Source of the DNA: Flavobacteriales bacterium
Lineage (GTDB): Bacteria; Bacteroidota; Bacteroidia; CAIKAF01
Direction of reading: 5' to 3'
Assembly: GCA_025451295.1 (NCBI GenBank)
Contig: JANWKQ010000159.1
Location: forward strand, 1 to 33,839
DNA length: 33,839 nt
The notes beneath the pieces are model-generated. The model had not been told where the DNA came from, did no database searches, and worked only from the letters and a program-made list of their open reading frames with translations. The translations under genes and the position numbers were made by a program. Shown in pieces: positions 1 through 33,839 of the stretch. Positions within the stretch are counted from its first letter, which is position 1. Each line of letters begins with the position of its first letter.

Positions 1-58
1 TCGCGGAGGATGACTCGGCTTCGAATTATTTTTACGCATTTTTTTTGAAAACGAGTTA

Positions 59-76
59 TCCCCGCGAAAGCGGGGA
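59..76. repeat. Palindromic hairpin with GAAA tetraloop
   Basis: A perfect 7-bp inverted repeat (59-65 pairing with 70-76) closes a GAAA loop and is followed by ACCGG. It lies about 90 bases upstream of fmt and has no U-tract, so it does not look like a terminator. A related hairpin at 22322-22341 shares the CGAAAGC core and a GGGACCG end, suggesting a dispersed REP-like intergenic repeat. A transcript hairpin at the end of an upstream gene is the alternative. Confidence 0.55.
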
Positions 77-156
77 CCGGTCACAATTATCCGAGAGGCC
101 AATAAGTACAACAAACAAAAGATTTAGCGGAACACCGAAAAGGCCGCCCAAAATCG

Positions 157-164
157 TAAATTTG
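157..164 (+). promoter_or_regulatory. Bacteroidota -7 promoter element for fmt
   Basis: TAAATTTG matches the Bacteroidota -7 consensus TAnnTTTG exactly and ends four bases before the fmt ATG at 169. Initiation 4-8 bases downstream of the element would give a leaderless or nearly leaderless mRNA. No convincing TTG -33 element is seen at the usual distance. Confidence 0.7.
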
Positions 165-168
165 CCAC

Positions 169-1143
169 ATGTCACTACGCATTGTTTTTATGGGTACACC
201 AGAATTTGCAGTTGCAACATTGGATGCTTTGCATAAAAACGGATATAATATTATGGGTGTGGTAACCGTTCCCGATAAACCTGCAGGACGTGGATACGAG
301 TTACAGGAATCAGCCGTAAAAAAATATGCGAAGGAAAACGGATTAAAAATTCTTCAACCGGAAAAATTAAAATCGGAAGAATTTTTACAAGAATACAAAG
401 CATTGGCACCCGATCTGAATATTGTAGTTGCATTTAGAATGCTGCCGGAAGTGGTATGGTCCTTTCCTTCATTGGGTACATTTAATCTGCATGCTTCACT
501 TCTTCCACAGTACAGAGGAGCTGCACCCATTAACTGGGCAATCATTAACGGGGAAACAGAAACAGGTGTTACCAGTTTTTTTATTGATCGCGAAATAGAT
601 ACAGGGAAAATCATCTTAAATGATAAAGTAGCAATTTCTCCTGCGATGAATGCCGGTGAATTGCATGATCTGTTAATGAAAAAAGGTGCGGAACTGGTGC
701 TCAAAACTGTGAAAACCATTGAAAACAGGGAAGTTTCTTTAATTGATCAATCGCAACTGGTTGAAAATCAAAATACCATATTGAAATCGGCTCCAAAAAT
801 ATTTAAGCATCATTGTTTGATTGACATTCATAAACCCATCATTGACATACAAAATCTAATCAGAGGTATGAGTCCGTATCCGGCAGCAATAGCGATGGTT
901 ACAGACAGTTCAAACGCTGAAATACCAGTAAAAATATATAGTTCAAGGATTGATCGATTTGTAAATACAGAAGAACCGGGTGTTATAGCGACTGATGGTA
1001 AGACATTTCTTGCCATTGAACATCCTGAAGGCCGCGTCTATATTGAAGAATTACAATTGCCGGGTAAGAAAAGGCTGTCAACCCCTGACTATTTAAGGGG
1101 TTCACAATTATCAACAGGTAATTGGAGGCTGAAACCATTGTAA
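169..1143 (+). CDS. fmt: Methionyl-tRNA formyltransferase
   Basis: Formylates the amino group of methionyl-tRNA(fMet) using 10-formyltetrahydrofolate, in the cytoplasm, for translation initiation. At 324 aa it matches the usual length (about 315). The N-terminal formyltransferase domain (about 1-205) starts with the typical GTPEFA stretch (residues 9-14), and the catalytic residues are all visible: N106 and H108 ahead of the SLLPxxRGAAP motif (110-120), and D144 in the REIDTG stretch. Residues from about 206 onward form the Fmt C-terminal tRNA-binding domain. The ATG at 169 follows an exact TAnnTTTG element by four bases, which fixes both promoter and start. The gene appears monocistronic: the next gene (HU) has its own promoter 150 bases downstream of the stop. 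Confidence 0.97.
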   Translation: MSLRIVFMGTPEFAVATLDALHKNGYNIMGVVTVPDKPAGRGYELQESAVKKYAKENGLKILQPEKLKSEEFLQEYKALAPDLNIVVAFRMLPEVVWSFPSLGTFNLHASLLPQYRGAAPINWAIINGETETGVTSFFIDREIDTGKIILNDKVAISPAMNAGELHDLLMKKGAELVLKTVKTIENREVSLIDQSQLVENQNTILKSAPKIFKHHCLIDIHKPIIDIQNLIRGMSPYPAAIAMVTDSSNAEIPVKIYSSRIDRFVNTEEPGVIATDGKTFLAIEHPEGRVYIEELQLPGKKRLSTPDYLRGSQLSTGNWRLKPL

Positions 1144-1273
1144 AATAAGGCTTTGCCGACTTTCGTCGACTTTGGTTTTTGTTAATAAGTAGGTTTCATG
1201 GTAGATACAGCGGGTATGAATTAACAAACCATTGAATTTATTAACAACACAGCATTTTTACCCCCTGTATCCA

Positions 1274-1302
1274 TTGCAGATTAAGAAGTACAGCTATATT
1301 TG
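1274..1302 (+). promoter_or_regulatory. Promoter of the HU gene (TTG / TATATTTG)
   Basis: TTG at 1274-1276 and TATATTTG at 1295-1302 are 18 bases apart and fit the Bacteroidota -33/-7 consensus (TTG - about 19 - TAnnTTTG). The predicted start site near 1308 gives a leader of about 28 bases before the ATG at 1336. Confidence 0.7.
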
Positions 1303-1335
1303 TTTCACGTTTAACCCATTTATAAATAAACACAA

Positions 1336-1608
1336 ATGAACAAAGCAGAATTAATCGAAGCAATCGCATCTGATGCGGGTCTTTCTAAAGCAGATTCTAA
1401 AAAAGCTCTAGATGCATTTATTACAGCAACTACAAAATCTTTGAAAAAAGGTGACAGAGTAGCTTTAGTAGGTTTTGGTTCTTGGAGCGTATCTAAAAGA
1501 TCTGCTCGTACTGGCCGTAACCCACAAACTGGAAAAGAAATTAAAATTCCAGCAAAAAAAGTGGTTAAATTTAAAGCTGGTGCTGAACTTGCTGGTGTTA
1601 TTAAATAA
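1336..1608 (+). CDS. HU family DNA-binding protein
   Basis: A 90-aa nucleoid protein of the HU/IHF family that bends DNA as a dimer. The length is that of canonical HU. The signature arm sequence [14 protein letters not shown] (60-73) is present and places the DNA-intercalating proline exactly at the canonical position 63. The hydrophobic turn GFGSW (46-50) and Lys/Arg-rich arms are also typical. Codon use differs from neighbouring genes (many GCT, TCT, GTA and AAA codons and few rare ones), as expected for a highly expressed gene. It has its own promoter and a strong intrinsic terminator, so it is a monocistronic unit. I cannot distinguish a housekeeping HU from one of several paralogues and therefore give no symbol. 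Confidence 0.97.
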
Positions 1609-1630
1609 TACATCTTCAAGCAAAAAATTA

Positions 1631-1661
1631 AAAACCTCGACAATAGTCGAGGTTTTTTTTT
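1631..1661 (+). terminator. Intrinsic terminator after the HU gene
   Basis: A 7-bp perfect stem (CCTCGAC 1635-1641 with GTCGAGG 1646-1652, AATA loop) is preceded by AAAA and followed by an unbroken T-run to 1661. It is a textbook Rho-independent terminator 22 bases after the HU stop codon. Confidence 0.95.
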
Positions 1662-1748
1662 GCCGATTCTTCTTGAAACACATAGCTATGTCAACTATAT
1701 GCCTATGTATTTCAATATATTTATCTTTACTCCTAAATCAACAAATCA

Positions 1749-2396
1749 ATGAGAAAAATATTCATTCCTCTTTTGCTTCTGCTCACCATTTCCTGTGGAG
1801 GCAAAATGATCGTTGCCGAAAAATGGGAAAACGGGAAAGATAAAATTGTATTGCGGATCGATAAAGGCACCAAAGAGAAACCAGAAGTATATTATATGAA
1901 ATCCTATTATCCAAATGGAAATCTCTATAAAGAAGGCTTGGTAAAAGACACTCTGGAAGATGGACTTTGGAAAACCTACTATGCATCCGGCGAAATTAAA
2001 TCAAAGGGGTCTTATAGCCTGGGGAAAAAAGTAGGTGATTATGCCATTTATTACCGGGATGGAAAAACTGAACAAAGCGGAATCTATGAAGGTGATAGTT
2101 TAGTAGAGGCATATCTCTATGACAATCATGGAAAAATGATGGAGGTAGATTCCACTACCTTATGGTTAAGCTCCGGAAAACCAAAATGGAGTGATATTCA
2201 ATATGCCCTTATGCATATGGAATGCAACATGATCTTTTTCGATAATTATGAAAGAGGAACCAAAGTATGTACATGTTTCCTGGATGTGATCCAGCAAAAG
2301 CTTACCTATGAAAAATATGAATTGATGACCGATCGCCAGATCAGTCAGCTCATGCTTTTTGTAGGTCCCGAATATCAGGCTTGTATCGGTAAATAA
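1749..2396 (+). CDS. Putative lipoprotein with YwqK/MORN-like repeats
   Basis: A 215-aa exported protein. It has a hydrophobic signal (about 3-15) followed by Cys16 in an ISC context, so lipidation is likely although the lipobox lacks the usual Leu at -3. Residues about 45-130 contain three MORN-like strands of the type YYPNGNLYKEG...GLWKTYYASGEIKSKG, as in proteins annotated 'toxin-antitoxin system YwqK family antitoxin'. No toxin gene lies nearby, so the antitoxin label should not be taken as function. The C-terminal 75 residues form a different domain with four cysteines (159, 174, 176, 212) and a CTCFLDVIQQK stretch. Its spacing resembles small secreted Bacteroidota proteins that carry a CxC and a late Cys. 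A near-match -7 element, TATCTTTA (1722-1729), lies 19 bases before the ATG. Confidence 0.75.
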   Translation: MRKIFIPLLLLLTISCGGKMIVAEKWENGKDKIVLRIDKGTKEKPEVYYMKSYYPNGNLYKEGLVKDTLEDGLWKTYYASGEIKSKGSYSLGKKVGDYAIYYRDGKTEQSGIYEGDSLVEAYLYDNHGKMMEVDSTTLWLSSGKPKWSDIQYALMHMECNMIFFDNYERGTKVCTCFLDVIQQKLTYEKYELMTDRQISQLMLFVGPEYQACIGK

Positions 2397-2479
2397 ACAA
2401 CCGCGGGGTGCAGGAAATCGGAAGAGTTTCAGTAACTTTTACTGCCTCTGTTCGTCTTAAATTCGTAACTTAGCATCTA

Positions 2480-3817
2480 ATGAAAACAAATTTAAGGAAC
2501 CGCATCATTCTTTTTACGCTGTTATTACTCACCAGTATGTTTTCTGTGCATGCTCAATCTTCCATTATCACTGTGTGGAAGGACAGTGTGATCGGAGCCA
2601 TCTGGAATGATTCAACCAATACTGTTGCCTATGGACGCAAAGATGTCAATGGATATTATAAAATATTTCTTTCGGATTCCTTAGGTAATAATGAACAACC
2701 GCTTACCTATCCGGGTTGGGATCCCAATAGGCATCAATGGGCTGAAGAATGGCATCCCTCCGGGAATTATTTGTTTTGTTATGTAGAAAAAACGGCTTAT
2801 GCATCAGAAGCAGGACATACGCGAATACCGGATGATGCAATGCCGGGATATGGCGGGTATACCGATATCTGGCTCATCAAACGGGATGGTTCACAGGCCT
2901 GGCAGCTCACCAATTATCCAAATAATTACGACAACGGAGTCATTCATGGTGCTATGTCGCAGGATGGTTCTTTGTTTGCCTGGTCTCAACGGATCCAGGC
3001 ACCCGTTCCTTTCGATTTCAACCTGGCCGCGGGGGCTTATGTAATGAATGTCGCCCAGTTTATTGATGGACCAACACCAACCATCAATATTATCCACACG
3101 TTTCAACCCGGAGCATTGCTGGCAGCGAATGAGCTGGAAAGTATTTCACCAGATAACAATACCCTTTCTTTTTACAGTACATATGAAACCCAAAATATTT
3201 TCAATACACCGATCTATACGATCGACATGAATACCGAAGTGATCACACAACTTACAACCGAGAGTTTTGCGCAGGCACCCACTTATACACCCGACGGCAG
3301 CAAATTTGTTTATATGACCGGAAAGGATTGTGATATTTTTCCATTCGAGATCCAGGGAGCGGATTGGTGGCTGATGAACAATGATGGAAGCAATAAACTT
3401 CGCATTTCAAGAATGAATATCACAAATGATCCGCAATCCGTGAATCATTATCGCCTCGCAGGAAGTATTTCATTCATGTCGAACACAAGTTTTTTAGGAG
3501 GCGTGATGACTCAGCCTTTGGGCCTCACCGGTTATACCGCCAAAGTCCAAATACTTCCTACCATAGGTATTGGTCCTGAAGAAATACTAACGGAATTTTC
3601 AATGTATCCGAATCCTACGTATGAAAAACTCACCATTCAGTTGCAAAATAATTCACAGGAGGAACTTCTGCAGATTTATAATTCTACCGGCACACTCATG
3701 AAAGAGGTAATGGTTGATGAAATTTCTGAAATCGACATTAGTTATTTACCCAGAGGAATTTACTTCCTGAATCTAAAAACAAATCCTGAGCATTCCAGGA
3801 AATTTATTAAGCAATAA
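2480..3817 (+). CDS. T9SS-exported TolB-like beta-propeller protein
   Basis: A 445-aa secreted protein. The signal peptide (about 1-25, ending VHAQ) sends it across the inner membrane. Residues about 30-340 carry repeated PDGSxFVYMT- and DGSxxWQLTN-type strands typical of WD40-like (PD40/TolB) propellers. Residues 375-445 are a type-A sorting domain (MYPNPTYE..., PRGIYFLNLK, terminal RKFIKQ), recognised by the T9SS for export and surface attachment. The substrate is unknown, and no catalytic motif is visible. A -7-like element TAACTTAG (2466-2473, one mismatch) ends six bases before the ATG, so it has its own promoter and a very short leader. It is convergent with the next gene (19-base gap). 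Confidence 0.85.
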   Translation: MKTNLRNRIILFTLLLLTSMFSVHAQSSIITVWKDSVIGAIWNDSTNTVAYGRKDVNGYYKIFLSDSLGNNEQPLTYPGWDPNRHQWAEEWHPSGNYLFCYVEKTAYASEAGHTRIPDDAMPGYGGYTDIWLIKRDGSQAWQLTNYPNNYDNGVIHGAMSQDGSLFAWSQRIQAPVPFDFNLAAGAYVMNVAQFIDGPTPTINIIHTFQPGALLAANELESISPDNNTLSFYSTYETQNIFNTPIYTIDMNTEVITQLTTESFAQAPTYTPDGSKFVYMTGKDCDIFPFEIQGADWWLMNNDGSNKLRISRMNITNDPQSVNHYRLAGSISFMSNTSFLGGVMTQPLGLTGYTAKVQILPTIGIGPEEILTEFSMYPNPTYEKLTIQLQNNSQEELLQIYNSTGTLMKEVMVDEISEIDISYLPRGIYFLNLKTNPEHSRKFIKQ

Positions 3818-3836
3818 TCGCTGCCGCAAAGTTTTC

Positions 3837-4547
3837 CTAAACTTTGGACAACAATCGTCCAATGATCATTACTTCGAACAAATGAGTAAAGATGGATTCG
3901 AGAACCCCGGTATTTCGAACGAATGGTGCAAAGTTCATATCGGGCGTATCCATGGATGCCACAATATAACCACTGTAGATATAACAGGTATTATATAATT
4001 TGGAAATATTCGCATCCGTGACTACAGAATTGGGAACAATAACTCCAATCACCGCAAAAATAAAAGTAAACAGGATGATAATCAGTAAAAATATATTGGC
4101 TGCTCCCAGCAGCGCATCTCGTATTTTGAGTTTCTCTCCGAAAACATCGCTTACTGCCTCATAAAAACTGGTAAAGATCATAATGAGGGTGACGGTTGTA
4201 GAAAACCCGAGTACTATACGGTATACATGAAAGTTGGTTTTTTCCAGTCCGATAATAGTCGCTATAAAAATAATGATGGTGGCAACCGTTAATGCAATGG
4301 CCAGGGTATAGAAATACCAACGTTTATTGATGAAGTGAAAAAGAAAGAAAAGAGATACCGTTGTTAACGATAACGAGAAAAAAAGATCCATAAATGCCGC
4401 CAGCGTTTCGCTGATCATATAATTTCCGGTTCTGGCTGCAGGAACAATAAAGACATTCGACAACAGGCTCAACGACTGGCAAACAAGCAGCCATATATAG
4501 AGTGGTCCGCGTCGCTGATCTATTTTAGGATGTGAACTGGAAGCCAT
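3837..4547 (-). CDS. Membrane protein resembling a degenerate two-TM ion channel
   Basis: A 236-aa protein with about six hydrophobic segments (17-37, 48-72, 78-100, 107-128, 147-171, 212-233). The last hundred residues have the layout of a K+-channel pore module: a basic segment, a TM helix (about 147-171), a short extracytoplasmic stretch with YNTCYIYSG (185-193), then VRNTGVLESIFTHLFEVMIIG (210-230), which lines up with the inner helix ending typical of bacterial channels (AR..a.lEa..G...lavliarL). The selectivity-filter position, normally TVGYGD, reads IVASMD (195-200). Ion selectivity is therefore probably lost or changed. This assignment is my inference from motif layout; an unrelated membrane protein remains possible. 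A TATATTTA element (4564-4571 on the complement) lies upstream. Confidence 0.6.
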   Translation of the reverse strand: MASSSHPKIDQRRGPLYIWLLVCQSLSLLSNVFIVPAARTGNYMISETLAAFMDLFFSLSLTTVSLFFLFHFINKRWYFYTLAIALTVATIIIFIATIIGLEKTNFHVYRIVLGFSTTVTLIMIFTSFYEAVSDVFGEKLKIRDALLGAANIFLLIIILFTFIFAVIGVIVPNSVVTDANISKLYNTCYIYSGYIVASMDTPDMNFAPFVRNTGVLESIFTHLFEVMIIGRLLSKV

Positions 4548-4605
4548 TCTGGTAAATTAAGGATAAATATATAAATATTTATTTCCCTCAGCAACAGATC
4601 ATTCC

Positions 4606-5793
4606 CTAATTTCTTTTCATCAGCACCAGGTTGCCTGATTTGATCACCGCCAGCTCATTGTCATCCGTGGGATTGAACGTATAACAAAATCCACCGGCAA
4701 ATTCCGAGTCGTATTCCATAGAAAAGCTTGTAGCGTTATAAATTCGGAAACCATTTCTTCCAACAGCTATGTATTTTCCACTGGAACTTACTTCCATATA
4801 GTAGTCCTCATTACCCAATTCAAGCCAATTGTTACTTACCGGTTTTCTTGTTGTCGCATCATAAATCCTAAAATGAGCATAACCAGATCCGGCGATCATC
4901 ACATATACATTTTTTCCACGCATCTCCAATCCCGTTATTGCCACATCTTCTTCGAACGGACGGGTAAAAAATTTAGGTCCGGTTGGTTTATCCTCGATCT
5001 CAAAATTTTTGTAGCCGGCATCAATCGTTTTTTGATCCAATAAATAGAGATCACAATCGGCATCTCCATAGATATAGTTATTGGCATCAAGTCTTACCAT
5101 GACCGGTCGTGGAAATCCAGCCATGTTCCCATTTCTATTCCCCTGATTATTTAAACTCACCTGCTGCCATTCCATTACTTTTTCAAAATTGGAATTGTAA
5201 GCCACCAGGCTATGATCAAACATGGCAAAACTTTCCATACTGTTTTTCCAGACACAAAGAATATTCCCATCATCATCATAGCGGGCCGACGATGGCATCA
5301 TCTGCCAGGAAAGATCATCAGCATTGTTTGTTTTTCGAAGATCAAGCGGTTCGTTGTTGGCATATTTTTTCTCCACATAATCAGATTCTTCGGAGATTGA
5401 TCTGATTATACTTCCGTCAGAAGTACTTCTGATCATCAGATTGATATCCGATTCAGTACTATTTTCGTTGGAATAGGTGATCATCTGTGTTCCATCAGGG
5501 CTCACATCTGATACAAAGATGGATTGTTTGTAATTCGTAACCTCCTTGGTCCATATCCTTGTTTTGGTACGTACATTATATCTGGATAACTCACCATAAG
5601 TGGTTGATATGATCACTTCGTCTCCATTTGGAAGCCAAACAATTCCCGATACTCCACCGCTTTCCTGCAGTTCGATGGTGGTATTATCGTCCCATGAATT
5701 GATGTTATAGGGTTTAAAAGAAAAGAAGATGGCAAGCAAACAAATAGTTGCCAATCCAAAGATCAGCTGATAAGCGGAGTGATTTTTTTTCAT
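4606..5793 (-). CDS. Membrane-anchored WD40-like propeller protein
   Basis: A 395-aa protein with a single N-terminal hydrophobic segment (about 8-26) that acts as an uncleaved anchor or signal peptide, placing the rest in the periplasm. The body consists of repeated beta-strand units such as VSDVSPDGTQMITYSNE (about 91-107) and SSSGKYIAVGRNGFRIYNAT (about 338-357), characteristic of seven-bladed WD40/quinoprotein-like propellers. No catalytic residues, cysteines for cofactor binding, sorting domain or lipobox are evident, so the role is unknown. It is transcribed toward the channel-like gene 58 bases downstream, and a TATTATTG near-match promoter element is visible upstream of its ATG. Confidence 0.75.
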   Translation of the reverse strand: MKKNHSAYQLIFGLATICLLAIFFSFKPYNINSWDDNTTIELQESGGVSGIVWLPNGDEVIISTTYGELSRYNVRTKTRIWTKEVTNYKQSIFVSDVSPDGTQMITYSNENSTESDINLMIRSTSDGSIIRSISEESDYVEKKYANNEPLDLRKTNNADDLSWQMMPSSARYDDDGNILCVWKNSMESFAMFDHSLVAYNSNFEKVMEWQQVSLNNQGNRNGNMAGFPRPVMVRLDANNYIYGDADCDLYLLDQKTIDAGYKNFEIEDKPTGPKFFTRPFEEDVAITGLEMRGKNVYVMIAGSGYAHFRIYDATTRKPVSNNWLELGNEDYYMEVSSSGKYIAVGRNGFRIYNATSFSMEYDSEFAGGFCYTFNPTDDNELAVIKSGNLVLMKRN

Positions 5794-5878
5794 TGGATAA
5801 GGATATTGGTGGTTGTAGTCCGATACAATAATAAAAAATTATGCCAAAAATGTCCGGATAATATCCCCCAGAGGCTTT

Positions 5879-7369
5879 TTACTTCTCAAATGCTCCTGCA
5901 TCGGGGTTTCCGGCGCTAAGCCGGTTGGCTCCCTGAAGATCAAACATAAGTTGAGCCGCATAGGAACTTATAAAACTTGGATCACCTATGTTAATAGCTG
6001 CAGAACCCGGTTTGATTGTATAGTACCCCTGAAAGTCATCAGTAAATTCAGGCTCCTGATTGATAATGTTGTTGGTGAAATGGATTGTCGGGGTAGTCAT
6101 ATCATCATCCAGTCTCAATAACGAATTTCTGAAATTATAATTGAATGGGCTGGCTGTTGTACTGTCGAAATCAACTTCTGCAAGGGCTGAGCCGTAAACA
6201 ATGCCATTGTTGAATTCGAAATTCATTGCATCCGAATTAATTGAATTGTTGTCGAAAGGATCTACATAATAATTATTGAAAAACAAGGACGGGAAATTCC
6301 GGATGCTTCCACTCCAATAATTGGCGAAGGTACTTTGGTAGAATTTTATATCACCCCCATATGTAAATGCAGCACAATACTGACCACAATTATCGATCAA
6401 TACATTATAGCCATCCATATTATATTGTCTGGAGAAAATTCCTACTGCACTCATATTCTCAATCCTCACATTTTCTAAAACAATTTTCTTGGGAGTATTA
6501 ACATTATGACCCGTGGAGGCTGCAAGCGCCGTAAAATCATCCAGCTGTAAACCAATAAATGCATTTTTGATCACGGCATTCCGTATAATGTGATCCGTTT
6601 TTCCTTCGTTGATAAGAATCCGGTCCCATTGTCCCGGGACATCCTTGTAAGCATATTCTAGTTTTGTTCCCTGGAAAACGACCGGATTATGTTTTTCTCC
6701 CAATACATATAACGAAGCGTATTGATAAACCCATAAAGAACTATTGTGATAGAAGTGTATCTGAGTTCCTGGCAGGATGGTTAAGGTACATCCAGAGTCT
6801 ACCACGGCATATCCAACCACAACAATCGGTTTTCCAGGTCCCCAGGTTGTATTGCATGGAATAATGGAATAGGCTAATCCTGATCCCAGGGTATCTGTTG
6901 GATAATAATAAGTAGCATCCTGACCAAACGCTACCAGCATGGCTCTTGCATAGCTGGCACCCCCGTTATATTCCACCACAATCGAATCTTCTTCAATCAG
7001 TGGACCTGTTCCTCCATTGGGATCCAACGTTACTTCTACAAATACATACATACTATCATGCGCCTCCAGTTCCAAATCGGTTACCGATGGCCCGGGAAAT
7101 CCATTCACATTAAAATGATAAGGTCCACTCGTTCCGCTGGGAATATAAACCCGGTCAAGATTCACGGTTTCATTCGAATTGTTGCGGATCAAAAATACTT
7201 TGGTCATCGACCCCATGCTGGTAAAAACGGTATCAAAAATGACAGTATCCTTTGAGACGGTGATGGTAGGAAGATTGGAGAGGGGTGGGTCACATGAATT
7301 GAAAAAAAACAGGGAACTAATGCCCAATGCACCTGACAGACTAAATATGGTGATCTTTAACTTTCTCAA
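5879..7369 (-). CDS. Putative lipoprotein with right-handed beta-helix domain
   Basis: A 496-aa protein with a hydrophobic signal followed by Cys26 (FFFNSC), consistent with a lipoprotein. Residues about 35-135 form an Ig-like 'choice-of-anchor' region with the phrase KDTVIFDTVFTSMGS. From about 200 to 450 the sequence has short Asn- and hydrophobic-rich turns (IRNAVIKNAFIGLQLDD, IVLENVRIENMSAVGIFS) typical of parallel beta-helices of the pectate-lyase/NosD fold. The C-terminus NPDAGAFEK matches the closing motif common in choice-of-anchor Q proteins. No catalytic residues could be identified, so it may bind polysaccharide rather than cleave it. The reading frame opens with TTG at 7369; no ATG lies between it and the upstream in-frame stop. 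It follows the sigma-54 activator by 60 bases on the same strand. Confidence 0.78.
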   Translation of the reverse strand: MRKLKITIFSLSGALGISSLFFFNSCDPPLSNLPTITVSKDTVIFDTVFTSMGSMTKVFLIRNNSNETVNLDRVYIPSGTSGPYHFNVNGFPGPSVTDLELEAHDSMYVFVEVTLDPNGGTGPLIEEDSIVVEYNGGASYARAMLVAFGQDATYYYPTDTLGSGLAYSIIPCNTTWGPGKPIVVVGYAVVDSGCTLTILPGTQIHFYHNSSLWVYQYASLYVLGEKHNPVVFQGTKLEYAYKDVPGQWDRILINEGKTDHIIRNAVIKNAFIGLQLDDFTALAASTGHNVNTPKKIVLENVRIENMSAVGIFSRQYNMDGYNVLIDNCGQYCAAFTYGGDIKFYQSTFANYWSGSIRNFPSLFFNNYYVDPFDNNSINSDAMNFEFNNGIVYGSALAEVDFDSTTASPFNYNFRNSLLRLDDDMTTPTIHFTNNIINQEPEFTDDFQGYYTIKPGSAAINIGDPSFISSYAAQLMFDLQGANRLSAGNPDAGAFEK

Positions 7370-7429
7370 AACCTGGATTTCTCTCTTATAACGCTACAAA
7401 TGAAAAAAATTATACTCAGAACTCATCTA

Positions 7430-8668
7430 CTATTCTTTAATATTATACTCTTTTATTTTCCGATAGAGGGTCCTTTCTGATATTCCAAGCTCTTTGGCAG
7501 CGCTTTTCCGCTTGCCGCGGTGCTTTTGCAATGCTTTTGTGATGAGCTCCATTTCCCGGTCATCCAGTGAAAGAGATTCTTCTACCTCATGATGAAGGAC
7601 GGTTGGTTTTACAGTTTTGGACCCGTTACCCGAGTGAATAATGATATCCTCATCAGTATGATCAATCGGTTCATTGTAATCCTCATAAAGTCGTTTGATG
7701 ATCTGGGCATCATTTTCATTGAATGAGGTGGACCCCTGACCTCCGTTCTGCATAATGGTAAGCATGAGTTTTTTGAGATCTACAATATCCTTCTTCATGT
7801 CATAAAGGAACTTATAGATGATCTCACGATCTGAAATATTCTCTCCTTCTCTTTCTTGTTTAAACAATACCGGAGCTGTTGAAAATCCTTCCCTTGGAAT
7901 ATATTTTCTTAAAGTCTCTACAGAAATTTCTCTTTCTCTTTCAAGAATCGAAATTTGCTCTGTAATATTTCTGAGTTGACGTACATTTCCCGGCCATGAA
8001 TAGGATTCAATCAACGATTTGGCATCTTCGGTTAGTTTAATGGGAGGCATTCTATATTTATCCGCAAAGTCGGCCGCAAATTTTCTAAAGATCAATTCAA
8101 TATCCAGGGGTCTTTCTCTTAAAGGTGGAATGATGATCGGCACCGAATTCAAACGGTAATAAAGGTCTTCCCTGAATTTTCCCCGTTGGATCGCATCCAA
8201 AAAATTAACATTGGTTGCTCCAACGATCCTTACATCCGTTTTCTGCACCTTGGATGAACCAACCTTAATAAATTCTCCCGTTTCAAGCACACGTAGCAAT
8301 CTTACCTGGGTTTGTAAAGGTAGATCGGCTACCTCATCCAGAAATATGGTCCCACCATCGGCCACTTCAAAATAACCTTTACGTGCATCCGTTGCCCCGG
8401 TGAAAGATCCTTTTTCATGTCCGAATAATTCCGAGTCAATCGTCCCTTCAGGAATGGCGCCACAATTCACCGCTATAAAAGGTCCATGCTTGCGGGTTGA
8501 TAATTGATGAATGATCTTGCTAAAGACTTCCTTACCTACCCCACTCTCCCCTGTTATTAAAACCGAAAGATTGGTGGGTGCCACCTGTTGAGCTACATCC
8601 AGCGCCCTGTCTAAAGCATGAGAGCTACCGATAATACCAAAGCGATTTTTTATTTCCTGTACAGTCAT
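7430..8668 (-). CDS. Sigma-54-dependent transcriptional activator without sensor domain
   Basis: A 412-aa bacterial enhancer-binding protein. The AAA+ domain begins almost at once: Walker A GESGVGKE (40-47), sigma-54 contact loop GSFTGA (87-92, Ser in place of the usual Ala), Walker B GGTIFLDE (105-112), REDLYYRL (166-173) and WPGNVRQLRN (225-234). A linker (about 262-365) contains a DMKKDIVDLKKLM stretch. A Fis-type helix-turn-helix (about 370-412, RKSAAKELGISERTLYRKI) ends the protein. It should hydrolyse ATP to open RpoN promoters. There is no receiver, GAF or PAS domain, so control must be by expression or by a partner. It lies 50 bases after miaB on the same strand, probably co-transcribed. 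Its targets are unknown. Confidence 0.93.
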   Translation of the reverse strand: MTVQEIKNRFGIIGSSHALDRALDVAQQVAPTNLSVLITGESGVGKEVFSKIIHQLSTRKHGPFIAVNCGAIPEGTIDSELFGHEKGSFTGATDARKGYFEVADGGTIFLDEVADLPLQTQVRLLRVLETGEFIKVGSSKVQKTDVRIVGATNVNFLDAIQRGKFREDLYYRLNSVPIIIPPLRERPLDIELIFRKFAADFADKYRMPPIKLTEDAKSLIESYSWPGNVRQLRNITEQISILEREREISVETLRKYIPREGFSTAPVLFKQEREGENISDREIIYKFLYDMKKDIVDLKKLMLTIMQNGGQGSTSFNENDAQIIKRLYEDYNEPIDHTDEDIIIHSGNGSKTVKPTVLHHEVEESLSLDDREMELITKALQKHRGKRKSAAKELGISERTLYRKIKEYNIKE

Positions 8669-8718
8669 TAGTACTCTTGACGCTTAATATTTTTTTTTAC
8701 CTGATCCGTTAACACTAA

Positions 8719-10164
8719 TTATAAAATAGCCGTGCCTAACAAAGTGGCCGAGTTACAATCATGCACCTTCACCAAGGCATAATCCCCCGGTTTAAAATGC
8801 TCCTTCGGAAAGACGATCACCTTATTCTGGCTATTGCGGCCAAATAGTTCATTTTCATTTCGTTTACTGGTTCCTTCTACCAAGACCTTAAACGTTTTAC
8901 CCAAATCTTTCTGATTGCTCTTTAATGATAAATCACGTTGAATGGCAATCACCTCTTCCAATCTTTTGGTTTTTAATTCCTCCGGAATATCATCACTATA
9001 TTTTCTTTCAGCCAGGGTTTTGGGTCGTTCACTATAATTGAACATATAAGCATAGTCGAATCCTACTTCGAGCATCAGGCTTTTTGTATCCGCATGTTCT
9101 TCTTCCGTTTCTCCACAAAAACCACAAATAATATCCGTGCTGATCGCACAATCAGGCATGTATTTTTTAATGGCTGCGATGCGAACAAGATATTCCTCCC
9201 GGGTATATCCCCGGTTCATTCTTTCCAGCACAGCACTGTTTCCGGATTGAATGGGAAGATGTATATACTTACAAATATTTTCATGTTTCGCCATCACCAT
9301 CAAAACCTCATCGGTCATATCTCTTGGATTGGAGGTAGTATAACGAATTCTTAAATCGGGATTGATATTTGCAACCATGTCCAGAAGATCCGCAAAATTT
9401 ACAGAGGCGGATTTTTCTTCATCCGTTAAATGTTTGAATTCTTTCTTTGCACCACCACCATACCATAAATAGGAATCCACATTCTGTCCGAGTAATGTGA
9501 TCTCTTTATAGCCATCGGCTAACAATTGTTTTGCTTCTTCTAAAATAGTTTCCGGATTTCGGCTTCTTTCGCGACCTCTTGTGAAGGGCACCACACAAAA
9601 AGAACACATATTATCACATCCCCTCATAATGCTTATGAAAGCTGTGATCCCATTTCCGCCCAACCTAACCGGACTTATATCTGCATAGGTTTCTTCAAGT
9701 GATAATAAAACATTCATCGCTTTTTGCCCGCTGTTCACCTCCCCTACCAAATCAGGTAAGGATCGATAGGCATCCGGACCCACCACGAGATCGACCAGTT
9801 TTTCTTCTTCTAAAAATTTTTCTTTTAATCTTTCGGCCATACAACCCAGTACGCCAACAATTAAGGAAGGTCTTTTTTTCTTGAGAGATTTGAATTCAGT
9901 AAGTCTTTTTCTTACTTTTTGTTCAGCGTTTTCACGGATCGCACAGGTATTGATCATGATCACATCCGATTCGTACAAGTTCTGGGTTGTATAATACCCG
10001 TTTTCCTGCATGATCGAAGCTACAATCTCGCTGTCGCTAAAATTCATCTGGCAGCCGTAACTTTCCAGGTATAATTTTTTTGCCCCGGCCGGAATATCCC
10101 CTTTCAGCAAGGTAGGTTTGCCTTGATTTTCCTCTTCGATTACCTTTTTCTCGATCTCAAACAT
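8719..10164 (-). CDS. miaB: tRNA-2-methylthio-N6-dimethylallyladenosine synthase MiaB
   Basis: A radical-SAM methylthiotransferase that converts i6A37 to ms2i6A37 in tRNAs reading UNN codons. Numbered from the ATG at 10164 (481 aa), the N-terminal UPF0004 domain carries the auxiliary [4Fe-4S] cysteines C38 ([12 protein letters not shown]), C74 (NTCAIRENA) and C108. The radical-SAM cluster motif CxxxCxxC is C183/C187/C190. A TRAM domain (about 415-478) binds tRNA. The [12 protein letters not shown] motif separates MiaB from RimO and MtaB. The frame is open 14 codons further upstream to 10206, but an exact TATTTTTG -7 element lies inside that stretch and would start transcription just before 10164, so I choose the shorter start. 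The sigma-54 activator follows 50 bases downstream. Confidence 0.96.
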
Positions 10165-10173
10165 ATGATACTG

Positions 10174-10181
10174 CAAAAATA
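10174..10181 (-). promoter_or_regulatory. -7 promoter element for miaB
   Basis: On the minus strand this reads TATTTTTG, an exact TAnnTTTG match ending nine bases before the chosen miaB ATG at 10164. A TTTTG about 22 bases further upstream could serve as the -33 element. Confidence 0.65.
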
Positions 10182-10313
10182 CAAAATTCCAAAGCATTTG
10201 TGACAAAATGTCAGTTACCCGTACTAATTATCGTTAAAACAGGGGTTTTGAGAGAAGCCAATCAAAAAAATCAGCACTTTTATCCTGGTGTAAAGACCCC
10301 ATCAATTGGATTC

Positions 10314-11555
10314 ATGCGTTTAGGTCGGCTTAGAGAAAATATCGTCATTGCCTGGAGGTCCATTAAAGGACAAATGCTCCGGACCGTGCTTACTATTTTT
10401 ATTATTGCCTTGGGGATCATGTCACTGGTGGGAATGCTCACCGCGATTGATGTTCTTAAACAAAGTATCAATGATAATTTTGCTTTTTTGGGTGCCAATA
10501 CATTCACAGTTCGCAATCGTGGATTCAGGACCTCTTTTGGTTCGGGTGGACAGCGTCCTAAAAAACATCCGGTGATCACCTATGAGCAGGCAGAGGAATT
10601 TAAAAACAGTTTCAAATTCCCGGGTTCTGTTTCGGTATCAGCCATGGCCACTCAGGCAGGCGTTATCAAAAAAGGAAACAAAAAAACCAATCCAAATATT
10701 CCGATCACCGGTTGTGATGAAAATTATCTGGACGCAAGCGGATTCGAAATTGATGAAGGCAGAAATTTTACACCGGAAGAAATACAAACAGGAAGAAATG
10801 TTACACTCATCGGGGCCGAGATCAAAAAAAATCTGTTCGGCGGAAATGAATGTCTGGAACAGGAGATCTCCATTGGACCTAAACGCTATACAATTATTGG
10901 TGTGCTTGCCAGCAAAGGAGCCGGTATTGGTATCAGTAATGATAGATCTGTGTTGATCACGCTCAATAATCTTCGACAGAATTATAAAAGCGAAAAAACA
11001 TCCTTTGTGATCACCGTAAAGGTAGCCAGAGCAGAATATGTGGATCCCGGAATAGAAGAAGCCACAGGGAAATTCAGGATCGCCAGAGGTGATCTGCCGG
11101 GCCGGGAATCATCTTTCGAGATCGTAAAGAGTGATAGCATCATCAATGAACTATTGGGTATGACCACTTATATTTCGGCAGGCTCGGTGGTGATCGCAGT
11201 GATTACTCTATTGGGTGCTTTGATCGGGTTATTAAATATTATGCTGGTAAGTGTAACAGAGCGTACCCGGGAAATTGGTGTTCGAAAAGCGATTGGTGCA
11301 ACCAGAAGAAGTATTGCTTTGCAGTTTCTCATCGAAGCGATCTTAATTTGTCAACTGGGAGGAGCTTTAGGTGTTGTGATGGGAATTGGCATTGGCAACC
11401 TGATGACTTTGATCTTTGGAGGTGCCTTTATCATTCCATGGAACTGGATCATAACTGCGGTGGTTGTATGTTTTATCGTGGGGGTTATTTCAGGATTTTA
11501 TCCTGCGCTTCGTGCTTCAAAACTGGATCCGGTTGAATCATTGCGATACGAGTAA
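10314..11555 (+). CDS. MacB/FtsX-type ABC transporter permease
   Basis: A 413-aa inner-membrane protein with the MacB topology: TM1 (about 24-44), a large periplasmic core (about 45-285) and three C-terminal helices (about 286-312, 336-360, 374-396). The cytoplasmic segment after TM2, SVTERTREIGVRKAIGATRR (313-332), is the hallmark of this family and couples to the ATPase. MacB-type permeases transmit mechanical force to periplasmic partners in export of toxins, lipoproteins or antibiotics. The ATPase and membrane-fusion protein normally next to it are absent here, so partners must be encoded elsewhere. The frame is open back to a GTG at 10200, but ATG 10314 gives the standard N-terminus and leaves the divergent miaB promoter free. 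It is convergent with the next gene (9-base gap). Confidence 0.9.
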   Translation: MRLGRLRENIVIAWRSIKGQMLRTVLTIFIIALGIMSLVGMLTAIDVLKQSINDNFAFLGANTFTVRNRGFRTSFGSGGQRPKKHPVITYEQAEEFKNSFKFPGSVSVSAMATQAGVIKKGNKKTNPNIPITGCDENYLDASGFEIDEGRNFTPEEIQTGRNVTLIGAEIKKNLFGGNECLEQEISIGPKRYTIIGVLASKGAGIGISNDRSVLITLNNLRQNYKSEKTSFVITVKVARAEYVDPGIEEATGKFRIARGDLPGRESSFEIVKSDSIINELLGMTTYISAGSVVIAVITLLGALIGLLNIMLVSVTERTREIGVRKAIGATRRSIALQFLIEAILICQLGGALGVVMGIGIGNLMTLIFGGAFIIPWNWIITAVVVCFIVGVISGFYPALRASKLDPVESLRYE

Positions 11556-11564
11556 AGGCGAAAG

Positions 11565-11981
11565 TTAATCATTCTGCAAAATCGCTGCAAGGATCAGTTC
11601 AATAGGAAATATTCCATGAATCTCATACAATCGGTTTCCAGTTTTAAAATCCTTCAGGAATTCCGCATCCAGAAAATAAATATAGTTTCCGGTAGAATAA
11701 TCAATGATGGAATCTCCCTGGAACTGATAAATAATTTCACCGGTCGGATAGTGAATAAAAAAAACACCTTCTTTTCGGTAGAGGATTTTTCCGGTTGAAA
11801 ACTCTTTTACATTGTTTTCATCAAGCTGCAGTTTTTTTACATTGGAAAAACGGTCGATCAGATATCCTCCCTCATATTCCCAGATACGTGCACCCGTCGC
11901 ATATTCTTTTACATAATGCTGCGAATGGACCCTATTGACCAAACCAATAAATAAAAAAACAACCGCCCATTTCATTTCCAA
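11565..11981 (-). CDS. Secreted protein of six 17-residue repeats
   Basis: A 138-aa protein with a signal peptide (about 1-20, ending VHSQ). Residues 26-127 divide into six consecutive units of exactly 17 residues, starting at 26, 43, 60, 77, 94 and 111. The pattern is [DEH][YF]xTGxxxYxxxGxxxx; the TG pair sits at unit positions 4-5 in five of six units (29-30, 63-64, 80-81, 97-98, 114-115) and is degenerate (SN) in unit 2. Alternating aromatic and hydrophobic positions suggest each unit is a beta-hairpin stacking into a solenoid or small meander. I do not recognise the family. It has no lipobox or T9SS domain, so it is probably periplasmic. A second in-frame ATG two codons on (11975) is an equally good start. 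Confidence 0.8.
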   Translation of the reverse strand: MEMKWAVVFLFIGLVNRVHSQHYVKEYATGARIWEYEGGYLIDRFSNVKKLQLDENNVKEFSTGKILYRKEGVFFIHYPTGEIIYQFQGDSIIDYSTGNYIYFLDAEFLKDFKTGNRLYEIHGIFPIELILAAILQND

Positions 11982-12089
11982 CTTTTTTTCAAGTTACGAA
12001 CCTTGAAGTTAATACACAAGCAGCATGGCACGCCGTAGTGCAGGAGCGACGATAAAAAACCTTAATTATTACTTATTAGCATTTCAAAT

Positions 12090-13535
12090 CTACTCCTTCA
12101 CCAACTTTCTATTACCAAATCCTTCGATCTGGACAATATAGATTCCTTTTGGCCAATTCTCTATGTTCATATTTAATTGGGTTCCATTTAAGATTGTACT
12201 GAATATGATCTGACCTAATCCGTTAAGAACATTTACTTTTTTCCCTTGTACTTCAGCAGTCAAAACAATCATACAATATTCACTGGCCGGGTTCGGATAC
12301 AATTGAAAGTTGTTGTTATCTATATTTTCGAGACCTACATATAGATACTCCGGAGTTTTTTGAACCCATATCGGTTGAGGCGGAAAATAAACATCTCCGT
12401 TGCTCCAGCAAATCGTTCTATCGGGAACGGTTACTCCATGCACCGACGTATCACTCACATTTTCGAATATCTTCAGCACATTTGGCGGTGATCCCGGTTG
12501 TGGACCTCCGTTTGAAATTCCATCTGAAGTATACATAATATCTCTTTCCTCATCCCAATAGAATCCGTATAGATTATGATTGGAGGTATCGGTTAAAGCC
12601 GGATCATCATTGATCATTAAAACCCGGGGCGTCATATTATAAGTGGATGGAACACCCGGATTCATATTAACCGTATTCATATCAAAAAACAGCATTTCGT
12701 GGGTATGATGTCCCACAGCAAGCAATCCGTTCGTTATATTATACCATACATTATGTACAGTTGGATTTCTAAATCCTAATCTGGTATTACTCCCTTCAAT
12801 CCTTACATTGGGTGTTACCACTCCATTGATGGTTGATGCACTGTTGTAAATACAAACTTTAGGAGGTCCACCACAGCCAATGCCACTGCAGGCTACAAAC
12901 ATTCGATCAGCTGGTTCATCCAGAAATATATAGACGGGTGTAGACATCATGGGCGAAGAAATGATCCTGTCAGGCGGAGTATTTCCATTTCGGGTGGAGG
13001 CATTGTTAAATACAAGAATATTGCATCCAAAAGAGTTGGCAACATATAAGCGATCGTTGGTTTCGTCGAGCCAACACCCATGTGGCTGTTTCAATCCGGT
13101 TGAATCACCGAAAATATGACGGGAAGGGGTTTGTCCGCCATTGAGTGTACTGATGTTATCAAAAATTGCGATTGAACCTTTGGCTGTATCCGGATTGGTG
13201 GTTAAAATATTGTTGGGATTTGTAAACAAGGTGGATACATACATTCGATCATTGGTTTCATCGAGATAAAATCCATGTTCAAAATTCATGAACATTGTAC
13301 CTGTAGAACATTGTTGTACCGGAATAACACCTTCCGGAATATAAGTAGTGTCACAAAGCGGACCACTGTTATAATTCATGGCATCTTCGAAGCGAAGGAT
13401 CCCATGCCAATCAGGAAATGGATTGTACTCTCCGGTGCCAATATAAATTCTTTCATGATATATGGTATCATAGACTTGGGCATTTGCACTCATTCCTATG
13501 AGTGAAAATAAGAACAGGAAGGTAAATTTTTGCAT
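12090..13535 (-). CDS. T9SS-exported NHL/lactonase-like propeller protein
   Basis: A 481-aa secreted protein with a signal peptide (about 1-19, ending ANAQ). Residues about 60-385 contain five to six repeats, each pairing a strand like DETNDRLYVANSFGCNILVF with NNASTRNGNTPPDRII, a pattern of NHL/lactonase-type propellers. Residues 412-481 are a type-A T9SS sorting domain (LYPNPASE..., PKGIYIVQIEG, RKLVKE). Function beyond surface or secreted location cannot be read from the sequence. An imperfect inverted repeat (13539-13560) sits between promoter region and start codon. Terminator and downstream partner are not evident; the 17-residue-repeat gene follows 108 bases downstream. Confidence 0.85.
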   Translation of the reverse strand: MQKFTFLFLFSLIGMSANAQVYDTIYHERIYIGTGEYNPFPDWHGILRFEDAMNYNSGPLCDTTYIPEGVIPVQQCSTGTMFMNFEHGFYLDETNDRMYVSTLFTNPNNILTTNPDTAKGSIAIFDNISTLNGGQTPSRHIFGDSTGLKQPHGCWLDETNDRLYVANSFGCNILVFNNASTRNGNTPPDRIISSPMMSTPVYIFLDEPADRMFVACSGIGCGGPPKVCIYNSASTINGVVTPNVRIEGSNTRLGFRNPTVHNVWYNITNGLLAVGHHTHEMLFFDMNTVNMNPGVPSTYNMTPRVLMINDDPALTDTSNHNLYGFYWDEERDIMYTSDGISNGGPQPGSPPNVLKIFENVSDTSVHGVTVPDRTICWSNGDVYFPPQPIWVQKTPEYLYVGLENIDNNNFQLYPNPASEYCMIVLTAEVQGKKVNVLNGLGQIIFSTILNGTQLNMNIENWPKGIYIVQIEGFGNRKLVKE

Positions 13536-13538
13536 AGA

Positions 13539-13560
13539 TATGGTTATTTATAACACCATA
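13539..13560. promoter_or_regulatory. Imperfect inverted repeat at the 5' end of the propeller gene
   Basis: TATGGTTAT (13539-13547) is mirrored by ATAA and CCATA (ending 13560) with a two-base bulge. It starts three bases upstream of the ATG of the minus-strand propeller gene, so it could fold in the leader or act as an operator. It is A+T-rich and could be fortuitous. Confidence 0.3.
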
Positions 13561-13638
13561 TTACGATTTGATGCGTTCACGACCAGAATGATTTGGTGAA
13601 CTCAACCTAAATATGAGTAAGAAGACCCAAAAATGAGG

Positions 13639-14016
13639 TCAGTCTTTTTTTAAACTGTCCCTGATCTCGGTTAGCAATTCCTGATCCTTGGTAAGAGCCG
13701 GCGGAGCAGCATCCTTTTTTCTTTTTATTTTATTGATCGCTTTTATAAAGAGAAAAAGCGCAAACGCGGTGATCACAAAAGCAATGATGGTGGAAATAAA
13801 ATTTCCGTATTTGATCATAGTCCCTGGAATGACCAGATCTGATAGATTGGTTAAGTGAGCCGCTTTTAAAGCGGGTGTTAAGATGGCGGGTGTAATGATG
13901 TCATCAACCAACGACCCCACTATTTTATTGAATGCGGCCCCGATCACAATACCAATGGCCAAATCTATTACGCTTCCTTTTAAAGCAAATTCCTTGAATT
14001 CCTTGATGAAACCCAT
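13639..14016 (-). CDS. mscL: Large-conductance mechanosensitive channel MscL
   Basis: A 125-aa homopentameric inner-membrane channel that opens under membrane tension to release solutes in osmotic downshock. The N-terminal amphipathic helix and TM1 carry the family signature: FKEFALKGSVIDLAIGIVIG (7-26) followed by AAFNKIVGSLVDDIITP (27-43). TM2 lies at about 70-92 (YGNFISTIIAFVITAFALF), followed by the basic KxxNKIKRKK stretch and a short cytoplasmic helix. The length is slightly under E. coli MscL (136). The promoter element TATTTTTG on the complement of 14034-14041 lies 17 bases upstream. It is transcribed divergently from the vWA lipoprotein gene. Confidence 0.97.
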   Translation of the reverse strand: MGFIKEFKEFALKGSVIDLAIGIVIGAAFNKIVGSLVDDIITPAILTPALKAAHLTNLSDLVIPGTMIKYGNFISTIIAFVITAFALFLFIKAINKIKRKKDAAPPALTKDQELLTEIRDSLKKD

Positions 14017-14033
14017 ATTAAGTAGTTTAAAAA

Positions 14034-14041
14034 CAAAAATA
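14034..14041 (-). promoter_or_regulatory. -7 promoter element for mscL
   Basis: On the minus strand this reads TATTTTTG, an exact TAnnTTTG match, 17 bases before the mscL ATG. Confidence 0.65.
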
Positions 14042-14100
14042 GAAAGATTCAGGTATTAGATTCCGGAAACGGATTTTGGGATTCACGGTACCCTGAAAAG

Positions 14101-14136
14101 AAAAAAGCCCTGTTTAGCTAGAAACAGGGCTCTTTA
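14101..14136. terminator. Strong terminator-like hairpin between divergent genes
   Basis: A 10-bp perfect stem (14106-14115 with 14122-14131, six-base loop) has an A-run on its left (T-run on the minus strand: TTTTTTCTTTTC) and CTTTATT on its right. It would terminate best on the minus strand. The flanking genes point away from it, so no annotated transcript obviously ends here; a short unannotated RNA is one explanation. Confidence 0.75.
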
Positions 14137-14416
14137 TTAATTCACCAAAAACAATGGTCTAATGTATAATATATTTTTAACCCGGAATGTTAAAAGCCTC
14201 ACCGATTCACAAATTGTTAGAAAATAGAAATTCAAGAATTAGTCATATATATCATTTATTCAGATAATTACAAAACTTATCTGAAGGCTGGTATTGACAA
14301 ATATTAACAAACCTGGTTCCCTGATGAATGGGTACATTAACAAGTTATCAGGTGATTTTCTGATACTTTGGGTTAAGAAATCTCGTTATGATTTTCAACT
14401 CTTAAATCCTGCAATC

Positions 14417-16009
14417 ATGAGAAACTCAAAGACGCTGTTAGTACTCTTCATGCTTACCATGTTCCTGGCCTCATGCCAGTATGAGATGCATAGAACCACC
14501 GGATACTGCTATTCGTACGGTGAACTTGGTGGTGTATACAATGCCGATTATATTCCGGTAGAACAGCCCAAAATAGTATATGATGATGTAGTTTATAATG
14601 GAAAGGTTGAAACTGTCACCGATTCAACCAAACCGGATGAAAGAGGAAACGAAGAATATGCGCAGATTGTTGAAAACGTTTTTGAAAATGTAAAAGAGAA
14701 ATCCACTTCTACTTTTTCAGTGGATGTGGATAAAGCTTCCTATTCAAATGTGAGAAGAATGGTGGATCAAAAAGAAATGCCACCTGCCAATGCCATCAGG
14801 CTGGAAGAAATGATCAATTATTTTGAATATGATTATCCACAGCCAACTGATGAACATCCGTTTTCAATTACAACCGAGGCAGCCACTTGTCCGTGGAATA
14901 CAAATCACCAACTGGTAATGGTTGGACTCCAGGGTAAAGAAATTCCAAAAGAGCAATTCCCGTCCTCCAATTTTGTGTTTCTGGTTGACGTCTCCGGATC
15001 GATGGAAGGAGAGGGGCGACTTCCTTTGGTAAAAACCACACTGAAACTATTGGTTGATCAACTCCGTCCGGATGATAAAGTATCCATTGTGGTGTATGCA
15101 GGTGCTGCAGGTATGGTATTATCACCAACATCAGGTGATAAAAAGAATGTGATTTTGAATGCGATCAATAATTTGTCGGCCGGTGGAAGTACGGCCGGTG
15201 GGGAAGGAATTAAACTCGCCTATAAAACAGCAGAGGCGAACCTCATTGAGAATGGTAACAACCGTATTGTTCTTTGTACTGATGGTGATTTCAATGTGGG
15301 TGTAAGTTCAGAAACGGATCTGCAATCCCTGATCGAGTCGGAAAGAGACAAAGGAATTTTTCTTACTGTGTTAGGTTATGGGTATGGAAACTACAAGGAC
15401 AATAAACTGGAGATCCTTGCGGATAAAGGAAATGGAAATTATGGATATATTGACAATAAGGAAGAGGCAGAAAAAATGTTGGTCACCGAAATGTCGGGTA
15501 CATTATATACGATTGCCAAAGATGTAAAGGTGCAGGTAGATTTTGATCCGGAGATCGTGAAATCCTATCGCTTGCTTGGATATGAGAATCGGGTCTTGCA
15601 AGACTGGGAATTTAATGATGATAAAAGAGATGCCGGCGAGATCGGGGCCGGACACACGGTAACTGCCATCTATGAAGTAGAGCTGGTAAATCCGGCGATA
15701 AGCAATGATATGCTAACGGTAAAATTCCGTTATAAGCAGCCCAAGGCAGCTGAATCTGTTTTGATTGAAAAACCTTTGAACAACCCGATCCAGGCTTTCG
15801 AACTGGCATCAGAAAATCTTCGGTTTGCTTCTTGTGTGGCTGCATATGGAATGATCATGAGGAATTCTGCTTACAAAGGAAATGCAGACTTGAATATGGT
15901 GATGGACATTGCCCAAAAATCAATGACTTTTGATCAAAAAGGTTATCGGGCAGATTTCATTAAGCTGATTGAGTCAAGTAAAAAGATCTTGCCGGTTGCC
16001 TATAAATAG
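14417..16009 (+). CDS. YfbK-like von Willebrand factor A lipoprotein
   Basis: A 530-aa outer-envelope protein. The signal ends in a good lipobox FLASC with Cys20. Residues about 90-175 match the vWF N-terminal region seen in YfbK-like proteins (STFSVDVDKASYSNVRR, then LEEMINYFEYDYPQP). The vWA domain (about 183-360) has an intact MIDAS start, D191-x-S193-x-S195 (DVSGS), and VLCTDGDFNVG further on. The C-terminal part (about 360-530) corresponds to the DUF3520-type region of the same family. vWA domains bind protein ligands through a divalent cation; the ligand here is unknown. The frame is open back to TTG 14294, but ATG 14417 restores a proper signal peptide. Many Bacteroidota relatives carry an extra N-terminal carboxypeptidase-regulatory-like domain, absent here. 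Confidence 0.9.
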   Translation: MRNSKTLLVLFMLTMFLASCQYEMHRTTGYCYSYGELGGVYNADYIPVEQPKIVYDDVVYNGKVETVTDSTKPDERGNEEYAQIVENVFENVKEKSTSTFSVDVDKASYSNVRRMVDQKEMPPANAIRLEEMINYFEYDYPQPTDEHPFSITTEAATCPWNTNHQLVMVGLQGKEIPKEQFPSSNFVFLVDVSGSMEGEGRLPLVKTTLKLLVDQLRPDDKVSIVVYAGAAGMVLSPTSGDKKNVILNAINNLSAGGSTAGGEGIKLAYKTAEANLIENGNNRIVLCTDGDFNVGVSSETDLQSLIESERDKGIFLTVLGYGYGNYKDNKLEILADKGNGNYGYIDNKEEAEKMLVTEMSGTLYTIAKDVKVQVDFDPEIVKSYRLLGYENRVLQDWEFNDDKRDAGEIGAGHTVTAIYEVELVNPAISNDMLTVKFRYKQPKAAESVLIEKPLNNPIQAFELASENLRFASCVAAYGMIMRNSAYKGNADLNMVMDIAQKSMTFDQKGYRADFIKLIESSKKILPVAYK

Positions 16010-16159
16010 CCAGGGAGATTTATAAGCGTTAAATATCGTTATAGAAAAAATGAGAAGGGGATTGAAATGATAAACTAAGTTAAACGAAGTTGTCGATCGG
16101 ATTTATTGAAAAAATAAATTTCGATATTCGTCGGCATTCAACTTATTTCAATCAGCGTC

Positions 16160-16663
16160 ATGAAAAATCAACTTCTTATTCTGTCATTTCTTTCTATCAT
16201 CTTTTCTACCAGCTATGCATTTTCCCAGACCAATGTGGTTACAGGCACTGCGAGCAATGACGCAACCATTGCTTATGGTGAAATCACCGGTACCGTGCGA
16301 AACAGCGAAACCGGTCATGTGGCTCCCAACGTTTCCATTATTGTTTTAAAAGATGGAAGCCTCGTTACCGGTGCTGTGGCTGACGAAAAAGGAAAGTTCC
16401 ATATCGAACATATTGAAGCAGGTGTTTATGATATTAAAATTGTGGGAGCTGAATTCCAGGACAAGTTGAATAAGAATATAGTGGTGGTAAAAAACAAGAT
16501 CACCCATCTACCGCCCCATCAAACCGAAATGGATTTTATCCCGCAATGCAGAATTTGTATGCCCAAGGTTGAATGGGATGCACAAAAAGTACCGGAGCGG
16601 ATCAAGACTGAGGTGAAGTGGATCTCCGAGCATATCCTCATGCAAGCCCTGGGGGTTAAATAA
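16160..16663 (+). CDS. Secreted stand-alone CarboxypepD_reg-like protein with CxxC
   Basis: A 167-aa protein with a signal peptide (about 1-22, ending AFSQ). Residues 40-112 form a carboxypeptidase-regulatory-like (CNA-B/transthyretin type) beta-sandwich: GEITGTVRN, VSIIVLKDGS, then the diagnostic ADEKGKFHIEHIEAGVYDIK (74-93). Usually this domain is the N-terminal part of SusC/TonB receptors, but no barrel follows. The tail holds C130-R-I-C133, which could form a disulfide or bind metal, and ends in a basic amphipathic helix. The next gene encodes a protein with the same layout, so this looks like an ancient tandem duplication. A TAAATTTC near-match to the -7 element (16115-16122) lies 37 bases upstream of the start. 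Confidence 0.75.
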   Translation: MKNQLLILSFLSIIFSTSYAFSQTNVVTGTASNDATIAYGEITGTVRNSETGHVAPNVSIIVLKDGSLVTGAVADEKGKFHIEHIEAGVYDIKIVGAEFQDKLNKNIVVVKNKITHLPPHQTEMDFIPQCRICMPKVEWDAQKVPERIKTEVKWISEHILMQALGVK

Positions 16664-16721
16664 TCCCGATCCTTAACGATAACATCATATAATTGTCATT
16701 TGCAGGAACAGGTCTGATCTG

Positions 16722-16729
16722 TATATTTG
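16722..16729 (+). promoter_or_regulatory. -7 promoter element for second CarboxypepD_reg gene
   Basis: TATATTTG, an exact TAnnTTTG match, ends 18 bases before the ATG at 16748. It argues for independent transcription of the second gene of the pair and excludes the TTG at 16727 as its start. Confidence 0.65.
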
Positions 16730-16747
16730 TTATCAACTCATCAAGTC

Positions 16748-17224
16748 ATGCAGAAAATTCATTTTGCCTTTGGTTGGTTGTTTCTTTTCTCAGCAGCGTA
16801 TCTGAACGCCCAAAAAACTGCGCCGGTCGTCAAGGAACAAGAGAATTCAATTTTACAGGGGAAGGTTACTGACGAAAATGATGAACCTCTTTTTGGCGCT
16901 GTGATCATTCTATTGCAAGATGGAGCCATTGTTAAAGGAATGGTGGCGGACATGGATGGACATTATAAACTGGAAAATATTCCCGAAGGCACCTATGATC
17001 TAAAGGTCACCTATCTTGGCTTTGAAGATAAAATCATCGAAGATCTGGAGATCAATCCCCTCAAAGGAGGATATTATACACATGCCATTGAGTTGATCGT
17101 AATGCTGGAAGTTCCCAAGTGCCCTTGTGTGCAGGAAATAGAGGTGATTGTACCCAACAATTCTGAAAATATGCACTCCGGATGGCAGGCTGAACGGCTC
17201 CTTGAGCAAAATATGGGATTTTAA
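16748..17224 (+). CDS. Secreted stand-alone CarboxypepD_reg-like protein with CxC
   Basis: A 158-aa paralogue of the preceding gene. The signal peptide spans about 1-21 (ending LNAQ). Residues 35-103 are the carboxypeptidase-regulatory-like domain: LQGKVTDENDEPLFGAVIIL, then ADMDGHYKLENIPEGTYDLK (67-86), with LGFEDK matching EFQDK in the neighbour. The C-terminal tail carries C125-P-C127, placed like the CxxC of the paralogue, then an acidic and amide-rich end. Sequence identity with the paralogue is concentrated in the domain core. The frame is open to a TTG at 16727, but the promoter element overlaps that position and ATG 16748 gives a normal signal peptide. It is followed by a clear terminator at 17341-17373. 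Molecular role unknown. Confidence 0.75.
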   Translation: MQKIHFAFGWLFLFSAAYLNAQKTAPVVKEQENSILQGKVTDENDEPLFGAVIILLQDGAIVKGMVADMDGHYKLENIPEGTYDLKVTYLGFEDKIIEDLEINPLKGGYYTHAIELIVMLEVPKCPCVQEIEVIVPNNSENMHSGWQAERLLEQNMGF

Positions 17225-17334
17225 CATATTTTTACGAGAGGGAGGCAACTAATATCGGGGTTGTGCCATCTACCTTATAAATGAGCCGAGTTCCCCCAAG
17301 TTATAAAGCTCATAAAAATCTTGTTTTGGTGAAT

Positions 17335-17376
17335 TAAAAAAAGGTCCTGAAGGTAAAAGTTCAGGGCCTTTTTAAA
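17335..17376. terminator. Intrinsic terminator
   Basis: An 11-bp stem with one G-T pair (17341-17351 with 17360-17370, eight-base loop) is preceded by an A-run and followed by TTT, so it can act in both directions. It closes the transcription unit of the two CarboxypepD_reg-like genes. Confidence 0.85.
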
Positions 17377-17429
17377 TTTCAGACAATATTCATTCTATAA
17401 ATCCTGTTTTAATCCCATATCTTTAAGGC

Positions 17430-18206
17430 ATGCTGAAGGCCCTTACCATTTCTATTGTTTTTCTATTGCTCATGCCTCTTGCATTTCCGCAGTGCAATAT
17501 TGTAAGCGGTAAAAAGGGTATGATCCAGGATTCGGCGAAAAGTCTCAACATTTACTATAATGTAGCAATCGATGGAGATGGTTCGTTTAGAAGTCTGGGG
17601 GCCGACCTTTCCTGCGGTCTTTCATTCCCGGATATTGAGGCCCCCTGGAGTGGTAACAATAGCACAACGAGTCGTATTTCCTATAATTTTTCGGAATCGA
17701 TTGTGGCTGTAAAAGTTTTTATTGCCTATACGGGTGTTCAAACTCAGATACAACCCGAAACATTCACGATCACCACAAATGGATCTGTCCCTACCCTCAT
17801 TGTGGATCCGGGGGATTGTACCCAATGGAAAATAAACGCCAACACCATTTCAAGTCCTCACATTATCAACTCTGTAAATGCAATTGTAACGGTAAAATCA
17901 ACAACTCCATTTACGACCCTCACTCTAACAACCGGCATGAAAAGCAGTGAAACCGGAGGATCATCCTATGGGCTCTGTACCACAGGAGCTGTAAAAAACA
18001 ATGAACTGGTGGTGATGCTGGATGAAAAAGAAATGTCATTGGTGAACATTGGTTTTTATGATGATACAGGTCCGGTGGAAACACTCAATATTCAACCGGA
18101 TTTACAATACTGGGTTCGTGATCCCTCAGGAAAAGAATTCAAAGTACAGGTAAAAGAAGTGGTGAAGGATGGAAAAAATACTTTGATCAAGCTGATCAAA
18201 GTATAA
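17430..18206 (+). CDS. Secreted protein of unknown function
   Basis: A 258-aa protein with a signal peptide of about 20 residues. Cys21 directly follows AFPQ; Gln at -1 argues against lipidation. The middle (about 40-175) is rich in short beta-strands and in Thr, Ser and Asn (for example SESIVAVKVFIAYTG and TLTLTTG), suggesting a beta-sandwich adhesin-like fold. Cysteines at about 62, 130 and 183 could form disulfides. Residues about 190-258 form a second, more charged part ending FKVQVKEVVKDGKNTLIKLI. I do not recognise the family. A TATCTTTA near-match to the -7 element (17418-17425) ends four bases before the ATG, again implying almost no leader. The next gene starts 24 bases after the stop but has its own promoter motif. 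Confidence 0.65.
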   Translation: MLKALTISIVFLLLMPLAFPQCNIVSGKKGMIQDSAKSLNIYYNVAIDGDGSFRSLGADLSCGLSFPDIEAPWSGNNSTTSRISYNFSESIVAVKVFIAYTGVQTQIQPETFTITTNGSVPTLIVDPGDCTQWKINANTISSPHIINSVNAIVTVKSTTPFTTLTLTTGMKSSETGGSSYGLCTTGAVKNNELVVMLDEKEMSLVNIGFYDDTGPVETLNIQPDLQYWVRDPSGKEFKVQVKEVVKDGKNTLIKLIKV

Positions 18207-18211
18207 ATTTG
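18204..18211 (+). promoter_or_regulatory. -7 promoter element for the WTHxAHL-family gene
   Basis: TAAATTTG is an exact TAnnTTTG match. It overlaps the stop codon of the preceding gene and ends 19 bases before the GTG start at 18231. Confidence 0.55.
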
Positions 18212-18230
18212 TGCTCTGAAATTTTGATCT

Positions 18231-18719
18231 GTGGAAGCCATTACATCATTTACGTCTGAAAAAGAAATTGAACTTCTTGCAGAAGGGTTTAACAACCGTA
18301 CCCTACCCAAGCCAGCATGGACCCATGATGCACATTTAACCATGGCGATCTGGCATTTGAAGAAATACGATTTTTACGAAGCGGTCTGCAAAATTAAATC
18401 AGCCATCATTATTTATAATCAATCCGTAGGAGGTGTGAATGATTCCATGAATGGTTATCATGAAACCCTCACCGTTTTCTGGATGAAAGTGGTTTATTTC
18501 TATACCACCAATCATAAAAATAAATCGTTGATGGATACATGCAACGGGTTTTTATCAAGCCCGCTGGCTAGCCGTGATCTTCCCTTCTATTTTTATGAAA
18601 AAGAAAAACTCATGTCAACTAAATTCAGATTATTATACATGGAACCGAATAAAAATGAGTTTGATTATGGGACATTGGGAAAGATCCTTAGGAAAGAAAT
18701 CATTTTGCGCCAGGGATAA
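18231..18719 (+). CDS. Conserved uncharacterised protein with WTHxAHL and GYHETLT motifs
   Basis: A 162-aa cytoplasmic protein without signal or membrane segment. Two motifs stand out: W30-T-H32-D-A-H35-L and G75-Y-H77-E-T-L-T81, with IYNQSVGG between them. From memory the same pair of motifs occurs in small uncharacterised proteins of many bacterial phyla, so it is a conserved family without an assigned role. The three conserved histidines plus E78 are placed so that they could bind a metal or act in catalysis; that is inference. The start is GTG 18231, supported by the fit of the N-terminus (FNNRTLPKPAWTH) and a promoter element 19 bases upstream. The fold is predicted mostly helical. It is followed by the inverted-repeat region at 18764-18933. 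Confidence 0.72.
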   Translation: MEAITSFTSEKEIELLAEGFNNRTLPKPAWTHDAHLTMAIWHLKKYDFYEAVCKIKSAIIIYNQSVGGVNDSMNGYHETLTVFWMKVVYFYTTNHKNKSLMDTCNGFLSSPLASRDLPFYFYEKEKLMSTKFRLLYMEPNKNEFDYGTLGKILRKEIILRQG

Positions 18720-19070
18720 TTTTTCTCCCAGACTTATCCACGTTGCTTACGCCACATTTTTTGTTTCCCGCAGATTTACGCAAATTTACGGAGAACCATT
18801 CGGTCTGATACCATTTCGCTACCAACCCATCCGGCGGATTATTTACACTGATACAAGGTGCTATAGCGGCTCATCAGCGCAAATCTATCGGAGAAAATAA
18901 ATTCAGCGTCAATCTGCGCAAATCTGCGGGAAATAATATCGGTGAGCCGGCAGGCGAATATGATAAGACTACGAACCTGAGTGGCTTAGCATAACAATAC
19001 AAACTTTATTTGCAAACAACCACAACATTCCTTACTTTCAAATTGAATTTAAGAACCCAAATTCCACATT
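18720..19070. other. 351-base intergenic region holding an inverted-repeat element
   Basis: The region contains the inverted repeat 18764-18933 described separately. A TTTATTTG near-match to the -7 element at about 19006-19013 may drive the kelch-like gene that starts at 19071. A reading frame crossing it (to 18900) is translated repeat sequence and is not considered a gene. Confidence 0.6.
18764..18933. repeat. 170-bp element bounded by 27-bp inverted repeats
   Basis: The left arm 18764-18790 (TTTCCCGCAGATTTACGCAA...) is matched in reverse complement by the right arm 18907-18933 at 24 of 27 positions. Each arm is itself built from short iterated CGCAAATTT/CGCAGATTT-like units, and another such unit (CAGCGCAAATCTATCGG) lies inside. 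Similar CGCAGATTTACGCAGATTT-type repeats are, to my recollection, dispersed in Bacteroidota genomes. It carries no gene. A non-autonomous mobile element or a repeat-derived RNA structure are both possible. Confidence 0.75.
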
Positions 19071-20621
19071 ATGTCCAGCCTAAAAAATTATTCTAGGTCG
19101 TGCATCACTTCAATTGTGATTTCGAACCTATTTGTTTTTTTCGTTCAATCTTCTTTGAATGCACAAACATTTACACCAAAAACCGCATATCTGGGTCAAT
19201 GGGCATTTGCTCCCGGGGTTGCACACCCTCCAACAAACTCTGTTTATATTCCTGGTGTTTACCAGTTTGGTGATATCGATCAATTTGTTCGATACAATGT
19301 AACCACCAACACATGGAGCGTGGTAGCAGGATTACCCGCCACAAAAAGTGAATTTGGTTCTGCCTTTAATGCGAATAACCGAATATTTTTTGGTGGTGGT
19401 GTAGACCAACCCGGGACTTTTACCAATGTGGTTTGGGAATTTATTCCACCTGCCACTTTTGTTATGGTAGATAATATTCCAAACGGACCTGCTTCTTCTT
19501 TTAGTTTTTCAGTGGGAAATTGCGGATATGTAGGAGAAGGGATCGTTGCCGGTTTCGGAAACTCAAATACTTTTTACAAATTCAATCCGATATTACCACC
19601 AGGACTCCAGTGGAGTATTGCAACTGCATATCCCGGTTCGGGTGATGTGAATTGCGGAAGTGGTTCACTCAACGGTTTTGGTTATGCAGGATTCGGAAGA
19701 TCAAATCCGGGTTCTACCGTTTATAATGATTGGTGGAGATTTGATCCATTGTTAGGCGCCACAGGTACATGGACCGCCATGACCGCATTTCCCGGCGCTC
19801 CAAGGGAATGTCCCATGATCACTTCACAATGTAATAAACTCATTTTAATTGGTGGCGTAAATTTATCTGGGGCGAACTTTAATGATATCTGGGAATTTGA
19901 TCCCGCTATTGGTGCCACCGGTACCTGGACATTTTTAGGAACCAACAATGCAGTATGGGGTCCACAAAACGGAAGATACGGTCCTGCCTTTGCCGATTAT
20001 GGTGATAGTTTGTTTTTTGGAATGGGCTACGGCGCATCCAACGTAAACACCGACTGGAATTTATTTAATTATTGTCCGGCTCCATTGCCTGTGGAAGTGG
20101 CAAACTTAGAAGCAGACCTCCTGGAAAATAACAGGGTAGATGTAATCTGGACGACAATGACGGAGATCAATAACGATTATTTTGAAATTGAAAGTTCCAT
20201 AGATGGAATCAATTGGGAATTGATGGGACGTGTAAACGGATCCGGAAATTCATCCACACTCCTCTCCTATCATCTGATCGATGAATCTCCCGAGTTGGGA
20301 ACAAATTATTATCGTTTAAGACAGGTAGATTTCGACGGAAATTATAAATTTCTGGGAATGACAACTGCTAGTATAGATCAAACGTCAGGTAAAGAAATAT
20401 TGGTATATCCAAATCCCTCTTATGAATGGTTCCAGGTTATTTTGCCCGGAAATTCAGAAATAGTAACCTATCGGATCTTCGATAGTTTTGGGTCTGAGAT
20501 CATGTCTGGTTATTTTAGTGAAGAAAAAAATCAGGTATTAACAAGTTCAATGGCACGTGGTATGTATTGGGTTCATTTGGATGATGCCAACCATACGGTA
20601 GTCAAGATCATCAAGATGTAG
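19071..20621 (+). CDS. T9SS-exported kelch-like propeller protein
   Basis: A 516-aa secreted protein. The signal peptide is long (about 1-31, ending LNAQ). Residues about 40-340 hold kelch-like repeats: RYNVTTNTWSVVAGLP, WRFDPLLGATGTWTAM, LIGGVNLSGANFNDIWEFDP. The last two are near-duplicates of each other. Residues about 345-440 form a fibronectin-like region common before sorting domains (VIWTTMTEINNDYFEIESS, NYYRLRQVDFDG). Residues 445-516 are the type-A T9SS sorting domain (VYPNPSYEW..., ARGMYWVHLDD, KIIKM). Ligand or enzyme activity cannot be inferred. The next gene starts 30 bases downstream and encodes another T9SS propeller, so the two are probably one operon. Confidence 0.87.
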   Translation: MSSLKNYSRSCITSIVISNLFVFFVQSSLNAQTFTPKTAYLGQWAFAPGVAHPPTNSVYIPGVYQFGDIDQFVRYNVTTNTWSVVAGLPATKSEFGSAFNANNRIFFGGGVDQPGTFTNVVWEFIPPATFVMVDNIPNGPASSFSFSVGNCGYVGEGIVAGFGNSNTFYKFNPILPPGLQWSIATAYPGSGDVNCGSGSLNGFGYAGFGRSNPGSTVYNDWWRFDPLLGATGTWTAMTAFPGAPRECPMITSQCNKLILIGGVNLSGANFNDIWEFDPAIGATGTWTFLGTNNAVWGPQNGRYGPAFADYGDSLFFGMGYGASNVNTDWNLFNYCPAPLPVEVANLEADLLENNRVDVIWTTMTEINNDYFEIESSIDGINWELMGRVNGSGNSSTLLSYHLIDESPELGTNYYRLRQVDFDGNYKFLGMTTASIDQTSGKEILVYPNPSYEWFQVILPGNSEIVTYRIFDSFGSEIMSGYFSEEKNQVLTSSMARGMYWVHLDDANHTVVKIIKM

Positions 20622-20651
20622 TTTTTCTGTCATTCCAAAAATTGATATCCT

Positions 20652-22298
20652 ATGAAACCCACCCGATTCATATTTTTGTTTTTGATCAGTTATTTTTTCT
20701 TCAATACATTCAATCAGGCACAATCACCTTTCTGGTTATGGTCACGTAGTGCCGGAGGTACTACTTATGATGTCGCCAATTCGGTTTCGGCAGATCTGGC
20801 AGGTAACACAATTGCCACCGGTTATTTTAATGGAGCATCCATCACATTCGGAGCGGATGTTTTATTAAATGCCAATCTGGATACTTCAAATGTTTTTATT
20901 GTGAAATATGATCCTGCCGGAAATCCGGTCTGGGCCAGGGGTGCTGGAGGCACAGGCCATGACCGCGGAACTGCGGTCGCAACGGACGCTTCCGGAAATA
21001 TATATGTCACCGGATATTTTGAAAGTGCAACCATTACTTTTGATACGATCACATTAAACAATCTATCCATGTATTCGGATATGTTCCTTGCAAAATATGA
21101 TGCTGCCGGAAATATTGTTTGGGCCAAAAGTGCAGGAAGTATGTATAATGATGGTGCAAATGCGATTGCCGTGGATGATGCAGGAAATATTCTGGTGGCT
21201 GGTTATTTTCAGGCAGCTTCGATGAGTTTTGATACGACCACGATTAACAATCAAGGAAATTTCGACATGTTTGTGGTAAAATATTCTTCCTCCGGAAATG
21301 TACTGTGGGTCGATGGCAGAGGTGGAAATAATGAAGAGAAGGCATATGCTATTACAACAGATGGCTCCAACAATGTAGTTGTGAGTGGTGCTTTTTTAAG
21401 TTCAAGTGTTTTATTTGATGTGGACACCATTAATTATTCCGGAGGCGCTTATACAGATATTTTTACGGTTAAGTATACATCGGCCGGAAATGTTAGCTGG
21501 GCCAATTGCGAAGGAGGCACCTATCTGGATGAACCTAATGCTGCAGTTATGGATATCAATGGAAATACATATATCGCAGGCATTTATTATAGCTCCTCCA
21601 TTCCGTTTGGAACAGATACATTATCAAATTCAGGTTCCAGTTTTTATGGAGATATGTTTATTGCCAAATATGATGTGAACGGAAATAATGTTTGGGCTAA
21701 ACGAGCAGGAGCCGGCACCAACAACGATTGGGCAACTGCATTGGATATGGATATTGCAGGAAATGTATGGGTTTCCGGTGTTTTTGGATCGACCATCAGT
21801 TTCGACAGTTTTACATTGACAAATGAGGCCATGTTCCTTGTTCAGTTTGATGCGAATGGAACGGCTCTTTATGCAACAGATGTGGCCGGAGGTATGGCAT
21901 ATGGAATGTCAATCGATATTCTCGACAATATTCATATTGCTGGAATTGTATATGATCCCACGATTACATTTGGAAGTAACCCCGTGTTAAACTCTAATGG
22001 GTTTTATGATGTGATTGTCGCCAAACACGGAACCACTGCTGGTATTTGGACTTGTTGTGATCCGTTAGATATGGTCGTTTATCCGAACCCAACCTCTGAT
22101 GAAATTATTCTTTCGAGTCCGGAAAATGAGATCATCACCTTATTAGAGATCTACAATATTCACGGAGAAAAAGTTTTGCTACGCCAGGCATATGATCAGT
22201 ATCTGGTAACTGATGTTTCCACTTTTGCTCCGGGTATTTATTTCCTGGTCATGGAAACAACGGAGCGAAGATTGATTAAGAAGATCATCAAGAGGTAG
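20652..22298 (+). CDS. T9SS-exported SBBP-repeat propeller protein
   Basis: A 548-aa secreted protein with a signal peptide (about 1-24, ending NQAQ). Residues about 28-465 contain six to seven repeats of about 62 residues. Each has a consensus like W(A)(K/R)..GGT..D.....VATDASGNIYVTGYF.....TFDT followed by FVVKYD..GN, the hallmark of SBBP ('beta-propeller repeat') proteins. Residues 476-548 are a type-A T9SS sorting domain (VYPNPTSDE..., APGIYFLVMET, KKIIKR). The repeats are close enough to be recent duplications, and DNA-level recombination between them is likely. It follows the kelch-like cargo by 30 bases with no promoter between, so they are probably co-expressed. Role unknown. Confidence 0.87.
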   Translation: MKPTRFIFLFLISYFFFNTFNQAQSPFWLWSRSAGGTTYDVANSVSADLAGNTIATGYFNGASITFGADVLLNANLDTSNVFIVKYDPAGNPVWARGAGGTGHDRGTAVATDASGNIYVTGYFESATITFDTITLNNLSMYSDMFLAKYDAAGNIVWAKSAGSMYNDGANAIAVDDAGNILVAGYFQAASMSFDTTTINNQGNFDMFVVKYSSSGNVLWVDGRGGNNEEKAYAITTDGSNNVVVSGAFLSSSVLFDVDTINYSGGAYTDIFTVKYTSAGNVSWANCEGGTYLDEPNAAVMDINGNTYIAGIYYSSSIPFGTDTLSNSGSSFYGDMFIAKYDVNGNNVWAKRAGAGTNNDWATALDMDIAGNVWVSGVFGSTISFDSFTLTNEAMFLVQFDANGTALYATDVAGGMAYGMSIDILDNIHIAGIVYDPTITFGSNPVLNSNGFYDVIVAKHGTTAGIWTCCDPLDMVVYPNPTSDEIILSSPENEIITLLEIYNIHGEKVLLRQAYDQYLVTDVSTFAPGIYFLVMETTERRLIKKIIKR

Positions 22299-22321
22299 TT
22301 TTCCTGAGCGCCTATACCGTT

Positions 22322-22341
22322 GTCCCGAAAGCTATCGGGAC
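22322..22341. repeat. Palindromic hairpin related to the one at 59-76
   Basis: A 7-bp stem (GTCCCGA 22322-22328 with TCGGGAC 22335-22341) encloses AAGCTA. It shares the sequence CCCG(CG)AAAGC and the GGGACCG end with the hairpin upstream of fmt. It lies 24 bases after the SBBP gene stop; no U-tract follows. Confidence 0.6.
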
Positions 22342-22390
22342 CGTTATATCTTCTTTGTCGCTTCTCGAAAAAATTTTTCTCGGTTTTAGC

Positions 22391-22500
22391 AGCGACGGAC
22401 CCTGGTCCGTCGTTACTGTTGGACCAAAATTAGATCGAAGCAACAAAAAAGGATGTCGCTCCTCCGCCGCGGTGGACCACGGCGCTGGCGGTTATAAAAT
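22391..22500. repeat. Intergenic palindrome cluster
   Basis: A perfect 9-bp inverted repeat with a two-base loop (22393-22401 with 22404-22412) is followed by a G+C-rich, imperfect hairpin at about 22461-22492 (CCGCC...GGCGG with GTGG/CCAC inside). Local G+C is far above its surroundings. The GTCGCTCCT string at about 22453-22461 recurs, inverted, at about 12042-12050 downstream of the 12090 gene, consistent with dispersed repeats. A 60-codon frame across it is translated repeat, not a gene. Confidence 0.6.
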
Positions 22501-22506
22501 AAATTC

Positions 22507-22514
22507 TACCTTTA
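22507..22514 (+). promoter_or_regulatory. Probable -7 element for the AHSA1-like gene
   Basis: TACCTTTA differs from TAnnTTTG only at the last base and lies 31 bases before the ATG at 22546. Confidence 0.4.
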
Positions 22515-22545
22515 ATGCAAGATACATCCTTAACTGAACGATCAC

Positions 22546-22944
22546 ATGAAAACAAAAAACATTAAACAAACCGTAACATTCGACTCAAAACCTGCTGAAG
22601 TGTATGCACTCATTATGGATGCAAAAAAACATACCGGATTTACGGGTTCCAAAACGACCATGAGCAATAAACCAAAAGGGAAGTTCACTGCGTACGATGA
22701 GTACATTCACGGACATAATATTGAACTCACCGAAGGAAAAAAGATCATACAAGCCTGGCATTTTGCCGAGGAAGGATGGCCGGATGATCATTTTTCGATT
22801 TGTACGTTTGAATTTAAGAAGGAAGGAAAAGGGACCAAACTCAGCTTTACACAAACCGGAGTTCCTGAACATAAGATAGAAGCATTAAAACAAGGCTGGA
22901 AAGATTATTACTGGAAGCCAATGAAGGCCTTTCTGAAAAAATAA
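22546..22944 (+). CDS. SRPBCC / AHSA1-domain protein
   Basis: A 132-aa cytoplasmic protein spanning one START-like (SRPBCC) domain of the AHSA1 group, named after activator of Hsp90 ATPase. Visible family traits are the opening IKQTVTFDSKPAEVYALIMD (5-24), a central G.IELTEGKKIIQAW strand (56-71) and the closing GTKLSFTQTGVPEH..., GWKDYYWKPMKAFL. The fold makes a hydrophobic cavity, and bacterial members are mostly uncharacterised small-molecule or protein-binding proteins. The length is full for a single domain. The gene has its own promoter-like element and lies between repeat-rich DNA and an unrelated secreted protein, so context gives no clue to its ligand. Confidence 0.88.
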   Translation: MKTKNIKQTVTFDSKPAEVYALIMDAKKHTGFTGSKTTMSNKPKGKFTAYDEYIHGHNIELTEGKKIIQAWHFAEEGWPDDHFSICTFEFKKEGKGTKLSFTQTGVPEHKIEALKQGWKDYYWKPMKAFLKK

Positions 22945-22985
22945 TAACAACACAATAAATAAGGGTAATTTCGTTTTTAATACCT

Positions 22986-23780
22986 GTGAAAAGGTTATTG
23001 GTTATATTTTTTCTTTGGCTTTCGGGTATCATCCATGCTCAAAGCACAAATTCCTATTTTATTCGCTTTATTTCTGAGGCCGATTCGTCCAGCATACCAT
23101 TCGCTGCTGTTTCTGCCATAGTAGCTGATACCATGCAAAACGGATGGATCACTGATATCGATGGAATGATTGAAATAAAAGAAACAGAAATGAATCAAGA
23201 CGCAATTTATAAGGTTAGCGCTTATTTATACAACCCAGCTAAAATTCTTCCTGGCAATTTTTTATTGAATGATACATTCATCGTTTTGTTGAGACCCGCC
23301 CCGGTTTCGTTCAATGATATTGAGATCGTTTCCTATAGGATCTTTGTTGATCCTGACAAACAAGACAAAAAGAAGAAAAAAAAGAAAAAGGAGGAGCCGA
23401 TGTGGGGAACCATTACTCCTTTGTACACAATGGAACAATATGCTGTAATGGATTCAATTGCGGATGGTGAATGGTTTAAGGCCCGACCTAAGGGTATCGG
23501 GATCGATCTTGATTTTTTCTACGAATATTTACAGGATGAGATCAAATATCCTGAATATGACAGAGAAAAAGGGATAGAAGAAAAGGTCTGGTTTAGCCTC
23601 AAATTTGGTGATAAAGGAATTATTGAACAGATAAAGCTAATGAAAGCAGATAGTCCTTTAATGGTTTTAGCCGTTGCCCAGGTCCTCGTAAAGATTGGTA
23701 GAATTTTGCCCAATGATTTTGGAGGCAGTATAAGTAAAGGTGCCGAAATTTACTTACCCGTAAATTTTAGGTTGAAGTAA
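22986..23780 (+). CDS. Secreted CarboxypepD_reg-like / poly-Lys / TonB-C-like protein
   Basis: A 264-aa protein from a GTG start at 22986. It has a signal peptide (about 1-19, ending IHAQ). Residues about 24-103 resemble a carboxypeptidase-regulatory-like domain (IPFAAVSAI...GWITDIDGMIEIKE). A linker contains eight consecutive lysines (128-135). Residues about 174-264 match a TonB C-terminal domain: FFYEYLQDEIKYPEYDREKG (178-197), then EKVWFSLKFGDKGIIEQIKL, ending IYLPVNFRLK. Real TonB proteins have an N-terminal membrane anchor and a Pro-rich linker; here the domain is secreted free into the periplasm. It therefore cannot transduce energy itself and may bind receptors or cell wall. A TAATTTCG near-match to the -7 element lies about 15 bases before the GTG. 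Confidence 0.72.
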   Translation: MKRLLVIFFLWLSGIIHAQSTNSYFIRFISEADSSSIPFAAVSAIVADTMQNGWITDIDGMIEIKETEMNQDAIYKVSAYLYNPAKILPGNFLLNDTFIVLLRPAPVSFNDIEIVSYRIFVDPDKQDKKKKKKKKEEPMWGTITPLYTMEQYAVMDSIADGEWFKARPKGIGIDLDFFYEYLQDEIKYPEYDREKGIEEKVWFSLKFGDKGIIEQIKLMKADSPLMVLAVAQVLVKIGRILPNDFGGSISKGAEIYLPVNFRLK

Positions 23781-23851
23781 CTCCATCTCATCATGAGAAA
23801 AATTCAACCAGGCTGCTGAAGGATAGTTCCTCCACTTGCAAATAACTCTGT

Positions 23852-23880
23852 TTCACGAGGCCAAATCCCGGTCTCGTGAA
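23852..23880. repeat. Stable hairpin upstream of the 23940 gene
   Basis: An 11-bp stem with one G-T pair (23852-23862 with 23870-23880) encloses a seven-base loop. TTTCACGA occurs again at about 23896-23903, followed by CTTTTTGGCC, giving a partial direct repeat of the left arm. No T-run follows directly, so termination of the preceding gene is possible but not certain. Confidence 0.55.
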
Positions 23881-23939
23881 TAAAAAGGAGGGTTTCACGA
23901 CTTTTTGGCCAACTTTGATCATCAAACCATCCTTCACGT

Positions 23940-24818
23940 ATGCAAAGCCAACCTGGATTCTATCTTATTTACTTTCTGCTATTCATAGTGATCTTTTCTT
24001 CCTTTTCATGTTCCATGAGTTTTGAGAAAAGAAGATACAGGCCAGGTTATCATGTGAATGTGATACAGAATCATCGGCAGACAAAGTCTGCTCAACAAAC
24101 AACGGATCGGATCAACAATCAAAAAAGTACTTCTTCGGATCTGAAAATAGTCTCAACCGTTACAGATCAACCCTCGGATCTTAAAATGAATATGGAGGTC
24201 GAGTCTTCTAAAACAATCGACTTTATTCCGACCAGAACAAAAAATATACAGGGGTCACAAAGTTTTCATAAAAAACATGACCTGGCCAAATGGAAAGTGG
24301 ATCATGCGCTACAAACAAAAGGATTCAGTATAAAAAAGAGAAGAATTGGGGCATGGATACTCTGGGGAATCGCTTTGTTGCTAGTCCTGCTAAGTATTAT
24401 TTCCGCCATCACAAACATTGCCTTTGCTCCTTATTATTATTATGCCTGGACTGCCCTTTGGCTTCTTCCGATAATTGCCATTCTTTCGGGGATTGCTGGT
24501 TTGCTGGTGAGGGTGGTTGGTGAGAAAAAAGAACCTGATTATGAATTTCAGCCAAAGCTGGTGGAGGCGGCATTCATAGTTTCTGTTTCATTCTTGTCTA
24601 TAAGCATTCTGGCCCTTGTGTTTAGTTTTTTCAGCACTTTTATTATCCTGTGTTTTTACCTGATAATGGCTAGTTTTGGAGGAGGAGGGGTAGCAATGGG
24701 TTTGGGAATTTACATGTTCAAGGATGATAAAAGTGTAAAAACCAAACTAGCCATCGCATTTGGGGTCATTTGTTTGATCCTGGCCATTCTTGCATTTTTA
24801 CTGATCGCTCTTTTTTAG
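23940..24818 (+). CDS. Putative lipoprotein with EKRRYRPGYHV motif and multiple TM helices
   Basis: A 292-aa protein. A hydrophobic signal is followed by Cys24 (SSFSC). Right after it comes F28-E-K-R-R-Y-R-P-G-Y-H-V39, a motif I associate with small Bacteroidota lipoproteins. Residues about 40-130 are polar and low in hydrophobic residues. The C-terminal half has about five membrane helices (136-158, 168-193, 209-230, 231-258, 268-291) with charged loops. A lipoprotein-like N-terminus joined to polytopic membrane segments is unusual. If Cys24 is lipidated the protein must stay in the inner membrane. A CAACTTTG near-match to the -7 element lies about 21 bases before the ATG. Function unknown. 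Confidence 0.65.
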   Translation: MQSQPGFYLIYFLLFIVIFSSFSCSMSFEKRRYRPGYHVNVIQNHRQTKSAQQTTDRINNQKSTSSDLKIVSTVTDQPSDLKMNMEVESSKTIDFIPTRTKNIQGSQSFHKKHDLAKWKVDHALQTKGFSIKKRRIGAWILWGIALLLVLLSIISAITNIAFAPYYYYAWTALWLLPIIAILSGIAGLLVRVVGEKKEPDYEFQPKLVEAAFIVSVSFLSISILALVFSFFSTFIILCFYLIMASFGGGGVAMGLGIYMFKDDKSVKTKLAIAFGVICLILAILAFLLIALF

Positions 24819-24907
24819 ATCCCCGATCCATTACCAGCAGGACTTTTTAGCCTTAAATGAAGTAGTAAAAAATTATTAACAGACCTTATCCATCATTTTC
24901 CCTTTCG

Positions 24908-24915
24908 TAAATTTG
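24908..24915 (+). promoter_or_regulatory. -7 promoter element for dnaE
   Basis: TAAATTTG, exact, ends four bases before the dnaE ATG at 24920. The stretch from here to the ATG is identical to that of fmt at all but one position, so dnaE mRNA is also expected to be leaderless or nearly so. Confidence 0.7.
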
Positions 24916-24919
24916 CTAC

Positions 24920-27900
24920 ATGGGTAAGTTTAGTCACCTGCACGTGCATACGCAGTTTTCTTTATTGGATGGTGCAGCAGAGATCGGGAAATTATATAAA
25001 AAAGCGATTGCCGACGAAATGCCGGCACTTGCCATTACCGATCATGGAAATATGTTCGGGGTTTTTCAATTTGTTGGCGAAGCACATAAACATAAGAATG
25101 ACGACGGTTCACTCAAAATAAAACCAATCGTCGGTTGTGAATTTTATCTGGTTGAAGATCGTCACAAGAAAAAATTTACCGATGGTACCCGGGATGTCCG
25201 TTATCATCAACTATTACTCGCCAAAGATGAAGAAGGTTACAGAAATCTCTGTAAACTTTGTTCTTTAGGTTATACTGAAGGTTTATACAGTAAATTCCCA
25301 AGGATAGACAAAGAACTTATTCTTAAATATCATAAGGGTTTGATTGCTACTTCCTGTTGTTTAGGTGCGGAAGTTCCAAAGACCATCATGAAAAAAGGAG
25401 CCGAAGAGGGAGAAAAAGTTTTTAAATGGTGGCTCGATCTTTTTGGAGAGGATTATTATGTGGAACTACAACGTCATCATATTCCGGAACAAGACACAGT
25501 AAATCACGTGCTCATGGGATTTGCGCAGAAATACAATGTAAAAATGATCTGTACGAATGATTCGCATTATGTGGATCAGCAGGATTCGAATGCACATGAT
25601 ATTCTGCTTTGCATTAATACTGGGGCACGTCAGAGCGATCCAACATTCAAAGATGTAGACGACAACGGTGATGTAAGAGGAAAACGTTTTGCTTTTTTTA
25701 ATGATCAGTTCTTTTTTAAGAACACGCAGCAAATGAGTGAACTTTTTCATGATGTTCCGCAGGCATTGGATAATACGAATGAGATCATTGGAAAGATAAA
25801 GACGTTGAATCTCAAACGTGACATCCTTCTTCCCTATTTTCCAATACCAGATCATTTTAAAACACATCAAACGACTTCATCATGGAATGGAAAAGAATTA
25901 TCCATTGATGTACTCAACCAGTGGGAGTATTTGAAACACCTCACTTTTGAAGGTGCCAGAAAAAAATATAAAGAGATCAACCAGGAAGTAGAAGAACGGT
26001 TGAACTTTGAGCTGGATGTGATCCGTAACATGGGATTCCCTGGTTATTTTTTGATCGTATCCGATTTTATCGATGCTGCGAGAAAAATGGGTGTCTTTGT
26101 AGGACCCGGCAGAGGATCTGCTGCCGGATCTGCTGTAGCCTATGCGATTGGTATAACAAATATCGATCCGGTGAAGTATGATCTCCTCTTCGAGAGGTTT
26201 TTAAATCCTGAACGTATCAGCATGCCCGATATTGATACAGACTTCGACGATGAAGGTCGCGGCAAAGTGATCGACTACGTGGTAGAAAAATACGGAAAGA
26301 ATCAGGTCGCTCAGATAGTTACCTATGGCACCATGGCTGCCCGTACAAGTATACAAGATGTGGCACGTGTAATGGACATGCCCATCAACCAGATGAATGA
26401 GCTCAAATCAAAATTGCCGGATGCTCCTATCTCTTTAAATAAAATGTTGTTTGCTGAGATCTCCGGTCCGGAAGGATTGGTGGAAAAAAGCGGTTTAAGA
26501 AAGGAAGATGTAGATAAGCTAACCCTTTTACGAGATATCATGGGGAGTGGTTCTCAGGAAGCTAAAGTTTTGAAGGAGGCTGTGATCCTTGAAGGTTCTG
26601 TAAGAAATACGGGTGTACATGCATCTGCCATTATCATTGCACCCTCTGATCTCACCGATCTGCTTCCGATGGCATTGGCCAAAGATTCGGATCTTCTTCT
26701 CACCCAATACGAAGGATCGATCATCGAAGATACGGGTGTATTAAAGATGGACTTCCTCGGTTTAAAAACGTTGACCCAGATCAGGGATGCGTTGAGCCTC
26801 ATCAAAGAAAATCACGGCCTCGAAATTGATATCGATAAAATCCCACTAGATGATGCAGTGACCTTTAAATTGTATCAAAAAGGAGAAACCAACGGCACCT
26901 TCCAGTTTGAAAGTCCTGGAATGCAAAAACATTTACAAAATCTGAAACCGGATAAGTTCGAGGATCTCATTGCGATGAACGCTTTATATCGTCCGGGTCC
27001 AATGGAATATATTCCCAGTTATGTTCAGCGTAAGCATGGAAAGGAAGTAATTACCTATGATCTTCCCGAAATGAAGGAAATTCTGGCGGAGACTTATGGG
27101 ATCACCGTATACCAGGAGCAGGTAATGTTGTTGTCGCAGAAATTGGCGGGTTTTAGCAAAGGAGATGCGGATGTACTCCGGAAAGCAATGGGGAAAAAGC
27201 AGATTGACGTCCTCAATAAAATGAAATCGAAGTTTATTGAAGGTGCAACTGCCAAAGGTCATCCTGCGGATAAATTAAACAAGATCTGGGTCGATTGGGA
27301 AGCCTTTGCCCAATATGCATTTAATAAATCCCATTCCACCTGTTATGCATTTGTCGCCTATCAGACTGCTTATTTAAAAGCGCATTATCCTGCAGAGTTC
27401 ATGGCAGCCGTATTGAATGATGCAGGCTCCTCAGAAAAGATCACTTTCTTCATTGAAGAATGTAAACGAATGGGGATTGAAGTATTAAAACCGAATGTAA
27501 ATCAATCCGATATTCATTTCTCGGCAGATAAAAAAGGAAGTCTCATCTTTGGATTAAGTGCATTGAGCGGTATTGGGGAGGCTGCTACACATTCCATTGT
27601 TGAGGAAAGAAAAAAGAATGGGGAATATAAAACCGTTTATGATTTTGTAAGTCGAGTTAGTGGACGAAGTTTGAGCAGGAAAACGATGGAGGTGCTGGCC
27701 AAAGGAGGTGCATTTGATTGTTTTCCTCAAATTCACCGAGCTCAATATTTTGCTTCAGAACATGGAAATGAAGTAAGCTTCATCGAAAAGTTGCTGAAAT
27801 TCGGACAAAGTGCCAATGCTGGTAAGGATAGTACCATGGCCTCGTTATTCGGGGATATGGAGGACATCGCCATTGCAGAACCACAGCCACCCATTGCCGA

Positions 27901-28561
27901 AAAATGGTATCGCATGCAGGAACTCAGCATGGAAAAGGAAGTGGCCGGTTTTTATTTATCCGGTCATCCGTTGGACGATTTTAAATTCGACATTGAAAAA
28001 TTTACGACCCGGTCTCTTCATCATCTGAACAATCTTGGTGAATTAAAAGGTCCCCCTTTTAATTTTGCCTGCATCGTGAACAATATGGACCACCGGGTAT
28101 CGAACCGTGATAATAAACCTTTCGGCATGTTCATGCTGGAAGATTATAATACACAGTTCGAACTGAGATTATATGGGGAAGAATATTTAAAGTATAAATA
28201 CTTCTTTGAGAAAGGTGCCATGTTACTCGTTACCATGACAGTAACAGAAAATCGCCAAAAGCCAGGATTATTCTATAAAAATATTCAGAAAATAGAATTG
28301 CTGGCCGATGTAAGAAGGAACAGGTTAAAAGGGGTAAAGTTGAATATATTGTTGAATGATATAACCCCACAGGTGATCACAGATCTCGATAAAGTATTTA
28401 AAGCGAATCCTGGTGAAGTAAATGTAAAGTTCAATGTGATCAATGTTCGTTCGGGAGAATCGCTTGAACTCAAAAATAAAACATTAAACATTGATGTGAC
28501 CAATGAATTGTTGAAGGTGATCGACAAGATGCAAAGTGTGGAATTGGTCCCATTAACTTAA
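24920..28561 (+). CDS. dnaE: DNA polymerase III alpha subunit
   Basis: The 1213-aa replicative polymerase. An N-terminal PHP domain opens with HLHVHTQFSLLDG (7-19). The palm carries the catalytic aspartates D437 and D439 in PDIDTDFDDEGRGK (436-449) and D611 in KMDFLGLKTLT (609-619), matching E. coli D401, D403 and D555. PGRGSAAGSAVAYAIG lies just before the first pair. After the fingers and the helix-hairpin-helix come a probable internal clamp-binding motif MASLFGD (near residue 975) and an OB-fold region (about 1045-1130). The length is slightly over E. coli DnaE (1160). The start is fixed by the adjacent promoter. A YD-repeat-like secreted protein gene follows 19 bases downstream. Confidence 0.98.
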   Translation: MGKFSHLHVHTQFSLLDGAAEIGKLYKKAIADEMPALAITDHGNMFGVFQFVGEAHKHKNDDGSLKIKPIVGCEFYLVEDRHKKKFTDGTRDVRYHQLLLAKDEEGYRNLCKLCSLGYTEGLYSKFPRIDKELILKYHKGLIATSCCLGAEVPKTIMKKGAEEGEKVFKWWLDLFGEDYYVELQRHHIPEQDTVNHVLMGFAQKYNVKMICTNDSHYVDQQDSNAHDILLCINTGARQSDPTFKDVDDNGDVRGKRFAFFNDQFFFKNTQQMSELFHDVPQALDNTNEIIGKIKTLNLKRDILLPYFPIPDHFKTHQTTSSWNGKELSIDVLNQWEYLKHLTFEGARKKYKEINQEVEERLNFELDVIRNMGFPGYFLIVSDFIDAARKMGVFVGPGRGSAAGSAVAYAIGITNIDPVKYDLLFERFLNPERISMPDIDTDFDDEGRGKVIDYVVEKYGKNQVAQIVTYGTMAARTSIQDVARVMDMPINQMNELKSKLPDAPISLNKMLFAEISGPEGLVEKSGLRKEDVDKLTLLRDIMGSGSQEAKVLKEAVILEGSVRNTGVHASAIIIAPSDLTDLLPMALAKDSDLLLTQYEGSIIEDTGVLKMDFLGLKTLTQIRDALSLIKENHGLEIDIDKIPLDDAVTFKLYQKGETNGTFQFESPGMQKHLQNLKPDKFEDLIAMNALYRPGPMEYIPSYVQRKHGKEVITYDLPEMKEILAETYGITVYQEQVMLLSQKLAGFSKGDADVLRKAMGKKQIDVLNKMKSKFIEGATAKGHPADKLNKIWVDWEAFAQYAFNKSHSTCYAFVAYQTAYLKAHYPAEFMAAVLNDAGSSEKITFFIEECKRMGIEVLKPNVNQSDIHFSADKKGSLIFGLSALSGIGEAATHSIVEERKKNGEYKTVYDFVSRVSGRSLSRKTMEVLAKGGAFDCFPQIHRAQYFASEHGNEVSFIEKLLKFGQSANAGKDSTMASLFGDMEDIAIAEPQPPIAEKWYRMQELSMEKEVAGFYLSGHPLDDFKFDIEKFTTRSLHHLNNLGELKGPPFNFACIVNNMDHRVSNRDNKPFGMFMLEDYNTQFELRLYGEEYLKYKYFFEKGAMLLVTMTVTENRQKPGLFYKNIQKIELLADVRRNRLKGVKLNILLNDITPQVITDLDKVFKANPGEVNVKFNVINVRSGESLELKNKTLNIDVTNELLKVIDKMQSVELVPLT

Positions 28562-28580
28562 TGATCCATTAATGTGCCTT

Positions 28581-29462
28581 ATGAAGATACTAATCTACCT
28601 ATTTATTTTTTCGACTTCCCTTTATGGGCAAGATTTCCTTAGTCTGGATCTTGACAAGCCAAAAATCAAAACAGGCGTCAAACAAATAGACATTACGATT
28701 GTGCAAGACACTGCAGAAACCGCCTCCACCTTACATAACTACCGTCTTTTTGATATCAAAGGGAATTTAACCGATGAATATATGATCAATTCAAAGGGAG
28801 ACACCCTCACCTGGTACCACCGCTATCTAACGGACACAAATATGATATTTTCCCGCAGTAGTTATGACAATAGTGAAATTTCACACCAGCAGTTCTACAA
28901 TCAATACAATAACCTTGAATCGGAAACCTATGATTTTGGAGGAACCACAGGGCATCTAACGAATCTGTTTTTGTACAACGGTCAAAATCTACTCATAAGA
29001 AGAACTCAGATCTATGATTTTGGGACTTATCTCGATACCCTTGTTTACGAGGGGAATCTCCTTCAATATGTGCTCAGTTATAAATCCTATCAGGATATTC
29101 CGGATTCAACGGCCTATCTGTATAATTCAGAAAAGAACGTAACTGAAATGTTTGAATATGATGATGATCGTAAATTATCCGGACATATCATCTATACCTA
29201 CAACTCAAAAGGAGAATGTACCAAGCGGGTCAACAATAATTATTATTTCAGCAACGCGGTTAAGAATTCTACGTTTACCAAAATAAGTAGCTATCACCCA
29301 AACGGTCAATTAAAAAAAACACAAAGAATTTATATGTCCGGTGATGAGAAGAAACACGATATTGTCTCCTACTTTGACACGAATGGAAATCTCACAAAGA
29401 TGGACTCAGATTATCCTGGAAAGGGAAAAGTGTTTGCCACCTGCAAGATTACTTACTATTAG
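28581..29462 (+). CDS. Secreted YD-repeat-like protein
   Basis: A 293-aa protein with a signal peptide (about 1-16, ending SLYGQ). The mature part is made of short repeated strands such as HNYRLFDIKGNLTDEYMINS, HIIYTYNSKGECTK and ISSYHPNGQLKKTQR. These resemble YD/RHS-type or YwqK-type strand repeats, giving an extended beta structure. There is no toxin domain or RHS core motif. It starts 19 bases after the dnaE stop with no promoter in between, so it is probably read through from dnaE. A second ATG three codons upstream (28572) is possible but gives a less regular signal peptide. Only five bases separate it from the next gene. Role unknown. Confidence 0.7.
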   Translation: MKILIYLFIFSTSLYGQDFLSLDLDKPKIKTGVKQIDITIVQDTAETASTLHNYRLFDIKGNLTDEYMINSKGDTLTWYHRYLTDTNMIFSRSSYDNSEISHQQFYNQYNNLESETYDFGGTTGHLTNLFLYNGQNLLIRRTQIYDFGTYLDTLVYEGNLLQYVLSYKSYQDIPDSTAYLYNSEKNVTEMFEYDDDRKLSGHIIYTYNSKGECTKRVNNNYYFSNAVKNSTFTKISSYHPNGQLKKTQRIYMSGDEKKHDIVSYFDTNGNLTKMDSDYPGKGKVFATCKITYY

Positions 29463-29467
29463 GCTCT

Positions 29468-29662
29468 ATGAAATCAGATTACTGGAACGTAGAAGACAAG
29501 CAAGTGATCGAAAAGACCGGCAAGAAAATCTCCGAATGGATCAAGATCATGGATAAATTTTGGACCGCCGATAAAAACCCAAATGATACTGTAGCACATT
29601 TGCAAAATGAATACAATCTTCCCAGATATTGGGCAGGAACATTGACAACACTGTGTACCTAA
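29468..29662 (+). CDS. DUF4287-like small protein, possibly frameshifted at the 3' end
   Basis: A 64-aa cytoplasmic protein that fits the DUF4287 layout: EKTGKKISEWIKIMDKF (15-31), then TVAHLQNEYNLPRYWAGTLT (41-60). It ends abruptly as TLCT. Family members normally continue W-A-x-x-x-T-x-x-Y-E. Removing one TG from CTGTGT at 29651-29656 would give LYLKSKE and a stop at 29674-29676, restoring the aligned Tyr. A small insertion, or a sequencing error, at this dinucleotide is therefore plausible. It lies five bases after the YD-repeat-like gene and 17 bases (three after restoration) from the convergent CDF gene. The function of the family is unknown. Confidence 0.72.
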   Translation: MKSDYWNVEDKQVIEKTGKKISEWIKIMDKFWTADKNPNDTVAHLQNEYNLPRYWAGTLTTLCT

Positions 29663-29679
29663 AGAGCAAAGAATAAATA

Positions 29680-30288
29680 TCAGGGGGCAGACAAAACTAC
29701 CGGTTTACTTAAAACCTTTATTGAATGACGAATAAGTCCTAAACTCCATTTGGCTATTACCACTGCCACAACAATACTTAACAAAGCATCAATAATGAAA
29801 AAGTTGGTGTAGTATATAATAATTGACCCTCCAATAACGGCCACTGATGAAAATGTATCAGCCAACAAATGTAAAAAGGTACTTTTCGTATTCAGGTCCT
29901 CCAGTCCGGATTTGAACAGGATCAGAGCGGTCAATAAATTTACAGCCAGACCAACCAAAGCAACCATCATTGTTTCCATCGCCAGTATTGACGAAGGATC
30001 AATGAGATGTTTGATACCATCTATCAAGATATAGGCCACAAAGAACAGCAAACTGAGTCCGTTCACCAGGGCGGCAACATATTCCACTTTATGATTTCCT
30101 CTTTTTTCGGCAATAAGGATGGCAATAAAAGAAATAACCAAAGCAAAATTATGTCCAAGCATATGCAATGCATCACTGTATAACATTAGGCTATTCGCAA
30201 TAGCACTTACTATAAATTCAAGCACCATTACGAGAGATGTGATTACAATGCAAGCAATTAATGCCCATTTCTTGGAAATTCTTTTCAT
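29680..30288 (-). CDS. Short cation diffusion facilitator (CDF) transporter
   Basis: A 202-aa membrane protein with six TM helices of the CDF metal/H+ antiporter family, which exports Zn2+, Co2+ or similar ions from the cytoplasm. Typical CDF proteins are about 300 aa; the cytoplasmic C-terminal metal-sensing domain is missing here, as the protein ends just after TM6 (KVLSKPVVLSAP). In TM2 the metal site reads D39-A-L-H42-M-L-G-H46: the second ligand, normally Asp, is His. The TM5 site H140-L-L-A-D144 is normal. A change in metal selectivity is likely. The gene follows the LRR gene by nine bases on the same strand, probably in one operon, which is an unusual pairing. Confidence 0.88.
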   Translation of the reverse strand: MKRISKKWALIACIVITSLVMVLEFIVSAIANSLMLYSDALHMLGHNFALVISFIAILIAEKRGNHKVEYVAALVNGLSLLFFVAYILIDGIKHLIDPSSILAMETMMVALVGLAVNLLTALILFKSGLEDLNTKSTFLHLLADTFSSVAVIGGSIIIYYTNFFIIDALLSIVVAVVIAKWSLGLIRHSIKVLSKPVVLSAP

Positions 30289-30297
30289 ACTGCTTAT

Positions 30298-31230
30298 CTA
30301 ATTGCTATTGTCAAAAATGATCGTTGTATTAGGCAGAGCTATTTTTATCCGGTCCTGTTCGATAATGTCAATAGAATTACCTACCAGAAGCAGCGTTTTT
30401 AGATTGGTTAATTGCCCGATATTATCAGGTAATGTTTTGATCTGATTGAAGCTCAAAACCAATAATTCAAGTTTTTTTAGCTTGCAAATGGAAGAAGGAA
30501 GTTCTTTTAATTGGTTATTGCTGATAATGAGTTCGGACAAGTTTGATAGCTGACCAATCTTTTCATCCAATTTACCTAATTGGTTGGATTCAAGATTCAG
30601 GCTTTGAAGCTTTCTTAGGTGGTAAATAAAGGTCGGGAATTCCTCAATTTGATTGTAACCCAGATCAAGTCTTTTTAAAGAGTTCAACCTACAGGCAGAT
30701 TTCGGAAATAAGGATAGCTGGTTGAAGGTGAAAATAAGTGTAGTTAAATTTTTTAAAGAAAATACAGCCGATGGAAAGGCTGTGAACTCATTGTTTGTTA
30801 AATTCAAATAGGTTAACTGTTGTAATTTCTTCAACTCTTCGGGAAGAGCCGTCAGTTTATTTTTGCCTAATTCGATCGCCTCCAACGATCTCAGACTTTT
30901 TATTTCAGCTGGCAATACAGTGATTTGGTTTTGCTGACAGTTTATTTCCCGAAGTTCCTTTAATTCCCCAATCTCCTTCGGAAGGGTGGTCAACTTATTT
31001 TTCATCAGGTTGATATAAGTAAGTTCGCCGAACTCTGCTATTTCAGGAGATAGCTGTTCAAGACCTTGTTGCCGAAGGTTAATAGATACTACCTCTTTTT
31101 TCGCATTTCTTGCATCGGCAAAAGAGTAATAAACCTCCGAAGTATTTAAAATATCAGCCTGCTGAGAATAAGTGGAAGTAAATAGACCAAAACTCAACAA
31201 AATCAGTAAAAACTCTCGATTCGTTCTCAT
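30298..31230 (-). CDS. Secreted leucine-rich-repeat protein
   Basis: A 310-aa protein with a signal peptide (about 1-22, ending STYSQ). From about residue 45 to 275 it has ten regular 23-residue LRRs of the form LxxLxLxxNxLxxLPxxIxxLxx (for example LTYLNLTNNEFTAFPSAV and LELLVLSFNQIKTLPDNI) and a degenerate eleventh repeat as a cap. They form a curved solenoid for protein binding. It has no catalytic domain, sorting domain or lipobox, so it is presumably periplasmic or released. It is upstream of the CDF gene (nine-base gap) and downstream of the Ig-like T9SS gene, separated from it by the hairpin at 31252-31287. Confidence 0.92.
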   Translation of the reverse strand: MRTNREFLLILLSFGLFTSTYSQQADILNTSEVYYSFADARNAKKEVVSINLRQQGLEQLSPEIAEFGELTYINLMKNKLTTLPKEIGELKELREINCQQNQITVLPAEIKSLRSLEAIELGKNKLTALPEELKKLQQLTYLNLTNNEFTAFPSAVFSLKNLTTLIFTFNQLSLFPKSACRLNSLKRLDLGYNQIEEFPTFIYHLRKLQSLNLESNQLGKLDEKIGQLSNLSELIISNNQLKELPSSICKLKKLELLVLSFNQIKTLPDNIGQLTNLKTLLLVGNSIDIIEQDRIKIALPNTTIIFDNSN

Positions 31231-31251
31231 TATTCATGGATTTTATTAAAC

Positions 31252-31287
31252 GGCAAAAGAGGAGTTGGCACGATCTCCTCTCTTGCC
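31252..31287 (-). terminator. Terminator-like hairpin after the Ig-like T9SS gene
   Basis: A stem of 5 and 7 base pairs split by one mismatch (31252-31264 with 31275-31287, ten-base loop) is located 14 bases after the stop of the giant gene. On the minus strand it is followed by GTTTAATAAAA, a weak T-tract. It likely separates that gene from the LRR-CDF operon. Confidence 0.5.
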
Positions 31288-31301
31288 ATTCATGACAATT
31301 T

Positions 31302-33839
31302 CTACTTTATGAATACAATTTTTAGGCTTGAATTAAGTTCACCCAGATTGATCTGTAAATAATAGTTTCCCTCCGCCAGTTGAAGTTCGGTTTTGTTGAT
31401 GATAAATTCATACTTTCCGATTTCCAAATAAGAAGGAACATCCATACGGATAACTTTACCTAGCGCATCCAAAAGATCCATTTTCAAACTAGCAGCTTGA
31501 ATAGCAGTAATGGTTATTGTTACCTGATCTGAAGAGGGATTAGGATAAATATTAACAGAGGATCCGTTATCAAATGTAACCATACCTGTATTTGGAACAA
31601 TGGAAACAAAAACAGTATCCGCATTGTCACAACCTGTAATAGGATCGGTATACTGATAAATGATCGCATAAGGTCCACCTACGCCGGCAGAAGAAGGATC
31701 GAAAACATTTCCTGAAACTCCAGGACCTGAGAAAACACCTCCGGATGGTGTACCTACCATATTAGCCGCAGCTGATGTTACCACATAGTTTGTATTAAGT
31801 CCCAACAAACTTACATTAGGCAAAGGATGAATGTTAACCTGAACAACGCTGGATGGTCCTTCACAACCATTTTGGATATCGGTAATATAAAAGGTTGTGG
31901 TAGAAGTAACAGCGGGTGTAAATGTATTTCCGGTATTCACAACGGTAGTAAGCGCAATATCACTATACCATGTTACATTCGTTCCTGAGGCATTTAATCC
32001 GGTAATACTTTCGTCAATACAATAATCGAGATCACCTGTAATTATTGGCGAAGGAGGCAATGCATAAATAGTCAGTGTGGCATCATCTGCCGGACCGGTA
32101 CATCCATTTGCATCCGTTTGAGTTAAGAAATATTGATAAATACCAACAGCAGTATTGCCTGTATTGAAGTTATTTCCACTTCCGGCAAGAATCGTAAGTC
32201 CGGCATCGCTAAACCATTCAATTCCAACACCCAAAGAAGTTAGATCCGGAATTGCTCCATTAAAACATGCCACCTCATCATTCGATATAGGTGCCAAAGG
32301 AAGGGAATTGATCGTTACTATCACCATGGTCTCATCACTTATACAACCATTGATACTGGTTGCAGAAACATAAAATGTATCGGTGGCAGTAATTGAAGGT
32401 GTATAACTATTTCCGGAGGCAATATTACCCGTATAATTCGGCAATGAATACCAATCAATACCGGTTCCCGAAGCAGTTAATGCGGTAATGGTTTCGTTGG
32501 CACAATAAACATTTTGTCCGGTAATGAAAGGTGCAGCTGGTTCTGCATAAATGGTGAGATCAGATTGGCTCGCTGTACCACTTGTGCAACCATTTGCATC
32601 CGTTTGTGTAGCGTAATAAGTATAAATTCCAGGAGCAGTATTTCCCGTATTAAAATTATTTCCTGTTGCCACTAAAATAGTAAGACCAGCGTCACTGAAC
32701 CATTCTATATTTGTCCCTGTTGCAGACAAATCCGGAATAGTCAACCCTTCGCAGATACTTTCGTTTGCAGAAACGGGAGCTGCCGGTAACGAATAAATAG
32801 TAAGGGTTGCATCATCCGATGGACCAGTACAACCATTGACATCTGTTTGAGTTAAATAATATTGATAAATGCCAACAACGGTATTACCTGTGTTGAGGTT
32901 ATTTCCTGTGCCAGCAAGCATCGTAAGTCCAGCATCGCTAAACCATTCAATCCCTATACCCGTAGAAGTGAGATCCGGAATTGTTCCATTAAAACAAGCT
33001 ACTTCATTATTTGAAACGGGAGCAGATGGAAGTGAATTGATCGTTACGATCACCATTGTTTCATTACTGATACAACCATCGGTACTGGTTGCAGAAACAT
33101 AAAATGTATCTGTAGCTGTAATTGAAGGTGTATAAGTATTTCCGGAAGCAAGGATGCCTGTATAGTTCGGCATTGAATACCAATCAATACCTGTTCCTGA
33201 CGCAGTTAATCCTGTGATCGTTTCATTGGCACAGTAAATATTCTGGCCGGTGATCAAAGGAGAAGCTGGCTCCGCATAAATAGTGAGATCAGATTGAGTC
33301 GCTGAACCACTCGTGCAACCATTCGCATCCGTTTGAGTTGCATAATAGGTATAAATGCCTGGTGCGGTATTTCCTGTATTAAAACTATTTCCGGTACCAA
33401 CCAGAATAGTAAGCGATACATCACTGTACCATTCTATGTTCGTTCCGGAAGCAGACAGCACCGGAATGGTCAATCCTTCGCATACACTTTCATTGCTGGA
33501 AACAGGAACCGCTGGTAAAGCATTAATGATAAGATCTACCTGCATAGCAGAGCTGGTACAACCATTCGCATCAGTTTGAGTTACAAAAAAATCGTTTGTT
33601 CCAATCGAGGTGATGCCAGTATTATAAGAATTCCCGCTGTACAATAGATTTGTTAGCATGGCATCATCATACCATTGTACACTTGTTCCAGATGCTGTGA
33701 GTGGAGAAACCGCATCATTAAAACAATAGGTTGCAGAAGAAGCGACCGGAGAAGATGGAAGTGAATTTACTGTAACATTGATTAAATCCGTATTCGTTCT
33801 TCCGTTTGATCCGGTTACAACAACTGAATATGTTCCCGA
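31302..33839 (-). CDS. Giant Ig-like repeat protein with T9SS sorting domain (5' end outside window)
   Basis: The reading frame has no stop up to the right edge, so these 845 codons are only the C-terminal part. They hold eight Ig-like domains of about 81 residues of the Ig_7 (CHU_C-associated) type: C(E/A/F)..(T)IP.L.A.G....WYSD...L..TGN.F..G......YY.TQTDANGCTS. The two cysteines per domain probably form a disulfide. Then follows a domain with PSGGVFSGPGVSGNVFDP and YTDPITGC. The last 82 residues are a type-A sorting domain (IYPNPSSDQ...). Internal Met codons (such as that at 33659) are not starts. Within the repeats a 243-residue, three-domain block is duplicated in tandem. Such proteins are typically cell-surface adhesins or gliding-associated; the role here is unknown. 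Confidence 0.93.
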   Translation of the reverse strand, partial: SGTYSVVVTGSNGRTNTDLINVTVNSLPSSPVASSATYCFNDAVSPLTASGTSVQWYDDAMLTNLLYSGNSYNTGITSIGTNDFFVTQTDANGCTSSAMQVDLIINALPAVPVSSNESVCEGLTIPVLSASGTNIEWYSDVSLTILVGTGNSFNTGNTAPGIYTYYATQTDANGCTSGSATQSDLTIYAEPASPLITGQNIYCANETITGLTASGTGIDWYSMPNYTGILASGNTYTPSITATDTFYVSATSTDGCISNETMVIVTINSLPSAPVSNNEVACFNGTIPDLTSTGIGIEWFSDAGLTMLAGTGNNLNTGNTVVGIYQYYLTQTDVNGCTGPSDDATLTIYSLPAAPVSANESICEGLTIPDLSATGTNIEWFSDAGLTILVATGNNFNTGNTAPGIYTYYATQTDANGCTSGTASQSDLTIYAEPAAPFITGQNVYCANETITALTASGTGIDWYSLPNYTGNIASGNSYTPSITATDTFYVSATSINGCISDETMVIVTINSLPLAPISNDEVACFNGAIPDLTSLGVGIEWFSDAGLTILAGSGNNFNTGNTAVGIYQYFLTQTDANGCTGPADDATLTIYALPPSPIITGDLDYCIDESITGLNASGTNVTWYSDIALTTVVNTGNTFTPAVTSTTTFYITDIQNGCEGPSSVVQVNIHPLPNVSLLGLNTNYVVTSAAANMVGTPSGGVFSGPGVSGNVFDPSSAGVGGPYAIIYQYTDPITGCDNADTVFVSIVPNTGMVTFDNGSSVNIYPNPSSDQVTITITAIQAASLKMDLLDALGKVIRMDVPSYLEIGKYEFIINKTELQLAEGNYYLQINLGELNSSLKIVFIK
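32061..32789 (-). repeat. 729-bp tandem repeat, second copy
   Basis: This is the C-terminal-side copy of a three-Ig-domain block (243 codons). Corresponding codons in the two copies are displaced by exactly 729 bases at every point checked (four separate landmarks). By eye about 85% of residues agree. Confidence 0.9.
32790..33518 (-). repeat. 729-bp tandem repeat, first copy
   Basis: This is the N-terminal-side copy of the three-domain block. The domain order (CEGLTIP, CANETIT, CFNGTIP types) is the same as in the other copy, showing that the block duplicated as a unit after its three domains had diverged. Confidence 0.9.

Follow-up and report, generated by a model that had tools for sequence, protein, structure and literature searches.

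Does a CDF transporter that has two histidines as its TM2 metal-binding pair and no cytoplasmic domain differ from its relatives in selectivity or coupling, as a sequence-only reading of the locus held? The question is raised by a short gene in the window, the stretch of 33,839 nucleotides of Flavobacteriales DNA analysed here (contig JANWKQ010000159.1, assembly GCA_025451295.1).

Gene, predicted fold and missing parts

ORF reading placed the CDF-transporter gene at positions 29680 to 30288 of the minus strand, with an ATG at 30288, a stop at 29680 and a product of 202 amino acids; the plus strand of the same interval is interrupted by stops. A short CDF gene had been claimed here with no strand stated, and this claim was borne out. 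Pfam Cation_efflux (PF01545) matched residues 10–193 (profile positions 1–197 of 198; 98.9 bits, with a cut-off of 26.6), and the protein reached 134.4 bits with the NCBIfam model of the CDF superfamily (TIGR01297), for which the cut-off is 82.35. An AlphaFold2 model built from a 42-row alignment had a mean pLDDT of 90.3 and six helices (residues 6–31, 34–63, 67–96, 103–127, 132–161 and 165–194). The first 41 rows of a Foldseek search and the first 37 rows of a VIA-align search with this model were CDF structures, the matches covering YiiP, ZnT1, 3, 4, 7 and 8, and SLC30A10, and the best VIA row was YiiP (8f6k_B; Z 24.8, rmsd 2.7 over 199 residues). Judged by Pfam and the predicted fold, the protein is a CDF transporter, and the model shows the six-helix fold with metal site A on TM2 and TM5. 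The two motifs of this site, H42-M-L-G-H46 in TM2 (30151–30165, minus strand) and H140-L-L-A-D144 in TM5 (29857–29871, minus strand), have exactly the residues and positions first claimed for them, the former in a column alignment with 88 other CDFs and the latter in the 42-row alignment, in which D39, H42, H140 and D144 are invariant.

The wider alignment drew on 106 loci, of which 100 yielded 89 distinct CDF proteins and six (L052, L060, L072, L077, L078 and L079) had no match at 1e-4; loci entered the sample through resemblance to the window protein or through an HxxxH match. Of the 89, the window protein and its ortholog, described below, are the shortest. The cytoplasmic C-terminal domain (CTD), which is present in most but not all CDFs, is absent from the window protein, in agreement with the sequence-only reading: ZT_dimer had no match in the 202-residue protein at E values up to 10, and 7 residues follow position 195 in the window protein and in L004 (hereafter the window pair), compared with 4 in L048 and L075 and at least 74 in the rest except L067. 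The 228-aa frame of L067 runs to a contig end, and this protein was therefore not counted as lacking the CTD, although it stays among the 27 HH-HD proteins described below. In the alignment, full-length relatives run on into the CTD where residues 195–202 (29683–29706, minus strand) form the end of the window protein, and one of them, L016, retains ZT_dimer (42.1 bits). The His-rich N-terminal tail of L016, L080, L086 and L087 is also absent from the window pair. The stretch between positions 46 and 69 counts 22 residues in the window pair, whereas each of the other 87 proteins has 29 or 30 there, and in the model the link from TM2 to TM3 consists of residues 64–66 only (30091–30099, minus strand), a three-residue remnant of the cytoplasmic TM2–TM3 loop. 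From the FGYxRxE motif of this loop, G64, K67 (R to K) and E69 remain in the window protein.

CDFs lacking the CTD are numerous according to PMC6465983. Among the matches listed for the window's phylum, 2 of 85 stop-to-stop frames were shorter than 250 aa (the window protein, 205, and one in genome G384, 233), both of them HH-HD, and none of 27 was so in the search of the Sulfurimonas phylum; a CDF match was found in 142 of 148 genomes, with 283 aa as the shortest frame among the best-scoring places listed. A second CTD-less HxxxH lineage was observed within the DmeF clade, consisting of L048 (positions 2935–3636, plus strand; 233 aa) and L075 (positions 1297–2010, plus strand; 238 aa). These two proteins, 60% identical to each other, each come from a different family in the window's phylum and have a degenerate TM2–TM3 loop motif, the loop length being kept and the FG and E of FGxxKxE lost. 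CTD-less CDFs and HxxxH are each known, and the less usual combination is the joint lack of the CTD, the His-rich tail and most of the TM2–TM3 loop. No publication on CDFs having HxxxH and no CTD, or the shortened loop in addition, was recognised among the papers that searches of an open-licence library listed.

Conservation, neighbours and possible partners

A genome of the same genus (G013) encodes an ortholog of the same length, with 146 of 202 aligned residues identical (72%), the same HMLGH and HLLAD motifs and the same end. No CTD coding was seen by eye in the three frames of the 300 bases downstream of the CDF gene. A sequencing error or frameshift behind the short protein, a possibility that the sequence-only reading had itself raised, is excluded by the same-length ortholog and the lack of downstream CTD coding. 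Between the window protein and the ortholog, ps was 0.851 (synonymous, saturated) and pn was 0.171; no ratio was calculated because dS is saturated, and purifying selection fits a pn below the saturated ps.

A gene for an exported-looking LRR protein of 310 aa (30298–31230, minus strand; Pfam LRR_8, 114.4 bits; N-terminus signal-like by eye) lies 9 bp upstream of the CDF gene, a gap that is the same in both species of the genus, and the two genes likely share an operon. In a search at E 1e-40, two of the 16 genomes of the family had the LRR protein, and these two belong to the window's genus. The LRR protein as a substitute for the CTD was dropped because it looks exported. Upstream of the LRR gene (31302–33659, minus strand), seven Ig_7 (CHU_C-associated) stretches and a T9SS sorting tail were observed, and G013 has a long minus-strand frame where the window has this T9SS/Ig-like gene. 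The T9SS sorting domains suggest a host in the Bacteroidota. Beyond the other side of the CDF gene, both genomes carry a gene that we take to be dnaE-like, separated from the CDF gene in the window by two small genes. Convergent with the CDF gene, and separated from the CDF stop by 17 bp, is the gene for a 64-aa DUF4287 protein (29468–29662, plus strand; 28.5 bits against a cut-off of 27). Profile scans and reading of the neighbours revealed neither a metal-related gene nor a regulator.

The lost CTD, tail and loop, together with the long branch of the window pair on the tree, might suggest a decaying gene, with a decay that began at the CTD and has already abolished transport. However, the frame is open in two species despite saturated synonymous change, with pn at 0.171, the four ligands are kept, and so is the 9-bp spacing to the LRR gene; decay is accordingly regarded as quite unlikely.

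A genome-wide ZT_dimer search of the window genome (G000) gave one domain above the cut-off, which belongs to the genome's second CDF (C205, 309 aa), and one further weak match of 12.2 bits, below the cut-off; in G013, one domain above the cut-off was found, inside a full-length CDF elsewhere (frame of 295 aa). No free-standing ZT_dimer above the cut-off was thus found in G013 (98% complete) or in G000, which is 77.86% complete, so that absent partners could fall in its missing part, and a CTD encoded by a separate gene was rejected on this basis. The short protein could also form a heterodimer with C205, which would then supply the CTD. One further CDF, complete with a CTD, was seen in the window genome and one in its sister, and the dependence of MamB on MamM provides a precedent for the reliance of one CDF on another (PMC4994047). 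C205 is, however, at a different locus and only 29–30% identical to the short CDF, and no evidence for pairing was found, leaving such a heterodimer with very little probability in our judgement.

The HxxxH pair and the relatives that carry it

The site A quartets of the 89 proteins, written as the TM2 pair followed by the TM5 pair, were HD-HD in 52, HH-HD in 27, EN-HD in 8 and DD-HD in 2. The HxxxH pair had been read correctly, but it is not unique: 27 of the 89 collected CDFs carry HxxxH, including the DmeF-named protein L050 and full-length Campylobacterota CDFs, and HxxxH as a unique substitution was rejected. The window protein departs from the 1997 CDF TM2 signature, [HDN]-X3-D as quoted in PMC1868760, in having H at position 46; 26 other collected CDFs do likewise, indicating that this signature is narrower than the family. 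L050, with HxxxH in TM2 and HxxxD in TM5, is named DmeF by NCBI and scored 352.6 bits with the DmeF model, whose cut-off is 250. In the alignment, the HxxxH substitution is thus recurrent and includes a named family, and because HxxxH/HxxxD is also the site of a DmeF-named protein, HxxxH alone marks no new selectivity class. The sequence-only reading had allowed for a known clade combining HxxxH with a characterised selectivity, and such a clade was found in part, in that L050 shares the site. Site A composition alone is described as correlating poorly with selectivity, and HH in TM2 is already in print, as the HH-DH quartet of clade 12 (PMC5703985); the DmeF-clade rows here are HH-HD, in contrast to that published quartet, and the two are not equated. 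The EN-HD quartet, which is the one given for clade 6 (PMC5703985), was observed in eight CDFs from the window's own family (L007, L008, L009, L010, L011, L012, L014 and L015).

The survey with the HxxxH pattern found 19 places in 19 of 395 genomes, of which 15 were CDFs and 4 were not (L072, L077, L078 and L079), and its reversed-pattern control matched in 2 genomes. A pattern scan of genome contigs matched 70 stretches, two of which encode a relative. When the Sulfurimonas phylum was searched with the window protein, 27 places were found in 27 of 200 genomes, 9 of them HH-HD and 18 HD-HD, with two of the 18 identical.

On the tree, the 27 HH-HD rows are split three ways. Seven Campylobacterota rows join the window pair, at a support of 91/80, which is below the starred level; three more Campylobacterota rows group together (99/92) next to 17 HD-HD rows; and the remaining 15 form a clade that includes DmeF (100/100). 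The branch of the window pair is long (1.06). One clade of all 27, and with it a single origin of all HH-HD CDFs, was disfavoured (p-AU 0.015, for groups defined after the sequences and tree had been seen), and one clade of all four CTD-less proteins had a p-AU of 0.0005, these groups also being named after the tree had been seen. As these four proteins do not form a single clade, at least two losses of the CTD occurred among the collected rows. HH-HD CDFs, which have a single carboxylate, might be prone to shed cytoplasmic control, two separate lineages having lost the CTD and altered the loop, by a shortening of seven residues in the case of the window pair. This idea is put forward as a doubtful one, and because the proteins compared had been selected for resemblance to the window protein or for the HxxxH pattern, the apparent link between CTD loss and HH-HD is open to ascertainment bias. 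If the idea is true, CTD-less HH-HD CDFs would be natural exporters made of the membrane domain only, with gating independent of sites B and C.

The nearest relatives found beyond the genus are the full-length HH-HD Campylobacterota CDFs L016 and L080 (154–158 bits); the best other match in the 395 genomes of the window's phylum scored 105.4 bits. The Campylobacterota HH-HD CDFs (L016, L017, L080 and L082–L085) are 37–45% identical to the window protein, with the same quartet and with HMFTH near its HMLGH, but differ in their frames of 317–341 aa, their CTD and their FGYxRxE loop, L016 and L080 having the His-rich tail as well. We know of no characterised member of this group. That L016 and the other nearest HH-HD relatives are full length supports a secondary reduction of the window protein.

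The DmeF family has characterised members with Co/Ni or broad Zn/Co export, including that of C. metallidurans AE104 (PMC11340326), and certain Rhizobiaceae are reported to require DmeF for resistance to Co and Ni (PMC9820535). The window protein could be a DmeF without its CTD, exporting Co2+/Ni2+ and owing HxxxH to common descent with DmeF. It has the HH-HD quartet found in L050 and 14 other rows of the DmeF clade (H/H in TM2, H/D in TM5); this clade, with a CTD in 12 of 15 rows and L067 cut by a contig end, already holds the CTD-less L048 and L075; and the window pair as sister to the clade was not rejected (p-AU 0.415). In the best tree, however, the window pair lies outside the clade, and the DmeF model (NF033827) gave the window protein 82.8 bits against a cut-off of 250, slightly below the 86.4 bits of the ZitB model, a score that also falls far short of the ZitB cut-off of 408. 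L048, DmeF-like and CTD-less, still scored 227.2 bits, so the low score of the window protein is not due to CTD loss alone. With the single clades of all 27 HH-HD and of all four CTD-less proteins also disfavoured, a CTD-less DmeF is considered improbable.

Proposed function and reference systems

We consider it probable that the protein is a secondarily reduced CDF exporter, consisting of the membrane domain only and free of cytosolic control, with Zn2+ and/or Co2+ as its likeliest cargo. This proposal draws on the observed residues, the missing parts, the conservation in two species and the relatives, along with the predicted fold. The protein may descend from a full-length CDF with the HxxxH/HxxxD site, of the kind most closely matched in Sulfurimonas and other Campylobacterota; the CTD, the N-terminal His-rich tail and the greater part of the TM2–TM3 loop would then have been lost within the genus. 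The six-helix domain may still bind one divalent ion at H42/H46/H140/D144 and export it from the cytoplasm in exchange for protons through an alternating-access mechanism, probably in the form of a dimer that only the membrane helices hold together. The histidine H46 could still take a proton, in which case D144 would be the sole carboxylate of the quartet. Having no loop or CTD sites, the protein would neither sense nor recruit metal, would not be gated by metal at such sites and may work constitutively, at a level set by expression and metal. The choice of zinc and/or cobalt as cargo is guesswork based on the relatedness of the protein to ZitB-like and DmeF-like CDFs. From the loss of the CTD and the shortened loop, we can fairly infer altered coupling or regulation; to this extent the sequence-only reading stands, whereas HxxxH as a marker of selectivity does not. 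The gene is real, and its product would be a fairly ordinary metal exporter reduced to its membrane part, the intracellular parts having been lost. Points against the proposal are that no metal gene or regulator was recognised nearby, the long branch, the modest group support and the p-AU for sisterhood with DmeF.

CdfX (Rmet_2299) of Cupriavidus metallidurans is described as a six-helix CDF with neither a cytoplasmic domain nor metal-binding disordered stretches, active in zinc efflux (PMC11580412), indicating that a CTD-less CDF can export zinc. The window protein likewise has no cytoplasmic domain and is likened to CdfX by this description, but CdfX adjoins cadR/cadA, whereas the window CDF sits behind an LRR gene. 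No CdfX label occurred among the plasmid CDF queries and six annotated regions, in which annotated CDFs are about 300 aa or more.

YiiP (FieF) shares the predicted fold and the position of site A with the window protein, but has a DD-HD site together with sites B and C (PMC4995437, PMC10617992). Site B is in the TM2–TM3 loop (PMC4995437) and controls the inward-to-occluded change, and site C holds the dimer (PMC10617992); with site C gone, the activity of the window protein may possibly be reduced or lost. At site A of YiiP, one Zn is exchanged for 2–3 H+, the site binding the ion when deprotonated (PMC10617992), and H46 corresponds by motif position to the YiiP Asp taking the third proton (Asp51 in S. 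oneidensis, with an inferred pKa of 6.5). Being the shortest among the 89 CDFs, the window protein and its ortholog could be convenient for structural or reconstitution studies. In the YiiP model, gating and dimer stability are under the control of sites in the loop and the CTD (PMC10617992), and natural proteins with neither, which have full-length relatives at 45% identity, offer a ready test of how much of this machinery transport requires.
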